NCBI RefSeq assembly: GCF_900176365.1
Contig: NZ_FWXY01000020.1
Coordinates: 27,947-91,946, forward strand
Direction of reading: 5' to 3'
From: Desulfocicer vacuolatum DSM 3385
GTDB lineage: Bacteria > Desulfobacterota > Desulfobacteria > Desulfobacterales > Desulfobacteraceae
DNA length: 64,000 nucleotides
Part shown: positions 1 through 64,000 of the stretch, one piece after another
Position numbering within the stretch: the stretch's first letter is position 1
How the letters are laid out: each line of letters opens with the position of its first letter
Made by a program: the position numbers and the translations under genes
The notes under the pieces: model-generated
Told to the model about the DNA's origin: nothing
The model's input: only the letters and a program-made list of their open reading frames with translations
The model's database searches: none

Positions 1-300
1 AAAAATATATTCCAATGGAATAAGATCCGGGCGGGTGGAAAGGATTTGACCAAACTTAATAAAGGTGGGACCAAGTTCTTCAAAAAGAAGTCTTATGCGT
101 TGGGACTGGGTTAAGGGTTCAAGCCATGGGGGTTTATCCTTTGAGATCATCTTAAGACCGATTTCAAGGTATTGATCAATTTTCAAGGCTTCAATAATAT
201 TGCCAAAACCATACTTAAAGATAATGGTTAATATCTGACGGTAACGGTTGATGTTCCGGTATGTACGGCCCACCACATCAAAATCTCTCAATGTCAGCAT
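1..300 (-). CDS. ABC1/UbiB (AarF) kinase-like protein, N-terminal part
   Basis: Only the first 100 codons lie in the window; the gene runs off the left edge on the minus strand. The translation begins MLTLRDFDVVGRTYRNI and contains GPTFIKFGQILSTRPDL, the opening signature of the ABC1/UbiB atypical kinase family, which supports quinone biosynthesis or related lipid metabolism in bacteria. An in-frame TAA three codons upstream of the ATG at 300 fixes that ATG as the first possible start, although the Shine-Dalgarno match is weak. No catalytic residues are visible because the kinase core is outside the window. An R1 repeat copy sits about 105 bp upstream of the start. Confidence 0.85.
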   Translation of the reverse strand, partial: MLTLRDFDVVGRTYRNINRYRQILTIIFKYGFGNIIEALKIDQYLEIGLKMISKDKPPWLEPLTQSQRIRLLFEELGPTFIKFGQILSTRPDLIPLEYIF

Positions 301-405
301 AAAAATTTAAATTTCCGATCAGAAAATATGTTTTTGTAATTAAACAAGTTCCTGGGCCTTTTTTCCATAAAGCAGATTCCGATGATTGAACCTTTAATAA
401 CAAAA

Positions 406-511
406 CTCAACTTTCGGTGTTCGCATTTCGTGGTGGGGTCACCCCGTCGGCACACTGAGCCCATAGGTACATTTAAAAATGCCAGCTTTGAAATGAAGCC
501 CGAAAGTTGAG
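406..511 (+). repeat. R1 element copy 1 (MITE-like, internally deleted)
   Basis: 106-bp element bounded by CTCAACTTTCGG and CCGAAAGTTGAG, a perfect 12-bp terminal inverted repeat. It is flanked on both sides by the 8-bp direct repeat TAACAAAA (398-405 and 512-519). Compared with the 183-184 bp copies at 37303, 59316 and 62804 it lacks the roughly 80-bp internal hairpin. Apparent reading frames here are repeat sequence, not a gene. Confidence 0.9.
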
Positions 512-806
512 TAACAAAACCAATGGGCCGGTTTTGCTCCGGTAAAATTTCCATTTTTTATAAATCCTCAATCCGTTCAAATGGGTATTGCAACCATTGA
601 TTTAGGAACTATGTATTTTATACCTGTGAGGATAAAATTAACTATACCGTATATTGGTCAGTGGAGCAAGACAGTCCTTGGTGTGCCCGGAAATGGAACT
701 GAGAAATGCCTTGACATCAATGACGCACTGCATCATATTTGTAGTTATGACACAATGCGTTATTTAAAGTTTGCGTTTTAAGTATAGTTTCACAGGAGAA
801 ATAAAA

Positions 807-1352
807 ATGACGACCAAAACAACTGAAAATAAATCCAGGTTTTATGTTGCACAAAGTATTCGCGATGCAAAGGAAAAAATTCAGGAAAAAATCAAAACCT
901 ATAATGAGAAGTATATGAAGGAACAACTTGAAACCGGACGTGGGTTCATCCATGAATTTAAATCAGATCCCGTTAAAACAGTTGATGACCTCATTGGTGA
1001 CAGCCACAATGTCATTCAAAAAATAAAATCCGCCCGCATGGAAATATTGCAGAAAAAAATGGATACAACAAAAAAAGATGTTCATCGGCAATTGGAAAAA
1101 ATCAATAAGACGACTCACACCGTATGTAAGGGAATTGAGGGTGACGCAAAATTGATTGCAGAGGATTTGCTTGATTTGGGGAAGAAAAATCTGGATAAAA
1201 TGTCCCTGAAAAAAAAGATTGAAAAAAAGATTTTCCAAGGCATTGATGCCATTCCTGAAAAATTGAACATTCCTTCAAAAAAAGACATTGATGATTTGCG
1301 GAACAGTATTAACAGGGTTAATCAAAAGCTCGACGGTCTTAATAAAAAATAA
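807..1352 (+). CDS. phasin-like coiled-coil protein
   Basis: 181-residue, lysine- and glutamate-rich, predicted largely alpha-helical soluble protein without signal peptide. It ends in a heptad segment (SKKDIDDLRNSINRVNQKL) of the type that closes phasins and PHA-granule proteins: a short S/T-K-x-D/Q-V/I start followed by a leucine/isoleucine zipper. The two following genes carry PhaR-type N-terminal domains and similar C-terminal zippers, so I infer a polyhydroxyalkanoate granule-coat role. The ATG at 807 is preferred over the longer frame start because AGGAG lies 8 nt before it. No PHA synthase is present nearby. Function is by similarity of layout and composition only. Confidence 0.6.
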   Translation: MTTKTTENKSRFYVAQSIRDAKEKIQEKIKTYNEKYMKEQLETGRGFIHEFKSDPVKTVDDLIGDSHNVIQKIKSARMEILQKKMDTTKKDVHRQLEKINKTTHTVCKGIEGDAKLIAEDLLDLGKKNLDKMSLKKKIEKKIFQGIDAIPEKLNIPSKKDIDDLRNSINRVNQKLDGLNKK

Positions 1353-1508
1353 TTTGCAGACGCAAGATGCTTAGCCCATAGTGCAACGTTAAATCTTAAT
1401 TTTAGGATAGCTGATTTTGAACCGGCAGGAAGTGCGCTGCTTTGGAAGATTATCATCCTAAATTTCAGACTTGACTCTGCAATAGTTTGGAATTATCGGG
1501 AGGGAGTG

Positions 1509-2018
1509 ATGTTAAAAATAAAAAAATATTCAAATGGAAAATATTTCGACACTGAAGTAAAAGAGTATATCAAGTCAGAAACCCTGGCTGCAATGGTTAA
1601 CAACGGAGAAAAAATTCAGGTTGTCTTGGCCAGAACAGGTAAAGATATCACCGAACAGGTCATTGAACAGCTCTCCGGAAAAGAAGAGCGGAAAAAAGAG
1701 GGGGGGGGTGCCCCAACAGATAAAGTGATGAAATGGGTGGGCGAAATCATTGATTCAAAAATAGACAAAGTAATGGACATTATAAAATTACCCACCCGGG
1801 AGCAGGTTGCCGGTCTGGAAGCAACCATCAAAGAATTAAATGATAAAATTGATGCATTGTCACAGGAGAAAACAATAAAAGAGAGTTTTGCTTCTCCAGA
1901 AGGCCAAGAGAAATCGGTGACAGAAAAAACTGTGGATGCGAAAAAAGTGCAAGCAAATGAGAAAATTCCAGATAATAAACTGATGGCTGACAAAAAGGTG
2001 GGGATAAAAACTGTATAG
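1509..2018 (+). CDS. PhaR-type polyhydroxyalkanoate synthesis regulator, copy 1
   Basis: 169 residues. The N-terminal 55 residues (IKKYSNGKYFDTEVKEYI ... GKDITEQVIEQL) match the PHA accumulation regulator DNA-binding domain, which in PhaR represses phasin genes and also binds PHA granules. The C-terminal half holds a zipper segment (REQVAGLEATIKELNDKID) and then a Lys/Glu-rich tail. A GGAGG block precedes the ATG; a GTG at 1506 is an alternative. A run of nine G residues at 1700-1708 lies inside the coding region between the two domains and could slip. Neighbours are a phasin-like gene upstream and a second PhaR-domain gene 24 bp downstream, so the three are probably one transcription unit. 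Confidence 0.75.
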   Translation: MLKIKKYSNGKYFDTEVKEYIKSETLAAMVNNGEKIQVVLARTGKDITEQVIEQLSGKEERKKEGGGAPTDKVMKWVGEIIDSKIDKVMDIIKLPTREQVAGLEATIKELNDKIDALSQEKTIKESFASPEGQEKSVTEKTVDAKKVQANEKIPDNKLMADKKVGIKTV

Positions 2019-2042
2019 ACCTTTTGGGTTTTTGAGGATGAC

Positions 2043-2633
2043 ATGCACCGCATCAAAAAATATGCAAATAGAAAGCTTTACGACACCACAGATAAGAAAT
2101 ATATTTCCAGAACACATCTTTCTGAATTGATCAGACAGGGCCGGGATATCGTTATAATTGACAATGAAACCGGAGAGGACTTAACCGCATCCATTGTTTC
2201 AGGCCTCATCGCCACCACAAAGGGGAAAGCCGGTGGGGCGGTTTCATCCAGCGTATTGATTCAATTATTCAGAAAAGGCGGGAATGCCTTGACCGATTAT
2301 GCCAAAAAATATGTCTCTTTCTGGCAAAAATCATTTACCATGGCTGAAGAAGAAATTGACGACATGGTCAAAGCTCTTGTGAAAAGTAAAGAAATCTCAA
2401 AATCCGAGGGCGTTCGATTAAAAAAAGAGGTCATTGGCTTTAGCACCGCTTTAAAGGAGTGGATTTCAGACACCATTGACAGGCGGTTAAACGAACTTTT
2501 GGCTGGAACTAATCTTGCCACCAAAGACCATGTGGCAGAGTTAAATTTAAAGATCACCACCCTGGAAAGAAAATTAAAAATCCTGGAGAATGAACAATTG
2601 AGGCGTGCAGAGGCGGTATCCAAAGAACAATAA
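2043..2633 (+). CDS. PhaR-type polyhydroxyalkanoate synthesis regulator, copy 2
   Basis: 196 residues. The N-terminus (MHRIKKYANRKLYDTTDKKYI followed later by GEDLTASIVSGL) is a closer match to classical PhaR than copy 1, including the K-Y-x-N-R-K-L-Y-D-T core. The middle is helical and the C-terminus carries a zipper (KDHVAELNLKITTLERKLK), so this and the preceding two proteins share the same type of C-terminal oligomerisation segment. GAGGA lies about 6 nt before the ATG. Likely a granule-binding transcription regulator of storage polymer genes. Which of the two PhaR-domain proteins binds DNA and which acts mainly on granules cannot be told from the sequence. Confidence 0.8.
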   Translation: MHRIKKYANRKLYDTTDKKYISRTHLSELIRQGRDIVIIDNETGEDLTASIVSGLIATTKGKAGGAVSSSVLIQLFRKGGNALTDYAKKYVSFWQKSFTMAEEEIDDMVKALVKSKEISKSEGVRLKKEVIGFSTALKEWISDTIDRRLNELLAGTNLATKDHVAELNLKITTLERKLKILENEQLRRAEAVSKEQ

Positions 2634-2736
2634 CAGGACAATTTCAAGTCTTATCCGCCAACAACCTGCAAACCATATTTATGAGGTCACAAAAACATAT
2701 GAATAACGGGCATCCATCATATGAGCCAAAAAGTAG

Positions 2737-2850
2737 TTTACACTTTTTTGAAAATTTTTCCTCAAAATGGGGACATTGTTCTTAAAAGTGTAAACCATAA
2801 ATGAAGCATGCCGAATAACGATATTAAAGGCCGATATAACGAAATCATAG
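2737..2850. repeat. R4 repeat copy a (TTTACA...TGTAAA unit)
   Basis: 58-bp core from TTTACACTTTT to AAAAGTGTAAA with a central AAAATGGGGA, then a conserved tail (AATGAA, ATGCC, AACG, TTAAAGG). The same plan recurs at 11156, 22919 and 32815 with core lengths of 57-59 bp. Confidence 0.75.
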
Positions 2851-2875
2851 CCGGTGCACCGGGGGAGAGTAAGTC

Positions 2876-2914
2876 ATGACTGCCATTGAATTTTTCCATG
2901 GGATGATGCCGTGA
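2876..2914 (+). other. 12-codon upstream ORF overlapping the patatin start
   Basis: ATG at 2876 with GGGGGAGAG 5-13 nt upstream encodes MTAIEFFHGMMP and stops at TGA 2912-2914, which overlaps the GTG start of the patatin gene (GTGA). It could couple translation onto the weakly initiated GTG. A 23-codon frame that starts in the R4 tail at 2809 ends at 2880, overlapping this ATG as well. Confidence 0.4.
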
Positions 2915-3801
2915 AAAGGGCATTGATATTGGCCGGTGGGGGGGCCAGGGGGGCTTTTCAAATGGGGGTCTGGAAATATCTCTCCCAGAAAAACTGGACA
3001 CCTGACATTATCTGCGGTACTTCCGTGGGGGCCATAAATGCCGCAGGCATTGGTTCCGGCCTGGATGTTCACACATTGATTCGGCTGTGGACCACCTACA
3101 ATCGCAGAAAAATATATCGCCTCAACTTGATTCCTTTTTTATGGTATTTGTTATCGGGTCGGGCATTAAAGCCCCTTTTGGATATCCGGCCCATGCAGTC
3201 CATGATTTTAGATTATATTGATTTTAATTGTTTAAAAAATAACCCCACAAAGGTGGTGATTTCCACCGTCAATCTTGTGACATCCCGTCCCTGCTTTTTT
3301 GATAATTCAGAAATAAAACTGGAACATATCATGGCATCCAGTGCCATGCCCATCCTTTTTCCCTGGCAATATATAGACGGAGTTCCCCACTGGGACGGCG
3401 GAACCATGGCAAACATTCCTTTGCAGGCAGCAGTGGATTTTGGTGCGGATGAAATTATTATTGTGCTGCTTTCACCCGTTGGCCACACCTCCCAGCCGTT
3501 GCCTGACAATGTTCCCACGGCATTGGAGGTTGTTTTTGAGCAATTTCTTTCTGGGTCCTATCACAATGCACTCATGGCCAATGGGTATGAAGACGGGGCA
3601 TTTTCATCTTTTTTGTTAGAACGGACAAAAAAAGATAAATCCTGTGACTTGCATGCCGGACAACCCAGAATTATAACCCTGGCCCCCGGAAAAATGCTGG
3701 GTTTTAAATCTTTGTTGAGTTTTTCTGTATCCCAGGCACAAGAGCTCATTGATGAAGGGTATAGAACGGCACATACCCATTTAAAATCATTCATAAAATA
3801 A
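2911..3801 (+). CDS. patatin-like phospholipase/esterase
   Basis: 296 residues. Patatin fold with the oxyanion motif GGGARGAF near residue 9, nucleophile elbow GTSVG at about residue 37 and the catalytic aspartate in WDGG at about residue 165, giving a Ser-Asp dyad acyl hydrolase (RssA family). No signal peptide, so probably cytoplasmic or membrane-associated. The GTG start has little Shine-Dalgarno of its own; an overlapping short ORF may deliver ribosomes. It follows the PHA-type genes in the same orientation, so a lipase role at granules is possible but is inference. Confidence 0.85.
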   Translation: MKRALILAGGGARGAFQMGVWKYLSQKNWTPDIICGTSVGAINAAGIGSGLDVHTLIRLWTTYNRRKIYRLNLIPFLWYLLSGRALKPLLDIRPMQSMILDYIDFNCLKNNPTKVVISTVNLVTSRPCFFDNSEIKLEHIMASSAMPILFPWQYIDGVPHWDGGTMANIPLQAAVDFGADEIIIVLLSPVGHTSQPLPDNVPTALEVVFEQFLSGSYHNALMANGYEDGAFSSFLLERTKKDKSCDLHAGQPRIITLAPGKMLGFKSLLSFSVSQAQELIDEGYRTAHTHLKSFIK

Positions 3802-3879
3802 AAATATGATTTCCTATTATTTTGAGTCTTCCCTTTCAATTAAACCTGGGGGGGTGGTCACAAGCTGGGGAAACTGTAA

Positions 3880-4356
3880 TTATTTGAACCTTTCATCGGA
3901 ACGTTTATTTTTCACCTGTTCATCACTGGCTTGCATCCAGCCAGAAGCACAATCATCCACGAAATCAAATTTTTTAATATATGGCTTAATATCCAATAAT
4001 GGGGTTCCATCAAGGATATCAATGCCCTTCACAAAAACTTTATTACCTTCCACCTTTATTAATTGGACGATAGATATTCCAATATGATTGGGTCTTAGCG
4101 GAGAACGTGTTGAAAAAACCCCCCTTTTTTTATCATCCATAAAGGGAACTACATGCAGCTCGGTTCGTGTTGCCATATGAAAACTATATAAAAGATATAT
4201 ATGGCTGAAACCGTCAAGATCTTGCAACCCTTCGATATATTTTTCGTCCACTGTCACATGTCCGACAAACTCGGATGCGCCTTTGGGTTGAATGGGCATG
4301 TCCTGGATTGATTTATGGGGAGAATGTATTGTTCCTATTGGATTGATGGTATGCAT
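3880..4356 (-). CDS. trmO: tRNA (N6-threonylcarbamoyladenosine37-N6)-methyltransferase TrmO family
   Basis: 158 residues, the compact form of the UPF0066/TsaA/YaeB family; TrmO methylates t6A37 in threonine tRNAs using S-adenosylmethionine. Recognisable elements are the N-terminal IGTIHSPHK, LDGFSHIYLLYSF and the core FSTRSPLRPNHIGIS, which is the most conserved stretch of the family. The C-terminal YIKKFDFVDDCASGW follows the usual DIKPY block. AAAGGA sits 7 nt before the ATG. E. coli TrmO has an additional C-terminal domain that is absent here. It is transcribed convergently with the patatin gene. Confidence 0.85.
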   Translation of the reverse strand: MHTINPIGTIHSPHKSIQDMPIQPKGASEFVGHVTVDEKYIEGLQDLDGFSHIYLLYSFHMATRTELHVVPFMDDKKRGVFSTRSPLRPNHIGISIVQLIKVEGNKVFVKGIDILDGTPLLDIKPYIKKFDFVDDCASGWMQASDEQVKNKRSDERFK

Positions 4357-4435
4357 TTGGGGGTTCCTTTGTTATATTAATGCTGACCGTTAGATTTTGA
4401 TTGTAAGAATAGTATATGATAGATTAATCCTGTTA

Positions 4436-5008
4436 TTAAAAGGGGGTGAAAGTAAACTTTTGCCCGCCAATGGTGGCTTCATACATTAATCCTCCTATTG
4501 TATGAACAAAGACAGCCATTCCCTTATAATAACTTACATCTGCCTGCTCACCTGTGGCAGGTCCGGCGCTGGCTCCGGCAGTGGCTCCTTCTGTTCCTGC
4601 TTTTGCTTGGGCACCTGCTGTAATTGCCACTGCTGATGCAGAGGCATCAAACTCAAAACTCCCACTGGTGAATTCTCTGTAGGACCGTTGGTCTTGAAAA
4701 AAGATGATTTGGCTGAATGCTTGTCCTCCAAATTGGAATCCTATACTCACCTTTGCAAGAGACGTTGTGCCAGTGGCTTTCCCGCGTTTATATACTTTCC
4801 CCTTTCCATAGGCTCCACCAATTCCGAAGCCGCCCTTTCCAATAGTGGGGAAGACAGCATATCCATAGCAATTCTTGAAAAATGGTTGAACCATTTTGGA
4901 TTGTTTAAAAACTGAAATCGTTTTTGAATAAGAATTGGCCGTTGCATTGCCAGAAAAGCAGAATAGAAGGAAAAGAACGAATATAAACAGTTTTTTAAAA
5001 AAAATCAT
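4436..5008 (-). CDS. secreted SYLF-domain (YSC84-like) lipid-binding protein
   Basis: 190 residues: a strongly hydrophobic signal peptide (KKLFIFVLFLLFCFSGNATA), then a SYLF/YSC84 domain that starts with the YGYAVFPTIGKGGFGIGGAYGKG block and includes GFQFGGQ. A low-complexity Ala/Gly/Thr segment (AGTEGATAGASAG) lies before the final strand pair. SYLF domains bind phosphoinositides or other lipids; in bacteria they are usually periplasmic or lipid-anchored. I chose the second ATG at 5008 because GAGG lies 6 nt before it; the ATG at 5020 is the alternative. The gene is monocistronic. Confidence 0.8.
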   Translation of the reverse strand: MIFFKKLFIFVLFLLFCFSGNATANSYSKTISVFKQSKMVQPFFKNCYGYAVFPTIGKGGFGIGGAYGKGKVYKRGKATGTTSLAKVSIGFQFGGQAFSQIIFFQDQRSYREFTSGSFEFDASASAVAITAGAQAKAGTEGATAGASAGPATGEQADVSYYKGMAVFVHTIGGLMYEATIGGQKFTFTPF

Positions 5009-5020
5009 AGAAAACCTCAT

Positions 5021-5408
5021 TTTACCAAAATTAATTCTAATTCCATCAACACACTAATTATCCAGATTTATTGCTTGTAAGTGTTTGTGCTACGCCCGGT
5101 ATGGGGAGGATAAATTTATGGATTTAAATCCCCTTAAGAGATTTACTGCTAACACAAATATCCACCGAAAACAAGGGCAGAAATGTGAGTGATCGTCTGA
5201 AGGAAGATGAGTGCCCATAAGGAAAATTGAAAATGGAATGGTAGTTTTTTCCCCCTATATTCTCCATGTTTTTTAACCATTGTTATTTTTTTGAATTGCC
5301 TTAATTTTAGATTAATTCAGGAAATGATATTGTGAGAAATAACGTGATAACTTAATAATTACATGAAGTAAAACAATGAAAAACAAAGTAGGTTAAAAAG
5401 GTGATATC
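5021..5408. other. 388-bp intergenic region
   Basis: AT-rich divergent spacer between the SYLF gene and the gene at 5409. I see no gene and no recognised RNA family. A weak long-range pairing (TTTGTG around 5085 with CACAAA around 5153) is the only structure noted. Confidence 0.4.
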
Positions 5409-5858
5409 ATGGAACAAAATTCAAGATATATATCTATTGTAATTTTGTCTGTTTTACTGGGCATTCTGATGACAGCTTCTTTTTCCATGGCAAATTCTAT
5501 TGGGATGGATGAAAAAATTGAACAGCTCAATGATAATGATAAATGGATAGAACCTGCAAATATGGTGAATTTCTCTGAAAGTAAGGGGAAACTTTTTTCA
5601 AGTATATCGAATTCGTTCGTTATGGAGTCAGGTTTTCAAAGGAATCATATGGATACACGGATTGTCCTTACAGAGATTGACAGCATCACTGAACTTGCAG
5701 ATGAACCCCTCAATTGCCGTATTGATAAAAATTCAAAAACAGCTGGATTAATGATATGTAATATCAATGGAACAAATGACGGTGATTCTTTTTTTAAATT
5801 TAAATCAATGAAATCAAGAAAAACTTTTCAGATTTTTCCAGAAGTCCCGTATTTTTAA
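5409..5858 (+). CDS. hypothetical secreted protein
   Basis: 149 residues, not recognised. The N-terminus (basic-poor MEQNSRYISIV, then an ILSVLLGILMTASFSMA core) looks like a cleavable signal peptide, so the product is probably periplasmic or outer-membrane associated. The mature part is acidic in its first half and has two cysteines (LNCRID and MICNING) that could form a disulfide. AAGGTGAT lies just before the ATG. The gene ends about 28 bp before the remnant of a cobalamin riboswitch and occupies the place where the 5' half of that riboswitch should be. Confidence 0.6.
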   Translation: MEQNSRYISIVILSVLLGILMTASFSMANSIGMDEKIEQLNDNDKWIEPANMVNFSESKGKLFSSISNSFVMESGFQRNHMDTRIVLTEIDSITELADEPLNCRIDKNSKTAGLMICNINGTNDGDSFFKFKSMKSRKTFQIFPEVPYF

Positions 5859-5885
5859 GCATGTGTAATTTTTTATAATTTCGTT

Positions 5886-5945
5886 GAGCAGATTGGGTGG
5901 GAAGGTGCGGTTGTAGGATGAACCGGAAGTCAGAAGACCTGCCTG
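5886..5945 (+). promoter_or_regulatory. truncated cobalamin riboswitch (3' half only)
   Basis: GGGTGGGAAGG, then GTAGGATGAACCGGAAG and TCAGAAGACCTGCCTG match the 3' half of the cobalamin riboswitch, in the same order and spacing as in the complete copy at 13328-13495 on the other strand. The 5' half (AAAGGGAA, CCGCTGTAA-type blocks) is missing; the preceding gene ends here instead. Probably a broken regulatory relic. Confidence 0.75.
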
Positions 5946-6011
5946 AACAAAATGGTTTATTTCTCGTGGCCAGAGAAAACCATAATATAATTTTAAAGGA
6001 TGAAAACGGAT

Positions 6012-6050
6012 ATCCTCAACCAATTTTGTATTGGTTGAGGATTTTTTTTT
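6012..6050 (+). terminator. intrinsic terminator
   Basis: Perfect 12-bp stem ATCCTCAACCAA / TTGGTTGAGGAT with a 7-nt loop, followed by a run of T. It terminates transcription from the 5409 gene and the riboswitch relic, and may once have been the expression platform of that riboswitch. Confidence 0.9.
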
Positions 6051-6126
6051 CTATTAAGCTATATGTGAGCCTTTTTATCTTTGATTTTCTGATGCTTGGG
6101 GGCATACCGGTTTAATGTGGTATAAA

Positions 6127-6252
6127 ATGAAAAAAATATTACTGACTCCATCTGCTCGGACCAATTGTAAAGACAAAGAACTGATTACCTTTCCTCAGTC
6201 CATTGGTACAGGGAGTATTGAAATTTTTCACTTGAGTTACTTTACCAAATAG
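6127..6252 (+). pseudogene. possible AraC-type regulator N-terminal remnant
   Basis: 41-codon frame MKKILLTPSARTNC ... FPQSIGTGSIEIFHLSYF followed by TAG. The FPxSIGxGxI-type phrase resembles the N-terminal region of AraC-family regulators that often follow cobalamin or iron control elements in sulfate reducers. No ribosome binding site is visible and no DNA-binding domain follows, so at best a relic. The identification is tentative. Confidence 0.3.
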
Positions 6253-6301
6253 ACGATTTCGTTAAAAAACAAACAAGAATTTCGAATTTTTTTTTATGAC
6301 A

Positions 6302-7096
6302 TCACCCGTCCAGTAAAATAAAAGGCTTACCCGACCGGGGATGCTGATCCACAAGAACCGGTGTTTTATACACCGTTTCAATGTATTCTTTGGTAATAAC
6401 ATGTTCTGGAGAACCGGTGCAAAAAACCTCCCCGGCCTTGCCGTTTAACAGAATCAGCCGGTGGGCATACTCACTTGCCAGATTCAGGTCATGCAGTACC
6501 ATGATCACCGACAGGTTAAATTTCCGGTTTAGACGTCTAATTTGATTTAAAATCACCGCCTGGTGGGTAATGTCCAGGTGGGAGGTGGGTTCATCAAGTA
6601 AAAGCAGGTCCGGCTCCTGCACCAGGGCTCTGGCAATGGCTGCCAATTGCTGCTGCCCACCGCTGATGGCATCCATGGATTTTTCTGCAAGATGCCCGAT
6701 GCCAAGCAGTCCCAGAGTCTCTTTTACCTTGTCAACATCCGCTTTTCGTTCAAAAAACTGATATCGTTTAAAATAGGGCAACCGCCCCATGAGCACATAG
6801 GCAGACACCGTCATGGGAGGCATGTCAATGGTTTGGGATACCCGGGCCACGGTTCTTGAGATGCGGGATCGGGATAATTTGCCAATCTCTTCTCCCTTGA
6901 TGAAAATATTGCCCTGCCGGGGTTTGAGCACGCCGCACAGGGTTTTGAGCAAGGTGGTTTTTCCTGACCCGTTGGGGCCTATGATGCTTATGATTTCTCC
7001 ATTTTGTGCCTCAAAAGAGATATTCTTGAGCACCGGGGTTTTTCCGTATCCACAGTAAAGATGGTCTGCCGTTAATATGGGGGCCTGGTCATTCAT
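6302..7096 (-). CDS. btuD: ABC transporter ATP-binding protein, corrinoid/iron-chelate type (BtuD-like)
   Basis: 264 residues. Walker A GPNGSGKTTLLK near residue 40, Q-loop region, signature ISGGQQQLAAIARALVQEP, Walker B LLLLDEPTSHLD and the H-loop VLHDLNLA are all intact. The family (FecE/BtuD/HmuV) energises import of cobalamin, haem or siderophores through a BtuC-type permease. Its ATG overlaps the stop of the permease gene by 4 bp (ATGA), so the two are translationally coupled. Position as last gene of a riboswitch-controlled operon with a CbiZ-containing binding protein argues for corrinoid rather than iron substrate. Confidence 0.9.
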   Translation of the reverse strand: MNDQAPILTADHLYCGYGKTPVLKNISFEAQNGEIISIIGPNGSGKTTLLKTLCGVLKPRQGNIFIKGEEIGKLSRSRISRTVARVSQTIDMPPMTVSAYVLMGRLPYFKRYQFFERKADVDKVKETLGLLGIGHLAEKSMDAISGGQQQLAAIARALVQEPDLLLLDEPTSHLDITHQAVILNQIRRLNRKFNLSVIMVLHDLNLASEYAHRLILLNGKAGEVFCTGSPEHVITKEYIETVYKTPVLVDQHPRSGKPFILLDG

Positions 7097-8103
7097 GAGA
7101 TGGCTCGCTTTCGGGTTAATACATAAATAAACACCACACCGCCGATGATGCCGGTGATTACCCCCACAGGTAACTCCAGAGGAGATATGATGGTGCGGGC
7201 AATGACATCACACAGGGTGAGAAATGACGCTCCGGCCAGAAATGACCCCAACAATAAAATTCGATGATCCGACCCCACGGTCATGCGCATGAAGTGGGGT
7301 ACAATAAGCCCTGCAAACATGATGATCCCCCCCACAGACACACTGAGGCCGGTGAGAATGGAGGCGGTGACAAAGAGCACTTTCTTAGATAACTCAATGT
7401 TAATACCAAGGTTCATGGCCTCTTCTTCCCCCAGGGACAGGGCATTTAAATCCAGACAGAAAAAAAGCGAAATGATAAGCCCGGCAACAGAGCCGATACA
7501 GCAGATGCGAATCAATGTGAGATTGGTTTCATCCAGGGAACCCATAATCCAGAACACAATGGTCTGCAGCTCATCACTCTTGGACACGGCCATGAGCAGC
7601 ATTACAAGGGAAGAACACACAAAGCTGATCATCACCCCGGTGAGCAGCATGGTATCAGTCTTGACCATGCCGGTCTTGATGCTGATGAGATAAACCAGGG
7701 TGATCACGGTGAGGGCACCTAAAAAACCAGACAAAGGATAGGCAATGATGCCCATGATCAGATGCCATTTAAAAAGGATGTTCAGACACACCCCAAGGGA
7801 TGCTCCACCGGAAATACCAAGGGTGTAGGGCTCCACCAGGGGATTTCTGAAAAGTCCTTGCAAAATAGCCCCGGCAAGGCTCAATGCCCCGCCTGTGGCA
7901 ATGCCAAGGAGGATGCGGGGCATGCGGATTTTAAATAAAATATTGTAATCAGTGCTTCCCCGGCCATGGAAAATAATACCGGGAATGTCTTTTATGGCAA
8001 TACCTGCACTTCCTGTGCAAAGGGCCACGGCACACACAACAAAGAGCAGAATCACCAGAAAGACGAGGACCCAGGCCCAGGTGATGAATCGAGAGCGTCC
8101 CAT
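7093..8103 (-). CDS. btuC: ABC transporter permease, corrinoid type (BtuC/FecCD family)
   Basis: 336 residues with about ten hydrophobic segments, the FecCD/BtuC permease family. Typical landmarks are FKIRMPRILLGIATGGALSL, the VEPYTLGISGGASLG block and GLIVPHFMR with the cytoplasmic coupling region, then GVITGIIGGVVF near the end. It forms the transmembrane channel through which corrinoid delivered by the binding protein passes. Its start lies 1 bp after the stop of the upstream fusion gene, and its stop overlaps the ATPase start. Confidence 0.9.
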   Translation of the reverse strand: MGRSRFITWAWVLVFLVILLFVVCAVALCTGSAGIAIKDIPGIIFHGRGSTDYNILFKIRMPRILLGIATGGALSLAGAILQGLFRNPLVEPYTLGISGGASLGVCLNILFKWHLIMGIIAYPLSGFLGALTVITLVYLISIKTGMVKTDTMLLTGVMISFVCSSLVMLLMAVSKSDELQTIVFWIMGSLDETNLTLIRICCIGSVAGLIISLFFCLDLNALSLGEEEAMNLGINIELSKKVLFVTASILTGLSVSVGGIIMFAGLIVPHFMRMTVGSDHRILLLGSFLAGASFLTLCDVIARTIISPLELPVGVITGIIGGVVFIYVLTRKRAIS

Positions 8104-8104
8104 G

Positions 8105-11002
8105 TTACCCCTTAAAATCCAGTGACGGGTGAAGCAGCCGGGCGATCTCTTTTACCCCTTTGACAAAAATCAGAGGGGTGGGGCTACAGATAATTTCTGA
8201 ATCCAGAAGATGGATGGCGTTGTGTTGCACCGCTGCCATGGTGTCAAATTTCATCCATTGCTGTTTTTCCGTAATGCCTGCGGATTTGCTGGAGCCCATG
8301 GTGGAGATGAGAATGATATCAGGGTTTTGTTTCACCACTTTCTCCCGGCTGTACACCCCGGAGTTCTCATGGGCCGCAATGTTAATGCCACCGGAAAGCC
8401 TTATGAATTCATGGACAAAGGTCTCTTCATTGGCCGTGTGCAGGGGTTTGATACCGATTTGAATGAATACTTTTTTAGGGGGCAGGGCTGCAATGGTATT
8501 TTGTACCTTTGTCACCTCTGCCCGGGCTTTTTTGATGATCTGTTCTGCCTTGTCAGAAACATTGATCAGTTTGCCCAATCGACGGGTGTTGGCGCAGATC
8601 TCTTCAAAGGTTTTGGGATTTTTAAAGGGCACCACTTTAATGTCAAACTGTTCCAGTACCCGGATCTGTTTTTCTTTGGTGAATTGGCTTGCCAGTACCA
8701 GATCAGGCTTTAAACTGATGATTTTTTCCACATTTACCTGGATAAGGGAGCCGATTTTTTCTTTGGGTGCCATGTTTGGGGGATCATCGCAATAGGTGGT
8801 ATCCGCCAGGAGTCGATCCCCGGCCCCTAACAGGTAAATGGTTTTGGTGAGCACCGGTCCCAGGGAGATGATGCGCCGGGGCATGGGTTCTGTGGATGAA
8901 TTTTCCATGGCAGCACCGGTGTCGGCACTTGATATGTCATTGGTGATCATTGCCTGATCTTTGCTTTTAATCTCCTTTTCATCAAGATCCGGGGACAGAT
9001 CATGCAGGGTGGTAATGCCTGTCATCAAGGCATTAAAGGTCAGTTTAAGGGGTTCCGGCAAGGATCGGGTGGAGGCGAAATCTGTCAACACATCAACAGG
9101 GGCCTTGGAAATTTTTCGGGCCAGGTTCACTGCCAGGCTGGAAAAGGCACTAAGGTTTTTTATCTGTCCCCTTTCCATGGCATCACAAAGGGCAAAGGCC
9201 TGTTCCACAACACCGGCATATTGGGGCATCAATAACAGCCGTTCCAGTTCAGATGCCATGGTGCTGTCTTTGGTTTTACTGCATTGGCAGTCAGAACTTT
9301 TTGCAAGGGTGTGAAGGGATATATGTCGTTCTTCCAGGCGCTGGAACACATTGCGATGGTCTGTGATGCCGTTTTGAAGGAACACTGCCTTTTTTACCCC
9401 GTCATACACGGCCCCGGCAATGAGTTCTCCCAATTTGGTGTGGCCACCGGCCCCGTCAATGGGAGCACCTTCCCCCTGGACCACAATGATATTGTCCGTA
9501 CCTGTTCCCGTGGCCTGGAGATTAAGAGGATCATCACTGCTTCTGATATCCAGATCTGCCATGGCGGCACTTTTGCCCTCTGTGGCGCAAATGATGGCCC
9601 GACTCATGGCCCGGGGGGAGAGTTTCCGGTTGGTCATGACAATAATATTAATGGTGCCGGGATCATAGTAAAATCCCGTGGAGCGGGAGGCCCGCTGGGC
9701 ATTGGAACACACCCCGGCAGTTACAACAGCAGTGACGCTCAATGCTTTGTGGTTTTTCCGGGTCACCGTTAAATGGTCCATATTTGCTCCTGTCATGAGC
9801 AGAGCCGAAGTGGCAGGATCTCTTTTAACGGTGGTGAGGATACGTTTTGTTACCTTGGCCATGTCCGTTGTGTGGGCCATGTTCCAGGCCGGCGGCGGCA
9901 GGTAATGGTTGACCACTGTGGTGATACCGGTTTTAAAGCCTTCCAGGGTGGAAAGAACGGTCTGGGGGGTATTTAAATCAATGACCAGGGTTTTTTGCTT
10001 GAAATCAGCCAGGCGACTGGTAATCCGTTGACTTTTTTTAACCGGTTTCAAGGGAATGGGGATGGGTTCTGTGATCAGAATTTCATCGGGGAACACCTGG
10101 TTGTCCGGCTGGAAAAATTCTTCATTATAAATGGATGACGCCAGCCATTGGATGAAATATCCCGTGTACGAAGAGATCCGGCAGGTAAGCTCACAGGGGA
10201 AATAGTGGATGTTATGGTTTTTAACGGCATCCACATCCTTCCATCCATCCTGGTTAAAATATTTTTCTGCGGCTTTTTTATCGTCACCGCACCCAAAAAT
10301 AAACTGGGGATTAAATTTTTGCCATTGCTCAAGGCTTATTTCAGTGACCATGCCGTCACCTTTAGGTGCCATGGGAATGCCGCCTGCACGGATGACCAGC
10401 TGGTTTAAAAAGGCATTGGCTGTGGGGGTCATTATCTTGTCTCTGCCCATGAGACGGACCACCCGCTTTCGTTCATTGGGGTTCAGTTTATTTAGCTTTG
10501 CTGCTATGACGGCAATGTCATCTTCAATGTCATTGAGGAGCTCTTTACCCTTTTGGGGTTTATTGAAGATATTGGCCAGGATTTCAATGTTTTTCATACC
10601 CTGGTCATAGGAGGTGATGTCAAGGCAAACGGTTTTTAGTTTCATGGCATCCAGCTGATCAATGATTTTTTGCTGGAAACTTGAGATAAAGACCACGTCG
10701 GGATTTAAATCTGCTATTTTTTGAATGTCCGGTGATGAAAATCCCCCCACAATGGGTTTATCGTTTTTCTGGCGGGGCAGGGCGCTGTGGTAGGTAACTC
10801 CGGCAAGGGCATCTGCGGCCCCCAGATTGCAGATCACCTCGGTGGTGGAGGGAACAATGGACACCGCACGTACAGGGGGGGCATCAAAGTGGATTTCTCT
10901 GCCCCGGGTATCGGTGATATCCACATCGGCCACTGCAGTGGTGCCCATTATAAAAATTATGGCCATGGCTTTAGTCATTGCCATGGAGAGTTTCTTTTTC
11001 AT
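8105..11002 (-). CDS. BtuF-CbiZ-BtuF fusion: periplasmic corrinoid-binding protein with adenosylcobinamide amidohydrolase domain
   Basis: 965 residues. After a signal peptide (MKKKLSMAMTKAMAIIF...AVA) comes a BtuF-type binding domain at about 30-320 (VRAVSIVPSTTEVICNLGA), then a CbiZ domain at about 340-560 (MTGANMDHL, VTAGVCSNAQRAS, GAGGHTKLGELIAGAV), a helical linker, and a second BtuF domain at about 705-965 (PRRIISLGPVLTKTIYLLGA). CbiZ hydrolyses the amide of adenosylcobinamide or pseudo-B12 to give cobyric acid for remodelling and is normally a separate, usually cytoplasmic protein. The signal peptide would place all three domains in the periplasm. The ATG at 11002 is preferred over 11041 because AGGA lies 8 nt before it and it begins the signal peptide. 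It lies between the TonB receptor and BtuC. Confidence 0.85.
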   Translation of the reverse strand: MKKKLSMAMTKAMAIIFIMGTTAVADVDITDTRGREIHFDAPPVRAVSIVPSTTEVICNLGAADALAGVTYHSALPRQKNDKPIVGGFSSPDIQKIADLNPDVVFISSFQQKIIDQLDAMKLKTVCLDITSYDQGMKNIEILANIFNKPQKGKELLNDIEDDIAVIAAKLNKLNPNERKRVVRLMGRDKIMTPTANAFLNQLVIRAGGIPMAPKGDGMVTEISLEQWQKFNPQFIFGCGDDKKAAEKYFNQDGWKDVDAVKNHNIHYFPCELTCRISSYTGYFIQWLASSIYNEEFFQPDNQVFPDEILITEPIPIPLKPVKKSQRITSRLADFKQKTLVIDLNTPQTVLSTLEGFKTGITTVVNHYLPPPAWNMAHTTDMAKVTKRILTTVKRDPATSALLMTGANMDHLTVTRKNHKALSVTAVVTAGVCSNAQRASRSTGFYYDPGTINIIVMTNRKLSPRAMSRAIICATEGKSAAMADLDIRSSDDPLNLQATGTGTDNIIVVQGEGAPIDGAGGHTKLGELIAGAVYDGVKKAVFLQNGITDHRNVFQRLEERHISLHTLAKSSDCQCSKTKDSTMASELERLLLMPQYAGVVEQAFALCDAMERGQIKNLSAFSSLAVNLARKISKAPVDVLTDFASTRSLPEPLKLTFNALMTGITTLHDLSPDLDEKEIKSKDQAMITNDISSADTGAAMENSSTEPMPRRIISLGPVLTKTIYLLGAGDRLLADTTYCDDPPNMAPKEKIGSLIQVNVEKIISLKPDLVLASQFTKEKQIRVLEQFDIKVVPFKNPKTFEEICANTRRLGKLINVSDKAEQIIKKARAEVTKVQNTIAALPPKKVFIQIGIKPLHTANEETFVHEFIRLSGGINIAAHENSGVYSREKVVKQNPDIILISTMGSSKSAGITEKQQWMKFDTMAAVQHNAIHLLDSEIICSPTPLIFVKGVKEIARLLHPSLDFKG

Positions 11003-11142
11003 CGTAAACATCCTTTTGCAGGGATGGGATTTATTACCCATCCCCGGGTGATATTTTTCCGGCTTTTAAGGCGGCAGAAATTTCAATTTATCATTTGTTT
11101 TTTTAAACCCGGAAATATCAGAATTTCGGTATCCTTTATATG

Positions 11143-11227
11143 ACCTTAAAAGTACTTTACAGTCTTTGGGAGAAACTCCCTGCAAATGGGGAATGATAAA
11201 AGAAAGTGTAAAGTACTTTTTAAGGGT
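11143..11227. repeat. R4 repeat copy b
   Basis: Core TTTACA (11156) to TGTAAA (11212), 57 bp, with central AAATGGGGAA. Here the arms are extended to a long hairpin, CCTTAAAAGTACTTTACA against TGTAAAGTACTTTTTAAGG. It sits inside the corrinoid operon between the receptor gene and the fusion gene and could affect differential expression. Confidence 0.75.
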
Positions 11228-11275
11228 GCCTGGATTTCGATAAAATCATTCAGATAAATTGATTTTCTATGTCCC

Positions 11276-13189
11276 TTAATAGGTCAGCTTAATACCTGCG
11301 TAGGCGGATACTCCGGCCTGGGCATAGCTGAAAGCCTCTTCATAGAATTCATCAAAGAGGTTATCCACACGGCCAAACAGCTGCACATGGGAATTGACGG
11401 TCCAGGAGGCAGCCAGATTAACAAGTGTATAAGAATCCAGGGTGCCAACGGCATTTCCATTTTTATCATTGGCGTAGGGAGAAGCTTTGCGCTCATCCAC
11501 CCATTGAACATCGAGATTTAACACGCCTTTTTCAAGAAATCCATAACGGGTATTTAAAGACACTTTGTTTTCCGGACGGCGTACGAGGCTTTCTCCATCA
11601 GGATCTTCGGTGTCAGTATAGGTGTAGTTGAGCATGAATGCCAGTGTATCCAGAGGTTCCCATCCGGCAAAAAATTCCACACCTTTGGTTTTTGTTTCAC
11701 CATCGGCCTGGGTATAGGTCCAGGTTGTCGCGTCAAAATCAATGCGGTTATCATAATCCATGGCAAAATAGGTCAAACCCACGGTGGCGGTACCGTTTAA
11801 AAATTGCTGCTCAACGCCCACATCCCAGCCATTACTTTCTTCGGCATCAAGGTCGCTATTACCATAGCTGGGATTATAGAGTTCATAAAGAGACGGGGCC
11901 CTGAAACCTGTGCCGTAACTTGCTTTCAATGTGGTGCCGGTTTGGGCAATGGTGTAGGAAGGGGCCAGGCGCCAGGTGGTTTTATCGCCAAAGGTTTCAT
12001 GGTCATCCAGTCTTACTCCGGCAATGATCACAAGGTCGTCCATGCCGATGATTTGGTCCTGAATCCAGTAACTTTTAGTGTCTGCACTCTTTTTTTCAAA
12101 TTTTGATCCCCAGGCCCCAAATGACTCTGACTTCATGCTTTCATCAAGGTAAGAGGCTCCAATGGAAAGCACATGAAAGTCAAAATCAAGATCCCCCTGC
12201 CATGAAAATGTATCAGTATCTCCATCATAGGTGGATGTCATGTCACCATTTTCAAAATAATCTCTGTCCTGCCGGCTCATCTGCCATGACAGGTTGGAAT
12301 CAAGAAGATTGTTGAAAAGTTTATTATGTATATTAATTTTGGCCAGTGTCTGGTTGGACTCTGTGTTGGCATCCCCGTCCTCGGAGTATCCTCCCCAGTT
12401 GTAAGCATCAGTGTCCACATCGGAATCCATGTATCGTGCCAGGGCGCTGATGTTGAAATTATCTGTGATATCTATGCCCACATTGCCTGAGAGTGTGGTG
12501 TTTTCATATCCGTCATCTTCGTTGGTGCTGTCTCCCCGGGGGATGTCGCTGTTGTCATCATTGGCAATGGAGTAGCCGTCAATTTCGGTTTTTGATGCAG
12601 ACAGGGCGAAATTGATTTTTTCTGTGGCACCTGATGCATTGGCCCCGGCTTTCCATGTGCCATAGGATCCTGCTTCAAATTTAACCGATGCGGAAGGGGC
12701 TTTTTTCCCTTTTTGGGTGATGATGTTGATGACGCCGGCGGTGGCGTTGCTGCCGTACATGACGCTCATGGCCCCGCGGATTACCTCAATTTGTTGAATA
12801 TTATCCACGTTGATATTGGCAAGATCCGCACCTCTGTTGGCACCGGAAACATCATTTAACATGATGCCGTCAATGAGGACCAGGGTATTTTTGGAATCAG
12901 CTCCCCGGGTGAACACCGTTGTTGCTGTACCGGGTCCACCATTGGATACCAGGTCAATACCGGGAATCCCCCGGAGCAGATCTGCAACACTGTTTTGCTG
13001 TTTTGCCTGGATCTCTTCGGATGTGATGACAGTGACGCTGTTTCCACCGATTTTATCCAGAGAAATTTGCGTGCGGGTGGCGGTGACCACCATTTCGCCC
13101 ATGTCTGCGGTGGTTTCGTTGGCCAGTGTGGATTGGGAGATGGATAGAAACAGGAATATTCCTGTCAAATACAATAGTCGTTTTTTCAT
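11276..13189 (-). CDS. btuB: TonB-dependent outer-membrane receptor, BtuB-like
   Basis: 637 residues. Signal peptide (LLYLTGIFLFLSISQSTLA), TonB box GEMVVTATRT, plug domain (IRGAMSVMYGSNATAGVINIIT) and a beta-barrel ending in an aromatic residue (YAGIKLTY), as needed for outer-membrane insertion. Size is close to E. coli BtuB (about 600). A complete cobalamin riboswitch lies upstream in its leader, and BtuF/BtuC/BtuD-type genes follow, so the ligand is a corrinoid. A 235-bp spacer with an R4 repeat separates it from the next gene. Confidence 0.88.
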   Translation of the reverse strand: MKKRLLYLTGIFLFLSISQSTLANETTADMGEMVVTATRTQISLDKIGGNSVTVITSEEIQAKQQNSVADLLRGIPGIDLVSNGGPGTATTVFTRGADSKNTLVLIDGIMLNDVSGANRGADLANINVDNIQQIEVIRGAMSVMYGSNATAGVINIITQKGKKAPSASVKFEAGSYGTWKAGANASGATEKINFALSASKTEIDGYSIANDDNSDIPRGDSTNEDDGYENTTLSGNVGIDITDNFNISALARYMDSDVDTDAYNWGGYSEDGDANTESNQTLAKINIHNKLFNNLLDSNLSWQMSRQDRDYFENGDMTSTYDGDTDTFSWQGDLDFDFHVLSIGASYLDESMKSESFGAWGSKFEKKSADTKSYWIQDQIIGMDDLVIIAGVRLDDHETFGDKTTWRLAPSYTIAQTGTTLKASYGTGFRAPSLYELYNPSYGNSDLDAEESNGWDVGVEQQFLNGTATVGLTYFAMDYDNRIDFDATTWTYTQADGETKTKGVEFFAGWEPLDTLAFMLNYTYTDTEDPDGESLVRRPENKVSLNTRYGFLEKGVLNLDVQWVDERKASPYANDKNGNAVGTLDSYTLVNLAASWTVNSHVQLFGRVDNLFDEFYEEAFSYAQAGVSAYAGIKLTY

Positions 13190-13327
13190 TTGTTCTTTTT
13201 CCCCTTTAGTGTATTCAGGCTGGGGCGTCCAAACAAAAAAACCCCAACCGACAAGTTATCGATCAAGGGCTTCCCTTTTTGTCCTTAATGATCTTTAATG
13301 GCATCCTTTTCCATGGCGTACCATTTT

Positions 13328-13495
13328 TATCAGGCAGGTCTTCTGACTTATGGATCTTCCTACTTGCCAGGCCTTCCCATGAGTTGTTCACAGTGGCATT
13401 CTCTGGCGTTCGTCCCCCTTTACAGCGGTGGGCCCGTTCCGGATTTTAACCGGATTCCCTTTTACCCGTGAAATTATTACAGGTACCTGATTGGG
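13328..13495 (-). promoter_or_regulatory. cobalamin riboswitch
   Basis: On the minus strand the conserved blocks are present in order: AAAAGGGAATCCGG, CCACCGCTGTAA, GCCACTG, CATGGGAAGGCC, GTAGGAAGATCC and AAGTCAGAAGACCTGCCTG. It lies about 140 bp upstream of the TonB receptor start and would repress the corrinoid uptake operon when adenosylcobalamin is plentiful. The 138 bp between aptamer and ATG hold the expression platform, whose switch I could not resolve. Confidence 0.95.
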
Positions 13496-13740
13496 CGAAT
13501 AAGATATCAGTCCGGTGGGAAGGTGTCAAACGGTTTTATTTTACTGTAAAAAACAGGCGGCAAACCACGGTCTTTCTATATCCACGCCCCTCCGTTTATT
13601 GATGTCAGAAGCCATGCATTGCATGATGTTGTTTATTGAATTATTCCAATCTTCATGATAGTTCTGATTGTTGAAAACAACACATGCCGTATAAAGAGTG
13701 AACACTTACGATTAATGACTGCAGTTAAAGGAGTGTGAAA

Positions 13741-14820
13741 ATGGTTCAATTGAATCAGCGGATGAAAAGAGTTATTTCAACTTTTTGTGTACTTGTTGCC
13801 TTTGTCATGGCGTTTTCCAGTGCTGCCCACGCGCGAATTTATGAAAATATTGTTGCCTTTGGTGACAGCCTCACCGATCATTATGGATTGTCATCCTACC
13901 TGGGGGTATATGATCCAGATACCAATCCCAATGGTGTGCCGGAGGTGTGGACCAACGGTGATGTATGGGTGGAGTACCTTGCTGCGGACTGGGGGGCGAC
14001 CCTTGATAATAATGCCATTGGTGGTGCCATGTCTCTGGGCCATGAAAATGCTGATATCCAGGCACTGTCAGACAGTGGAAGCCTTCCCCAGCTGGGGCTT
14101 GTGGGCCAGGTGGATAGTTTTATCTCCACAGATCCTGAGTTTGATGAAGACGAGACTTTATTCACCATCTGGATTGGTGGAAATGATTTTTTGGAATTTG
14201 GTAGAGGGGAATCCTATACAACAGACCCTGAGGTGTTGATCGCTGGTATGATGAATAATATTTCGGAAACTGTTGTATCGCTTTACGCCCAGGGGGCTGA
14301 TAATTTTCTGATCATAAATTTGCCAGATCTTGGAACCGTACCGGCTTACAACTCAAAAAGTGCTGAAGAAATTGCCGGGACAACCGCTTTGGTTCAGGCT
14401 TATAACACAGCACTTGCAACCACGATTGAATCACTTGAGTCCAGTTTTTCAGATATTTCAATAAACCTGTTTGATTCGTTTGGTTTTCTTACAGAACTCA
14501 TTGATACCAATGCCTTTGCCAATGTTACCGGTACTTATATGGAGCTGGATACTGAAGGAAACAGAACGGGTAATGTGAACGGAGACGCCGATGATTACAT
14601 GTTTTGGGACGGCATCCATCCCATGACCCGTGTACATGAGATGATGGCAGATGAACTGAGGGCAACCCTTTATCCCGATGAAGATGGTGGTGGCAGTTCG
14701 TCTTGTTTTATCAATTCAGTACAGGGGACTTCATCAGGATCTGCAACGCCACTGATCGTATTGATTGTCTCCTTTTGTCTTGCTGCAATTGCCGGTATCG
14801 GTTTGAAGCAAAGAAATTAA
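13741..14820 (+). CDS. secreted GDSL lipase/esterase with Cys-containing C-terminal sorting-like tail
   Basis: 359 residues. Signal peptide (RVISTFCVLVAFVMAFSSAAHA), then a GDSL hydrolase domain: block I FGDSLTD with the catalytic Ser, block III GGNDF, block V WDGIHPM with the Asp and His. The C-terminus after about residue 315 is a tripartite tail: GGGSSSCF with a single Cys, a hydrophobic helix (PLIVLIVSFCLAAIAGIGL) and a basic end KQRN. Such tails mark Cys-type C-terminal protein-sorting signals processed by glutamic intramembrane proteases. A CPBP protease is encoded two genes downstream. AAAGGAG lies 7 nt before the ATG at 13741. Confidence 0.88.
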   Translation: MVQLNQRMKRVISTFCVLVAFVMAFSSAAHARIYENIVAFGDSLTDHYGLSSYLGVYDPDTNPNGVPEVWTNGDVWVEYLAADWGATLDNNAIGGAMSLGHENADIQALSDSGSLPQLGLVGQVDSFISTDPEFDEDETLFTIWIGGNDFLEFGRGESYTTDPEVLIAGMMNNISETVVSLYAQGADNFLIINLPDLGTVPAYNSKSAEEIAGTTALVQAYNTALATTIESLESSFSDISINLFDSFGFLTELIDTNAFANVTGTYMELDTEGNRTGNVNGDADDYMFWDGIHPMTRVHEMMADELRATLYPDEDGGGSSSCFINSVQGTSSGSATPLIVLIVSFCLAAIAGIGLKQRN

Positions 14821-14848
14821 TTTTTTACAAAAAGTGATATCTGTATCT

Positions 14849-16423
14849 ATGAAAAAAGGCCTGTCAACCCCGTTGGTGTTGTTATCAGGCCTTTTTACGT
14901 CTCAGGTGGGATTCATGCTCCTGGTTTATACATCCAATCATGAAATTCTGGCCGCGCTAAAAGAGATTCATGGAACAAAATCGGCATATTTGACCATTCC
15001 CGCAGGCAATGTTGTCACCGGCCTTGGACAATTATCAACTGCCTTTAATGGGGGGCTTTTTTTCACATTCACTTTGGGGACCGGATTGAGCGTCACCGCC
15101 TTTTTATTTGGGTGGGTGTGGCACCATCTTTTGGGTCGTAATAAAAAGATCTTGCCCATTGCCATCCTCTGCTGGGTGGGGGGTGTTGCCATGGTTAATT
15201 ATAACGGCCCCCAGTTCATCATCAGTGCTACGTTGCTGTTGACGCCGTTTGTGGTTTTCTTTTTCACCGTATTTCCTCATCCCTCCGGCTGTGCACGTTT
15301 GTCCCGGTTTTATCTATGGTTTCACATTCTATTGATATTTTTTTCAGTGACTGTCGCAGGATTTCTTGGGGGTAATATCTCCTTCAGCAATTTCAGGGAC
15401 ACCTTTTTATTGTCCAATCCTGCAGGGATAATGATCAATGATTTTTATTACAGATATACCCTCCACGCGGCCCGGGTATTTAAACCCCTTGGAAAGAGGA
15501 ATGTGAATACCTGTTTCATTGATATTTCAAAGGATGATCCACTGGGGAAAAGAATTGAAGAAATTTTGCTGAAGGCTGACTTTTTTCCGGTGCCACCGGA
15601 AAAACAGGTGGATTTGTTTGTAACAAAAAACGGGAACCACCTTTGTTTCATCCACAGGGGGAAAAAAATACTGCAATGCAGTACTGCTGCTTTTGTAAGA
15701 AGTCCATCTGCTTGGTTAAAACAGTTTTCATTAAGAACAGATAACCATCTTCTATTTCGTCAACTGATCTATTTTTCTCTGGTGGCGGGATTGCCCCTTT
15801 GGGGGTATATCTTTTTGTGTGTTTTGCTACAGACATTTTTGGATAAAATTGGATGGTCTGGAAACAGAACAAGAATGGGAGTCTCTGTATTTGTTCTATC
15901 TGTTATCATGGTGGTGGTTGGTATTTTATCATACATGTCAAAAATTTCACCCCATACGGCTCAAAACCCTGTCCAATCACTTGTTGGAAGGAATCGCTGC
16001 GCTCACCTTCCAACCAAAAGTTACAACAGACACGCTTCGCATGCTGATGAATTTTTGGTTGCACCCCATGTGTGTGGGCGCATTGCTGCATTGAAAATCA
16101 TTTGCAGGAAGAAAATAGATCTTGTTGATGTTCAGATCCATGGGGCCTTGCTGAAAAGTTCCCATGTGGCAGAGCGGTATTGGGCGGCCCGGGCGCTTGC
16201 TTATTCCCGGGGGGAAAGGGGGAGAAAATCTCTTATATCCCTGTTGGAGGATTCCCATCCCAATGTGGTGTGCCAGGCATTATATGCCCTGGGAAAAAGA
16301 GCGGATAAAACTGTGGTTCCGGCAATTATTCATTTAATAACAACTTCAGATCACTGGTATGTCCAGTGGTATGGCTATCGGGCACTTAAGCAACTGGAAT
16401 GGAAGCAGATCGCATTGAATTAA
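14849..16423 (+). CDS. polytopic membrane protein with C-terminal HEAT-like repeats
   Basis: 524 residues, family not recognised. About six hydrophobic segments occupy residues 1-185, a soluble region follows (about 195-310), then two more membrane segments (about 310-380). The last 110 residues read as HEAT/PBS-lyase-type repeats (RYWAARALAYSRGERGRKSL, then VCQALYALGKRADKTVVPAI and WYGYRALKQLEW), a protein-protein interaction module. The gene lies 28 bp after the GDSL esterase and overlaps the CPBP protease by 25 bp, so the three are probably one operon. It may be a scaffold for esterase processing or anchoring; this is inference. The start is chosen as the first ATG; the upstream GTG at 14834 is possible. 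Confidence 0.65.
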   Translation: MKKGLSTPLVLLSGLFTSQVGFMLLVYTSNHEILAALKEIHGTKSAYLTIPAGNVVTGLGQLSTAFNGGLFFTFTLGTGLSVTAFLFGWVWHHLLGRNKKILPIAILCWVGGVAMVNYNGPQFIISATLLLTPFVVFFFTVFPHPSGCARLSRFYLWFHILLIFFSVTVAGFLGGNISFSNFRDTFLLSNPAGIMINDFYYRYTLHAARVFKPLGKRNVNTCFIDISKDDPLGKRIEEILLKADFFPVPPEKQVDLFVTKNGNHLCFIHRGKKILQCSTAAFVRSPSAWLKQFSLRTDNHLLFRQLIYFSLVAGLPLWGYIFLCVLLQTFLDKIGWSGNRTRMGVSVFVLSVIMVVVGILSYMSKISPHTAQNPVQSLVGRNRCAHLPTKSYNRHASHADEFLVAPHVCGRIAALKIICRKKIDLVDVQIHGALLKSSHVAERYWAARALAYSRGERGRKSLISLLEDSHPNVVCQALYALGKRADKTVVPAIIHLITTSDHWYVQWYGYRALKQLEWKQIALN

Positions 16424-17049
16424 AGACTGTGCTTATGAGTGTTGTCACCATTATGGTGCTGGAATCCGGTGGGGCAACCCTCCTGTCTTTATTTTTTCAG
16501 ATTCCAGAGCTTGTGATGTTGACGCTCCTTCGCGTTCTTGAAATCACTTGTCTTCTTGCGATTGTCCATGGTTTTGGACAGGGACTTTTGTGTGTGGGCC
16601 TGGCCGGAGAGCAGTTGATGGGAGGCCTACTCCAGGGGGCTTGGTGGTCGCTGATATTTGGTTTTGTTGCATTGGCAGGGGCTGTTCTGCTATTGATCAT
16701 GGGACTCAATCCCCTTGTGTTGCTGCATGTCCCCTTGCCAGGAACAGTGGGGCTACGGGTTCTTTTTCTTATCACAGGGTGCCTTATCGGACCCCTGGCT
16801 GAAGAGATTTTTTTTCGGGGTATTCTTTATGGATTTTTCAGGCAATGGGGTGTCTGGTTTGCCTTAAGTGCAACAACATTTTTGTTCGTTGTAATGCATT
16901 CCCCGCGTGCTGGCCTTCCTGTGCCCCAGATGGTTGGCAGTATTGTTTTTACCCTGGCATATGAAAAAAGAGGAGAGCTTGCGGCCCCTGTAATCATCCA
17001 TTGCCTGGGCAATTTTGCCCTTTTGGGTATTTCACTGATTCCTGGATGA
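16399..17049 (+). CDS. CPBP-family glutamic intramembrane protease
   Basis: 216 residues, mostly hydrophobic. It carries the CPBP/ABI motifs in order: EEIFFRG (two Glu and Arg), FLFVVMH (F-x3-H) and HCLGN (H-x3-N). Family members include eukaryotic Rce1 and the bacterial enzymes (myxosortase type) that cleave Cys-containing C-terminal sorting tails. The neighbouring GDSL esterase has such a tail, which makes it the obvious substrate. Its ATG lies within the end of the preceding gene; an ATG at 16435 is an alternative start. Confidence 0.85.
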   Translation: MEADRIELKTVLMSVVTIMVLESGGATLLSLFFQIPELVMLTLLRVLEITCLLAIVHGFGQGLLCVGLAGEQLMGGLLQGAWWSLIFGFVALAGAVLLLIMGLNPLVLLHVPLPGTVGLRVLFLITGCLIGPLAEEIFFRGILYGFFRQWGVWFALSATTFLFVVMHSPRAGLPVPQMVGSIVFTLAYEKRGELAAPVIIHCLGNFALLGISLIPG

Positions 17050-17193
17050 AAAATGTTTCAATATGATGCTCATCAATGGTGATAGCATTATAAAGCGGTT
17101 CAAGCAGTATACATAAGTCAGAGCAGGGAATTTTAACTTTTTGGCAAGGCATCCTTTTTTTGAATTTTGGATGGGGAAGTGCCAGGGGCATAC

Positions 17194-18084
17194 TCAGATT
17201 TTATTTATGTTAAAAAATTGAGCCCCATTGTGCCAGCAGATTTTTTCCAAGGAGTTCTGTGAAAGTTCGGCCTTCTGAATCACTTTAAGCTCTCTATCCC
17301 AGGCATAGGGAATGTTGGGGAAATCAGATCCATACATGATTCTGTCAGATCTGTATTGGTTGAGGGGCACGCTTTCGTAAATGGGAAAGTAGTCTGTGAT
17401 GGTCATGGCCGTATCCAGCCAGAGATTGTCATATTTTTCGATCAGATTTTTGTAGGCCAATATTTCATCAAATCCCAGGTGGGGAACACATATTTTAAGA
17501 TCAGGGAAATTTTTTATGACTGTCTCCAGCTTGTCAACACTGCACAATACATAGGGATCGCACTTGTAGGCCGGACTTTTGGGTTCTCTGCTGACATGCA
17601 TGACCATTGGTTTGTCATGTTTCTGACAGCACTCATACAATTTATTCATCTCAGGGCTGTTCATTTCAAAACATTGTACATGGGCATGGAGTTTTACCCC
17701 TTTAAGCCCAAGGTCAAAGGCTTGTTCCAGAATGATTTCTGCCTCATCCTCGCCGGGAAACACCGTGGCAAGGCCGGTGATTTTTCCTGAAAATTCCCGG
17801 CATTTTTCAGCCATGTATCGGTTTAAAAATCTTGCCATGCCCGGTTTGTGAGCATATTGCATGGCTACAATGTGATTGATCCCCCGGGAGAGTAAGAATT
17901 CAAGCAGATCAGAGCTGGTCATCTGGTATCTGATGCGCCATGCATGGACGTCAAACCATTGCCACACCGCCTGGAAAATCTGCCCCGGGAAAATATGTAC
18001 ATGGGTGTCCATCACAGGTAAAAGCTTTGTGGGAACACCGTCACCCTCTTTATCATCCATCACAGGTAAACTTGTATTGAGCAT
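17194..18084 (-). CDS. amidohydrolase family (amidohydrolase_2) metal-dependent hydrolase
   Basis: 296 residues, TIM-barrel hydrolase. Metal-ligand motif DTHVHIFPG near residue 26, further histidines in KLHAHVQ and VMHVSRE, and the terminal Asp in YGSDFPNIPY are consistent with a one-metal ACMSD-like/amidohydrolase_2 enzyme. Substrate cannot be assigned. The start at 18084 has GGAG 6 nt upstream. The first 26 residues contain a short internal duplication (SLPVMD and LLPVMD), matching a repeated CATCACAGGTAAA in the DNA at 18011 and 18060, so the N-terminal extension may have arisen by slippage. Confidence 0.8.
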   Translation of the reverse strand: MLNTSLPVMDDKEGDGVPTKLLPVMDTHVHIFPGQIFQAVWQWFDVHAWRIRYQMTSSDLLEFLLSRGINHIVAMQYAHKPGMARFLNRYMAEKCREFSGKITGLATVFPGEDEAEIILEQAFDLGLKGVKLHAHVQCFEMNSPEMNKLYECCQKHDKPMVMHVSREPKSPAYKCDPYVLCSVDKLETVIKNFPDLKICVPHLGFDEILAYKNLIEKYDNLWLDTAMTITDYFPIYESVPLNQYRSDRIMYGSDFPNIPYAWDRELKVIQKAELSQNSLEKICWHNGAQFFNINKI

Positions 18085-18109
18085 CTTAACTCCGATTTAG
18101 AAAAGGGAA

Positions 18110-18214
18110 TGTAAGTTCTCAATAACCTCGGGCGGATAAAGCGTGATTACCTTTTAAACGCCGGATGTTATTCAAAAAAACTTCATGAATGCCCGAATTT
18201 ATTGAGAACTTACA
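18110..18214. repeat. 105-bp element with 16-bp perfect terminal inverted repeats
   Basis: TGTAAGTTCTCAATAA at 18110-18125 is the exact inverted repeat of 18199-18214. Inside, TCGGGC and GCCCGA pair again. It lies in the 301-bp spacer between the divergent amidohydrolase and fumarase genes, which holds no gene. No second copy in the window; could be a small transposon relic or a bidirectional structure. Confidence 0.7.
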
Positions 18215-18385
18215 AGGAAATGCTTAAAGTTGTTAGAACCATTGCATAAATTCATTATATTTGTAAATATCAAAAATGCAAAGTTCATGAATTTTCAGGG
18301 AATTCACATGTGACCTTGCTTCACTCACAAAAAAACTTAAACATTTGTCTGGTTTGCAGGGTGTTTTTTATAAAAGGAGCAAAGA

Positions 18386-19768
18386 ATGGATTATAGAGAA
18401 GAAAAAGATACCATGGGCATGGTTCGTGTCCCAAAGAACAGTTATTATGGCGCCCAGACCCAGCGGGCCGTGGATAACTTTCCCATAAGCGGCACGTCCC
18501 TGCCTTTGTCTTTCATTTACTCCCTTGCCCTGGTGAAAAAATGTGCAGCCCAGGTTAATGCTGCCCTTGGGGGTATAGATTCCTCCATGGGGCAGGCCAT
18601 TGCTCAGGCGGCACAGGAGGTGATGGAAGGTAAATTTGATGATCAATTTGTGGTGGACGTCTTTCAGACAGGTTCCGGCACCTCCACCAACATGAACATG
18701 AACGAGGTGCTGGCCTCCCGGGCCAATGAAATTTTAACTGGACAAAGGGGCGGAAAATCTCCGGTTCATCCCAATGATCACGTCAATGCCAGCCAATCCA
18801 GCAATGATGTTATTCCAACGGTGATTCATGTGTCGGCTTTGACACAGATTTCCACACGACTGATGCCAGCCCTCGAAGCCCTTGAACGGGCCCTGTCTGA
18901 AAAAGCCCTTGAATTCAGGACTGTGAAAAAAATTGGCAGAACCCATTTGCAGGATGCGGTGCCCATGACCCTGGGCCAGGAATTTTCCGGGTATGCCAGG
19001 CAGATAACATTGGCCATACAGCGTCTTGGGGCGGTGAAACCAAGGTTACTGGAGCTTGCCCTGGGAGGAACCGCAGTGGGCAGTGGGTTGAATGCCCATC
19101 CTGATTTTGCCCCACGGGTAATCCAAACCATTGCCGCAAAAACCCAGCTGGAATTTCGGGAGGCAGAAAATCATTTCCAGGCCCAGGCCACCCAGGACAC
19201 TGCTGTTGAAACCAGTGGAATTTTAAAATCCATGGCTGTGGCCCTTGTGAAAATTGCAAATGACATTCGCTGGCTGGCATCAGGCCCCCGGTGCGGGGTG
19301 GGGGAAATTAATATCCCCTCACTGCAGCCGGGTTCTTCTATTATGCCGGGAAAAGTCAATCCTGTCATTCCAGAGGCGGTGATTCAGGTGGGAGCCCAGG
19401 TAATGGGTAATGATACCACTATCATGGTGGGAGGGCAGGGCGGTAATTTTGAGTTGAATGTGATGTTGCCGGTGATTGCGCATAATCTTTTGCAATCCAT
19501 TGAGCTGCTCTCTTCAGTCTCCATTCTATTTGTTGGAAAATGTGTTAACGGCATCACCGCCAATGAAGAAAAGTGCGCCGCCTTTATTGAAAAGAGTCTG
19601 GCCCTTGTCACTGGATTGATTCCCCATATCGGGTATGACAGGGCCGCTGATATAGCGAAAAAAGCCCACAAAAGTGGAAAAACCATCCGCCAGGTGGTAC
19701 TGGAAAATAATATTTTGCCAGAGGCGATACTCAATGGTATTGCCGAATTTAATCCAGGGAGGATGTGA
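18386..19768 (+). CDS. fumC: fumarate hydratase, class II
   Basis: 460 residues, the normal FumC length. Interconverts fumarate and malate in the citric acid cycle without an iron-sulfur cluster. Conserved blocks are GTSTNMNMNEVLA, HPNDHVNASQSSND, KIGRTHLQDAVPMT and the superfamily signature GSSIMPGKVNP containing the catalytic Ser loop. GGAG lies 7 nt before the ATG. Works with the fumarate reductase/succinate dehydrogenase genes that start at 63 kb, consistent with a complete oxidative cycle. Preceded by a 300-bp spacer and followed by an R3 palindrome. Confidence 0.97.
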   Translation: MDYREEKDTMGMVRVPKNSYYGAQTQRAVDNFPISGTSLPLSFIYSLALVKKCAAQVNAALGGIDSSMGQAIAQAAQEVMEGKFDDQFVVDVFQTGSGTSTNMNMNEVLASRANEILTGQRGGKSPVHPNDHVNASQSSNDVIPTVIHVSALTQISTRLMPALEALERALSEKALEFRTVKKIGRTHLQDAVPMTLGQEFSGYARQITLAIQRLGAVKPRLLELALGGTAVGSGLNAHPDFAPRVIQTIAAKTQLEFREAENHFQAQATQDTAVETSGILKSMAVALVKIANDIRWLASGPRCGVGEINIPSLQPGSSIMPGKVNPVIPEAVIQVGAQVMGNDTTIMVGGQGGNFELNVMLPVIAHNLLQSIELLSSVSILFVGKCVNGITANEEKCAAFIEKSLALVTGLIPHIGYDRAADIAKKAHKSGKTIRQVVLENNILPEAILNGIAEFNPGRM

Positions 19769-19843
19769 ACAGGACCAGCCACAAAGGAACATGAAAAAAT
19801 GTTAGGCTTTCCTACTCTTTCATGCAAAACAGGCATCCCTGTC

Positions 19844-19955
19844 GGCAGCCCCCCCCCCGACGGACAATGTGTCCGGCCCGGAATCGTAGACGGCTCAATT
19901 GGCCGGTTCCTATTTCCCATCGGGGGGAGCTGCCTTAGGTAAACTTGGAGGCTAC
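19844..19955. repeat. R3 palindromic repeat copy
   Basis: Large palindrome: GGCAGCCCCCCCCCCGACGG on the left against CCATCGGGGGGAGCTGCC on the right, with inner CCGGCCCGGAA / TTGGCCGGTTCC arms and the hallmark GTAGACGGCTCAA between them. Intergenic, between convergent fumC and the glutamate synthase-like gene; may act as a bidirectional terminator. Confidence 0.85.
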
Positions 19956-19975
19956 CTTGTTAACTCAATGGGATG

Positions 19976-21634
19976 TCATGAATTAAGAATTTTCTTTGCA
20001 CTTTCATCGTTGACATCTGAACAGTGGGGAACACCTGTTTCCCTTGCTGTTTCTCTATTTCCAGAGAAAATTTCCTGTCGGGTAATCTGATTCATGGAAA
20101 ATTTTCTGGCACCGGCCATGAGCTGCTGCAACCCGCACCCGAGTTTGTCTGCAAGGGTGAAAAAGGCAATGGCGCTGTAAGGAATGTTTTTCATCTCATC
20201 TTTGCCCACTATTTTTTCCAGATCATGGTATCCGGCAAAGATTTCATCCACGGTTTTTCCTTCCTGGAGCACTGTTCTGGGAAGCTCGTTCCAATTTCCG
20301 CTCACCGCGGCCCTTCTTTCTGGATTCAAGGCGCCTTCAATGTTGGCACCAAGGAATCCCGGTATCATAACTGCCCGGCCCATGCAGATCAGTTTGGTGT
20401 AGGGAGCACCAAGTGCAAGGGCTTTAAAAATATGATCTTCCAGGGCAAAACCACCGGCAAAGGACATGTCCACCACGCTTTTTCCCTTGGCCGAAAGAAG
20501 GTTTGCATATTCATGGGCCTTTGCGTGGAGATTAATGGAGGGAACCCCCCAGCTTTGCATCATATTCCATGGGCTCATTCCTGTGCCGCCGCCGGAACCG
20601 TCAATGGTGAGAAGGTCAAGATTGGCATCTGTGGAGAATTTAATGGCCATGGCAAGTTCTTCCATGCCGTAGGACCCTGTTTTTAAGGTTATTCTTTCAA
20701 ATCCGAGGTTACGCAGATATTCCACGCTGTTCATGAAATCTTCCTGGACTTTATCCACACTGTCCAGATCGGTGCTGCCCAATCTGCTGTGGCGGGCAAA
20801 TGATTTTATGGCACCTTGTTCAAATCCCTTTTGCACTTCGGCCAATGAAGGATCAGGATCCACCACATAGCCCCTTTCTTTCAGAAAAAGTGCGTAGTCC
20901 AGGCTTTTTACCTGGATTTCTCCACCAATATTTTTTGCGCCTTGACCCCATTTGAGCTCAATAATGCATTTATCGCCATATTTGTCCACGACATATTCTG
21001 CAACACCGTTGCGGGTGTCTTCAACATTCAATTGAACAATAATGGCACCATATCCGTCATAATATCTGAGATAGGTGTCTATTCTACGATCCAGCTCCGG
21101 TGCGCTTTTAATTTTCCCTTTTTTTTCAGTGCCGGAATTAATCTGTGAATTTCTGTCAACACCCACCACATTTTCGCCAATGACAACGGGGATACCGATC
21201 AATGCACCGCCTATGGCAAATCCGTCCCAGTATTTTTCAGCAATAAAGGTTGATCCCATGGCGCCGGTCATTATGGGCATACGTACTTTGGTTTTTTTTG
21301 TTTTACCAAATTCTGTTTCCAGGCTGACGTTGGGGAAAATGCTGTCGTCTGGATCTGTGGTGAGATTTCCCGGCAGGCCATGGGCACCATAAGCATATCC
21401 CTGAATTCTCAAAGAGTTGTAGGAAACCCCCACATGTGTTGTATTGTTTCCTCCGGCAGTGACCAGGCCAAAGCTTCTGGGGTAAAGCAGTTTTCTTCCC
21501 ACCATGCTTGAAAGCCAGGTTTCGCATTTTCCTTTACAATCGGCTCGGCATAAGGTGCACAGGCTTGATTCAGCTGCATTACCGCGGTTACTTGTGCCTA
21601 ACACATCATTTGCCTTTGAAAATCGCATATCCAT
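19976..21634 (-). CDS. glutamate synthase large subunit-like FMN protein
   Basis: 552 residues, the archaeal-type/GltB2 FMN-binding domain of glutamate synthase without the glutaminase and alpha-helix domains. An N-terminal cysteine cluster (CTLCRADCKGKC) may hold an iron-sulfur centre. The FMN barrel shows MPIMTGAMGSTF, ELKWGQGAKNIGG, DGSGGGTGMSP and FAGGFALEDHIFKALALGA. Proteins of this form are common in anaerobes and are thought to act with separate amidotransferase and ferredoxin or NADPH subunits, none of which is adjacent. A sigma70-type promoter and an intrinsic terminator lie upstream on the same strand, suggesting attenuation or a small RNA in its leader. Confidence 0.85.
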   Translation of the reverse strand: MDMRFSKANDVLGTSNRGNAAESSLCTLCRADCKGKCETWLSSMVGRKLLYPRSFGLVTAGGNNTTHVGVSYNSLRIQGYAYGAHGLPGNLTTDPDDSIFPNVSLETEFGKTKKTKVRMPIMTGAMGSTFIAEKYWDGFAIGGALIGIPVVIGENVVGVDRNSQINSGTEKKGKIKSAPELDRRIDTYLRYYDGYGAIIVQLNVEDTRNGVAEYVVDKYGDKCIIELKWGQGAKNIGGEIQVKSLDYALFLKERGYVVDPDPSLAEVQKGFEQGAIKSFARHSRLGSTDLDSVDKVQEDFMNSVEYLRNLGFERITLKTGSYGMEELAMAIKFSTDANLDLLTIDGSGGGTGMSPWNMMQSWGVPSINLHAKAHEYANLLSAKGKSVVDMSFAGGFALEDHIFKALALGAPYTKLICMGRAVMIPGFLGANIEGALNPERRAAVSGNWNELPRTVLQEGKTVDEIFAGYHDLEKIVGKDEMKNIPYSAIAFFTLADKLGCGLQQLMAGARKFSMNQITRQEIFSGNRETARETGVPHCSDVNDESAKKILNS

Positions 21635-21681
21635 GTTTAAGTATCCTTTGGTTTGTGGGTTGGTGTTTCAGTTTGTTTTTT

Positions 21682-21768
21682 TATATGAAATACTCCGCAA
21701 AACAGGGGTGTATTTCAAGCTTTGTTGTGGGCAGAGCGAGATCAAGATTAAGGTCTGCCCGTGGCAGT
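21682..21768 (+). repeat. R2 palindromic repeat copy
   Basis: Contains TATATGAAATACTCCGCAA, then TTTGTTGTGGGCAGAG and GGTCTGCCCGTGGC, the R2 pattern: a GGGCAGA/TCTGCCC stem flanked by a second TACTCCGC stem. Located just upstream of the glutamate synthase-like start. Confidence 0.85.
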
Positions 21769-21790
21769 TTTGCGGGCTTAAAGGGACTTT

Positions 21791-21840
21791 AAAAAACAAA
21801 ACGGCGTCTTTCCAGATTAAACCCGGAAAAAGACGCCGTT
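21791..21840 (-). terminator. intrinsic terminator in the leader of the glutamate synthase-like gene
   Basis: Perfect 11-bp stem ACGGCGTCTTT / AAAGACGCCGT at 21801-21811 and 21829-21839. Only on the minus strand is it followed by a U-rich tract (TTTGTTTTTT). It lies between a promoter and the gene at 21634. Confidence 0.8.
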
Positions 21841-21898
21841 GTCATTTAATTGTATCTTAAGTTATAGCACTCCATTGTACTTTACAACTTAATTTATT
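21791..21898 (-). ncRNA. candidate small RNA or attenuated leader
   Basis: A promoter at 21905-21933 and the terminator at 21791-21840 delimit a transcript of roughly 108 nt on the minus strand. It contains a possible 9-codon ORF (MECYNLRYN) but no gene. It could be a stand-alone small RNA or the attenuated leader of the downstream glutamate synthase-like gene. Confidence 0.45.
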
Positions 21899-21904
21899 TA
21901 AAAA

Positions 21905-21933
21905 AGAATACCTTTAATTATTTTTCATGTCAA
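21905..21933 (-). promoter_or_regulatory. sigma70-type promoter
   Basis: Minus strand TTGACA, 17-nt spacer, TATTCT. The best consensus promoter I noticed in the window; AT-rich surroundings support it. Confidence 0.65.
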
Positions 21934-22073
21934 TAGAAAATATAACATTAATGTATTTCATGCTTTTTTGTTAAAGTAACTGTTTTCTGGGAGTGTGTTT
22001 TACAAAAATGTTAAATATAAATTAAATATTCGTCATTGACTATTTATTGTGTGCCTGAGTCTGTAAGTCCGGG

Positions 22074-22147
22074 GCACCATATTTGAGTTTTAATTCTCGC
22101 AGAAAAAGGCGTATGGGATTCTTTGAACTCAAATTTGTGCCAGTGCG
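22074..22147. other. long hairpin upstream of the PNPOx-like gene
   Basis: GGCAC plus ATTTGAGTT at the left pair with AACTCAAAT and GTGCC at the right, enclosing about 36 nt. Intergenic region 21843-22274 otherwise holds only the promoter listed. No known RNA family recognised. Confidence 0.4.
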
Positions 22148-22274
22148 GTTTGGTGCCATCTGTATCTATTAATTATCTTTGATCTGGTTCTTTTAAAGGT
22201 GGTAATTGTGATTTATAATCCATTTCTATGGTGCAATATTAAATATATAATTTTATAAAAAAAGGAAAGGTCTT

Positions 22275-22739
22275 ATGTTCCGAGAAATGAGAAGAAAAGA
22301 AAAAACAATGTCAAAAGAATCAGTTGCCGCACTTTTAAATTTGGCAGAAGAAGGCGTGCTGGCCACCACAGGGCAGGATAATTATCCCTATGCTGTGCCG
22401 TTGAATTATGCATATCATGCTGGTGCTATTTATTTTCATTGCGCAGAGACAGGACAGAAACTTGATAATATAGAAAACAACAATAACGTCTCTTTTTGTG
22501 TGATTAAGGACACAAAAATAATTCCAGATGATTTCAGTACGAAATTTAAAAGTGTTGTTTTGTTTGGTAAAGCACAAGAACTTTTTGATAATAAAAAAGA
22601 GCAGGGGCTTATTTTGTTGCTTGAAAAATATTCCAGTGATTATTTGGAAGCTGGTAAAAAATATATTAAAAATGCAATGGATAAAACCCGGGTATTTAAA
22701 ATTGAGATTGAACATATGACCGGTAAAGAAACAATTTGA
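22275..22739 (+). CDS. pyridoxamine 5'-phosphate oxidase-like flavin protein (NimA-like)
   Basis: 154 residues. The start MFREMRRKEKTMSKE and the phrases LATTGQDNYPYAVPLNY and IYFHCAETGQKLDNI are typical of the FMN-binding split-barrel proteins related to 5-nitroimidazole reductases. These bind flavin or haem and reduce small molecules; the physiological substrate is not known. AGGAAAGG precedes the ATG at a good distance. The long-frame start at 22275 is supported because family members share MFREMRRK. A collapsed MocR/PdxR-type regulator gene lies downstream. Confidence 0.85.
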   Translation: MFREMRRKEKTMSKESVAALLNLAEEGVLATTGQDNYPYAVPLNYAYHAGAIYFHCAETGQKLDNIENNNNVSFCVIKDTKIIPDDFSTKFKSVVLFGKAQELFDNKKEQGLILLLEKYSSDYLEAGKKYIKNAMDKTRVFKIEIEHMTGKETI

Positions 22740-22758
22740 AGTTGTTTTGTTAAAGTGT

Positions 22759-22873
22759 TATGCCGCCCACTCCGATGGGCAATGGTCCCGGCCCGGAACT
22801 GTAGACAAAGCTCGACGGGCCGGTTCCTATTATCCCTTGGGGGGAGACTCTGCTGAGGTTGCCCGGAGGTTGT
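22759..22873. repeat. R3 palindromic repeat copy
   Basis: Contains GATGGGCAATGGTCCCGG, the hallmark GAACTGTAGACAAAGCTC and CGGGCCGGTTCCTATTATCC, ending with CTCTGCTGAGGTTGCC. An apparent 79-codon frame across this and the next repeat is repeat sequence. Confidence 0.85.
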
Positions 22874-22908
22874 ATTCTCTAATAAAGAAACGTCATCCTT
22901 CAGTTACC

Positions 22909-23016
22909 CCAATGATACTTTACAGTTTTAAAAAAACGAGCACCGGAAAATGGGCAATTGACTGTAAAAGTGTAAAGCAGGAATGAAAGATGCCAAAGAA
23001 CGTTAAAATTAAAGGG
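22909..23016. repeat. R4 repeat copy c
   Basis: Core TTTACA (22919) to TGTAAA (22976), 58 bp, central AAAATGGGCA, followed by the same AATGAA, ATGCC, AACG and TTAAAGG tail as copy a. Confidence 0.75.
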
Positions 23017-23047
23017 TAAAGTCATTCTGTTCTCATAAGATGCTGAT

Positions 23048-23410
23048 ATGATAATTTTAAATGAAAAATTTAAAAGTCCGTTGTACCTTCAGATATACCG
23101 ACAGTTTAGAGAAAAAATTATTTCCGGGCAATTTCCCGAAGCGTCAAAAAAAGTCATGGGAAAAGAAGTCATGATCCATGGCATCAATGCCGGGTTGCAT
23201 ATTACTCTGGAGTTTAAAGACAAGGTATCTGAAATCGACTTGATTCAAAAGGCAAAAAATCATGGGATTGCTGTTTATCCTGTGTCCAAGTGCTGGATTC
23301 GGAAACATCGATATGAGAAGGAGATGATCTTATTGGGTTACAGCGGAATGGATGAAAGGGATATTATAGACGGAGTTAAACTTCTGAATAAAGCATGGTT
23401 TGGTGGATAA
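23048..23410 (+). pseudogene. MocR/PdxR-type regulator, internally deleted
   Basis: 120 residues that join the extreme N-terminus of a GntR-type winged-helix regulator (KSPLYLQIYRQFREKIISGQ) directly to the last 85 residues of a class I aminotransferase domain (INAGLHITLEF ... LGYSGMDERDIIDGVKLL). A full MocR/PdxR protein is about 470-500 residues, so most of the DNA-binding domain and the PLP-binding core are gone while the frame is kept. These regulators control PLP or related metabolism, and the neighbour is a PNP oxidase-like protein. Most likely a pseudogene. Confidence 0.75.
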
Positions 23411-23421
23411 CTGTTATTCAT

Positions 23422-23763
23422 TTATTTTGTTTTATCGCCCTTAACAATACCCAGCATGACCCGGTAAGGACCAGGGGTTCCCGGGGGCAGCAAGCCCAAA
23501 CGGTCACCATCCTGGATAACAGTGTCAAAAGGTTTTATCAGGCCATTGAGAAAAACCCCCTCCACATCTTTCTGTTGAAGTTTCAACCTTGCCAGCAAAT
23601 CGTTTATGGTGCTTCCCCGGGGAATTTTCTGGGTAACGTTATAATAATCAAATCCGTTTTTGTTCAGTTTCTTTTGCAAAAAGGAGAAAGCGTTAAAGGT
23701 GATTTTGATGAATTTTTCATTATCCTCTGTCCCGGCATCGGTTTTGTGGTTTGGAGGTGTCAT
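23422..23763 (-). CDS. MoaD/ThiS-like ubiquitin-fold protein without terminal GG
   Basis: 113 residues. The middle and end (GSTINDLLARLKL, GVFLNGLIKPFDTVIQDGDRLGLLPP) follow the beta-grasp plan of MoaD/ThiS sulfur carriers. The C-terminus, however, continues as GTPGPYRVMLGIVKGDK and lacks the Gly-Gly that is adenylated and thiocarboxylated in true carriers. It may be a non-carrier member or a carrier that needs processing. AGGAAAC precedes the ATG. It is convergent with the PdxR-like remnant. No molybdenum or tungsten enzyme gene is adjacent. Confidence 0.7.
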   Translation of the reverse strand: MTPPNHKTDAGTEDNEKFIKITFNAFSFLQKKLNKNGFDYYNVTQKIPRGSTINDLLARLKLQQKDVEGVFLNGLIKPFDTVIQDGDRLGLLPPGTPGPYRVMLGIVKGDKTK

Positions 23764-23884
23764 TTAATTGTTTCCTGTATATCTATATTATTTCAACTTC
23801 ACTTTCACTTCCCCATTGGACTGAACCTGAAAAGCAAGGACCGGGGTAAACCATTGTGATGGCGGATAATCCTGGATTCTTTTT

Positions 23885-24031
23885 TATATGAAAAGGCAGT
23901 CTCCAAGGCAACCTCAGCAGAGCCGCTCCCCCCCCGATGGGCAATATCAAATGCCTCCCAGATCTGGGACGTATATCATGCTTTGTTGTGGGCAGAGCCG
24001 GATCAGAACACGGTCTGCCCATGGCCGTTAT
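23885..24031 (+). repeat. R3 half plus R2 unit (composite)
   Basis: Starts with CTCCAAGGCAACCTCAGCAG and CCCCCCCCGATGGGCAAT (left half of R3), then after a short spacer TTTGTTGTGGGCAGAGCC and CGGTCTGCCCATGGCC (R2). Intergenic. Confidence 0.8.
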
Positions 24032-24043
24032 GAGAAGATGCCG

Positions 24044-24868
24044 CTATTTAATGAAAATGGCTTCCATAAGGCGAATTCTATCTTCGTCAATATTGGCACT
24101 CATGGTATTGCCAAAGGATTTTCCATTGTCACCAAAAATGATATGGGGACCCAAAGGTGATGGGGTTTCTGTTTGCTTTTTAAAGGCCGCTTTAACCCGT
24201 TCCCACCATTTTTTTGCCTGATCCGTGCGATTTTCTGATAAACGGCAGGTAAAGTCATTTTTCAGAATCAATGCCTCCATTTCCGGCCATGGCATCAGAA
24301 CGGAAATATCCTCGTGGGCAGCCCAGGGCACCGGTAGATGGATGGGGGTATTGGCACCCTGAACGATTTCATGGAGAACCATCATGCCGCCGGGTTTAAG
24401 GATTCGCATGAATTCTTTAAAAGCGGCATCTTTATCGTCAATATTCATGAGGGTATGCTGGCACCATACGGCATCAAAGGAATTGGATTGCAGACCCGTG
24501 TTCAGGATATTGCCCTGGGAATAGGTGATGGCATCATCAAGGCCTGTGGAGTGGGTCAATTTTTCTGCCACTTCAATGAAGTCCGGTACAAGGTCCATGC
24601 CGGTGACCTTAAAACCGCACTCCCGGGCTAAAAGTCGGCAGGAGCCCCCGATGCCGCACCCGGCGTCCAGAACTTTTGTTCCCGGGGGAAGTGCTGTTGT
24701 TCGGGCCAGTTCCAGGGTTGCCATGTGCCCACCTGTGTGCAGCTGGTCAATAACAGCAAGATCTTTTAATTGCAAGTTGTCCATATCTTTCCCGGCCTGG
24801 GTAAGGGCGGTGAATATTTTGCTGCAAAGATTTTCAGAACCATAGTGCCGGTTGATTTCAGTCTCCAT
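24044..24868 (-). CDS. SAM-dependent methyltransferase (class I, UbiE/glycine-sarcosine type)
   Basis: 274 residues. Rossmann-fold methyltransferase with motif I VLDAGCGIGGSCRLLA at about residue 66, motif II acidic loop VTGMDLVPDFI, and the post-motif block ILKPGGMMVLHEIV. The plan resembles sarcosine/dimethylglycine or UbiE/Coq5-type small-molecule methyltransferases; the N-terminal YGSENLCSKIFTAL is also found in that group. Substrate unassigned; an osmolyte role (betaine synthesis) would suit a marine organism but is inference. AAGGAG lies 6 nt before the ATG. Confidence 0.82.
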   Translation of the reverse strand: METEINRHYGSENLCSKIFTALTQAGKDMDNLQLKDLAVIDQLHTGGHMATLELARTTALPPGTKVLDAGCGIGGSCRLLARECGFKVTGMDLVPDFIEVAEKLTHSTGLDDAITYSQGNILNTGLQSNSFDAVWCQHTLMNIDDKDAAFKEFMRILKPGGMMVLHEIVQGANTPIHLPVPWAAHEDISVLMPWPEMEALILKNDFTCRLSENRTDQAKKWWERVKAAFKKQTETPSPLGPHIIFGDNGKSFGNTMSANIDEDRIRLMEAIFIK

Positions 24869-25076
24869 TGAATCTCCTTTTTTTTCGTATCCCGCTTTTA
24901 AGGCTATTGGCGGAAAAGAATATGCCGGGATGCGCAGGATTTTTATTCACATTACAGGCCAATTTTCCATGCATAGGGATTTCATATATGGAAAGATTGA
25001 CCTGGAAGACAAGTAAAAAAACAGGCAGACCGGAATGTTTTTGACAAAATAGGCTAAGGTCACATGATGCCAACTA

Positions 25077-25871
25077 TCATGCACAATATTCTTCAATAAT
25101 ATCATTCATTTTACCCGTTAAATCGGGTAAATCTTTTTTCTGCACTAAAAAATTCACCATGGTTTCATCGGTGCCCATCATTTCAGAAAGATGCCCGAAC
25201 ACTCCTTTGGCCTTGCGATCCACTTCCATGAAGATCTGGATGGAATCCTCAAAAGGCTTGAACACCAGTTCAATTTCATCAAGCCTGTTTTTAAAACTTC
25301 CTTTAACAGGTTTGAGTTCAAATTCCTGGACAAAGGGAACCCTCATATCCATGGCTGCCGGGGCCGGTTCACATACCACTTCACTGATTTCAAACCCAAG
25401 TTCCATTGCAGCGTCCAGCACCCTTTCTGCCAGGGGATGGGGGGTCACATTTAAGTAGTCTTTATCTCCGGGGTCAATGGCCATTTTAATGTCCAGACCG
25501 GTTTCCACCCAGGTGACGGTTTTCCCGGCAGTGGCCGGGGTGTCCCATGGCAATGTAAAGTTGAGATCAAAGCTGACGCTTTCCTCCGGATTCAGTGTAA
25601 ATGGTTCGGAGATCTGAAGGCGCATGATTTCAGCAGTTCGGGTTACATCAACTTCCGTTTCTTCATCATCCTCACCAATTTCCACTTCATCTTCATAGGT
25701 GCTTTTAATTTTGATATAAACAGTGTCAATGTCCTGGGTCACTTTGCCGCCGGTGATGTTGACCACTCCTTCCACGGGCTGACCGGGAACAAAAACATTG
25801 TTAAACAGCTCTGTTTCCACGGTTGCCGATCCGATGCCCACCTTTGAAAGAATGTTTTTAAAAAATGACAT
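25077..25871 (-). CDS. Spo0M-like (SpoOM family) arrestin-fold protein
   Basis: 264 residues. The start MSFFKNILSKVGIGSATVET, the VPGQPVEGVVNITGG block and the PLAERVLDAAMELGF stretch match the SpoOM/sporulation-control protein family, which has an arrestin-like beta-sandwich N-terminal half. In Bacillus Spo0M influences sporulation and cell division; homologues exist in many bacteria that do not sporulate, where the role is unknown. AAGGAAAAC precedes the ATG. No sporulation genes are seen here. Confidence 0.8.
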   Translation of the reverse strand: MSFFKNILSKVGIGSATVETELFNNVFVPGQPVEGVVNITGGKVTQDIDTVYIKIKSTYEDEVEIGEDDEETEVDVTRTAEIMRLQISEPFTLNPEESVSFDLNFTLPWDTPATAGKTVTWVETGLDIKMAIDPGDKDYLNVTPHPLAERVLDAAMELGFEISEVVCEPAPAAMDMRVPFVQEFELKPVKGSFKNRLDEIELVFKPFEDSIQIFMEVDRKAKGVFGHLSEMMGTDETMVNFLVQKKDLPDLTGKMNDIIEEYCA

Positions 25872-26137
25872 AATAGTTTTCCTTGTCTTAAATCGTTTGT
25901 TTTTCAGCTTTAAAAAAATGATTCAAAATGTTTGAGGTTTTGATTAAATTTTTTATAAATAGCTGTTTTGTCAGGAAAGGTAAACTCCGGAGAGTAAAAG
26001 TTCCATGGAAAATTTGTTGCAGGTGGATGTGTCAGTGTTAGTTACCATTTAAATCCCCTTTGCTAAACGGTATGAGTTCATTGGCTCCTTCTATCAGAAA
26101 TTGAAGATAAAAATCAAGCCATGGCTCATTCTAATGT
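25872..26137. other. intergenic region upstream of the Spo0M-like gene
   Basis: AT-rich, no gene or known element recognised before the R2 cluster begins. Confidence 0.4.
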
Positions 26138-26766
26138 TATAACCGCCACGGGCGGACCGTTTTCTGATCCGGCTCTGCCCACAACAAAGGTAGAAATACT
26201 CCACATATTTACGGAATATTTCATATAAACCGCCACGGGCGGACCGTATTCTGATTCGGTTCCGTCCACAACGAAGCTTGAAATACGCCTCTGATTGGCG
26301 GAGTATTTCATATAAAAATTATCAAGACAACACTCATAGTTATTTTTTATTTGTTCAAAATAAAGCATGAAAGTGATTTGGGGGTTGGTCATACCGTGGG
26401 GCTTTGTGTGATAAAATTTTATTTTTGCCTATAGTGGGCCAGCTTATGATCAATCTCGTAATTTTAGATTCATCTTAATGTTCTTAATAAAACACAACAC
26501 TTGACTTGCGTTTGAAATTTCATTGGTTTACTATTCTTTTTGTTCGCCAAATATTGGCGATGGCCATGCTTTATTTTGATTTTAGATAACTGCCATGGGT
26601 AGACGCTTGTTTGATTTTGACCTGTTTACAGTAACGTTTGAAACTCTATCTTGTTTGCCGGATTTTTTTATAACCGCCATGGGCGGACCTTATTTTGACC
26701 TCGATCTGCCCACAATAAATATAGCAATGCTCCACAGATTTCAAATTTACGGAGTATTTCATATAA
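26138..26766 (-). repeat. cluster of R2 palindromic repeats
   Basis: Two R2 units head-to-tail at 26138-26228 and 26229-26320 (ACCGCCACGGGCGGACCGT, then CCCACAACAAAG and ATATTTCATATAA), a degenerate one at about 26586-26660 and a fourth at 26669-26766, all in the same orientation. Frames running through them (26126-26392 and the extension of the next gene to 26595) are repeat-encoded. A possible promoter (TTGCGT, 17 nt, TACTAT at 26506-26534) lies between the units. Confidence 0.85.
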
Positions 26767-26792
26767 ATTCATTTTATATAAGGAGGCGCTTC

Positions 26793-28370
26793 ATGCATGT
26801 AACTTTTTACGGCGCTGCCAGGGAAGTGACCGGCTCCATGCATATGATCAGCACGGAAAACGACAGGGTATTACTGGATTGCGGACTTTTCCAAGGCCGC
26901 AGAAAAGATACCTGGGAAAAAAATAAAGTCATCGCCTTTGATCCCACCATCCTGACCAATGTGGTGCTCTCCCATGCTCACATAGACCATTCCGGCAGAA
27001 TTCCCCTGCTGGTGAAAAAGAATTTTAACGGCCGGGTTATCACCACCCGGGGCACCCTGGATGTATGCGGTTATCTTTTGCCGGATTCTGCGCACATTCA
27101 GGAGTCCGACGCCGATTATCTTAATTACAAGACCGCCCGTGCCGCCCTGCGGACCCATGGTAAAAAAGGAGTGGCCGATGATTTGACTCACCGGGAGGCC
27201 AGCCAGGTTAAAAAACTGCTGAAAAAAGGAAATAACAGGCTCAACCGCCAGACCATCCTTGAACTTGGCAATCAGTATGGTTTAAAGCAGGTGGAACCCC
27301 TTTATGGTGAAGAAGATGCCCGTCATGCCCTGGGAATTTTTTCCGGTGTACCTTACAGAACCCCTGTCACCGTTGGAGAGGACATGACCTGTACCTTTTA
27401 CGAAGCAGGTCATATTCTCGGATCGGCCATCAGTATTATTCGTTGCGGAAGGGGGGCTGAACAGAAAACCATCTGTTTCACAGGGGACCTGGGGCGATTT
27501 GGCATGCCCATTTTAAAGGATCCCTGCACAAACTTTAATGAAGAAGACAGAAACATTGATCTGCTGATAACGGAAAGCACCTATGGGGATCGCCTCCATG
27601 AAACCGCAGAAGATCTCCATTCCCGGATGATTCAGGAGCTCAATGCTGCCCATGACAAAAATGGATCTGTGGTGATTCCCTCCTTTGCCCTGGGCCGTGC
27701 CCAGGAGATTCTTTATGTTATCCACGAATTATACGAAAAAAATCTGGTTCCCCGCATGCCGGTGTATGTGGACAGCCCGCTTACCGCATCATTGACCAAG
27801 GTGTTTGGGGAGCATCCTGAACTTTACGACAATGAGACCCACAAAGCATTTCTTGAAAAAGGTCTTAATCCCTTTTTGTTTGATAAAGTCAACTTTGTCA
27901 GTTCAGTGGATGAATCCATGGAGTTGATGCGAAAAAAAGAGCCTTGTATTGTCATCTCTGCATCGGGTATGTGCGAAGTGGGGCGTATTCTACATCATCT
28001 TCGTTATAGAATTCATAATCCCAATAATACTATTCTCATTGTGGGGTTCATGGCCCAGCACACCCTGGGACGTCACATTCTTGAGTTGAGCCAAGCCTAT
28101 GAGACCAGGGGAAGAAAGGGGGAGGTGCCCACGGTGAAAATTCTGGGTAAAGAATATCCCTTAAAGGCCCGGGTGGTGCGTCTGGGGGGATTCAGTGCCC
28201 ATGCAGATAAAAACGAAATGATGCGTTTTATAAAACAGTCTAATCTGAAGATTAAACGGGCAGCCGTGGTTCACGGTGAGGAAAACGCTTCTTTGAAATT
28301 TGCAGAACTGCTCAGAACCCATGCCATTGATGCCAGGGTACCGAAGCGTGGGGAGACCATTAAAGTGTAA
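26793..28370 (+). CDS. MBL-fold beta-CASP RNA-processing exonuclease-like protein
   Basis: 525 residues. N-terminal metallo-beta-lactamase domain with LSHAHIDHSGRIPLL (HxHxDH) and FTGDLGR, followed by a beta-CASP domain (ESTYGDRLH, VIPSFALGRAQEIL, SASGMCEVGRI) and the returning MBL part (GGFSAHADKNEM, VVHGEENASLKF). This matches bacterial/archaeal CPSF73-like nucleases that cut or trim RNA. AGGAGG lies 6 nt before the ATG at 26793, so the upstream in-frame extension, which is R2 repeat sequence, is not part of the protein. Probably cytoplasmic, zinc-dependent. Confidence 0.9.
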   Translation: MHVTFYGAAREVTGSMHMISTENDRVLLDCGLFQGRRKDTWEKNKVIAFDPTILTNVVLSHAHIDHSGRIPLLVKKNFNGRVITTRGTLDVCGYLLPDSAHIQESDADYLNYKTARAALRTHGKKGVADDLTHREASQVKKLLKKGNNRLNRQTILELGNQYGLKQVEPLYGEEDARHALGIFSGVPYRTPVTVGEDMTCTFYEAGHILGSAISIIRCGRGAEQKTICFTGDLGRFGMPILKDPCTNFNEEDRNIDLLITESTYGDRLHETAEDLHSRMIQELNAAHDKNGSVVIPSFALGRAQEILYVIHELYEKNLVPRMPVYVDSPLTASLTKVFGEHPELYDNETHKAFLEKGLNPFLFDKVNFVSSVDESMELMRKKEPCIVISASGMCEVGRILHHLRYRIHNPNNTILIVGFMAQHTLGRHILELSQAYETRGRKGEVPTVKILGKEYPLKARVVRLGGFSAHADKNEMMRFIKQSNLKIKRAAVVHGEENASLKFAELLRTHAIDARVPKRGETIKV

Positions 28371-28541
28371 CCTTAATTCATTAACTGGGGATGGTTTCTG
28401 TAGGTAAATTGTTTGGATAAACTTTTGCAGATTCATCCCCTGTCAGTGCTGTTCACACTCTGTTAAGTGCTGTGATCCGGTCCTGTTTTTTTGTCATCAT
28501 AATTCCTTGACAAGGAATGATAAAGATTGTAAAAAAAAGAA

Positions 28542-28559
28542 TGACTGAGCGCTCGTTCA
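28542..28559. promoter_or_regulatory. possible TetR-type operator
   Basis: TGACTGAGCGCTCGTTCA is an imperfect palindrome (7 of 9 bp per arm) of the TGAxTGA...TCAxTCA type bound by fatty-acid-related TetR regulators. It lies 35 bp before the regulator gene start. Confidence 0.45.
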
Positions 28560-28593
28560 ACAACCTTCTTGGGTCACTGGAGACGAAGCCGTT

Positions 28594-29256
28594 TTGAAAC
28601 GTAATCAAAAAAAGAAGCTGATGGATGACAATGGGGTTCCCACCCAGATAAAAAATCCGGATCTTGTCCGTGAGAGAAGGCGACAGATTGTCGATTCCAC
28701 GGTCCATCTGTTTGTGGAACATGGGTATCATAAAACCACCACCCGAATGATTGCAAAGGAAGCCGGGTTTTCCATTGGATCATTATATGAGTATGTGGGG
28801 TCCAAGGAAGATGTGCTGTACTTGGTGTGTGAAGCCATACACATTGAGGTGAATAAAGCTGTTGAAGAGACCTTGTCCTGTTCTGAACAGGGGGCAAAAA
28901 CCCTTACCGAGGCCATCCGGGAATTCTTTCTGGTGTGTGAAAGGATGAATGACCATATCCTGCTCATGTACCATGTGACCCAATTTCTTCCTGACAAATG
29001 GAAGAAAAAAGTGCTGGAGAATGAACTGGGAATCACAGATATTTTCATTGGTTTGCTCACGCGCCTTTCAGGTACAGGGGATATTCCTGTCCTTGATTCC
29101 AAAACCATTTCCCTTGTGGGACACAATATTTCCGTTTTGGGCCAGATGTGGGCCTTTCGGCGATGGGTGCTTGCCAAACAATTTTCCATACATGAATACA
29201 GTGAGTTGCAGACTCGTTTTATTTTGGGGTTGATTTTCCAGCAAAAAAAGTCATGA
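28594..29256 (+). CDS. TetR/AcrR family transcriptional regulator
   Basis: 220 residues. N-terminal helix-turn-helix (RRQIVDSTVHLFVEHGYHKT, then MIAKEAGFSIGSLYEYVGSK) with a divergent ligand-binding domain. In sulfate reducers this subtype sits next to acyl-CoA metabolism genes, and here it lies 165 bp upstream of icmF, so it probably senses an acyl-CoA and controls that gene and itself through the operator at 28542. The TTG at 28594 has GGAG 11 nt upstream; the ATG at 28621 is an equally possible start and would remove nine basic residues. Confidence 0.85.
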   Translation: MKRNQKKKLMDDNGVPTQIKNPDLVRERRRQIVDSTVHLFVEHGYHKTTTRMIAKEAGFSIGSLYEYVGSKEDVLYLVCEAIHIEVNKAVEETLSCSEQGAKTLTEAIREFFLVCERMNDHILLMYHVTQFLPDKWKKKVLENELGITDIFIGLLTRLSGTGDIPVLDSKTISLVGHNISVLGQMWAFRRWVLAKQFSIHEYSELQTRFILGLIFQQKKS

Positions 29257-29338
29257 GTCCTCTGCTTTAAAAATTGGGTGGTTTTTTTACCTCCCCCCTT
29301 TGCCTGCCAATTTTTTGTGCGGGTTGCGGGGACTCTTC

Positions 29339-29402
29339 TGATTTCTATCCGCCCACAGCAAAGCTTAAAAAATTTCCCAGGTTTGCCGGGAGTTTCTTAT
29401 AA
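29339..29402 (-). repeat. degenerate R2 repeat
   Basis: TATCCGCCCACAGCAAAGC and GGGAGTTTCTTATAAAA keep the R2 order but have lost most of the stem. It lies immediately upstream of the icmF ribosome binding site. Confidence 0.55.
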
Positions 29403-29420
29403 AAAAAACAAGGAGATGTG

Positions 29421-32400
29421 ATGAGCGTTATTGAAGAGATTTATAAACCCGAAAATGCGGTAAGGGTGGTCACGGCCACCTCCCTTTTTGACGGCCACGA
29501 TGCATCCATAAATATCATGCGGCGGATGCTGCAGGACTCCGGCGCAGAGGTGATTCACATCGGTCATAGCCGTTCTGCAGAAGAGGTGGTACAAGCTGCC
29601 ATAGAAGAGGATGCCCAGGGAATAGCTGTCTCCAGTTACCAGGGTGGACACGTGGAGTTCTTCAAATACATTGTGGATCTTCTCAAGGAAAGAGATGTGT
29701 CCCATATTAAAGTGTTCGGCGGTGGCGGCGGCGTTATTATTCCTTCGGAAATAAAAGAGCTTGAGGCCTATGGGGTTACCCGGATTTATTCCCCGGAAGA
29801 TGGGGCCAAAATCGGTCTCCAGGGTATTATCAACGATCAGATGAAGAAGATGGATTTTTCCACGGTGAATCTTGACAACATTGAATATGAAAAACTCAAT
29901 GTTGAAGAAAAATATATCACAGCCAATACCATCACCGCTGTCCAGGAGGCCAAGGTTCAAAATGACGGTTCATTGGAACCCATTATGGAAAAACTGGCAC
30001 AGATAAAAAACAGTGAAACCCCGCCGGTGATCGGCATCACCGGAACAGGCGGTGCTGGCAAATCCTCCCTCACCGATGAATTGATTTTACGAATTTTGCG
30101 GGATCTTAAGGATGTGCATGTGGCCATCATCAGTTGTGATCCCTCCCGGAGAAAAACCGGCGGTGCCCTGCTTGGTGATCGTATTCGCATGAACGCCATT
30201 GAGACCGGCCGGGTTTACATGCGATCCCTTGCCACCCGGGAAGCCCAATCGGAACTGCCCGCTTCTCTTCCGGAAGCCATTGCCGTTGCAAAGGCTTCGG
30301 GGTATGATATTGTTATTGCAGAAACCGCAGGTATCGGCCAGGGCGATTCCAGGATCATAGATTTGGTTGATATTGCCATCTATGTCATGACAGCAGAGTT
30401 TGGTGCTCCCTCTCAGCTGGAAAAAATCGATATGCTTGATTATGCCGATCTGGTGGTGGTGAATAAATTTGAAAAAAGGGGCAGTGAAGATGCTGTACAG
30501 GATGTGCGAAAGCAGGTTCAGCGAAATCGCAAGGATTGGACCACCCCGTTGGACAAGATGCCCGTGTACGGTACCATTGCCTCCCGATTCAATGATGACG
30601 GTGTAACCGCTTTTTACCATGGCCTTTTAGATCTCTTAAATGAAAAAACCGGAAAAGGTTTTGTCACTTCCATTCCCAGAACCGGTGTGACCTGCTCCAG
30701 CTCCAAGACAATTATTATTCCATCGGAACGGATTCGATATCTTGCAGAAATTGCCGATACCGTGCGAAATTACCACAAAGAGACCGAAGAACAGGCCGAT
30801 GCCCTTCGCAGGCTGTGGCACCTTAAAGAGGCGGAAAAAAGCCTTGGTGGATCTGATGTGGCCAATGTGGTCTCTCAGTTTAAGGATGCCATTGCAGGTG
30901 CCGAAGCCAAGGTTGATCCGGAAACCCAGAAAATTCTTGAAGAGTGGTATGTGGTCAAGGAAGCTTATTCCAAAGATGAACTCTCCTACCAGGTTCGGGG
31001 AAAAGAGATCAAGTTGCCCCTTTATACAGAATCCTTGAGTCATTCCAAGATTCCCAAGGTGTGTGTGCCGGCATATAAAGATCCCGGCGAAGCCTTGAAA
31101 TTCATGCGCAAAGAAAATGTTCCCGGTCGTTATCCCTACACTGCAGGGGTTTTTCCCTTGAAACGTGTGGATGAAGATCCCACCCGCATGTTTGCAGGGG
31201 AGGGCGGTCCCGGAGATACCAATAAGCGTTTTAAACTGCTTTCCAGTGCCTATCCTGCCAAGCGACTTTCAACAGCCTTTGACTCCGTAACTCTGTACGG
31301 CTATGATCCTGCTGTACGGCCTGATATTTATGGTAAAATCGGAAATTCCGGTGTGAGTATCTGTACCTTGGAAGACATGAAGCTTCTGTATGACGGGTTT
31401 GATCTGTGCGCACCCAACACCTCTGTGTCCATGACGGTGAACGGGCCGGCCCCCATGATGCTTGCCATGTTCATGAACACCGCCATTTCCCAGCAGATGG
31501 AAGTGTTCCGGGAAAAGGAGGGAAGAGAACCCGGGGATGAAGAGACCCAAGAGATCCGCCAACGGGCCATTTCCAGTGTGCGCGGCACGGTACAAGCCGA
31601 TATTCTAAAAGAAGATCAGGGCCAGAACACTTGTATTTTCTCCATTGAGTTTGCCCTTAAAATGATGGGGGATATCCAGCAGTTCTTTATTGATAATGCC
31701 ATTCGTAATTTTTATTCAGTGTCCATATCCGGGTATCACATTGCAGAGGCCGGTGCCAATCCCATTACCCAGCTGGCCTTGACCCTGTCCAACGGATTTA
31801 CCTATGTGGAATATTATTTGTCCCGGGGTATGCATATAGATGATTTTGCACCGTCTCTTTCTTTTTTCTTTTCCAACGGCATGGACCCGGAATACACTGT
31901 GATTGGCCGGGTGGCCCGGCGTATCTGGGCCGTGGCCATGAAATACCTGTACAAGGGCAATGAGCAGTCCCAGAAACTGAAATACCATATCCAGACTTCA
32001 GGACGCTCCCTGCACAGCCAGGATATTCAGTTCAATGATATCAGGACCACCCTTCAGGGACTATGTGCCATCTATGATAACTGCAACAGTCTTCATACCA
32101 ATGCATTTGATGAAGCCATAACCACCCCCTCCAGTGAGTCTGTGCGCCGGGCCCTGGCAGTACAGCTGATTATCAACCGGGAGTGGGGACTTGCCAAGAA
32201 CGAGAATCCCCTCCAGGGCAGTTTTATTGTGGATGAACTCACCGATCTGGTGGAAGAAGCTGTTTTAATGGAGTTTGAGCGCATCACCGAAAGGGGAGGG
32301 GTTTTGGGTGCCATGGAGTCCGGATACCAGCGGGGTAAAATCCAGGAAGAATCCATGTACTATGAATTGCTCAAACATTCCGGTAAATATCCCATCATCG

Positions 32401-32687
32401 GTGTTAACACCTTCATTGATCCCGACGCAGATTATGAGGAAATGACCTCCTGCCTGGAACTTTCCCGTTCAGATGAATCCCAAAAAGATGAGCAGCTCAG
32501 AAGGCTTGCCGCCTTTAAAGAGGCCCATGGCGATGTTGCCGGGGAATCTCTGGCAAAGCTTCAGCAAACTGCCCTTGAGGGGGGAAATATGTTTGCAGAG
32601 TTGATGAATACAGTGCAGCATTGTTCCCTTGGAAGCATTACCCAGGCCCTTTATGATGTGGGTGGAAAATATAGACGAAACATGTAA
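29421..32687 (+). CDS. icmF: fused acyl-CoA mutase IcmF (B12-dependent, isobutyryl-CoA mutase type)
   Basis: 1088 residues in the IcmF order: B12-binding domain at about 15-145 (DGHDAS with the cobalt-ligating His), MeaI-type GTPase chaperone domain with P-loop [13 protein letters not shown] at about 205, linker, then the mutase barrel from about 520 ([47 protein letters not shown]). IcmF enzymes interconvert isobutyryl- and butyryl-CoA, and some act on isovaleryl/pivalyl-CoA, using coenzyme B12 with GTPase-gated cofactor loading. The Phe in TAGVF is as in isobutyryl- rather than methylmalonyl-CoA mutases. AAGGAG lies 6 nt before the ATG. Neighbours (TetR, thiolase, hbd) suggest entry of isobutyrate or valine carbon into beta-oxidation. 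Confidence 0.92.
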
Positions 32688-32712
32688 AATAGCTGAATAA
32701 GAGATATTCTGT

Positions 32713-32748
32713 TGCCGGGGCGATTGTTTTTATTAAATTGTCCCGGCA
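32713..32748 (+). terminator. probable terminator hairpin after icmF
   Basis: TGCCGGGGCGAT pairs with ATTGTCCCGGCA (two G-U type pairs) around an A/T-rich loop; the following T tract is poor, so efficiency is uncertain. Confidence 0.55.
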
Positions 32749-32810
32749 TAATTATTTTCACAATGCAAGATTTTGGTTCTTTTTAAGGCATCTTTCATAC
32801 AAATTCAAAA

Positions 32811-32890
32811 GAAATTTACACTTTTTAGTCAACTTTTCCCGGGAAATGGGTACCTCTGTCTGAACAGTGTAAAACAGGAATTAAATATGT
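32811..32890. repeat. R4 repeat copy d
   Basis: Core TTTACA (32815) to TGTAAA (32873), 59 bp, central GAAATGGGTA. The surrounding 490-bp spacer before the thiolase gene otherwise contains no convincing gene; a 25-codon frame at 33030 (MGLIIILATLGSLWRNK) with a distant GGAGG is noted but not called. Confidence 0.7.
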
Positions 32891-33177
32891 CTTTTTAAAT
32901 GAAAGTTATTCATCTTGTGATGTTTGTCCTAATTTGAAATATTGCCTCAGATGATGATAATTAAAAACCTTATAATCTATTGTATTAAGTTCAATTTTAT
33001 GGTTTTTAATTGGAGGTAATTTAAATTTCATGGGTTTGATCATAATTTTAGCCACTCTTGGCAGTTTATGGCGCAACAAGGACTACCCGCCGCATTGTGA
33101 TTTGTTTTAAGTAAGCAAAGTAACGTGATTGTTAAACGATATGAAAATCAAAAAACTTAAAGGAAATGAGGCTTTAA

Positions 33178-34359
33178 ATGAGAAAGGCAGTTATTGTAAG
33201 TGCAGTCAGAACCCCCCTGGGGAGCTTTGGTGGCTCATTAAGTAAAATTGGCGCCACAGATTTGGGTGCCCATGTGATAAAAGAGACCATCCGCCGTGCA
33301 GGCATTGAAAAAACAGACATTCAGGAATGTATCATGGGCATGGTACTTCCCTGTGGATATGGACAGAATCCCGGAAAACTGGCAGCCGTTAAAGCGGGTC
33401 TTCCCTGGGAGGTGGAATCCATCACCATTAACAAAGTGTGCGGTTCATCCCTTAAAGCCGTGATGCTGGCAGCCCAGGCCATTCAGTGTGGGGATGCCGA
33501 TGTGGTGGTGGCAGGCGGTATGGAAACCATGAGCATGGCTCCTTATTACATGGATAAGGCAAGGTGGGGTCACCGCATGGGCCCGGGGAAAATTGAGGAT
33601 CACATGGTCCATGACGGGTTGTGGGATGTGATCAATGATTTTCACATGGGAATGTCCAATGAATTGTCTTCTGAAAAATGGGAAGTTTCCAGGGAAGAGC
33701 AGGATCAATTTGCTGCCGAGTCTTATCGGCGTGCCTGTGAAGCAGTAAAATCGGGTCGTTTTAAAGATGAAATCGTTCCTGTGGAAATTCCCCAACGCAA
33801 AGGTGATCCCATTGTGTTTGACACCGATGAATGTCCCCAGGAAACCGGTTATGAAAAATTATCCAAAATGAAGGGGGCATTTAAAAAGGGCGGTGTGGGT
33901 ACGGCCGGTAATGCATCCATCATCAGTGACGGTGCTTCGGCCCTGGTGATTATGGAAGAAGAAAAAGCCAAGGCGTTGGGGTGCACCATCATGGCGGAAA
34001 TCGGTGCCCAGGCATCCTATGGCATTGATATGAAATATGTTCTCATGGCACCCATTTATGCCATTCCCAAGGTTTTAAAAAAAGAGGGCTGTACCATTGA
34101 TGACATTGATCTGTTTGAAATAAATGAGGCCTTTAGCGGTAGTTCCGCAGGCATCAACAAGGTTTTGGAACTTGATTCTGAAAAAGTCAATGTCAACGGC
34201 GGCAGCGTGGCATTGGGCCATCCCATCGGTGCCAGCGGGGCCCGGGTTCTCACCACCCTTTTATATGAAATGGAAAAACGAAATCTTAAAAAAGGACTTG
34301 CCTCCCTTTGCCTTGGCGGCGGAGAAGCTGTGGCCCTGGTGATTAATCGACCGGCATAA
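33178..34359 (+). CDS. acetyl-CoA C-acetyltransferase (thiolase)
   Basis: 393 residues, normal thiolase length. Acyl-accepting Cys in [10 protein letters not shown] (about residue 88), [23 protein letters not shown] with the active-site His, and the second Cys in LCLGGGEA. Cleaves or forms acetoacetyl-CoA or longer 3-ketoacyl-CoA. It lies between icmF and hbd in the same direction, so it would complete the oxidation of butyryl-CoA produced by IcmF. Crotonase and acyl-CoA dehydrogenase are not in the window. The 132-bp spacer to hbd contains a GGCACGG / CCGTGCC hairpin. Confidence 0.93.
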
Positions 34360-34491
34360 ATAAATAGTTTTCGGCACGGTTTTTACACTCTAAATCCGTG
34401 CCCGTGTTGTTGATACTCTGTTCTTTCGGGGGTGTTTTATCACCCTTATTACTCAATTGTTTTTTATTGAAATATATATTCAGGAGAGATC

Positions 34492-35343
34492 ATGGAGATT
34501 AAAAAATTCGGCGTAATCGGCGCAGGTCAGATGGGCAACGGTATTGCCCAGGTGGCCGCTGCCAGCGGACTTGAAGTGTTGATGAGTGATATCAAGGAAG
34601 AGTTCACCGCCAACGGTGTGGCAAACATAACGAAAAATCTGGCAAGAAGCGTTAAAAAAGGTAAGCTGGACCAGGCTGAAATGGATGCCATTCTGGCCAG
34701 AATCAAAACCACCACAGACCTCAAAGACATGGCCTCTGTGGATTTTGTTGTGGAAGCTGCTGTGGAGCGTGAAGACCTTAAATTTAAAATTTTTGAGGAT
34801 CTTGATGCAGTGTGCCCGGAACACGTTATTCTCTCCACCAACACCTCTTCCATTCCCATTGGCCGCATTGCTGCCAGAACCAAACGCCCGGACAAAGTAA
34901 TCGGCATGCATTTCATGAATCCGGTGCCGGTGATGAAGCTTGTTGAAGTCATCAAGGGACTTCCCACTTCAGAAGAAACCTTTAACATCACCTGGGAATT
35001 GAGTAAAAAATTTGGTAAAACTCCGGCCGAAGCCAATGATTTCCCGGGATTCATTGCCAATAGAATTCTTCTGCCCATGATCAATGAGGCCGTCTTTTGT
35101 CTCTACCAGGGTGTGGGAAAACCCGAAGACATTGATACAGTCATGAAGCTTGGTATGAATCATCCCATGGGCCCCCTGGCTCTTGCTGACCTCATTGGTC
35201 TTGATACCTGTCTTGCCATCATGGAGACTTTGTATGACGGGTTTAAGGACTCTAAATACCGCCCCTGTCCTCTGTTGAGAAAATATGTGGAAGCCGGTTG
35301 GCTGGGACGTAAGGTGGGTAAAGGATTCTACGATTACAATTAA
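34492..35343 (+). CDS. hbd: 3-hydroxybutyryl-CoA dehydrogenase
   Basis: 283 residues, the usual length. N-terminal NAD-binding motif GVIGAGQMGNGIAQVAA, catalytic region STNTSSIPI and MHFMNPVPVMKLVEVI with the active His, NDFPGFIANRIL, and C-terminal dimerisation domain ending GRKVGKGFYDY. Oxidises (S)-3-hydroxybutyryl-CoA to acetoacetyl-CoA with NAD, one step before the thiolase encoded upstream. AGGAGAG precedes the ATG. Followed by a strong terminator, so it is the last gene of this catabolic block. Confidence 0.95.
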   Translation: MEIKKFGVIGAGQMGNGIAQVAAASGLEVLMSDIKEEFTANGVANITKNLARSVKKGKLDQAEMDAILARIKTTTDLKDMASVDFVVEAAVEREDLKFKIFEDLDAVCPEHVILSTNTSSIPIGRIAARTKRPDKVIGMHFMNPVPVMKLVEVIKGLPTSEETFNITWELSKKFGKTPAEANDFPGFIANRILLPMINEAVFCLYQGVGKPEDIDTVMKLGMNHPMGPLALADLIGLDTCLAIMETLYDGFKDSKYRPCPLLRKYVEAGWLGRKVGKGFYDYN

Positions 35344-35365
35344 TCCACCGTTGTTAAGCAGTTAT

Positions 35366-35407
35366 AACGCCCGGGCCGTACATCGGTTCCGGGCGTTTTT
35401 GTTTTTT
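35366..35407 (+). terminator. intrinsic terminator after hbd
   Basis: AACGCCCGG / CCGGGCGTT stem with a 14-nt loop, followed by TTTTTGTTTTTTT. Confidence 0.92.
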
Positions 35408-35419
35408 TGGCGATTTTTT

Positions 35420-35509
35420 TTATATAACTGCCACGGGCAGACCGTATTATGATCCGGCTTTGTTGTGGGTGGAACCGGATCAGAATGCGGTCCGCCCGTG
35501 GCGGTTATT
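35420..35509. repeat. two R2 units in inverted orientation
   Basis: ACTGCCACGGGCAGACCGT and then GGAACCGGATCAGAATGCGG with CCGCCCGTGGCGG form one large palindrome. It overlaps the last codons of the convergent SPFH gene (stop at 35505), and lies back to back with the hbd terminator. Confidence 0.85.
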
Positions 35510-36359
35510 TTAACGCGCCGATGATACCCTTGACAGCTGCGGGCAGATCTGCCGGCAATACCACCACTTTGGAATTCTGGGAGGTGGATACGTTTTTCAG
35601 AGCTTCAATGTATTTTTCACCCAACAGGTACAGCATGGGCAATTCCTTGTCCTGGATGGCAGAGGTGACCTTTTCTATGGCCAGCTGGCTTGCCTTGGCA
35701 AGGACAATCTGGGCTTCGCCATCCCGCCGGGAGGCCTCCACCCGGCCTTCAGCCTGGAGAATGGCAGCGGACTTATCACCTTCAGCCCGGGTGACGGTGG
35801 CCCGTCTTTTCCGCTCCGCTGCGGCCTGCTCTTCCATGGCTGCCTGCATGGTGGGGGACGGATTGATGTCCTGGATTTCCACGGTTTTCAATGCAATGCC
35901 CCAGTCGGAAATATCATCTGATATGGCATCCTTTAACCGGGTGCGGATGAGGTTGCGGTTGGAAAGGGCTTCATCCAGATCCATCTCTCCCACAATGGAC
36001 CGGAGGGAGGTTTGAACCAGGGTTTTGATGGCTGCCTCATAATCATCCACCCCATAAACGGCTTTATCTGGAAAAAGAATGTTGATATAGGCCACGGCAT
36101 TGGTGATGATCACAGCATTGTCCTTGGTGATCACTTCCTGGCTGGGAATATCCAGCACAATGTCCTTGGTGATCACTTTATAGGCCACCTTGTCCATGTA
36201 AGGAATAATAATATTCAATCCGGGATTCAGTGTTTTACTGTATTTTCCCAGACGCTGTACCACATGTTTATTTCCCTGGGGCACAATACGCACCCCCAGG
36301 CTGATGGTGACTATCACTAAAATTAAAAAAAATCCCGCAACAACAAGTCCTGAACCCAT
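35505..36359 (-). CDS. SPFH/Band 7 membrane protein (QmcA/stomatin-like, paraslipin)
   Basis: 284 residues. One N-terminal membrane segment (LVVAGFFLILVIVTISLGV), then the SPFH domain (RIVPQGNKHVVQRLGKYSKT, ITKDNAVIITNAVAYINI) and a helical region (EEQAAAERKRRATVTRAEGD) for oligomerisation. Such proteins form membrane microdomain rings together with an NfeD partner, which is encoded just upstream. AGGAGGA precedes the ATG. Its 3' end runs into an R2 palindrome. Confidence 0.92.
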   Translation of the reverse strand: MGSGLVVAGFFLILVIVTISLGVRIVPQGNKHVVQRLGKYSKTLNPGLNIIIPYMDKVAYKVITKDIVLDIPSQEVITKDNAVIITNAVAYINILFPDKAVYGVDDYEAAIKTLVQTSLRSIVGEMDLDEALSNRNLIRTRLKDAISDDISDWGIALKTVEIQDINPSPTMQAAMEEQAAAERKRRATVTRAEGDKSAAILQAEGRVEASRRDGEAQIVLAKASQLAIEKVTSAIQDKELPMLYLLGEKYIEALKNVSTSQNSKVVVLPADLPAAVKGIIGALK

Positions 36360-36521
36360 GGTTATTCCTCCTGAATATTGGTTTTGAAATTAATTCATGG
36401 TAAATATTCGGTCAGCACCCCATTTTTACCTGTTTTGGCCTGTTCACACAGCACAATAGTATGCTACGCAGTCCCAAACAGGTACCCAAACATTTACATT
36501 AGCAATCCGAATATTTACAAT

Positions 36522-36977
36522 TCATGTATTGATTATTTTAACAATCAAGGTATTTCCAGATACATCCACCACCTGGACCCGGTCTCCCATGTGGGTATTT
36601 TTATGACATATAAAGGCCCATTGCTCTGATCCTAACACCGGTACGGTAAACTTCATTACCCCTCTTGTGTCTGTGCTGGCAGGTTTTACCACCAGCCCGG
36701 ACTCCCCCAGAACCGCTTCCAGGGAGATACCCGCTTTGGTTTTATCTTCCATTTTCATTTTGAAAAACTTGAACCATAAAATAGTAAAAAAGATGGAGGC
36801 CAGGGTCCAGGAAAAGAGTTGAAGGCCAAGGGAAAGTTGGGGAATCGCCCACATGACGGCCGCCACAAGAAGAGCGCCCAGGCCAAACCAGATAATGGTG
36901 AAACTGGGTATTATCAATTCAGACATGATTAGAACCATGGCAAACACTAACCAGTACCATGCTTTGATTTGCAACAT
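36522..36977 (-). CDS. NfeD-like membrane protein
   Basis: 151 residues. Three to four hydrophobic segments (WYWLVFAMVLIMSELIIPSF, LLVAAVMWAIPQLSLGL, WTLASIFFTILWFKFF) then a C-terminal OB-fold domain (GLVVKPASTDTRGVMKF, GDRVQVVDVSGNTLIVK). This is the short, protease-less NfeD type that partners with SPFH proteins. AAGGAG lies upstream of the ATG. It precedes the SPFH gene by 162 bp in the same direction. The 325-bp region upstream (36978-37302) contains no other gene. Confidence 0.9.
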   Translation of the reverse strand: MLQIKAWYWLVFAMVLIMSELIIPSFTIIWFGLGALLVAAVMWAIPQLSLGLQLFSWTLASIFFTILWFKFFKMKMEDKTKAGISLEAVLGESGLVVKPASTDTRGVMKFTVPVLGSEQWAFICHKNTHMGDRVQVVDVSGNTLIVKIINT

Positions 36978-37302
36978 TTTTGTTCTCCTTTTTCATTGTA
37001 GAAGAGTTTTGGGGAACATCTTTGATCAAATAGATACGATTAAAGCTGAAAAGTCAAGGGGCACTGGGGAATCGATAAATTTTTATATTTAAGTCTGATT
37101 CCATTTGCAAGGTTACTGTGTCGTAATTTGGATTTACAAAAATGGTGCTGTGTTCTCCTATTGACCTGTGGATGTAAAAAGGGCACAATGAAAATTATGG
37201 GTATAGATATTTGCCGCAACAAAGGTTAAAATTCTTATGATTTCAAAAAATACCTGGATGTTTCGAATTGTTGAGCGTTTACGAAGTATATATATTAAGG
37301 AA

Positions 37303-37485
37303 CTCAACTTTCGGTGTTCGCATTTCGTGGTGGGGTCAGGCTTTCGTTATTGACATTATCGAGGTTTTTTTCGTTGGCAAAGGCCTTGGTCGATAACATC
37401 AATAACAAAAGTCTGCCCCGTCGGCACACTGACCCCATCGGTACATTTAAAAATGCCGGCTTTGAAATGAAGCCCGAAAGTTGAG
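37303..37485 (+). repeat. R1 element copy 2, inserted at the hgcA ribosome binding site
   Basis: 183 bp between perfect 12-bp inverted repeats CTCAACTTTCGG / CCGAAAGTTGAG, flanked by the 8-bp duplication TTAAGGAA (37295-37302 and 37486-37493). The right-hand duplication supplies the AAGGA Shine-Dalgarno of hgcA, 5 nt before its ATG. The internal hairpin arms are present. Confidence 0.93.
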
Positions 37486-37497
37486 TTAAGGAATCCC

Positions 37498-38703
37498 ATG
37501 ACTGCTTTGATGAGTCAAATGCCGGAACAATTGGAAGAATTATCAAGTTCAACTGATTTTACATTGTCCACAAAGAGTGTGAAAATATTATCCTCCATGC
37601 CAGACAATGGTGGATCATATTATTCTAATTTAAAACTACAGCCCTTGGAAACCCATGAAAAGGCAGGCTATCAACTCTGTTCGCATGTGGAAGATTTTAT
37701 CTTCACCAAGGCAGGCACAGTGCCTAAGATCAAGACTCAATTGAGTCGGGATGATATTTTCTCCACGATTATGGTTCGGTGTGGAATTGGCCGAAATAAT
37801 TACCGCGTGGCTCCGGGTTTGTATGGTGTGGGGGAGCCTGGCAGAACTTCTGAGGTGTTGGTGACTGCAAATTTTAAACTATCTTTTGATCATTTAAGGC
37901 AAGAACTTAAAGGGATTAATGTCTGGATTCTGGTGTTGGATACCCGGGGAGTCAATGTTTGGTGCGCTGCAGGAAAAGGCACTTTTTCCACCAGTGAACT
38001 GGTTCACCGAATTGAAAGCACCGGCCTTAATCTTGTGGTGGACCATAAAAGAGTTATTGTCCCCCAGCTTGGAGCCACTGGAGTATCGGCACGTTTGGTG
38101 CAGGAACGGTGTGGTTTTCGGGTGGTGTTTGGTCCCATAAGATCCCGGGACATGGTTGAATTTTTACAAAACCGGCGAAGGGTGACTCCCGGCATGCGCC
38201 AGATCACATTTACTTTGGCCGAACGATTTGTTTTAACCCCGGTGGAAATTCGTATTGCAGCCAAATCTGTTTTTATTATGGCTTTGGCTTTGGTGTTTAT
38301 TTCTGGTATTGGCCCTCAGATCTTTTCCCTGGAACAGGCGTGGAACAAGGGGCGTACCGGCATTGTAATGATTTTAACGGGAGTCTTATCCGGTACGGTG
38401 GTGACTCCGGTGCTGCTGCCCTGGCTGCCGTTTCGGCAGTTTGCTGCCAAGGGAATTGTTTCAGGCAGTGTGCTGGCTGCCACTCTTTTATTCTTTTTGC
38501 CCCTTACCCAGGGGGGTATTAAAGGATCAATGGCTCTTTTTCTTTTTTCCGTTGCCATCAGCTCCTATTTTGCAATGGGGTTTACAGGAGCGACGCCTTT
38601 CACATCTCCTTCCGGGGTGGAAAAGGAGATGAAACGATTTATTCCGATTCAGGCCATATTAATGTTAATTTCAATGGTGTTATGGATTTATTCGTCATTT
38701 TAG
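37498..38703 (+). CDS. hgcA: mercury methylation corrinoid protein HgcA
   Basis: 401 residues. The cap-helix signature NVWCAAGK is present, with the cobalt-coordinating Cys at residue 156, within the corrinoid-binding domain (PGLYGVGEP, VLVTANFKLSFD, WILVLDTRGVNVWCAAGKG). Five membrane segments follow from about residue 260 (SVFIMALALVFISG, IVMILTGVLSGTVV, IVSGSVLAATLLFFLPL, ALFLFSVAISSYFAMGF, IQAILMLISMVLWIY). HgcA transfers a methyl group from its corrinoid to Hg(II), with HgcB as reductant; its native role is unknown. The N-terminus is about 60 residues longer than in ND132 HgcA (where the Cys is at 93). The RBS lies in the target duplication of an R1 element. Confidence 0.97.
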   Translation: MTALMSQMPEQLEELSSSTDFTLSTKSVKILSSMPDNGGSYYSNLKLQPLETHEKAGYQLCSHVEDFIFTKAGTVPKIKTQLSRDDIFSTIMVRCGIGRNNYRVAPGLYGVGEPGRTSEVLVTANFKLSFDHLRQELKGINVWILVLDTRGVNVWCAAGKGTFSTSELVHRIESTGLNLVVDHKRVIVPQLGATGVSARLVQERCGFRVVFGPIRSRDMVEFLQNRRRVTPGMRQITFTLAERFVLTPVEIRIAAKSVFIMALALVFISGIGPQIFSLEQAWNKGRTGIVMILTGVLSGTVVTPVLLPWLPFRQFAAKGIVSGSVLAATLLFFLPLTQGGIKGSMALFLFSVAISSYFAMGFTGATPFTSPSGVEKEMKRFIPIQAILMLISMVLWIYSSF

Positions 38704-38751
38704 AGTCTTTATGTTAAACTCCGCCCAAAGCCTTGGAATCATGGGGACTTC

Positions 38752-38805
38752 AAACTTCGTTGTGGGCAGATCGAGATCAGAATAGGTTCCGCCCATGGCG
38801 GTTAT
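38752..38805 (+). repeat. R2 repeat between hgcA and hgcB
   Basis: TTCGTTGTGGGCAGATCGAG, then GGTTCCGCCCATGGCGG and TTAT; a single unit that ends just before the hgcB Shine-Dalgarno. As a stem in the hgcAB mRNA it could affect the ratio of the two products. Confidence 0.8.
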
Positions 38806-38823
38806 TCAGGAGTGAAAAATAAT

Positions 38824-39114
38824 ATGCAAAATTTGAGGTATTTGGATGGGGTTTCAACCCTTAAGCTTTCCCAGAAACTCTGTGTGGGCTGTGGACTTTG
38901 CATTGAGGTGTGTCCCCATGGGGTATTTGTGCTGGATGAGCATAAAGCCCATATCCAAGATCTTGATGGGTGTATGGAGTGTGGAGCATGTGTGAATAAT
39001 TGTCCCACAAGCGCCATTTCTGTGACCCCGGGAGTGGGCTGAGCTGCTTATATTATCCAGGTTTGGATAAAGGGTAAAGAAAATGCTTCCTGCGGCATTG
39101 GAGGATGTTGTTAA
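38824..39114 (+). CDS. hgcB: HgcB ferredoxin with in-frame UGA, predicted selenoprotein
   Basis: Reading through TGA at 39040-39042 as selenocysteine gives 96 residues. Residues 1-72 hold two 4Fe-4S motifs (CVGCGLCIEVCPHG and CMECGACVNNCP). Codon 73 is the UGA, exactly where HgcB has its conserved Cys73 after the PGVG phrase. The frame then continues AAYIIQVWIKGKENASCGIG and ends GCC, the vicinal Cys pair typical of HgcB C-termini, before TAA. A SECIS-like hairpin lies 10 nt after the UGA. HgcB is the electron donor of HgcA and may carry Hg(II) on its cysteines. AGGAG precedes the ATG by 11 nt. Standard gene callers would stop at 39042 and give a truncated product. Confidence 0.88.
39053..39070 (+). 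promoter_or_regulatory. bacterial SECIS-like hairpin in hgcB
   Basis: TTATCC-AGGTTT-GGATAA: 6-bp stem and 6-nt loop. The loop differs by one base from the AGGUCU loop of the E. coli fdhF SECIS, and 16 nt separate UGA from the loop (17 in fdhF). SelB would bind the GGU of such a loop. Confidence 0.75.
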
Positions 39115-39187
39115 TTGTGAGGACTTAAACCATTGCCTGTTTTTTTGTTATGGGGTATAAAAAATTATTTTATTGATAAATTAGTTA

Positions 39188-39214
39188 AAAACCTGCTCGT
39201 TTGAGCAGGTTTTT
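39188..39214 (+). terminator. intrinsic terminator after hgcB
   Basis: AAAACCTGCTC / GAGCAGGTTTT perfect 11-bp stem with a GTTT loop and trailing T residues; ends the hgcAB transcription unit after the read-through stop at 39114, not after the UGA. Confidence 0.92.
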
Positions 39215-39266
39215 ATGTTTATTGACCACTTGGAATGTATCCAAAACAGATAGACAGGTGTTTATA

Positions 39267-40019
39267 GTGAAGACAGAGTTAATTGCGATTTCAGAGCTTA
39301 GGGTTGAAGCACCTTTTTCATCCCTTTTTCCCATTGGTAAAGAGACCCTGGAGGCCATTGCCACGGATATGAGAGCCGGTGGGTTTGATGATAGTTTTCC
39401 CCTTATTGTATGGGAAGGTAAAAATGTGGTGGTGGATGGTCATACCCGGTTTGCAGCGGCACGGGAGCTTAATCTTGAAGCGGTTCCTGTACTTTATAAA
39501 AATTTTGAAAATGAGGATGATGCCATCCTTTACTGTTTCCACATTCAGAGAAATCGCAGAAATCTTGCCGATGATGATATCTTAAGGTGCCTGGAGGTTT
39601 TGGATAATATTAACCCACCGGTCCGGGAAAATAAAAAGGAAAGAGATGGTACATCTTTGCCTCCTGTCACCAAAAAAGAGAAAGACATACTCCGGGCCAA
39701 GGAGCTTGGCACCAGTGTGGCTAAGGCCCAAAAGGCAAGAAAATTGCTTGAACATGGCGATGATGAGATTAAACAAAGTGTTGCTTCCGGGGAAAAATCC
39801 ATTAACCAGGCCTACCAGGAGGTTCAGGAACAACGCCGGGAAAGTGGTGAACTAAAGGGAAAGAGCACAACAGGGCTTGGCAACACGGCAAAGTACACAA
39901 AGGCATTGGGCAATTTTTTAAGAGAGCTTGCCAGGTTAAAGGATAATAATTGGGAAGATGTACCCAAACAGAAGGTGTTTGAGGATCTTGCCTCCATCAC
40001 AAAATTTGTTGAGAGTTGA
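39267..40019 (+). CDS. ParB-like nuclease-domain protein
   Basis: 250 residues. The N-terminal ParB/Srx-type domain shows WEGKNVVVDGHTRFAAARE and the FHIQRNRRNLADDDI box, followed by a helix-turn-helix-like region (ILRAKELGTSVAKAQKAR, SGEKSINQAYQEV). It is shorter than chromosomal ParB and lacks a ParA neighbour, so it is more likely an orphan regulator or a mobile-element protein than a partition factor. The GTG at 39267 has AGG at a suitable distance; a longer frame start at 39201 falls inside the hgcB terminator and is rejected. Confidence 0.8.
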   Translation: MKTELIAISELRVEAPFSSLFPIGKETLEAIATDMRAGGFDDSFPLIVWEGKNVVVDGHTRFAAARELNLEAVPVLYKNFENEDDAILYCFHIQRNRRNLADDDILRCLEVLDNINPPVRENKKERDGTSLPPVTKKEKDILRAKELGTSVAKAQKARKLLEHGDDEIKQSVASGEKSINQAYQEVQEQRRESGELKGKSTTGLGNTAKYTKALGNFLRELARLKDNNWEDVPKQKVFEDLASITKFVES

Positions 40020-40108
40020 TGGAATCTTTTTTTATATAAAATTCCGTCCAAGGACCTGTAATAATTAGAGTTTCATTTTTCGTTGTGGCTGGTGGTTACA
40101 GCCATGTA

Positions 40109-40392
40109 TTTTTTATATGAAATACTCCGCAAATCTGTGGAGCGTTTCTATCTTTGTTGTGGGCAGAGCCGGATCAGAATACGGTCTGCCCGTGGCAATT
40201 ATATACAATGCAGCCTCCAAGGCAACCTCAGCAGAGCCGTCCCCCCGACGGGCAATAGGAACCGGACAATTGAGCTGTCTACAGTTCAGGTCCGGGCCCA
40301 TTGCCCGTCGGGGGGACGGCGGTATAATACCATTTTCTATATTTGTTGTGGGCGGATCGCGGTCAAAACAAGATTCGCTTGTGGCGGTTATG
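40109..40392 (+). repeat. composite R2-R3-R2 repeat
   Basis: An R2 unit (40109-40205), a complete R3 palindrome (40210-40332, CCCCCCGACGGGCAAT against ATTGCCCGTCGGGGGG, with CTGTCTACAGTT at the centre) and a second, diverged R2 unit (40336-40392) follow each other. Reading frames crossing it on both strands are repeat-encoded. It fills the whole 385-bp spacer between the ParB-like and LysE genes. Confidence 0.88.
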
Positions 40393-40404
40393 GGGAGATA
40401 AAAA

Positions 40405-41031
40405 ATGATATCTTTTGAAATTATTTTAACATTTTTTGCAGCTGCCATACTTCTGGCCCTGGCACCCGGGCCAGATAATATTTTTGTTTTGACACAGTCC
40501 ACATTGCGGGGCCGATGGGCCGGTGTGGCTGTCACCATGGGGCTTTGCACCGGCCTTGTTTTTCACAGCAGTGCTGTTGCTCTGGGGGTGGCCGCCATTT
40601 TTCAAACATCTGTGCTGGCTTTTTCTGCGCTTAAATTTGCCGGGGCCGGATATCTGATCTATCTGGCATGGCAGGCATTTCGTGCCTCGGCACAAAAATT
40701 TTCCGGGGGCTCCATGGAGACAATGTCATTTAAAAAACTCTATGGACGGGGAATTATTATGAATATCACCAACCCCAAGGTTTCCATTTTTTTCCTTGCT
40801 TTTTTGCCCCAGTTTGTTGTCCCGTCGGCGGGCAGCATTCCCCTTCAGATTTTGATGCTGGGTGGAATTTTTATTTTTGCCACCCTGATTGTTTTTGGCT
40901 CAATTGCCATGGTGGCCGGATACCTTGGGGAGCGAATGAATCAATCTCCAGGCATGCAGAAAATATTAAACCGTGTGGCTGGAACTGTATTTCTTGGACT
41001 TGCTCTGAAACTTGTCACCACACGCCAATAA
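40405..41031 (+). CDS. LysE/RhtB-family amino acid exporter
   Basis: 208 residues with about six membrane segments. The LysE-family start ALAPGPDNIFVLTQSTLRGR and the NPKVSIFFLAFLPQFV block are clear. Exports amino acids such as threonine, homoserine or leucine in characterised relatives; here the substrate is not known. GGGGAGAT lies just upstream of the ATG. Threonine degradation genes (kbl-tdh) and aspartate kinase lie within 5 kb, which fits a threonine/homoserine substrate, though this is only context. Confidence 0.88.
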   Translation: MISFEIILTFFAAAILLALAPGPDNIFVLTQSTLRGRWAGVAVTMGLCTGLVFHSSAVALGVAAIFQTSVLAFSALKFAGAGYLIYLAWQAFRASAQKFSGGSMETMSFKKLYGRGIIMNITNPKVSIFFLAFLPQFVVPSAGSIPLQILMLGGIFIFATLIVFGSIAMVAGYLGERMNQSPGMQKILNRVAGTVFLGLALKLVTTRQ

Positions 41032-41142
41032 GTGTAAAGTCATCAACTTAGATGAAAATTTTACAATCAGTATGCTCTGATTTCTCCACAATTACTTGTG
41101 GTCCTTTCTCTGCCATACATTCCTATGAAGGAGATCTACCCC

Positions 41143-42330
41143 ATGGACACAGAGCAGACAGATGCTGTAAATGCCCTGGAACAACTTTTTTTAAACACCA
41201 TAACATCCCATTTGCGTCCAGGGATTACCTTTGACGGATTTCGCTCGGGCCTGGAAAAAACGGCGGCCTTGGCTGAAAGAATTGTAACACAGGTCCATCA
41301 GGAGCAGGCCGGTGTCTCTTTGGCCTGTGGGGCCGGTTGCAGCTATTGTTGTCACGCCCAGGTCAAGGTAACCCCGCTGGAGGCCCTGGTGATATTTGAC
41401 TGGGTGGGAAAAAATTTTTCACAAATCCGGCGCACACTTTTGAAAAAAAGAATTGATAATAATCGTAAGCTCACAGAGGGGGTGAATCTTGAACATCGTG
41501 TGATGGTGAAAGATCAGACACCCTGTATTTTTTTGGAAAATGGTGTGTGCAGTATTTATCCGGTGCGTCCATTAATCTGCAGGGCCTGGACATCTTATAG
41601 CTATGATGCCTGTGAAAAAGCCTTTTTATCCGAAAATCACACCGCTGAAATTGAATCCTCTGCTCCCAGTAATTTTGTTTATTCCCTTGGGCGTAAAATC
41701 ATTGAACAGGTGTGTAAGGCCTATGGGTTGGAATCAAGGCCCCTGGAGCTGCCCCTGGCCATGGCCCACTGTTATGGACACATTGATCTGTCCCGTGAAT
41801 GGATACAAGGTAAGATCTTCTTTGCAAAAGATCTAATACCGGATTTTCCGGTTAAAACAGATGACCCTTCATTCATGGAAATCCAGGTGCCGGCATTTCT
41901 CCGGCGGTTTTCACTTTCCTACATAAAAGATGGCACCTGTTTGGAATATTTCCTCTACAGTAAGGAAAAAAAACATGAGATTTCAACGGCGTTGATTGTT
42001 TCCCACGATGTCTGTTCTCATTCAATCAATGTGTCAAAATTTTATCCGGAAATTTACAAGGAAACCACACCTAAATATATGTCGGCTGCCCTTTTTTTTC
42101 TTATGATGCACCATGCTGCCGGAATTTTTGATATTCATTGTGATTGTAAAATCTGTCTTGAGACAAAACGCATGGTGTTTGAATCATTTTATGGACGACT
42201 CAAAGATTTTGATTTTTTCATCCATCGGCATCACGTTTCAAATAATTGTAATGTGCAGGGATGTTATCACGATTTCCCACTGGAAACAGCCATGATAAGA
42301 GAAGAAAGCCCATCTGACAGAATGAATTAA
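41143..42330 (+). CDS. YkgJ-type cysteine-cluster protein
   Basis: 395 residues. N-terminal zinc/iron-chelating Cys motif (CGAGCSYCCHAQVKVTPLEAL, split as CGAGCSYCC) followed by PCIFLENGVCSIYPVRPLICR, the YkgJ/Fe-S oxidoreductase-like family. The C-terminal half (about 220-395) is unusual: it is longer than the minimal family and contains a further Cys-rich group (HCDCKICLE, NNCNVQGC), so a second metal site is likely. Function of the family is unknown. The ATG at 41143 is chosen because AAGGAG lies 9 nt upstream; earlier in-frame ATGs lack a Shine-Dalgarno. Confidence 0.8.
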   Translation: MDTEQTDAVNALEQLFLNTITSHLRPGITFDGFRSGLEKTAALAERIVTQVHQEQAGVSLACGAGCSYCCHAQVKVTPLEALVIFDWVGKNFSQIRRTLLKKRIDNNRKLTEGVNLEHRVMVKDQTPCIFLENGVCSIYPVRPLICRAWTSYSYDACEKAFLSENHTAEIESSAPSNFVYSLGRKIIEQVCKAYGLESRPLELPLAMAHCYGHIDLSREWIQGKIFFAKDLIPDFPVKTDDPSFMEIQVPAFLRRFSLSYIKDGTCLEYFLYSKEKKHEISTALIVSHDVCSHSINVSKFYPEIYKETTPKYMSAALFFLMMHHAAGIFDIHCDCKICLETKRMVFESFYGRLKDFDFFIHRHHVSNNCNVQGCYHDFPLETAMIREESPSDRMN

Positions 42331-42508
42331 CTTTATGCCACGTTTTTCCATGAAATTCACGAAGTGTCACTGTGGTTAAATAATTTTATATTTTGGAAAA
42401 AGCTTGGTATGATGATGAATAACATCTCTTTTACGGAAACAAATACCATGCTCCATTCCCAAAAAAAATATTTTAAGACTTAACTCGCACACCGCAAAAG
42501 GAGTCGCC

Positions 42509-43702
42509 ATGGGACACTCATTTCTCAAGGATCTGTCTCAACAGGTCCAGGATTTAAAGCGCCAAGGACTTTACAAGGAAGAAAGGATCATCACCTCCCA
42601 GCAGCAGGCGGGTATCACCATCACCGGGGGACAAGAGGTGATTAATTTTTGCGCAAACAATTATTTGGGACTTGCCAACCATCCCGGGGTGATGGCAGCA
42701 GCAAAAGAGGGCATTGACACCTGGGGTTTTGGCATGGCTTCGGTGCGCTTTATCTGTGGCACCCAGAAGGTGCACAAAACTTTGGAAAAAGCCATCAGTG
42801 AATTTTTACACACAGAAGATACCATTCTTTATTCATCCTGTTTTGATGCCAATGGCGGTTTGTTTGAAACCTTGTTCCAGCCCCAGGATGCCATCATCAG
42901 TGATGCGTTGAACCATGCCAGTATCATTGACGGTGTTCGTCTTTGCAAGGCCCATCGGTTTCGGTATAAAAATAATGATATGTCTGATCTTGAAGCTCAA
43001 CTCAAAGCTGCATGGGAACAGGGCTGTCGCCACATTGTGATTGCCACTGACGGCGTTTTTTCCATGGATGGCATCATTGCCAATCTTAAGGGAATCTGTG
43101 ATCTGGCTGATGAATACGATGCCCTGGTCATGGTGGATGATTCCCATGCTGTGGGATTTGTGGGGGAAAAGGGGAGGGGTACCCCTGAGTACTGCGGGGT
43201 CCAGGATCGTGTGGATATTGTCACAGGCACCCTGGGAAAGGCCCTTGGCGGGGCATCGGGTGGCTACACCAGCGGACGAAAAGAGATCATTGCCTGGCTC
43301 AGGCAGCGATCCCGACCCTATCTTTTTTCCAACACCCTGGCACCCACCATTGCAGCGGCCTCATTGAAAATCCTTGAATTACTCAAACAAGGGGATGATC
43401 TGCGTCGTAAATTAAAACAAAACAGTGCCTATTTCAGATCTGAAATGGAAAAATTGGGATTTACCCTGGTGCCCGGGGACCACCCCATTATTCCTGTGAT
43501 GCTTGGAGATGCTGTGCTTGCAGGTAAAATGGCAGAGGGAATGCTTGAACAGGGCATCTATGTGGTGGGATTTTCGTTTCCCGTGGTTCCCCGGGGAGAG
43601 GCCCGCATCCGTACTCAGATGTCTGCGGCCCATGATAAAGCACACATTGATAAAGCCGTTGCCGCCTTTGAAAAAGTGGGGCGAAAACTGGGGGTGATTT
43701 AA
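42509..43702 (+). CDS. kbl: 2-amino-3-ketobutyrate CoA ligase (glycine C-acetyltransferase)
   Basis: 397 residues, alpha-oxoamine synthase family of PLP enzymes, same length as E. coli Kbl. Landmarks: [43 protein letters not shown] and the PLP-lysine region [14 protein letters not shown]. Converts 2-amino-3-oxobutyrate and CoA to glycine and acetyl-CoA, the second step of threonine breakdown. AAAGGAG precedes the ATG. The next gene, tdh, begins on the base after its stop codon. Confidence 0.97.
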
Positions 43703-44734
43703 ATGAAAGCACTTGTCAAAGCAAAACCTGAACCCGGGCTGTGGCTTGAAACGGTGCCGGAACCCACCCATGGGTCTGGTGAAGTTCTCATTAAAATAAA
43801 GAAAACTGCCATCTGCGGCACAGATCTTCATATCTATAACTGGGATGCCTGGTCCCGGAAAACCATTAAAACCCCCATGGTCATCGGTCATGAGTTTGTG
43901 GGAAAAGTGGTGGCCGTGGGAAAAGGGGTAAAAAATTTCAAGCCGGGACAACGGGTGTCCGGGGAAGGGCACATCACCTGTGGAACCTGTCGCAACTGCA
44001 GGGCCGGTAAACGACATCTATGCATTGATACCCATGGTGTGGGGGTGAATCGTATTGGTTGTTTTACAGAATTTTTGGTCATACCGGAAATTAATGTCTA
44101 CCCCATCCCCCCGTGCATTGATGATGAGGTGGGCGCCATTATGGATCCCTATGGAAATGCAGCCCACACCGCCCTTTCCTTTGATTTGGTGGGGGAGGAT
44201 GTGCTCATTACCGGGGCCGGTCCCATTGGTATTATGGCAGCAGCCATGGCCCGGAAAATAGGGGCAAGGCATGTGGTTGTCACCGATGTAAATGATTATC
44301 GTCTGAATCTGGCAAAAAAGTTGGGAGCCACCCGAACGGTGAAAGTGGGCCGGGAAGATCTTCAAGATATTCAAAAGGAACTTGGCATGAAAGAGGGATT
44401 TGATGTGGGCATGGAAATGTCCGGCGTTCCCTCTGCCCTGGATCAGATGATGGAAAACATGAACCACGGCGGCAAGATTGCCATGCTGGGCATATTTGCA
44501 GATAAACCGGTTTTAAATACAGACCTTTTGATTTTTAAAAGCCTTACACTTAAGGGAATTTATGGCAGAGAGATGTTTGAAACCTGGTATAAAATGATCA
44601 ATCTTTTGCAGTCCGGTCTGGACATTGCCCCCATTATTACCCATCGATTTCCTGTGGATGAATTTCAAAAGGGATTTGATGTGATGAACAGCGGCCAGTC
44701 CGGTAAGGTGATTCTTGACTGGTCAAAGGGATGA
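43703..44734 (+). CDS. tdh: L-threonine 3-dehydrogenase
   Basis: 343 residues, zinc-dependent medium-chain dehydrogenase. Catalytic zinc Cys in [24 protein letters not shown], structural zinc cluster [15 protein letters not shown], and the NAD-binding motif [15 protein letters not shown]. Oxidises L-threonine to 2-amino-3-oxobutyrate, which Kbl cleaves. It directly abuts kbl and forms an operon with it; GGGGGTGAT at the end of kbl serves as its ribosome binding site. Confidence 0.97.
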
Positions 44735-44859
44735 TCCATGGGTTCTCATTGCTTTAAAGGTGTGATATAGAATTTAAAAAAATTCCCGGAATACAACTCC
44801 GTCCGGGATGGACAAAGCGGGAACCGTTCTGAAAATCATATCTGGAAGGCAAAAAAACA

Positions 44860-46224
44860 ATGAAAGTAATAAAAATAGGTGGGGGATGTTTAAAGGGGGA
44901 GGCCGTTGTCTCCAGTATTGTGGCGCTGATTATTCAGCGGGGCCGGGGGAACGTGTTTGTTCTATCAGCCCTGTCCGGCATCACAGATAAATTGATGAAC
45001 GGCATTGAAATTGCCATGGCTGACGAAGATAATATTCCTTCATTGGTTGATGAAATTCGTCGGGAGCATCTTGGCCTTGCCCGTCATTTAATAGCCTCTG
45101 AAACAGATTTAAAGGCTTTGGAAGAAGAGTTTGAACCTCATTTTTTAAAGATTGAGCGATATTTTTTTGGTATCAGTTTCACCCGGGAAGCCACCCCCCG
45201 CATGCAGGACATCATTGTCAGTTATGGAGAACGTCTTTCTGTAATTCTCATGGCAAAGGTGCTTAAAAGCCATGGGGAAGATGCCCATTACATCATGCCC
45301 CGGGACGCAGGTATTATCACCGACGGTCGATTTGCCGATGCCACGGCAAACATGCCCATAACCTCAAAAAATATGCAGAAAAACGTGTTACCCATGATGA
45401 CGGAGCGTACTATTTTGTTTGTTCCCGGTTTTTTCGGTATCAGTGAAACCGGGGAAGTCACCACATTTGGCCGGGGGGGCAGCGATTATTCTGCGGCTGT
45501 TGTAGCTGCTGCCATGAAGGCGGATATCCTTGAAATCTGGAAAGACACTGAGGGGTTTATGACGGCAGACCCCCGGAACATCCCCGAGGCAAAACTGATT
45601 TCAATCCTCAGCTATGAAGAGGCATCGGAACTTGCCTATTCAGGAGCATCCATTCTCCATCCCAGAACCGTGGAGCCGGTGCGTAAATCAGGCATAAACA
45701 TTGCCATCAAAAATACTTTAAACCCCGATGGACCCGGAAGTCTCATCACTGAACAGGCAGTGCATGATAAAAATGTTATTAAAAGCATTTCCCATTCCAT
45801 GGACATTGCCGTTTTAAAGGTGTATGCGTCCGGTGTGGGGCTGCGTCAGGGCATACTTGCCCACATTGCCGGAACACTTGCAAAGGCCGGTATCAATATC
45901 AAATCCGTTGTTACCTCCCAGACCTGTATCAGTCTGCTTTTATCCAGAAAAGACATTGAGCGTGCCCACAGGGTGATTCTGGAGGTAAAACCGCGTCTTT
46001 TCAGGGAGTCTGAGCAAGTGACAGATACGGCACTTATCAGTGTGGTGGGGGATGGTCTTCACAATCACCGGGGCATTGCGGCTCGGTGTTTTACTGCCGT
46101 GTCCCAGGTGGATGTCAACATTGAAATGATTTCCTTTGGACCTTCCAAGGCGGCGCTTTATTTTCTTGTCCATGAAACAGATCTTGAAAAAACCATGGCG
46201 GCCCTGCATTCACAGTTTGTTTGA
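44860..46224 (+). CDS. aspartate kinase
   Basis: 454 residues. N-terminal amino acid kinase domain (VIKIGGGCLKG, FVLSALSGITDKLMNGI, FGRGGSDYSAAVVAAA, WKDTEGFMTADPR) and two C-terminal ACT domains (from about residue 320, VYASGVGLRQGILAHIAG and ISVVGDGLHNHRGIAARCF) for feedback control by amino acids. Phosphorylates aspartate in the lysine/threonine/methionine pathway. It belongs to the long monofunctional type (LysC/AK III-like) rather than the two-subunit Bacillus form. GGAAGG precedes the ATG. Located 125 bp after tdh. Confidence 0.93.
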   Translation: MKVIKIGGGCLKGEAVVSSIVALIIQRGRGNVFVLSALSGITDKLMNGIEIAMADEDNIPSLVDEIRREHLGLARHLIASETDLKALEEEFEPHFLKIERYFFGISFTREATPRMQDIIVSYGERLSVILMAKVLKSHGEDAHYIMPRDAGIITDGRFADATANMPITSKNMQKNVLPMMTERTILFVPGFFGISETGEVTTFGRGGSDYSAAVVAAAMKADILEIWKDTEGFMTADPRNIPEAKLISILSYEEASELAYSGASILHPRTVEPVRKSGINIAIKNTLNPDGPGSLITEQAVHDKNVIKSISHSMDIAVLKVYASGVGLRQGILAHIAGTLAKAGINIKSVVTSQTCISLLLSRKDIERAHRVILEVKPRLFRESEQVTDTALISVVGDGLHNHRGIAARCFTAVSQVDVNIEMISFGPSKAALYFLVHETDLEKTMAALHSQFV

Positions 46225-46322
46225 TTTTTACAAAAAGGCATAACATTGGGGGCGGGCTTACATTGTTGTCGTCCCCCAATTTATCCAGAGGACGGAGTAT
46301 CTGGATACCAGAGAGGATAAAA

Positions 46323-46613
46323 ATGGCAACGCCGAGGATAAAAATAAAATTGAATCTCCAATATCATTGCATAGAGACAGAGATAAAAAAATTATATAAT
46401 CGTCGGGTATCCATGGGGCTTAAAAAAGGGCTCACCAATGAATTGGAAAGGGAAATTGAAGGATTGAAAACGGCCCTTGAAACCTTTGATTTCAGAAGAT
46501 TAAGATCTCAACACCGACAACTTGCCGGTGGCAAAAATCAATGGGCCATTCTCAATGTTGATCATCATGGTATACCGGAAATTGATTTGCCGATTGCCAA
46601 ACAGGGTAAATGA
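46323..46613 (+). CDS. small hypothetical protein
   Basis: 96 residues, not recognised. Basic, starts MATPRIKIKLNLQYHC, with a helical middle (LTNELEREIEGLKTALETFD). GAGAGGA lies about 6 nt before the ATG at 46323, which supports this start over the longer frame reaching back to the end of the aspartate kinase gene. No signal peptide or membrane segment. It ends one base before the convergent UspA stop. Confidence 0.6.
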   Translation: MATPRIKIKLNLQYHCIETEIKKLYNRRVSMGLKKGLTNELEREIEGLKTALETFDFRRLRSQHRQLAGGKNQWAILNVDHHGIPEIDLPIAKQGK

Positions 46614-46614
46614 G

Positions 46615-47136
46615 TTATGACTCATCATCTGCCGGCGGGATCATCATGACCGGAATTCTGGATCGTTTTAAAATGCTTTTGGTACGACTTCCAAGGGATT
46701 TCGAGTCTGAAAAAATGGTTTTGTTGGATCCCAGTATAATAAGATCACACTCTTCTTCCTGGGCGGTTTCCAGAATGGTATCGACCACATGGCCGTCTTT
46801 GACTAAAATATTTTCAACAACGTATCTGTACTCTTCATTTTGGGCAGTATCGGAAAAGGTGCCAAGGGCTTGATGGATGGTGGACAACTCATTTTTTTTG
46901 CCGATGAGGGTGGCCCTTGCATCGTGGGCATGTTTGGTGTGCAGCAATTCCCACTGCTCTTTGCCAAGCAGGCCCTTAAGTCTTGAATCCAGTGATTCAG
47001 GAACGCTTTCCATGACATGCAAAAGGGTAATTGCCCCTTCGTAACGGGTGGCAAGATTTGCAGCATATGCAAAGGCATGCCTACAGTTATTGGTCAGGTC
47101 CGTTGCAAATAAAATTTTCTTAAAATCTCCCTTCAT
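46615..47136 (-). CDS. universal stress protein, UspA family
   Basis: 173 residues. Starts KKILFATDLTNNCRHAFAYA, has ITLLHVMES and ends CDLIILGSN ... SRIPVMMIPP, the Usp fold. The ATP-binding glycine motif near the C-terminus is only partly conserved (GSNKTIFSDSKSLGS), so nucleotide binding is uncertain. A 40-residue insertion between strands (around LLGKEQWELLHTKHAHD) makes it longer than the minimal 140-residue form. GAGGAGAG precedes the ATG. Monocistronic. Confidence 0.87.
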   Translation of the reverse strand: MKGDFKKILFATDLTNNCRHAFAYAANLATRYEGAITLLHVMESVPESLDSRLKGLLGKEQWELLHTKHAHDARATLIGKKNELSTIHQALGTFSDTAQNEEYRYVVENILVKDGHVVDTILETAQEEECDLIILGSNKTIFSDSKSLGSRTKSILKRSRIPVMMIPPADDES

Positions 47137-47278
47137 GATCTCTCCTCTTAGTATTTTGGGGTATTATTTTTTAAGTGTCGATAATTTGTTAAAATTTATA
47201 TTGTGGTGCAATATGCTTTTTATTTCGTATTTGTCAATGCCAATATGGCATTAAATGTTGAAAAACATCATTTAATTC

Positions 47279-47425
47279 CTCTTTCGGGCTTCATTTCAGT
47301 GTGCCGACGGGGTCAGGCTTTTGTTATTGATGTTATCAACCAAGGCCTTTGCCAACGAAAAAAGCCTCGATAATGTCAATAACGAAAGCCTGACCTCACC
47401 CGAAATGCGAACACCGAAAGTTGAG
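47279..47425 (-). repeat. R1 element copy 3 (partly deleted)
   Basis: 147 bp in reverse orientation. Left terminus degenerate (CTCTTTCGG), right terminus CCGAAAGTTGAG intact; flanks TTAATTCC / TTAATTCT match in 7 of 8 positions. It lacks about 31 bp near its left end but keeps both hairpin arms. Confidence 0.88.
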
Positions 47426-47489
47426 TTAATTCTTTGCTGTGGCATCTCAAGGTGTTCACAGACCCGGGCATGGTAAGCTCATCACGGTG

Positions 47490-48206
47490 TTACAGGGCCA
47501 GGTGAATGGCGAAGACAATAACCCATAAAAGCAACAAAATTGTCATACCCATTAACCCCATGGAAACCAGATAGTGCCACCCGGCTTCTTTTTTTGTTTC
47601 ATGGTATCCCAACAGCCATCCCAGGCCGATTCCGGCAATCAGCCCCCCACCATGCCCCCAGTTATTAATGCCGGGAATGGCAAAACCAAAGATAATAAGG
47701 CTGAACACCCACCCCATGGTCTGCTTGTAAACGGCCTGGCCAAAGATACCTCCCCTGGTTTTCCCATAGTATAGTGTGGCCCCGATGAGGCCGCAGATGG
47801 ATGCCGACGCGCCAATGGTAACACTGACTCCGGCAACATAGGATAAATAAAATCCCGCGATACCGCTTACGGTGTATATAATGAACATCCGGTGGTGGCC
47901 ATAGGTCTCCATGACCAGATGCCCGATCTGTACCAGGGCCGTCATGTTAAAAATAATGTGTAAAAGGCTTCCATGGAGCCAGCTTGCCGTGATCAAAGAC
48001 CACCATTCCCGGTAATGGTCAATGGGGACGGTACCAGTGGCACCCATGAAAATCAAGGTATTGGTGGAAGGGGAAAGGGCGGTAAATGGATTGATGGAAA
48101 AGTTGGTGTAACGACCACTGACTACAAGGGTTGCCAGAAACATGAGCCCATTAAGCCCTATGATGGCCCGGATCAACTGATGGGAAGTGGGGCTGGGAAA
48201 ACGCAT
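47490..48206 (-). CDS. rhomboid-family intramembrane serine protease
   Basis: 238 residues, six to seven membrane segments. Catalytic Ser in TIGASASICGLIGA and catalytic His in NNWGHGGGLIAGIG; the HGSLLHIIFNM block contains the conserved His-x3-His-x3-Asn type histidines. Cleaves membrane proteins within or near the bilayer; substrate unknown. GGAGG lies 14 nt before the ATG, rather far. The upstream gene of the pair (48235-48918) ends 28 bp before it. Confidence 0.9.
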   Translation of the reverse strand: MRFPSPTSHQLIRAIIGLNGLMFLATLVVSGRYTNFSINPFTALSPSTNTLIFMGATGTVPIDHYREWWSLITASWLHGSLLHIIFNMTALVQIGHLVMETYGHHRMFIIYTVSGIAGFYLSYVAGVSVTIGASASICGLIGATLYYGKTRGGIFGQAVYKQTMGWVFSLIIFGFAIPGINNWGHGGGLIAGIGLGWLLGYHETKKEAGWHYLVSMGLMGMTILLLLWVIVFAIHLAL

Positions 48207-48234
48207 TGGTGGATGGAATCCTCCGAAAAACCGG

Positions 48235-48918
48235 TTATTGCGTTGGATCTTGGGTTACAGGCTGCTCAATTTTTACGGCATTGAGGTATTCTTTGATACC
48301 GCCCAGGGTCATGGTGAATAATTTTGTACCGGTGAGGATCACCGCCGCATTATCATGGCATTGGCAGGCATCAGCAAAGGCCGGACCCATGACCCAGGAG
48401 GGATCGGTTCCTTCTGTTGTGTTTTGTTTCATGACGGCAACATAATTATCCATGCGTTGTTTAAGAATGGCAAAGTAGTCCACCTCCTGTCCAGTGGCGG
48501 TGGCGGTGACCTGGGAGATATTCTGGGCAATTTCCTGGATATTGTTCCAGAACAGCTGGTTGAGATTTCTTTTAAGGGGCTCTTCCGTCATATAAAAAGA
48601 GATTCCCCAGCCCACACTTAATATCTTTAAAATCTGAAGTTCATACTCCACACAGGTCATATCAACACTGTCATCCACCGGGGTGGCTTTGAGCAATGTT
48701 TTTAAATCATCCCGGTTGATGGCAAAGGTTGCCAGATTTTCTGCAAATTTATAGATGTTGATCGGTTCCATGGTTGCCTGCCCCATTATTCCCTCTTTTT
48801 TTTCCGTTGCATACAATTCAATAACCATGTCATAATATCTGTCATGGGTAAATATTCGTTCGGTACCCCCGTCTTTACTTTTGGGTCCGCTCATCCCCCC
48901 TAACACCTTATATGCCAT
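48235..48918 (-). CDS. hypothetical cytoplasmic protein
   Basis: 227 residues, not recognised. Mostly helical by composition, no signal peptide or membrane segment. Several Cys/His residues occur late (DACQCHDN) and near residue 89 (VDMTCVEYE), without a clear motif. It precedes the rhomboid gene in the same direction and may be a partner or substrate-related factor; nothing in the sequence proves this. The Shine-Dalgarno before the ATG is weak. Confidence 0.6.
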   Translation of the reverse strand: MAYKVLGGMSGPKSKDGGTERIFTHDRYYDMVIELYATEKKEGIMGQATMEPINIYKFAENLATFAINRDDLKTLLKATPVDDSVDMTCVEYELQILKILSVGWGISFYMTEEPLKRNLNQLFWNNIQEIAQNISQVTATATGQEVDYFAILKQRMDNYVAVMKQNTTEGTDPSWVMGPAFADACQCHDNAAVILTGTKLFTMTLGGIKEYLNAVKIEQPVTQDPTQ

Positions 48919-49069
48919 GTCGTTCTGATCAGGCCAATGTTGGGGACCGGTGAAACAATTATGTTCCCAAACCGGATATTTACTGCCATGACGCCCCAGC
49001 GTCTATATCATTTTAAATGAATAAAGTAAATGTCATCCACCTTCCGACATTCTAATTTTGGAGCATTTT

Positions 49070-49300
49070 GTGATATCTGTTGATTTAAATTTATTTGCTA
49101 CTCTGAGATCTTTTTTACCCGACTCTCCCAAAACAATGACCGTTCCTCCGGGGACCTGTGTCATGGATTTGGTAACACAGCTTGCCATTCCTGAAGAAGA
49201 TGTGAAGTTGATTTTTATTAATGGCAAAAAAGAAGCGCTTTCCTATGTGCTACAAGACAATGACCGGGTGGGAATATTTCCACCTGTTGGGGGGGGATAA
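49070..49300 (+). CDS. MoaD/ThiS-family sulfur carrier protein
   Basis: 76 residues. Beta-grasp fold: ISVDLNLFATLRSFLP, a turn, VMDLVTQLAIP, IFINGKKEAL and the end RVGIFPPVGGG, whose terminal Gly-Gly-Gly provides the GG tail for adenylation and thiocarboxylation. The GTG at 49070 has GGAG 6 nt upstream and begins the protein as typical MoaD proteins do; a TTG at 49058 is the longer alternative. The E1-like ThiF/MoeB gene starts 3 bp after its stop, so the pair is a carrier with its activating enzyme. Confidence 0.85.
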   Translation: MISVDLNLFATLRSFLPDSPKTMTVPPGTCVMDLVTQLAIPEEDVKLIFINGKKEALSYVLQDNDRVGIFPPVGGG

Positions 49301-49303
49301 TCA

Positions 49304-50008
49304 TTGAAACCGCCGGTAATGTCAAGATATGCAAGAAATTTCCAATCCATAAGCCATAAAGAACAGGAGCGCCTTGCCGGTGCCAGGGTATGCGTTGTGG
49401 GTCTTGGGGGCCTGGGAGGCGGGGTGGTGGAGATGCTGGCCCGCATTGGTGTGGGAACCCTGGACCTGGTGGATGGAGATTGTTTTGATGAAACCAATCT
49501 TAATCGCCAGCTTCTTTCCACGGAAAAAAAACTGGGCGTTTCCAAGGCCACTGTGGCCCGGGAGCGGGTGGCTGCCATTAATTCCACCATAAAGGTCAAT
49601 GCCTTTAATGCGTTTCTAACCCGGGAAAATGCCCACAAAATTATGGGACAGGCCCAGGTGGCAGTGGATTGTCTGGATTCCATTTCCCATCGATTTTTGC
49701 TTCAGGAATTTGCACAGATTCGCAATATTCCCCTTGTTTCCGGTGCCATTGCCGGTTCCACAGGACAGGTAACGGTTATTTTCCCTGATGATCCGGGCTT
49801 TAAATTAATTTATGGAGATCCCCGGGACAATAAAGAATCGGGCATTGAAGCGCAATTGGGAAATCTTGCCCATTGTGCCCTTATGGTGGCCTCTTTGCAG
49901 TCTTCAGAGGTGGTCAAGGTACTGCTGGGACGGGGCGAGATTCTTCGAAATCGTTTGCTCATCTGTGACCTCATGAGCAACACCTTTGAAGTCATGCAAC
50001 TGGTATAA
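49304..50008 (+). CDS. ThiF/MoeB/HesA-family E1-like adenylyltransferase
   Basis: 234 residues. Nucleotide-binding GLGGLGGGVVEMLARIGVG, DGDCFDETNLNRQLL with the conserved Asp/Asn/Arg, and DCLDSISHRFLL. It lacks the paired zinc cysteines and rhodanese domain of some MoeB forms, so it is the short ThiF type that activates the GG tail of the MoaD-like carrier encoded just upstream. The TTG at 49304 has GGGGGGGA 6 nt before it; the ATG at 49319 (MSRYARNF) is an alternative. The sulfur may go to molybdopterin, thiamine or cysteine/methionine; not decidable here. Confidence 0.87.
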   Translation: MKPPVMSRYARNFQSISHKEQERLAGARVCVVGLGGLGGGVVEMLARIGVGTLDLVDGDCFDETNLNRQLLSTEKKLGVSKATVARERVAAINSTIKVNAFNAFLTRENAHKIMGQAQVAVDCLDSISHRFLLQEFAQIRNIPLVSGAIAGSTGQVTVIFPDDPGFKLIYGDPRDNKESGIEAQLGNLAHCALMVASLQSSEVVKVLLGRGEILRNRLLICDLMSNTFEVMQLV

Positions 50009-50049
50009 CCCACATGTCCCGGCGGACACAACGAATATAGAAAATGGCA

Positions 50050-50161
50050 TTATGCCGCCCCCCCGAGGGGCAATGGGCCCGGCCGGAACTGTAGACAGCT
50101 CAATTGGCCGGTTCCCATTGCCCCTCGGGGGGGCTCTGCCGTGGTAAACCTGGAGACTGCA
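50050..50161. repeat. R3 palindromic repeat copy with R2 fragment
   Basis: GCCCCCCCGAGGGGCAATGG pairs with CCATTGCCCCTCGGGGGGGC, with the hallmark GAACTGTAGACAGCTCAA at the centre. A truncated R2 piece (ACTGCCACGGGCAGA) follows at about 50164-50190. The sirtuin frame reads back into this repeat. Confidence 0.88.
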
Positions 50162-50218
50162 TTGTATATAACTGCCACGGGCAGAACTTATTCTGATAAA
50201 AACAGGGAGATTGAAATT

Positions 50219-50962
50219 GTGGGCAATAAAGATTATGAAGAGGCAGCAAGGTTAATCCGGGACGCAACCCGGGCCGTGGCCTTTACCGGGGCCGGTATCT
50301 CTGTGGAGAGTGGCATTCCCCCTTTTCGGGGGGAAAATGGATTGTGGAACAAGTATGATCCTGCCACCTTTGATATTTCCTATTTCCATGAATATCCGTC
50401 CCACTCCTGGGAAGTGATGCGGGATATTTTTTATGAATTGTTTGGCCGGGTCAAACCCAATGCGGCCCATTATATTCTGGCGGAGATGGAAGCCAGGAAA
50501 CTGATCCACGGGGTGATCACCCAGAATGTGGACAGTCTCCACCATGATGCCGGAAATAAAACCATCCATGAGTTCCACGGCTCTTTAAGAAAATTACTTT
50601 GCCTTAACTGCGGCAGGCTCACCAAGGTGGAAAATGTAGATCTGGCCTGCCTGCCCCCCAAATGTGTCAAATGCGGGGGACTGTTAAAACCCAATGCCGT
50701 TTTTTTTGGAGAGTCCATCCCCGGCCATGCCCACCGGGCTGCCTTTGGGGAAGCGGACAAAGCCGATCTTTTCATCATTGTGGGTACCACCGGAGAGGTG
50801 GCCCCTGCCAACATGATTCCCCGGCTGGCCCGGGAAAACGGTGCAAAAATCATTGAGATCAACACGGAACCGTCGAGCTACACTGATTTTGTGACCCATA
50901 TTTTTCTCCAGGGAAAGGCCACCGCCGTCCTGGAGCAACTAATGCAAACCATTGAAACCTGA
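50219..50962 (+). CDS. NAD-dependent protein deacylase, sirtuin (Sir2/CobB family)
   Basis: 247 residues. NAD-binding GAGISVESGIPPFRG, the TQNVDSLHHDAGN catalytic loop, FHGS with the catalytic His, a zinc ribbon (CLNC ... CVKC) and VVGTTGEVAPAN. Removes acyl groups from lysines using NAD. The GTG at 50219 is chosen because AGGGAG lies 9 nt before it; the in-frame extension back to 50141 is R2/R3 repeat sequence. In the zinc ribbon and loop it resembles the bacterial class III/U sirtuins. The HIT protein gene follows 61 bp downstream. Confidence 0.92.
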   Translation: MGNKDYEEAARLIRDATRAVAFTGAGISVESGIPPFRGENGLWNKYDPATFDISYFHEYPSHSWEVMRDIFYELFGRVKPNAAHYILAEMEARKLIHGVITQNVDSLHHDAGNKTIHEFHGSLRKLLCLNCGRLTKVENVDLACLPPKCVKCGGLLKPNAVFFGESIPGHAHRAAFGEADKADLFIIVGTTGEVAPANMIPRLARENGAKIIEINTEPSSYTDFVTHIFLQGKATAVLEQLMQTIET

Positions 50963-51023
50963 AAACGGTATTGGGTTTTTCATGCTTTGAAGACTTGACC
51001 TCATATTTAAAAAGGAGAATGAA

Positions 51024-51359
51024 ATGACAGAAGATTGCCTGTTTTGCAAAATAGTTAAAGGTGAAATTCCATCGGAATTTCTATATGAAGATGACATGTG
51101 CGTGGTATTCAGGGATATCAATCCCCATGCCCCGGTCCATCTGCTCATTGTACCCAGACAGCACATCAGAAGTATCAATGATCTCACCGAAGCAGATGCA
51201 GAAATTGTTGCAAAAATGCATATGGTGGCCCGGGACATGGCCAAAAAAGAAGGGGTTGACACATCTGGATACAAACTTCTTTTTAATGTGGAAAAGGGCG
51301 GTGGACAGGTGATTTTTCATCTTCACCTTCACCTGCTCGGAGGGTGGGAAGAGAAATAA
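51024..51359 (+). CDS. HIT-family nucleotide-binding protein (HinT-like)
   Basis: 111 residues, usual HinT size. Begins DCLFCKIVKGEIPSEFLYED with the two Cys of the zinc-binding subtype, and ends HLHLHLLGGW, the histidine triad H-x-H-x-H. HinT hydrolyses nucleoside phosphoramidates and acyl-adenylates. AAGGAG lies before the ATG. It follows the sirtuin gene and precedes the glycogen operon, all in one direction. Confidence 0.95.
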   Translation: MTEDCLFCKIVKGEIPSEFLYEDDMCVVFRDINPHAPVHLLIVPRQHIRSINDLTEADAEIVAKMHMVARDMAKKEGVDTSGYKLLFNVEKGGGQVIFHLHLHLLGGWEEK

Positions 51360-51471
51360 TAAGGTACTGACATATCAGGGGAAATCGCCTGTAACTGCTG
51401 ATAAATGAAAAAACAGATCAACAAGGGACGATTCCCCGGTAAAGTTGCTGATTTCATTGGGAGGGGGAACC

Positions 51472-54400
51472 ATGGTTGTTCAATATCCCGAGCCCGGCAG
51501 GGCCCTGGTCATGTTTTGCGGAGACAGTATTACCTTTACCCTGGAGCTTGCTTCTGACACGGATGTTGGGGGTGATGCCTTTATTCGAACGAATCTGGGG
51601 CGTGCATGGCTTATCCGGCAAGAGATTATTGACCGGGTGGATAAAGGGGAGATCAAGCTCAACAGTGCCTGGCATGATATAAAAATGATCCGCCGGGGTC
51701 CCGCCTCGTTTTCCATTACCCTTCCCCTGTATGAACCGGGTCACTTTAAGGCCAAATGTTTTTTCATGGGCAAGGCTGATTCCTCTCCCCTGTGGCCCGG
51801 GGGTGAGAACACGGTGATTAACGTGGAAAGTGCAGGTTCCTGCTGCGCCAATATCATCTACAACGCCTTTGTCCGCCAGTTCGGCAGTGCAAAATGGCCC
51901 CGGGAACCCATGCCCCCGGAAGAAGAAAAGATGATCCACACCCTTGAAAGTAAGGGGTACACCGTGATCCCGGAATCTGGAAAATTCCGGGATCTTGTCA
52001 AAGAGGTGGATTTTATTTTTGGTGAGCTGGGGTGTCGGGTACTCCAGCTGTTACCCGTGCATCCCACCCCCACCACCTATGCCCGCATGGGGCGGTACGG
52101 CAGCCCCTATGCGGCCCTTAACTTCACTGATGTGGACCCGGCTCTGGTGGCGTTTGATCCCCTGGCAACCCCATTGGAGCAGTTCATGGAACTTGCCGAT
52201 GCCGTGCATACCCATTGCGGCTATCTGATTCTTGACATTGCCATCAACCACACAGGCTGGGCTGCCACCATCCACGAAAGTCATCCGGAATGGCTGGTGC
52301 GAAAAGAGGACGGCACCATTGAGGTGCCCGGTGCCTGGGGGGTGAAATGGGAAGATCTCACCAAGCTTGACTATTCCCGGGTGGAGTTGTGGCAATACAT
52401 GGCAGACATATTTCTTTGCTGGTGCCGCAGACGGGTGGACGGATTCCGATGTGATGCCGGCTACATGATCCCTTTGCCGGCCTGGGAATATATTGTGGCA
52501 AGGGTGAGAAATGAGTATCCGGATACCCTTTTTTTTCTGGAGGGTCTGGGCGGGGGCATCCATGCCACCTGTGATCTTTTGAACACCGCCAACCTCAACT
52601 GGGCCTATTCTGAACTGTTCCAGAACTACCGGCGCACAGAGATAGAAAACTATCTTTTGGAAGCCTTGGAAATTTCGGAAAAATACGGCCTCATGGTGCA
52701 CTTTGCCGAAACCCATGACAACCCCCGGCTGGCCGCGGTGTCCCATACCTATGCCAGGATGCGAACGGCTGTTTCCGCCCTGTTTTCCGTGTGTGGCGGA
52801 TTTGGTTTCAGTGCCGGTGTGGAGTGGTTTGCCACGGAAAAAATTAATGTGCATCAAGCCCCCTCACTGAACTGGGGGGCCACGGACAATCAAATTGAAC
52901 ATATCAAGCGCCTGAACCTGATTTTAAAGCATCATCCCACCTTCAGCCAGGGAACCCGACTTTTTTTCATCCACAATGGCCCGGACAACGGCTTGGCCTT
53001 GGCCAGGATTCATGACAACTCCCACAGTGGCTTACTCATTGTGGTGAACCTTGATTGTGAACACAAAGAAACAGTATCCTGGAATTCCCGGGACTGGGAA
53101 ATGCCATCCTCCACCATGGTGGATCTGCTCACTGAACGGAACGTTCACATTACAACGGATTTGGATCAATGTTCTGTTACCCTGGCACCCGGGCAGGTGA
53201 TGGCCCTTTCTTCCGGGATGGAAAATCTCCATGCCTGGATGGACAATGCCCCCTCCCTGTGCCGCATGCCCCGGCGGGTTCTGGATCAAAAACTCAAGGC
53301 CAAGGCAATGAAGTTGTTCCAGGTTTTTCAAGGGTTTCATGACCTTGGAGATTTTGATGTCCATGCTGCTGCAGAGCACCTTGTCCATGACCCCGTTGCT
53401 TTTTGTCGTTCCCTGAATCTGGAGGGAAAACAAAGCCGGATGGTGACCTGGAACTGGGATGCAGACAGACGTCGTACAGTGATGGTGCCCCCGGGGCATT
53501 GTGTGCTGGTGCTGGCCCATAAAAATTTCAGGGCTGATATTCGTCAAACATTGCGAAACAGTGTTAAAACCGTGGGGTATGAAGAGGCTTTACCCATGGC
53601 TTCGGGACATTTTTTTGCCGTTTTTCCCCCCCTTAAAACCAATTCGTTTCATCGAGAATTGACCTTTCGCATTCGTTTATTTCAAAATGGTAAAACCCAT
53701 GAACACAACTCCTCCCTTCTTTTTCTGGCCCAGCCCCGGACCCTGCCGTTCCAGGCCGGTTTTTCCAGAAAAAAAATCATGGCGGACCCCTCCCTGAAAT
53801 TCCTGGATGTCAATGGCCGGGGAGCAGTGCTGCGGGCCGCTGCATGGTGGGGGCGGCTGGAGAGTCGGTATGACGGTTTGTTGTGTGCCAACTTGAACCC
53901 TGAATATCCGGAAAATCGCTGGATGCTCCTTGCCCGGTATCGCATATGGGCTTTGTATCAGGGCACATCCCGGGAGCTGACCCTGGATTGCCTGGAAACG
54001 TTTTCCTGTTTGATCGGTGAACAGGGAGGGCTGTGGCGGTTTAATGTTCCCACCAGTGAAGGCAGACATTTTATCATTGAACTTAAATTGTGGATGGTCC
54101 GGGGGCAAAATCAGGTGTGTCTTGAAATTATTCGAAAACCCTCCCGGGATGTGGCCCTGTTTCTGGACGATGATCTTCCGGTGACCCTGATTATTCGACC
54201 GGATATTGAGGATCGCTCTTTCCACGACACCGTCAAGGCATGGACCGGCCCTGAAAACGCCTGGGAATCGGCCCTGACCCTGAAACCGCATGGTGTGCGC
54301 TTTGAACCGGCACCGGGTGAACGGTGCCTGGACATTGAAATGCCCGGGGAAAAATTTGAACTGGACCCGGAATGGACATATATGGTGCACCGTCCCCTGG

Positions 54401-55800
54401 AGGAATCCCGGGGGCTGGATGCCCATTCTGATCTGTTCAGTCCCGGTTATTTTAAAATTGCCATGACAGGCAGCCTCCAAGGGGTGCTTCTCAGGGCAGA
54501 TGCCGATGGATTAAAACCACCTGACGGCAAGATGGGCCCGCAAAAAGACCCCACTGCCACGGCTTCGGTACCATCCAATCATTTTATAGAAACCGTGGCC
54601 CGAAATCTGGACCATTACATGGTAAGCCGGGGCCGGGACAAAAGTGTCATAGCAGGGTATCCTTGGTTTCTGGATTGGGGGCGGGACAGTTTAATCTTTT
54701 GTCGGGCATTGATCCAGGCCGGACGTCTGGATTATGCAAAGGCTGTTTTACGTCTGTTCGGGCAGTATGAACAGGGCGGAACTTTACCCAACATGATCTG
54801 CGGCAGCAATGCCGAAAACAGAGAAACCTCTGATGCTCCCCTGTGGTTTTTTGCCACCTGCCGGGAACTTGTGGAACAGGATGGGGATGATTTTCTCCAT
54901 GAGCGGCTGGGAAATCGTTCGGTGACAGAGATTTTAATTTCCATGGGGCGCTCCCTTATTCATGGTACAGACACCGGTGTTATCATGGATGGTGACACGG
55001 CACTGCTTTACAGCCCCTCCCATTTTACCTGGATGGACACCAATTTTCCCGCCGGCACCCCGCGCCAAGGATATCCTGTGGAGATCCAGGCTTTGTGGCA
55101 TTATGCACTTTGCTTTCTTGCCCGCATTGATGGCGATTCCCGGGAACCTGCGTGGAAAGAGCTGGCGTTAAAGGTGAAACACAATGTGCATCATTATTAT
55201 TTTCTAAAGGAAAAGGGCTATTTTTCCGACTGCCTCCATGCAGAACCCGGCACCGGAGCGGCCCAGGCCCGGCCCGACGATGCCCTTCGGCCCAATCAAT
55301 TGTTTGTGCTGACCCTGGGAGTGCTGGATGATCCTTCCCTTACCATGCCCTGCCTGGAAGCATGCATGGAGCTGCTGGTGCCCGGTGCCATCAGGAGCCT
55401 TGCTGACCGGCCGGTTTCTTTTCCCCTTCCCATAGAGTCCCATGATGGCATTCTCAACGATCCTTATCACCCCTATGCCGGAGTGTATGAGGGGGATGAA
55501 GACACCCAAAGAAAACCGGCCTATCACAATGGAACGGCCTGGACATGGCCCTTTCCCGTATTTTGTGAGGCCTGGGCCGGGGTGTATGATGATCCCCAGG
55601 GAAGGGAAACAGCCCTGGCATTGCTGGGAAGTGCGTCGGAATTAATGAAAAAAGGATGCGTGGGTCATCTGCCTGAAGTGCTGGATGGTGATTATCCCCA
55701 TACACCCAGGGGCTGTGATGCCCAGGCCTGGGGAACCAGTGAACTGTACCGGGTCTGGATAAAACTTGATACCATTTCCCAAAAAGGCAGGTTAAAATGA
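51472..55800 (+). CDS. bifunctional glycogen debranching enzyme (GH13-type plus amylo-1,6-glucosidase GH133)
   Basis: 1442 residues. An N-terminal alpha-amylase-type domain at about 165-460 contains GFRCDAGY, FFLEGLGGG and AETHDNPR, carrying the Asp, Glu and Asp of GH13 enzymes (4-alpha-glucanotransferase role). The C-terminal domain from about 1030 shows YPWFLDWGRDSLIFCRAL and DTNFPAGTPRQGYPVEIQ, the amylo-alpha-1,6-glucosidase signature. The two-activity order is that of eukaryotic debranching enzymes, which are similarly long. The ATG at 51472 has GGGAGGGGG just upstream. The stop overlaps the glycogen synthase ATG (ATGA). Long antisense frames here are codon-bias shadows. Confidence 0.9.
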   Translation: MVVQYPEPGRALVMFCGDSITFTLELASDTDVGGDAFIRTNLGRAWLIRQEIIDRVDKGEIKLNSAWHDIKMIRRGPASFSITLPLYEPGHFKAKCFFMGKADSSPLWPGGENTVINVESAGSCCANIIYNAFVRQFGSAKWPREPMPPEEEKMIHTLESKGYTVIPESGKFRDLVKEVDFIFGELGCRVLQLLPVHPTPTTYARMGRYGSPYAALNFTDVDPALVAFDPLATPLEQFMELADAVHTHCGYLILDIAINHTGWAATIHESHPEWLVRKEDGTIEVPGAWGVKWEDLTKLDYSRVELWQYMADIFLCWCRRRVDGFRCDAGYMIPLPAWEYIVARVRNEYPDTLFFLEGLGGGIHATCDLLNTANLNWAYSELFQNYRRTEIENYLLEALEISEKYGLMVHFAETHDNPRLAAVSHTYARMRTAVSALFSVCGGFGFSAGVEWFATEKINVHQAPSLNWGATDNQIEHIKRLNLILKHHPTFSQGTRLFFIHNGPDNGLALARIHDNSHSGLLIVVNLDCEHKETVSWNSRDWEMPSSTMVDLLTERNVHITTDLDQCSVTLAPGQVMALSSGMENLHAWMDNAPSLCRMPRRVLDQKLKAKAMKLFQVFQGFHDLGDFDVHAAAEHLVHDPVAFCRSLNLEGKQSRMVTWNWDADRRRTVMVPPGHCVLVLAHKNFRADIRQTLRNSVKTVGYEEALPMASGHFFAVFPPLKTNSFHRELTFRIRLFQNGKTHEHNSSLLFLAQPRTLPFQAGFSRKKIMADPSLKFLDVNGRGAVLRAAAWWGRLESRYDGLLCANLNPEYPENRWMLLARYRIWALYQGTSRELTLDCLETFSCLIGEQGGLWRFNVPTSEGRHFIIELKLWMVRGQNQVCLEIIRKPSRDVALFLDDDLPVTLIIRPDIEDRSFHDTVKAWTGPENAWESALTLKPHGVRFEPAPGERCLDIEMPGEKFELDPEWTYMVHRPLEESRGLDAHSDLFSPGYFKIAMTGSLQGVLLRADADGLKPPDGKMGPQKDPTATASVPSNHFIETVARNLDHYMVSRGRDKSVIAGYPWFLDWGRDSLIFCRALIQAGRLDYAKAVLRLFGQYEQGGTLPNMICGSNAENRETSDAPLWFFATCRELVEQDGDDFLHERLGNRSVTEILISMGRSLIHGTDTGVIMDGDTALLYSPSHFTWMDTNFPAGTPRQGYPVEIQALWHYALCFLARIDGDSREPAWKELALKVKHNVHHYYFLKEKGYFSDCLHAEPGTGAAQARPDDALRPNQLFVLTLGVLDDPSLTMPCLEACMELLVPGAIRSLADRPVSFPLPIESHDGILNDPYHPYAGVYEGDEDTQRKPAYHNGTAWTWPFPVFCEAWAGVYDDPQGRETALALLGSASELMKKGCVGHLPEVLDGDYPHTPRGCDAQAWGTSELYRVWIKLDTISQKGRLK

Positions 55801-57299
55801 CAAAATCAAAACCCCGCGTGCTTATTGTTACGCCGGAAGTGACATATCTTCCAGAGGGGATGGGAAATATGTCTAATTTTTGTGCCAAAGCCGGGGGCCT
55901 TGCTGATGTGTCTGCAGCTTTGATCAGCTCCTTGTTTGATCTGGGGGGGGATGTGCATGTGGCCCTGCCCGATTACCGCTCCCTGTTTGAAGGGTACCTG
56001 CCCAGTTTGTTCAATAAAGAGTTGAAGCGCATCAAAGACCGCATAGAAGAAGAGCGAATTCACCTTGCCGAGGACCGGGTTTTTTATTATCTCACCCATG
56101 TGTATTCCGGATACTATGAAACCAACCTCAAGGTTTCTCTGGCATTTCAGCGGGAGGTAATGAACAACATTATCCCCCGGGTGAACCCTGACATTATTCA
56201 CTGCAACGACTGGATGACGGGACTTGTCCCTGCCATGGCCCGGCAACTGGGCATTCCCTGTCTTTTTACCATTCACAATATCCACACAGTGACAGCCACC
56301 CTGGATAAAATCGAGGATAGGGGCATTGATGCCGCCGCCTTCTGGCACCACCTTTATTATAAAAAAGCCCCCGAGTGTTACGAAGAGAGCCGGGAAAATA
56401 ATCCTGTGGATTTTCTCACATCCGGTGTGTTTGCAGCCCACTATGTCAATACGGTGAGCCCCACATTTTTAAATGAAATCATCCATAATCATCACCCCTT
56501 TGTTGAGCCCTGTATCCAGCAGGAACTTTCCAATAAATGGCATGCCGGTTGTGCTGATGGAGTTCTCAACGCCCCGGACCCGGAGTTTAATCCGGCCATT
56601 GATGAGATGGTGGTGCATAATTACGGACCCAAAAATCATCGTTACAAAAAGCTGGAAAACAAGCGGCATCTCCAGGATATTCTGGGGCTGGAGATGGATG
56701 ACAGTGCCCCCATGTTTTTTTGGCCTTCCCGCCTTGATCCTGTGCAAAAGGGATGTCAGCTCCTGGCTGATATATTATTTGATATTGTTTCCAGATACTG
56801 GGATGACAAGCTACAGGTGGTGTTTGTGGCCAATGGGCCTTTTCAAAAATGTTTTTTGGAAATTTTGGAATTTCATGGACTTCACCATCGAATCTCAGTG
56901 AATGATTTCACCGAAGTGCTGTCCCATCAGGCCTTTGCCGCAGCTGATTTTTTGTTCATGCCTTCCACCTTTGAGCCCTGCGGTCTTCCCCAGATGAGCG
57001 GTTGCATTTATGGTACCCTGCCCATTGTATTTGATACCGGAGGGCTCCACGACACCATTCGGCACATTGATCTGGAGAATAGTACGGGCAACGGATTTGT
57101 GTTTAATGTTCACGACGCACAGGGACTTTCCTGGGCCGTGGACCGGGCCATGGATTTTTACTGCCTCCATCCCGATGTTAAAGAAAAACATATCACCCGG
57201 GTGATGACCCAGGGGGTCCTTGATTTTAACCACACGGCATGTGCCACAAAATATATTGAACTTTATGAAAAAATGCTTCACAGGCCCTTCATTGTCTGA
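55797..57299 (+). CDS. glgA: glycogen synthase (GT5)
   Basis: 500 residues. GT5 signature KAGGLADVSAAL (K-x-G-G-L nucleotide-sugar loop), NDWMTGLVPAMA, LFTIHNIH, and the C-terminal nucleotide-binding region FMPSTFEPCGLPQMSGCIYG with FDTGGLHDTI. Elongates alpha-1,4-glucan from ADP- or UDP-glucose. It starts within the stop of the debranching gene and overlaps the branching enzyme gene by about 35 bp, so the three are translationally linked. No ADP-glucose pyrophosphorylase (glgC) is in the window. Confidence 0.93.
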   Translation: MTKSKPRVLIVTPEVTYLPEGMGNMSNFCAKAGGLADVSAALISSLFDLGGDVHVALPDYRSLFEGYLPSLFNKELKRIKDRIEEERIHLAEDRVFYYLTHVYSGYYETNLKVSLAFQREVMNNIIPRVNPDIIHCNDWMTGLVPAMARQLGIPCLFTIHNIHTVTATLDKIEDRGIDAAAFWHHLYYKKAPECYEESRENNPVDFLTSGVFAAHYVNTVSPTFLNEIIHNHHPFVEPCIQQELSNKWHAGCADGVLNAPDPEFNPAIDEMVVHNYGPKNHRYKKLENKRHLQDILGLEMDDSAPMFFWPSRLDPVQKGCQLLADILFDIVSRYWDDKLQVVFVANGPFQKCFLEILEFHGLHHRISVNDFTEVLSHQAFAAADFLFMPSTFEPCGLPQMSGCIYGTLPIVFDTGGLHDTIRHIDLENSTGNGFVFNVHDAQGLSWAVDRAMDFYCLHPDVKEKHITRVMTQGVLDFNHTACATKYIELYEKMLHRPFIV

Positions 57300-59304
57300 T
57301 CCCGGTATTTTCAACGATCCAGGGCTTCTGCACCATCAAAAAACGATTCAGGCCCGCCTTGACCGGGCCCGGGTCATGGAACAGGAAATCACGGATCAGG
57401 GTCGTAAAAATATATATGATGTAGCTGATTACCACCTGTTTTTTGGACTGCATTTCACCGGTAACGCCTGGTGCTTCAGGGAATGGGCCCCCCATGCAAC
57501 AGCCATATACATCATTGGTGATATGACCCGCTGGCAACTGGATGAACGCTTTTGTCTGGTTTCCAGGGACAGTAACGGTATCTGGGAGGGGTGGTTTGAC
57601 ACCGACACTTTCTGCCATGGCCAGCATTATCGACTGCGGGTATTGTGGCCCGGAGGGGAGGGGGATCGCATTCCCACGGCGGCCCTCCGGGTGGTGCAGG
57701 ATTCCCATACTTTGATTTTCAATGCCCAGGTTTGGCAGCCTTGGAATACCTATGCCTGGAAAAATTCATCTTTTATACCATCTGATGAGCCGCTTCTCAT
57801 ATACGAAGCCCATGTGGGCATGGCCCAGGAAGAGGGCAGGGTGGGAACCTATCGGGAATTTGAAGATCATATTCTTCCCCGGGTGGCAGACGCGGGCTAT
57901 AACACCCTTCAGCTCATGGCCGTCCAGGAACATCCCTATTACGGTTCCTTTGGATACCATGTTTCCAGTTTTTTTGCCCCATCATCCCGGTTTGGCACCC
58001 CGGAAGAACTTAAAAGTCTTGTGGATGCGGCCCATGGCCTGGGTATCCGGGTGATCATGGACCTTATCCATTCCCATGCCGTTAAAAACGAGGTAGAAGG
58101 TTTAGGTGCCTTTGACGGTACCTCACATCAATTTTTTCACAAAGGCCAAAGGGGAATCCACAAACTGTGGGATTCCCGCTGTTTTGATTATGATAAAAAC
58201 CAGGTGATAAAATTTTTGCTTTCCAATTGCCGGTACTGGCTGGAGAAATTTAAAATGGATGGGTTCAGGTTCGACGGGGTGACCTCCATGTTATTTTTGG
58301 ACCATGGCATTGGCCGGGCATTTACAAGCTATGCCGATTATTACCGGAAGGGAGAGGTGGATGGGGCGGCCCTGGGCTATCTATTTCTGGCCAACCGGAT
58401 TATCCACGATATTTCTCCCCGGGCCATCACCATTGCCGAGGAAGTCAGTGGGTATCCCGGCATTGCCGCCCCCCAGGCCCTGGGCGGAACAGGCTTTGAT
58501 TATCGATTTGCCATGGGGGTTCCTGATTACTGGATTCGCCTCTTAAAGGAATTTAAAGACGAATTATGGCCTTTGGGGTCTTTGTGGTATGAGCTCAATG
58601 CCCGTCGGGAAGATGAAAAAAGTATCAGTTATGCAGAGTCCCATGACCAGGCCCTGGTGGGAGATCAGACATTGTTCATGCGTCTCATGGGAGAAAATAT
58701 TTACCATGGCATGTGGGGGACCCGGCCGGATATTAAAACATTACGGGCACTGTCCCTGCACAAAATGATCCGGTTGATCACCCTGGCAACGGCAGGGGAC
58801 GGGTATCTTAATTTCATGGGCAATGAATTTGGCCATCCGGAATGGATTGATTTTCCCGGGGCACACAATCAATGGTCCTATCACTATGCCCGGCGCCAAT
58901 GGTCTTTACGGGATAACCCTGATCTTTATTTTTCCCGTCTGGCAGATTTTGACCGGGCCATGATCAACGGGCTAAAGTCATTTAATATCCCCGGTGATGG
59001 CCGGGCACAATTGTGTTATCACCATGAAGACCATAAAATGATCGCCTTTTTCCGGGGCAAACTTTTGTTTGTCTTTAATTTTCATACGGATTCTTCTTAT
59101 ACAAATTATTTGATCCCGGTGCCGCCGGGCAGGTATGGCATGCTTCTGGATACCGATGAAAAAGCCTTTGGGGGACAGGGCCGCCTTTCCCGGGGCCAGG
59201 TGCATTTTACCACACCGTCAACGGTTCCAGGAGATATTGATAACCATTTTTTAAGTCTTTACCTTCCCACCCGTACAGCAGTGGTGCTTTTGAGCTCACA
59301 TTGA
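57265..59304 (+). CDS. glgB: 1,4-alpha-glucan branching enzyme (GH13_8 type)
   Basis: 679 residues from the ATG at 57265. N-terminal CBM48-like domain (WAPHATAIYIIGDMTRW) and GH13 barrel with YGSFGYHVSSFFAPSSRFG, GFRFDGVTSMLF (nucleophile Asp at about 337), TIAEEVSGYPG (acid Glu) and YAESHDQALVGDQT. This spelling of the motifs is that of the eukaryote-like branching enzymes rather than of E. coli GlgB. Forms alpha-1,6 branches in glycogen. No good Shine-Dalgarno precedes any start; a TTG at 57292 is another candidate, and coupling to glgA is likely. Confidence 0.9.
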   Translation: MKKCFTGPSLSDPGIFNDPGLLHHQKTIQARLDRARVMEQEITDQGRKNIYDVADYHLFFGLHFTGNAWCFREWAPHATAIYIIGDMTRWQLDERFCLVSRDSNGIWEGWFDTDTFCHGQHYRLRVLWPGGEGDRIPTAALRVVQDSHTLIFNAQVWQPWNTYAWKNSSFIPSDEPLLIYEAHVGMAQEEGRVGTYREFEDHILPRVADAGYNTLQLMAVQEHPYYGSFGYHVSSFFAPSSRFGTPEELKSLVDAAHGLGIRVIMDLIHSHAVKNEVEGLGAFDGTSHQFFHKGQRGIHKLWDSRCFDYDKNQVIKFLLSNCRYWLEKFKMDGFRFDGVTSMLFLDHGIGRAFTSYADYYRKGEVDGAALGYLFLANRIIHDISPRAITIAEEVSGYPGIAAPQALGGTGFDYRFAMGVPDYWIRLLKEFKDELWPLGSLWYELNARREDEKSISYAESHDQALVGDQTLFMRLMGENIYHGMWGTRPDIKTLRALSLHKMIRLITLATAGDGYLNFMGNEFGHPEWIDFPGAHNQWSYHYARRQWSLRDNPDLYFSRLADFDRAMINGLKSFNIPGDGRAQLCYHHEDHKMIAFFRGKLLFVFNFHTDSSYTNYLIPVPPGRYGMLLDTDEKAFGGQGRLSRGQVHFTTPSTVPGDIDNHFLSLYLPTRTAVVLLSSH

Positions 59305-59315
59305 CATATAAATAC

Positions 59316-59499
59316 CTCAACTTTCGGTGTTCGCATTTCGTGGTGGGGTCAGGCTTTCGTTATTGACATTATCGAGGCTTTTTTTGTTGGCAAAGGCCTT
59401 GGTCGATAACATCAATAACAAAAGCCTGACCCCGTCGGCACACTGACCCAATCGGTACATTTAAAAATGCCAGCTTTGAAATGAAACCCGAAAGTTGAG
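59316..59499 (+). repeat. R1 element copy 4
   Basis: 184 bp between CTCAACTTTCGG and CCGAAAGTTGAG with both internal hairpin arms. Flanking 8-mers ATAAATAC and TTAATAAG do not match, so the duplication has decayed or the copy arose by rearrangement. It lies between the end of glgB and a convergent gene. Confidence 0.92.
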
Positions 59500-59619
59500 T
59501 TAATAAGGTTTTCAATAACACCTACCCTTAAGGCAATGATTGATGCATCAAGGATAATGAGTTTATGTCCTGCTATTTATATCACGCTGTTCAATTTCAA
59601 TGTCATGGTCAAGTGCTTT

Positions 59620-60951
59620 TTAATTACTTCGAAATACAAAATTATTAAGTTCAAATCCACTCTGGGAACCAGCATGGTTAAAATCAACACGACTTACACC
59701 TGGGGGGATTTTAACATTGACTATTTTACCTCCGGCAGGCCCCCATTGGTTCATATATTCTTTATAAAAACCATTTCGCTGGTCGTTGGTTGTGGTTTGT
59801 TTTACCGTCATTTTGACGGTACCAGCGGTAATATTTAATTGATTATGAATCTGGGCGGTTCCAACGCTATGGTCATTCCAGAAATTAAAGGAAAGAATCC
59901 CTCCTTTATTGTTTGGGAGAAGTACCCGGCCGGAGGCAAATCCATTGAATTCCTGGCCGGAAACGGCATGGTGCAAGGTACGTCCAAAAATTTTACACAC
60001 AGCCCCTTGACGGTTTACCCGTTCTTCAAATGAAAATACCAGGGGCGCTCCTTTGGTAAAACTTAATTGGGATATCTCAATACCCGATTGAGATCCAGAG
60101 TTGTTAAAATTAACCTGGGTTACCTCTTCAGGAACCTGGATGATGACACGGGAACCACCTGCCGGTCCCCATTGGTTTTTAAATTCCTGATAATCTTCCA
60201 CCAGATCCAGGGAGGAGGTGTATTGCGTGAAGCTTTCTTTAAGGTGTCCGGCGGTGATATTGATTTTATTTAAAAAAGAGCTGCACCCCAGCTGTTGATC
60301 GTTGTATACCCGGAATGTAAGATAACCTCCATAACCATGGGGAAGAAATATGGTACCCCTTTGAAATCCGTAAAACAGTTCACCGCTTTTACTTCCTTTG
60401 AGTATGCGTGCCACTTGGATAATGGGTTTACCTGGGGTTCTGACAGGTTCTTTTTTGTAGCCTTTGGGGAGGTAGGTATAGCCAGCAATGAATCGTAGAT
60501 GGGATAATTCAATACCTGTGGCGCTGCCTCCATTGTGAAATTTTAAAGTGGATATTCCCGGTGGAATGGCCAATGTGATTCGATTGATTCCGGCGGGGCC
60601 CCATTGTCCTCTGAACTCTTTGTACTCTTCCAGTAACTGGTTTTTGGTGGAATAACTGGGAATTTTTATGGCCCTTCCCCCCAGGGAAGTGTTAAAAAAA
60701 TTAGTGTGGGCTGTGCCGTTGACCTGCATGTCATTCCATAATGTGAAGGTAAGCATTCCACCCTTATTATGTGGTAAAGAAATGCTTCCTGATGAATACC
60801 CGTAATAATGTGTTCCGGTGGTGGCACCGGTGAGTACCCTGTTTACATTAATTGTTACTCCACCTTCCTGGATGGATTTGCTTGAAACCATTGCCGGAAA
60901 AAAGAAAACAATCCATGACATCATTAAAAAGACAATAAATTTAATTCGCAT
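59620..60951 (-). CDS. secreted protein with three tandem beta-type repeats
   Basis: 443 residues, family not recognised. Signal peptide (FIVFLMMSWIVFFFPAMVSS), then three repeats of about 130 residues at roughly 27-160, 170-300 and 310-443. Each has a YGY/YGF/NGF-x-SG/RG-x-I/V-x-LP start, a GG-x-L-x-F strand followed by ND, an ITAG-like turn (INITAGHLKES, LNITAGTVKM), the constant phrase QWGPAG, and a close V-x-FNxxGSxSGIEL. The repeats are likely beta-sandwich modules, exported and possibly ligand-binding or structural. AAGGAG precedes the ATG. Monocistronic and convergent with the glycogen operon. Confidence 0.75.
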   Translation of the reverse strand: MRIKFIVFLMMSWIVFFFPAMVSSKSIQEGGVTINVNRVLTGATTGTHYYGYSSGSISLPHNKGGMLTFTLWNDMQVNGTAHTNFFNTSLGGRAIKIPSYSTKNQLLEEYKEFRGQWGPAGINRITLAIPPGISTLKFHNGGSATGIELSHLRFIAGYTYLPKGYKKEPVRTPGKPIIQVARILKGSKSGELFYGFQRGTIFLPHGYGGYLTFRVYNDQQLGCSSFLNKINITAGHLKESFTQYTSSLDLVEDYQEFKNQWGPAGGSRVIIQVPEEVTQVNFNNSGSQSGIEISQLSFTKGAPLVFSFEERVNRQGAVCKIFGRTLHHAVSGQEFNGFASGRVLLPNNKGGILSFNFWNDHSVGTAQIHNQLNITAGTVKMTVKQTTTNDQRNGFYKEYMNQWGPAGGKIVNVKIPPGVSRVDFNHAGSQSGFELNNFVFRSN

Positions 60952-61057
60952 CTGAATTCTCCTTGTTAAATATTTAACATCCCCGGTATGATGGGAAAAA
61001 CAATTCAGTACCTTATCATTTTAAATGTTGCTGTAGTGGTGTCCGAATATTTATATC

Positions 61058-61360
61058 CTACAGGATCAATATCATGAAAACATACGCACCGTCATTGACA
61101 TCCACCGTAAGATTCGCCCCGCGTGTTTGAGCATAATAAATCCATGGTTCCACATTTGTTTTACCATCTCCACATGCAAAGGTGGGATAAAACTTTCCAG
61201 TGGTACCATCCTTCCACGATAAAATCATGGCATTTCCGTAGGTGGATGTCACCATTTCTTTAACATTGTTTTTTGCCATGGTAAAATCCAGATCCGGGTC
61301 ATCAATGGTATATTGAAGCGTCTCTTTCTCCCGGGCGTTGTCTTCTGGAGATATTTGCAT
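61058..61360 (-). CDS. small conserved protein, AF1514-like (DUF5619)
   Basis: 100 residues. The text YTIDDPDLDFTMAKNNV, STYGNAMILSWKDGTTGKF and ANLTVDVNDGAYVF matches, from memory, the small AF1514-like/DUF5619 family found in archaea and sulfate reducers; function unknown. No signal peptide. GAGGAG precedes the ATG. It starts 14 bp after the stop of the MBL-fold gene, so the two probably form an operon. Confidence 0.65.
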   Translation of the reverse strand: MQISPEDNAREKETLQYTIDDPDLDFTMAKNNVKEMVTSTYGNAMILSWKDGTTGKFYPTFACGDGKTNVEPWIYYAQTRGANLTVDVNDGAYVFMILIL

Positions 61361-61374
61361 GTTTTCTCCTCAAA

Positions 61375-62226
61375 TTAAAGGGTAATTCGCCATCCGGCAT
61401 TGGCAAAGGCAAATTTTTCTTTAAAGCGGTTGTAGCATATGGCGGCCGCCTCATTACCGGTGCAATGGGATACGGCAATTTTTTCCAGCTTAAACCGTTC
61501 AAAAGCTTCCAGGGTGCGGTTCATCTGTTCCCCCAATCCCAGAAACCCCAAATGGGTACCGCCAATGACGGCATAAAAGCTGTCATGCCCGCTTTTTTCC
61601 TTAAAATGCTCCATGACATTCACAATACCCGAGTGGGCACAGCCGGTGAGAATCACCGGCCCGGAATCGGTTTCAATTAAAAGTGAGGAGTCATCAAGCA
61701 GGGGGTCCTGGATAAACTCACCCCCTTGTTTTATTTTAAGATGGGCATCGGGTTTTTCATAATCCGTGACCCGGGGAACCTCTCCGGAAAAGAAAATGCC
61801 CGGTTCAATTTCTTCGTATTCCCGTTTAAGGGAAAATGTCAGCCCCCGGTTTTCTTCCAAAAAGTGCCGATCATTTTTTATGCCGATAAAATACCTCACC
61901 GGAGTATCTCCCTGCATGAATTCGGCATATTTGGGAATAAAAATATCGGGGTGGGCAACAACCTCCACATTTCTTTGGGGGAAAAAAAGTTCGGACAATC
62001 CACCGGTGTGGTCCAGATGGCCGTGGCTCAGTGCCACCTTGTCAATACTGCCAAGATCAACGGATAAAGCCCGGGCATTGTTTCCCAGGGTGAGCCCCTG
62101 ACCGGTATCCAGCAGCAATTTTCGACCGTTTTTTTCAACCAATGCGGAAAAGCCGTGCTCTCCTGTTATACCCATCATTTCACAGGCTCTGTTTTCACAT
62201 AAAATTGTAATGGTGGTACTTGCCAT
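61375..62226 (-). CDS. MBL-fold metallohydrolase (AF1265-like / beta-RFAP synthase-related family)
   Basis: 283 residues. N-terminal EHGFSALVEKNGRKLLLDTGQ, metal-binding LSHGHLDHTGGLSEL (HxHxDH), ILTGCAHSGIVNVMEHF and the late His in AVSHCTGNEAA. This arrangement belongs to the MBL subgroup common in archaea and anaerobes, annotated as 7,8-dihydropterin-6-methyl-4-aminobenzene-phosphate synthase-like; the actual substrate is uncertain. GGAG lies 10 nt before the ATG. Just upstream lies an R2 repeat. Confidence 0.85.
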   Translation of the reverse strand: MASTTITILCENRACEMMGITGEHGFSALVEKNGRKLLLDTGQGLTLGNNARALSVDLGSIDKVALSHGHLDHTGGLSELFFPQRNVEVVAHPDIFIPKYAEFMQGDTPVRYFIGIKNDRHFLEENRGLTFSLKREYEEIEPGIFFSGEVPRVTDYEKPDAHLKIKQGGEFIQDPLLDDSSLLIETDSGPVILTGCAHSGIVNVMEHFKEKSGHDSFYAVIGGTHLGFLGLGEQMNRTLEAFERFKLEKIAVSHCTGNEAAAICYNRFKEKFAFANAGWRITL

Positions 62227-62250
62227 GATATATCAACTCCTTTTTTTAAT

Positions 62251-62342
62251 ATAACCGCCACGGGCAGACCTTAGTCTAACCTCAGTCATCCCACAACAAA
62301 ACTTGAAATACACTCCTGATCTGCGGAGTGTTTCATATAAAA
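62251..62342 (-). repeat. R2 palindromic repeat copy
   Basis: ACCGCCACGGGCAGACCTTA, CCCACAACAAAACTTGAAAT and CTGCGGAGTGTTTCATATAA; reverse orientation, full length including the second stem. Confidence 0.88.
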
Positions 62343-62803
62343 AAAAACGGGCTTGGTTCTAACTTCACCCAGTGCATATGTACAAAACACCCAACAACTT
62401 AATGTTGCAAATGATTTCAAATAATTAATTCTTTATACCTGATACATGCTGCCAACGGTGGGCGAACATGAAACCAAGCCCAAAAAAACAATATCAAAGG
62501 GAAAAGTTAAAAGCAATGGCTCTTTTCCGGCGAAAATCTACCGTCAAAAGGCGAATTTCCGCCTTTGATTTTCATCCGGGCCTTGTCCGAAAAGGTATTG
62601 TGACCGTTTCAATGGGATTATTCATATTGTGAAAACGGTAATAAAACAAGGGTGACTTCTTAGATAAAAAGCGATGTTCAATTGCCCTTGACGGCTGGCC
62701 TTTGTGAAACATTATCTGTTTTTATAACATATGGTATATATTTTGCTTCTATTTGCCGATGATCATTAATATCCCCAAAATACAGGGGCATTATTTTAAA
62801 TTA
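62343..62803. other. 460-bp intergenic region with long-range inverted repeat
   Basis: GGGCTTGGTT at 62349-62358 is exactly complementary to AACCAAGCCC at 62472-62481, enclosing 113 nt; on the minus strand a T tract follows. A second small hairpin (ACCGTTT / AAAACGGT) lies at about 62600-62637. No gene or known RNA family recognised. It probably contains the promoter of the frd/sdh operon. Confidence 0.4.
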
Positions 62804-62987
62804 CTCAACTTTCGGGCTTCATTTCAAAGCCGGAATTTTTAAATGCCCCGATGGGCTCAGTGTGCCGACGGGGTCAGGCTTTTGTTATTGATGTTATCGA
62901 CCAAGGCCTTTGCCAACGAAAAAAGCCTCGATAATGTCAATAACGAAAGCCTGACCCCACCACGAAATGCGAACACCGAAAGTTGAG
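62804..62987 (-). repeat. R1 element copy 5, upstream of the frd/sdh operon
   Basis: 184 bp between perfect 12-bp inverted repeats, with the exact 8-bp duplication TTAAATTA at 62796-62803 and 62988-62995. Hairpin arms at 62873-62900 and 62928-62955 pair along all 28 positions (25 Watson-Crick and 3 G-U) in the transcript of this strand. The element ends 24 bp before the cytochrome b gene. Confidence 0.95.
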
Positions 62988-63011
62988 TTAAATTATTATC
63001 AAGGAGGATGA

Positions 63012-63779
63012 ATGGAACGCTTGATAGAGAATGACAATGTTAAAAAGAGCCGGATCCCGGCCCGGCTGGATCTTGCCCAGAGCGGTACCGGCCTGGTGCT
63101 GGGGCTGTTCATGTGGGTGCACATGATGCTTGTGGCCAGTATTCTGCTGGGAAAAGGCTCGTTTAATTTTGTGGCAAAATTCATGGAACTTTCTTTTCTT
63201 TCCAGCACCGGGGAAGGTTTTCCTGCGGCGGTATTTTTTGCTGTTCTGGGTGTTTTTACCCTTTTTATTATCCATGCCCTTTTGGGCGTAAGAAAATTTC
63301 CCATTTCCTGGAAGCAGCACGCCATTATCCGTCAGCAGATGGGCATGATGAAACACGACGACACCAACTTGTGGTACATCCAGGTGGTGACGGCTTTTAT
63401 CATGTTTTTTCTGGGGTCTGTGCACCTTTTTATCATGCTCACCCATCCGGGCCAGATTGATCCTTATCTCTCCGCCGACCGTATCATCTCCGGCAACATG
63501 TGGCCCCTTTATCTGATTCTTTTGTTTGCAGTGGAGCTCCACGGCACCATTGGTCTTTATCGTCTCTGCATGAAATGGGGCTGGTTCACCGGTGATGATT
63601 ACCGTGCCTCCCGTGTAAAGCTTAAAATGTGGAAAAAACGGTTGACCATTTTCTTTCTCACCGTGGGTCTTCTTGCGTTGTTAGTGTTTTCCATCATCGG
63701 CATCCGTCATAAAGACCATGCAGGAGAACCTTACAAGGCCCATGCCACAGTGGCAGCAGATGAAAAAACCGCAGAATAA
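63012..63779 (+). CDS. frdC: fumarate reductase/succinate dehydrogenase cytochrome b subunit
   Basis: 255 residues, the size of Wolinella FrdC (about 256), with five membrane segments. The haem-ligand histidines are visible in FMWVHMMLVASILL, LFIIHALLGVRKF, GSVHLFIMLTHPGQIDP and VELHGTIGLYRL. It anchors the enzyme and passes electrons between menaquinone and the flavoprotein; in sulfate reducers it works with succinate oxidation in the citric acid cycle. AAGGAGG lies just before the ATG. An R1 element separates the ribosome binding site region from upstream DNA. frdA begins 24 bp after its stop. Confidence 0.93.
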   Translation: MERLIENDNVKKSRIPARLDLAQSGTGLVLGLFMWVHMMLVASILLGKGSFNFVAKFMELSFLSSTGEGFPAAVFFAVLGVFTLFIIHALLGVRKFPISWKQHAIIRQQMGMMKHDDTNLWYIQVVTAFIMFFLGSVHLFIMLTHPGQIDPYLSADRIISGNMWPLYLILLFAVELHGTIGLYRLCMKWGWFTGDDYRASRVKLKMWKKRLTIFFLTVGLLALLVFSIIGIRHKDHAGEPYKAHATVAADEKTAE

Positions 63780-63802
63780 AAAAATACACACGAGGAGCAA
63801 CA

Positions 63803-64000
63803 GATGAAAGTTATATATACGGACTCACTTGTCATTGGTGGCGGTCTGGCGGGGTTGAGAATCGCCATTGCCGCAAAGCAGCGGGGGTATGATTCCATCA
63901 TTTTGTCCCTGATGCCGGCCAAACGATCCCACTCCGCAGCAGCCCAGGGCGGCATGCAGGCAAGCCTTGGTGCCGGCATCAAAGGCGAAGGCGATGATGA
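63803..64000 (+). CDS. frdA: fumarate reductase/succinate dehydrogenase flavoprotein, N-terminal part
   Basis: First 66 codons only; runs off the right edge. [24 protein letters not shown] is the FAD-binding start of FrdA/SdhA, and [17 protein letters not shown] contains the conserved SHSAAAQGG whose His carries the covalent FAD. GAGGAG lies 6 nt before the ATG. It follows frdC in the order found in epsilon- and deltaproteobacteria (C-A-B), so frdB is expected next, outside the window. Confidence 0.95.

What the first reader, a model, noticed from the sequence alone, without database searches (positions are those of the whole stretch)
38824..39114. HgcB with selenocysteine in place of the conserved Cys73
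The hgcB frame is interrupted by TGA at codon 73 (39040-39042), directly after the family phrase TPGVG. In characterised HgcB this position is the strictly conserved Cys73, which mutagenesis showed to be important for mercury methylation. After the TGA the same frame continues for 23 codons with HgcB-like sequence and ends in SCGIGGCC and TAA, the usual vicinal Cys pair. A random nonsense mutation would not be expected next to a SECIS-like hairpin and with the downstream frame fully preserved. A selenol ligand binds Hg(II) much more strongly than a thiol, so the change would bear on Hg transfer and on the native chemistry of HgcAB. I do not know of a described selenocysteine HgcB.
Basis: partly seen in the sequence, partly recalled or inferred. 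Interest (0 to 1): 0.96.

Follow-up and report, generated by a model that had tools for sequence, protein, structure and literature searches.

The report
Selenocysteine form of mercury-methylation protein HgcB
In this bacterium the mercury-methylation gene hgcB has a UGA codon, likely read as selenocysteine, where most relatives outside its bacterial family have a cysteine; such a selenoprotein HgcB was already predicted in print, and every hgcB-carrying genome searched in the same family carries this codon.

Summary
HgcB (NF040864, 124 bits) has an in-frame TGA at codon 73 (39040-39042), where the family has Cys73; hgcA lies just upstream. The frame goes on under purifying selection to a Cys-Cys end, and a SECIS-like hairpin starts 10 nt after the TGA. 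The genome has selA, selB, selD (itself with an in-frame TGA) and tRNA-Sec. All 55 genomes of this family with a full HgcB match have TGA at codon 73, against 2 of 18 in other families of the order. The TGA loci form one clade in an HgcA-only tree. In 59 unique TGA loci the hairpin stem is identical; the only (nearly) synonymously fixed codon columns, four of them, lie in the hairpin, and Cys-type loci have none. Chance mutation and plain termination are very unlikely. It is not new as a kind: Sec-HgcB with a GVGU motif was proposed by Haft & Gwadz 2023, which I could not read but which two papers that I saw in part cite for it. Added here: fixation in one family, one origin in the sample, and codon-level SECIS evidence. 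The role of the selenol is inference from published Cys73 work.

The parts
37498..38703 (+). hgcA, corrinoid protein of the HgcAB pair (cap-helix motif NVWCAAGK, Cys not Sec)
   Evidence: NF040863 425.5 bits, cut-off 275; motif in the translation and
38824..39114 (+). hgcB with one in-frame TGA, 96 residues plus TAA
   Evidence: NF040864 124.4 bits, cut-off 99; sequence
38881..38913 (+). first CxxCxxCxxxCP [4Fe-4S] motif (residues 20-30, Pro follows)
   Evidence: sequence; Fer4 domains
38971..39003 (+). second CxxCxxCxxxCP [4Fe-4S] motif (residues 50-60, Pro follows)
   Evidence: sequence; Fer4 domains
39040..39042 (+). TGA codon 73, likely selenocysteine, aligned with the conserved Cys73
   Evidence: TGA at this codon in 55 of 55 genomes of the family with a full HgcB match
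39053..39070 (+). predicted SECIS hairpin: UUAUCC, loop AGGUUU, GGAUAA
   Evidence: 45-nt fold -8.9 kcal/mol, 28-nt hairpin alone -6.3; stem identical in 59 of 59 unique TGA loci
39106..39111 (+). C-terminal Cys-Cys pair
   Evidence: sequence; tail ends CC in 54 of 59 unique TGA loci
39186..39215 (+). terminator-like hairpin after hgcB
   Evidence: 13-pair stem, pattern scan; a consensus match only, found on both strands

Best explanation
The hgcB gene here carries an in-frame UGA at codon 73 that is likely read as selenocysteine, in place of the family's conserved Cys73, directed by a predicted SECIS hairpin just downstream and by the likely products of the genome's selA, selB, selD and tRNA-Sec genes. 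Shown: the TGA, the constrained frame after it, the hairpin unchanged in relatives, the decoding genes, one clade of TGA loci in an HgcA tree. Inferred: that UGA is decoded in this cell. Inferred from published models and mutants of the Cys form: Sec73 would sit at the start of the helix after the second [4Fe-4S] motif and would act as the soft-metal relay of HgcAB, exchanging Hg(II) or methyl-Hg with the C-terminal Cys pair and the cobalamin of HgcA; a selenolate would bind the metal more tightly than a thiolate (recalled chemistry). It is a member of the Sec-HgcB kind proposed by Haft & Gwadz 2023.
For: HgcB and HgcA family matches. Decoding genes in the genome: tRNA-Sec 75.8 bits, selB 380 bits, selA 609 bits, selD 363 bits with its own TGA near its N-terminus. 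TGA at codon 73 in 55 of 55 genomes of the family with a full HgcB match. Codons 83-89 after the TGA have pN/pS 0.057 at pS 0.739, so they look translated; hairpin codons 77-82 have pS 0.093, against 0.666 in Cys-type loci. Of 45 amino-acid-conserved degenerate codon columns in 50 unique TGA loci exactly 4 are synonymously invariant and all 4 lie in the hairpin; 0 of 36 in 35 unique Cys loci. The genome's selD has a like apical element after its TGA (no chance estimate made). TGA loci form one clade in an HgcA-only tree, support 0.999, one change. A 93%-identical database protein ends at residue 72, GVG, as a gene caller would cut it (its DNA was not seen).
Against: No protein-level evidence. 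The hairpin of this sequence alone is not significant (z = 0.37; 16% of synonymous recodings make all six pairs). 7 of the 55 TGA genomes lack a selB match over the cut-off (G003, G024, G044, G045, G064, G081, G084); five are 63-81% complete and G044 has a partial 226-bit match, but G024 is rated 100% complete and also lacks a tRNA-Sec match over the cut-off. selB is as common without Sec-HgcB: 50 of the 57 TGA genomes against 77 of the other 88 (counted), so it is permissive, not diagnostic. In an HgcB-only tree one Cys database protein, P0002, falls with the TGA clade (59 TGA plus P0002, support 0.878), so a return to Cys, or a Cys sister, is possible. The AlphaFold2 model was too poor (pLDDT 46.9) to place residue 73.
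Confidence: 0.92

Rival explanations
1. The TGA is an ordinary stop: the cell makes a 72-residue HgcB and the downstream frame is a relic.
For: A 72-residue database relative ends just there (P0057); TGA ends 15 of 39 long mechanical ORFs of the window, so it is a normal stop in this genome.
Against: Codons 83-89 after the TGA have pN/pS 0.057 in 59 unique TGA loci and the tail ends Cys-Cys in 54 of 59. The hairpin codons are fixed at synonymous sites in TGA loci and not in Cys loci. C73A abolishes methylation in the Cys form (PMC7305189, passage).
Confidence: 0.04
2. UGA is read through by another amino acid (near-cognate Trp or Cys suppression, or a reassigned code).
For: TGA aligns with Cys; nothing at the protein level was tested.
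Against: TGA ends 15 of 39 long window ORFs, so it is not reassigned; a full Sec decoding set is present; such reading would not need a fixed hairpin.
Confidence: 0.02
3. Sequencing error or a recent random nonsense mutation in this assembly.
For: A draft assembly of 80 contigs.
Confidence: 0.01
4. The protein has Sec73, but its role is not Hg ligation: a redox partner of the [4Fe-4S] clusters, a cobalt ligand, or a step of an unknown native reaction of HgcAB. (This overlaps with the best explanation in all but the role.)
For: The native function of HgcAB is not established (recalled); the published model puts Cys73 about 13 A from cluster B (PMC7305189, passage).
Against: Cys73 is needed for Hg methylation and is proposed as methyl-Hg acceptor there, but that is in the Cys form.
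Confidence: 0.4

Closest known systems
Selenoprotein HgcB, NF040864 form with motif GVGU (Haft & Gwadz 2023, J Bacteriol; listed in PMC13188914)
   Same: Sec at the residue after GVG, as here
   Different: Nothing basic that I know of. That paper's species range and SECIS evidence are unknown to me (not held); this window is one more member, in a genus with no other genome among the 145.
Cys-type HgcB (D. desulfuricans ND132 HgcB with Cys73; 35 and 80 unique Cys loci here)
   Same: Two [4Fe-4S] motifs, GVG before residue 73, Cys-rich tail in most, the PGVGxAxYII helix start in the nearer loci
   Different: TGT or TGC at codon 73, no hairpin constraint, Thr, Ser or Gly at residue 80 in 63 of 80 where TGA loci have Val in 57 of 59 (L029 dropped)
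SelD of the same genome (G000:C63), likely a selenoprotein
   Same: In-frame TGA with an apical element AUCCAGG...UGGAU about as far downstream
   Different: Different protein; its 47 nt after the TGA fold at -20.3 kcal/mol

Membership tests
HgcB (NF040864) | Score over NCBI's curated cut-off (99 bits) | tested here: met
   124.4 bits with TGA read as a residue
HgcB (NF040864) | Two CxxCxxCxxxCP motifs and partner hgcA next to it | tested here: met
HgcB (NF040864) | Cys at position 73 (strictly conserved in PMC7305189) | tested here: not met
   TGA. A Sec form at this site is already listed under the same family, so this makes it a variant, not a non-member.
Bacterial selenoprotein | In-frame TGA aligned with Cys of homologs, kept in relatives | tested here: met
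   55 of 55 in the family; Cys in 16 of 18 elsewhere in the order
[quoted passage not shown]
   7-bp stem, 4-nt loop GGUU 17 nt after TGA, -8.9 kcal/mol for the 45 nt after the TGA; the 28-nt hairpin alone is -6.3
Bacterial selenoprotein | selA, selB, selC, selD in the genome | tested here: met
Bacterial selenoprotein | Selenium found in the protein | not testable with these tools
   needs 75Se or mass spectrometry
Mercury methylator | Methylates Hg in culture | not testable with these tools
   hgcAB present; activity not shown

The most novel reading that the evidence does not exclude
In one whole bacterial family the selenol at HgcB residue 73 was gained once and is kept in every hgcB-bearing genome sampled, so their HgcAB would run a distinct, selenium-dependent chemistry, and selenium supply would gate their methylmercury formation; a second, independent Sec site may exist in the HgcB tail of a distant lineage (G402).
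Probability: 0.2. Interest if true: 0.8.

Novelty: new member of a known kind. Interest (0 to 1): 0.42.

Why it matters
HgcAB makes methylmercury, and residue 73 of HgcB is needed for it in the Cys form. A family in which that codon is fixed as TGA would link selenium supply to a mercury pathway and gives a natural handle on what residue 73 does. It also means that a gene caller that stops at TGA would cut hgcB at residue 72 in this family.

Tried and rejected
Rfam SECIS_1 in the own genome: no match, but its 14 control genomes were silent too, so it says nothing. Rfam over 38500-39500: 21 matches, all under their gathering scores, most on or near the terminator. Sec in HgcA (listed in print as motif CU): the cap-helix motif is NVWCAAGK in every row printed (100 loci held the pattern, which allowed U; rows with the same last 200 residues were printed once); other HgcA sites were not tested. 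In the phylum sample seven places were flagged with a TGA: the own gene; G365, G183, G352 and G414, which have Cys at 73 and end at a TGA after the tail; G402, a tail-site TGA; and G257, a 60-bit match that does not look like HgcB. Solved structures: ferredoxin-like proteins for HgcB in the 60 of 120 rows shown, and corrinoid iron-sulfur proteins for HgcA (3 rows). AlphaFold2 model of HgcB with 34 rows: pLDDT 46.9, not used. Covariation of the stem cannot be tested, since it does not vary. One search counted 60 unique TGA and 80 unique Cys loci; one, L029, was out of register (cut at its contig end) and was dropped, which leaves genome G012 out of the 59; its hairpin is intact in the print-out. 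Locus L150, also cut at its contig end, may be out of register in the Cys set (it is not in the 35). In one search four database rows were out of register (the pattern caught an earlier stretch) and two of 120 had no such site.

Full report
What is there. The frame 38824-39114 reads as HgcB with one TGA at codon 73. With the TGA taken as a residue it scores 124.4 bits to NCBI's HgcB model (cut-off 99) over profile positions 1-93 of 93, and the gene before it, 37498-38703, scores 425.5 bits to HgcA (cut-off 275). A terminator-like hairpin follows at 39186-39215 (a pattern match only). TGA is an ordinary stop in this genome: it ends 15 of 39 long mechanical ORFs (180 residues or more) of the window.

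The decoding set. The own genome (5.04 Mb, 80 contigs, 98.4% complete, 3.1% contamination) has tRNA-Sec at 75.8 bits, over the cut-off of 47, selB at 380 bits, selA at 609 bits and selD at 363 bits. SelD itself has an in-frame TGA, the eleventh codon of the matched stretch, so the genome has at least one further likely selenoprotein. After that TGA comes an apical element AUCCAGG...UGGAU, like the one in hgcB (no chance estimate made).

Relatives. One search covered 145 genomes, the own one included. In the window's family (f1, 86 genomes) 55 have a full HgcB match (126 bits or more); I read the DNA of all 55 and each has TGA at codon 73. In other families of the order 18 genomes have a match over 115 bits; 2 have TGA at this codon (G101, G135) and 16 have Cys. 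Six genomes with weaker matches (seven matches, 83-92 bits) have no stop in them and were not read further. In a sample of 395 genomes of the phylum, 122 have a match at E 1e-15 or better (115 over the cut-off). Seven places were flagged with a TGA; only the own genome's is at codon 73. Matches without a flagged stop were not all read, and some weak ones end before that codon.

One origin in the sample. An HgcA-only tree of 127 non-identical rows (54 TGA, 73 Cys; rows with under 300 residues of HgcA were left out; some genomes may be in it twice, from two collections) puts all TGA loci in one clade, support 0.999, with one change by parsimony; adding HgcB without site 73 gives support 1.0. No row in that clade has Cys. 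A limit: in an HgcB-only tree with 118 database proteins added, one Cys protein, P0002, falls with the 59 TGA loci (clade of 60, support 0.878). Its DNA and its HgcA were not seen, so a return to Cys or a Cys sister cannot be ruled out.

The RNA signal. The hairpin is UUAUCC-AGGUUU-GGAUAA, its loop 16 nt after the TGA. In this sequence alone it is unremarkable (61-nt fold z = 0.37; 16% of synonymous recodings make all six pairs and 6.2% fold as well). Across relatives it is not. In 50 unique TGA loci, 45 degenerate codon columns keep their amino acid in at least 90% of loci; exactly four never vary synonymously, Ile77 ATT, Ile78 ATC, Gln79 CAG and Ile82 ATA, and all four are in the hairpin. 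In 35 unique Cys loci none of 36 columns is fixed, and none has six Watson-Crick pairs (two have six if G-U counts). All 50 TGA hairpins fold at -6 kcal/mol or lower, against 1 of 35 Cys ones. In the enlarged set of 59 unique TGA loci the stem is identical in 59; Gln79 is CAA once; loops are AGGUNU in 56, AGGGCU in 2 and AAGUUU in 1. Synonymous difference pS is 0.093 in the hairpin codons against 0.404 in codons 74-76, 0.739 in codons 83-89 and 0.717 in codons 33-72 of the same loci, and 0.666 in the hairpin codons of 80 Cys loci. These measures do not correct for shared ancestry, but the other codons of the same loci are the control. Residue 80 is Val in 57 of 59 TGA loci, likely because GUN makes the loop; 63 of 80 Cys loci have Thr, Ser or Gly (L029 dropped). 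The downstream frame looks translated: codons 83-89 have pN/pS 0.057, and 54 of 59 tails end in Cys-Cys.

Against. selB is over the cut-off in 48 of the 55 TGA genomes of the family (counted from the rows); five of the seven misses are 63-81% complete and one has a partial match, but G024 is rated 100% complete and also lacks a tRNA-Sec over the cut-off. With G101 and G135, selB is over the cut-off in 50 of 57 TGA genomes and 77 of the other 88, so it does not separate the forms. No protein evidence exists here. The structure model failed.

How it would work. In print, Cys73 is strictly conserved, C73A abolishes methylation, loss of either Cys94 or Cys95 is tolerated while loss of both cuts activity by 95%, and a model has the tail carry Hg(II) to the cobalamin and hand methyl-Hg to Cys73 (PMC7305189, passages). 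SAM is given as the methyl donor (PMC11588087, title and passages). I infer that Sec73 takes the place of Cys73 in that relay. That a selenolate binds Hg more strongly than a thiolate is general chemistry, recalled. Whether Hg is the natural substrate is open.

What is known. PMC13188914 (abstract and outline, passages, sections 5 and 6, and part 2 of 3 of the references) lists HgcB, NF040864, motif GVGU, one Sec, from Haft & Gwadz 2023, and HgcA with motif CU. [quoted passage not shown] I could not read that paper. Eight library searches listed no paper that, by its title and abstract start, reports fixation in one family, a single origin, or the synonymous invariance; I opened only PMC13188914, PMC11588087 and PMC7305189, and most subscription papers are not in the library.

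Verdict. A real, very likely translated Sec-HgcB; a known kind, with a fuller evolutionary and SECIS case than the finding itself offered.

Noticed in passing
L206 (genome G402, contig 363, about 1537-1818, minus strand): HgcB of a distant lineage has Cys at 73 but an in-frame TGA in its tail, PPD[TGA]SDGCGDGPSSPSSCC*, where its congener G203 has Cys (PPQCGCSGSGCC). selB and tRNA-Sec are present and the stretch after the TGA folds at -10.6 to -11.3 kcal/mol (no shuffle control). A candidate second Sec site, one genome only (4 of 5 genomes of its family have hgcB, the other 3 without a flagged stop).
   Followed up: partly
L085 and L159 (genome G024): A second in-frame TGA in the tail of a TGA-73 HgcB (SC[TGA]DSGCC, where relatives mostly have Gly); this genome has no selB or tRNA-Sec match over the cut-offs.
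   Followed up: partly
L161/L060 (G068) and L160 (G083): Tails of two TGA-73 hgcB genes hold a further stop (TAG; TGA and TAG), so their usual Cys-Cys end is interrupted.
   Followed up: no
G030 contig 1, 4038761-4038883: A partial second hgcB-like copy (query residues 55-96, 78% identical, one TGA) about 7 kb from the full gene.
   Followed up: no
P0002 (database protein): A Cys-type HgcB that groups with the TGA clade in an HgcB-only tree: a possible return from Sec to Cys, or a Cys sister.
   Followed up: partly
38750-38805, also 35452-35528, 40146-40222, 40335-40411: A dispersed intergenic repeat lies between hgcA and hgcB; 45 matches in the own genome, itself included, the others 78-91% identical, on both strands (40 of 363 candidates were scored, so more may exist).
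   Followed up: partly
37301-37319 and 37469-37487: Inverted repeat (19 nt, 89%) with 149 nt between its arms, just upstream of hgcA.
   Followed up: no
G000 contig 63, 144301-145227 (L120): selD of this genome has an in-frame TGA near its N-terminus, followed by AAK, so it is likely a selenoprotein itself.
   Followed up: partly
35505-36977, minus strand: A Band 7/SPFH gene beside a 151-residue ORF without a Pfam match at E 1e-5.
   Followed up: no
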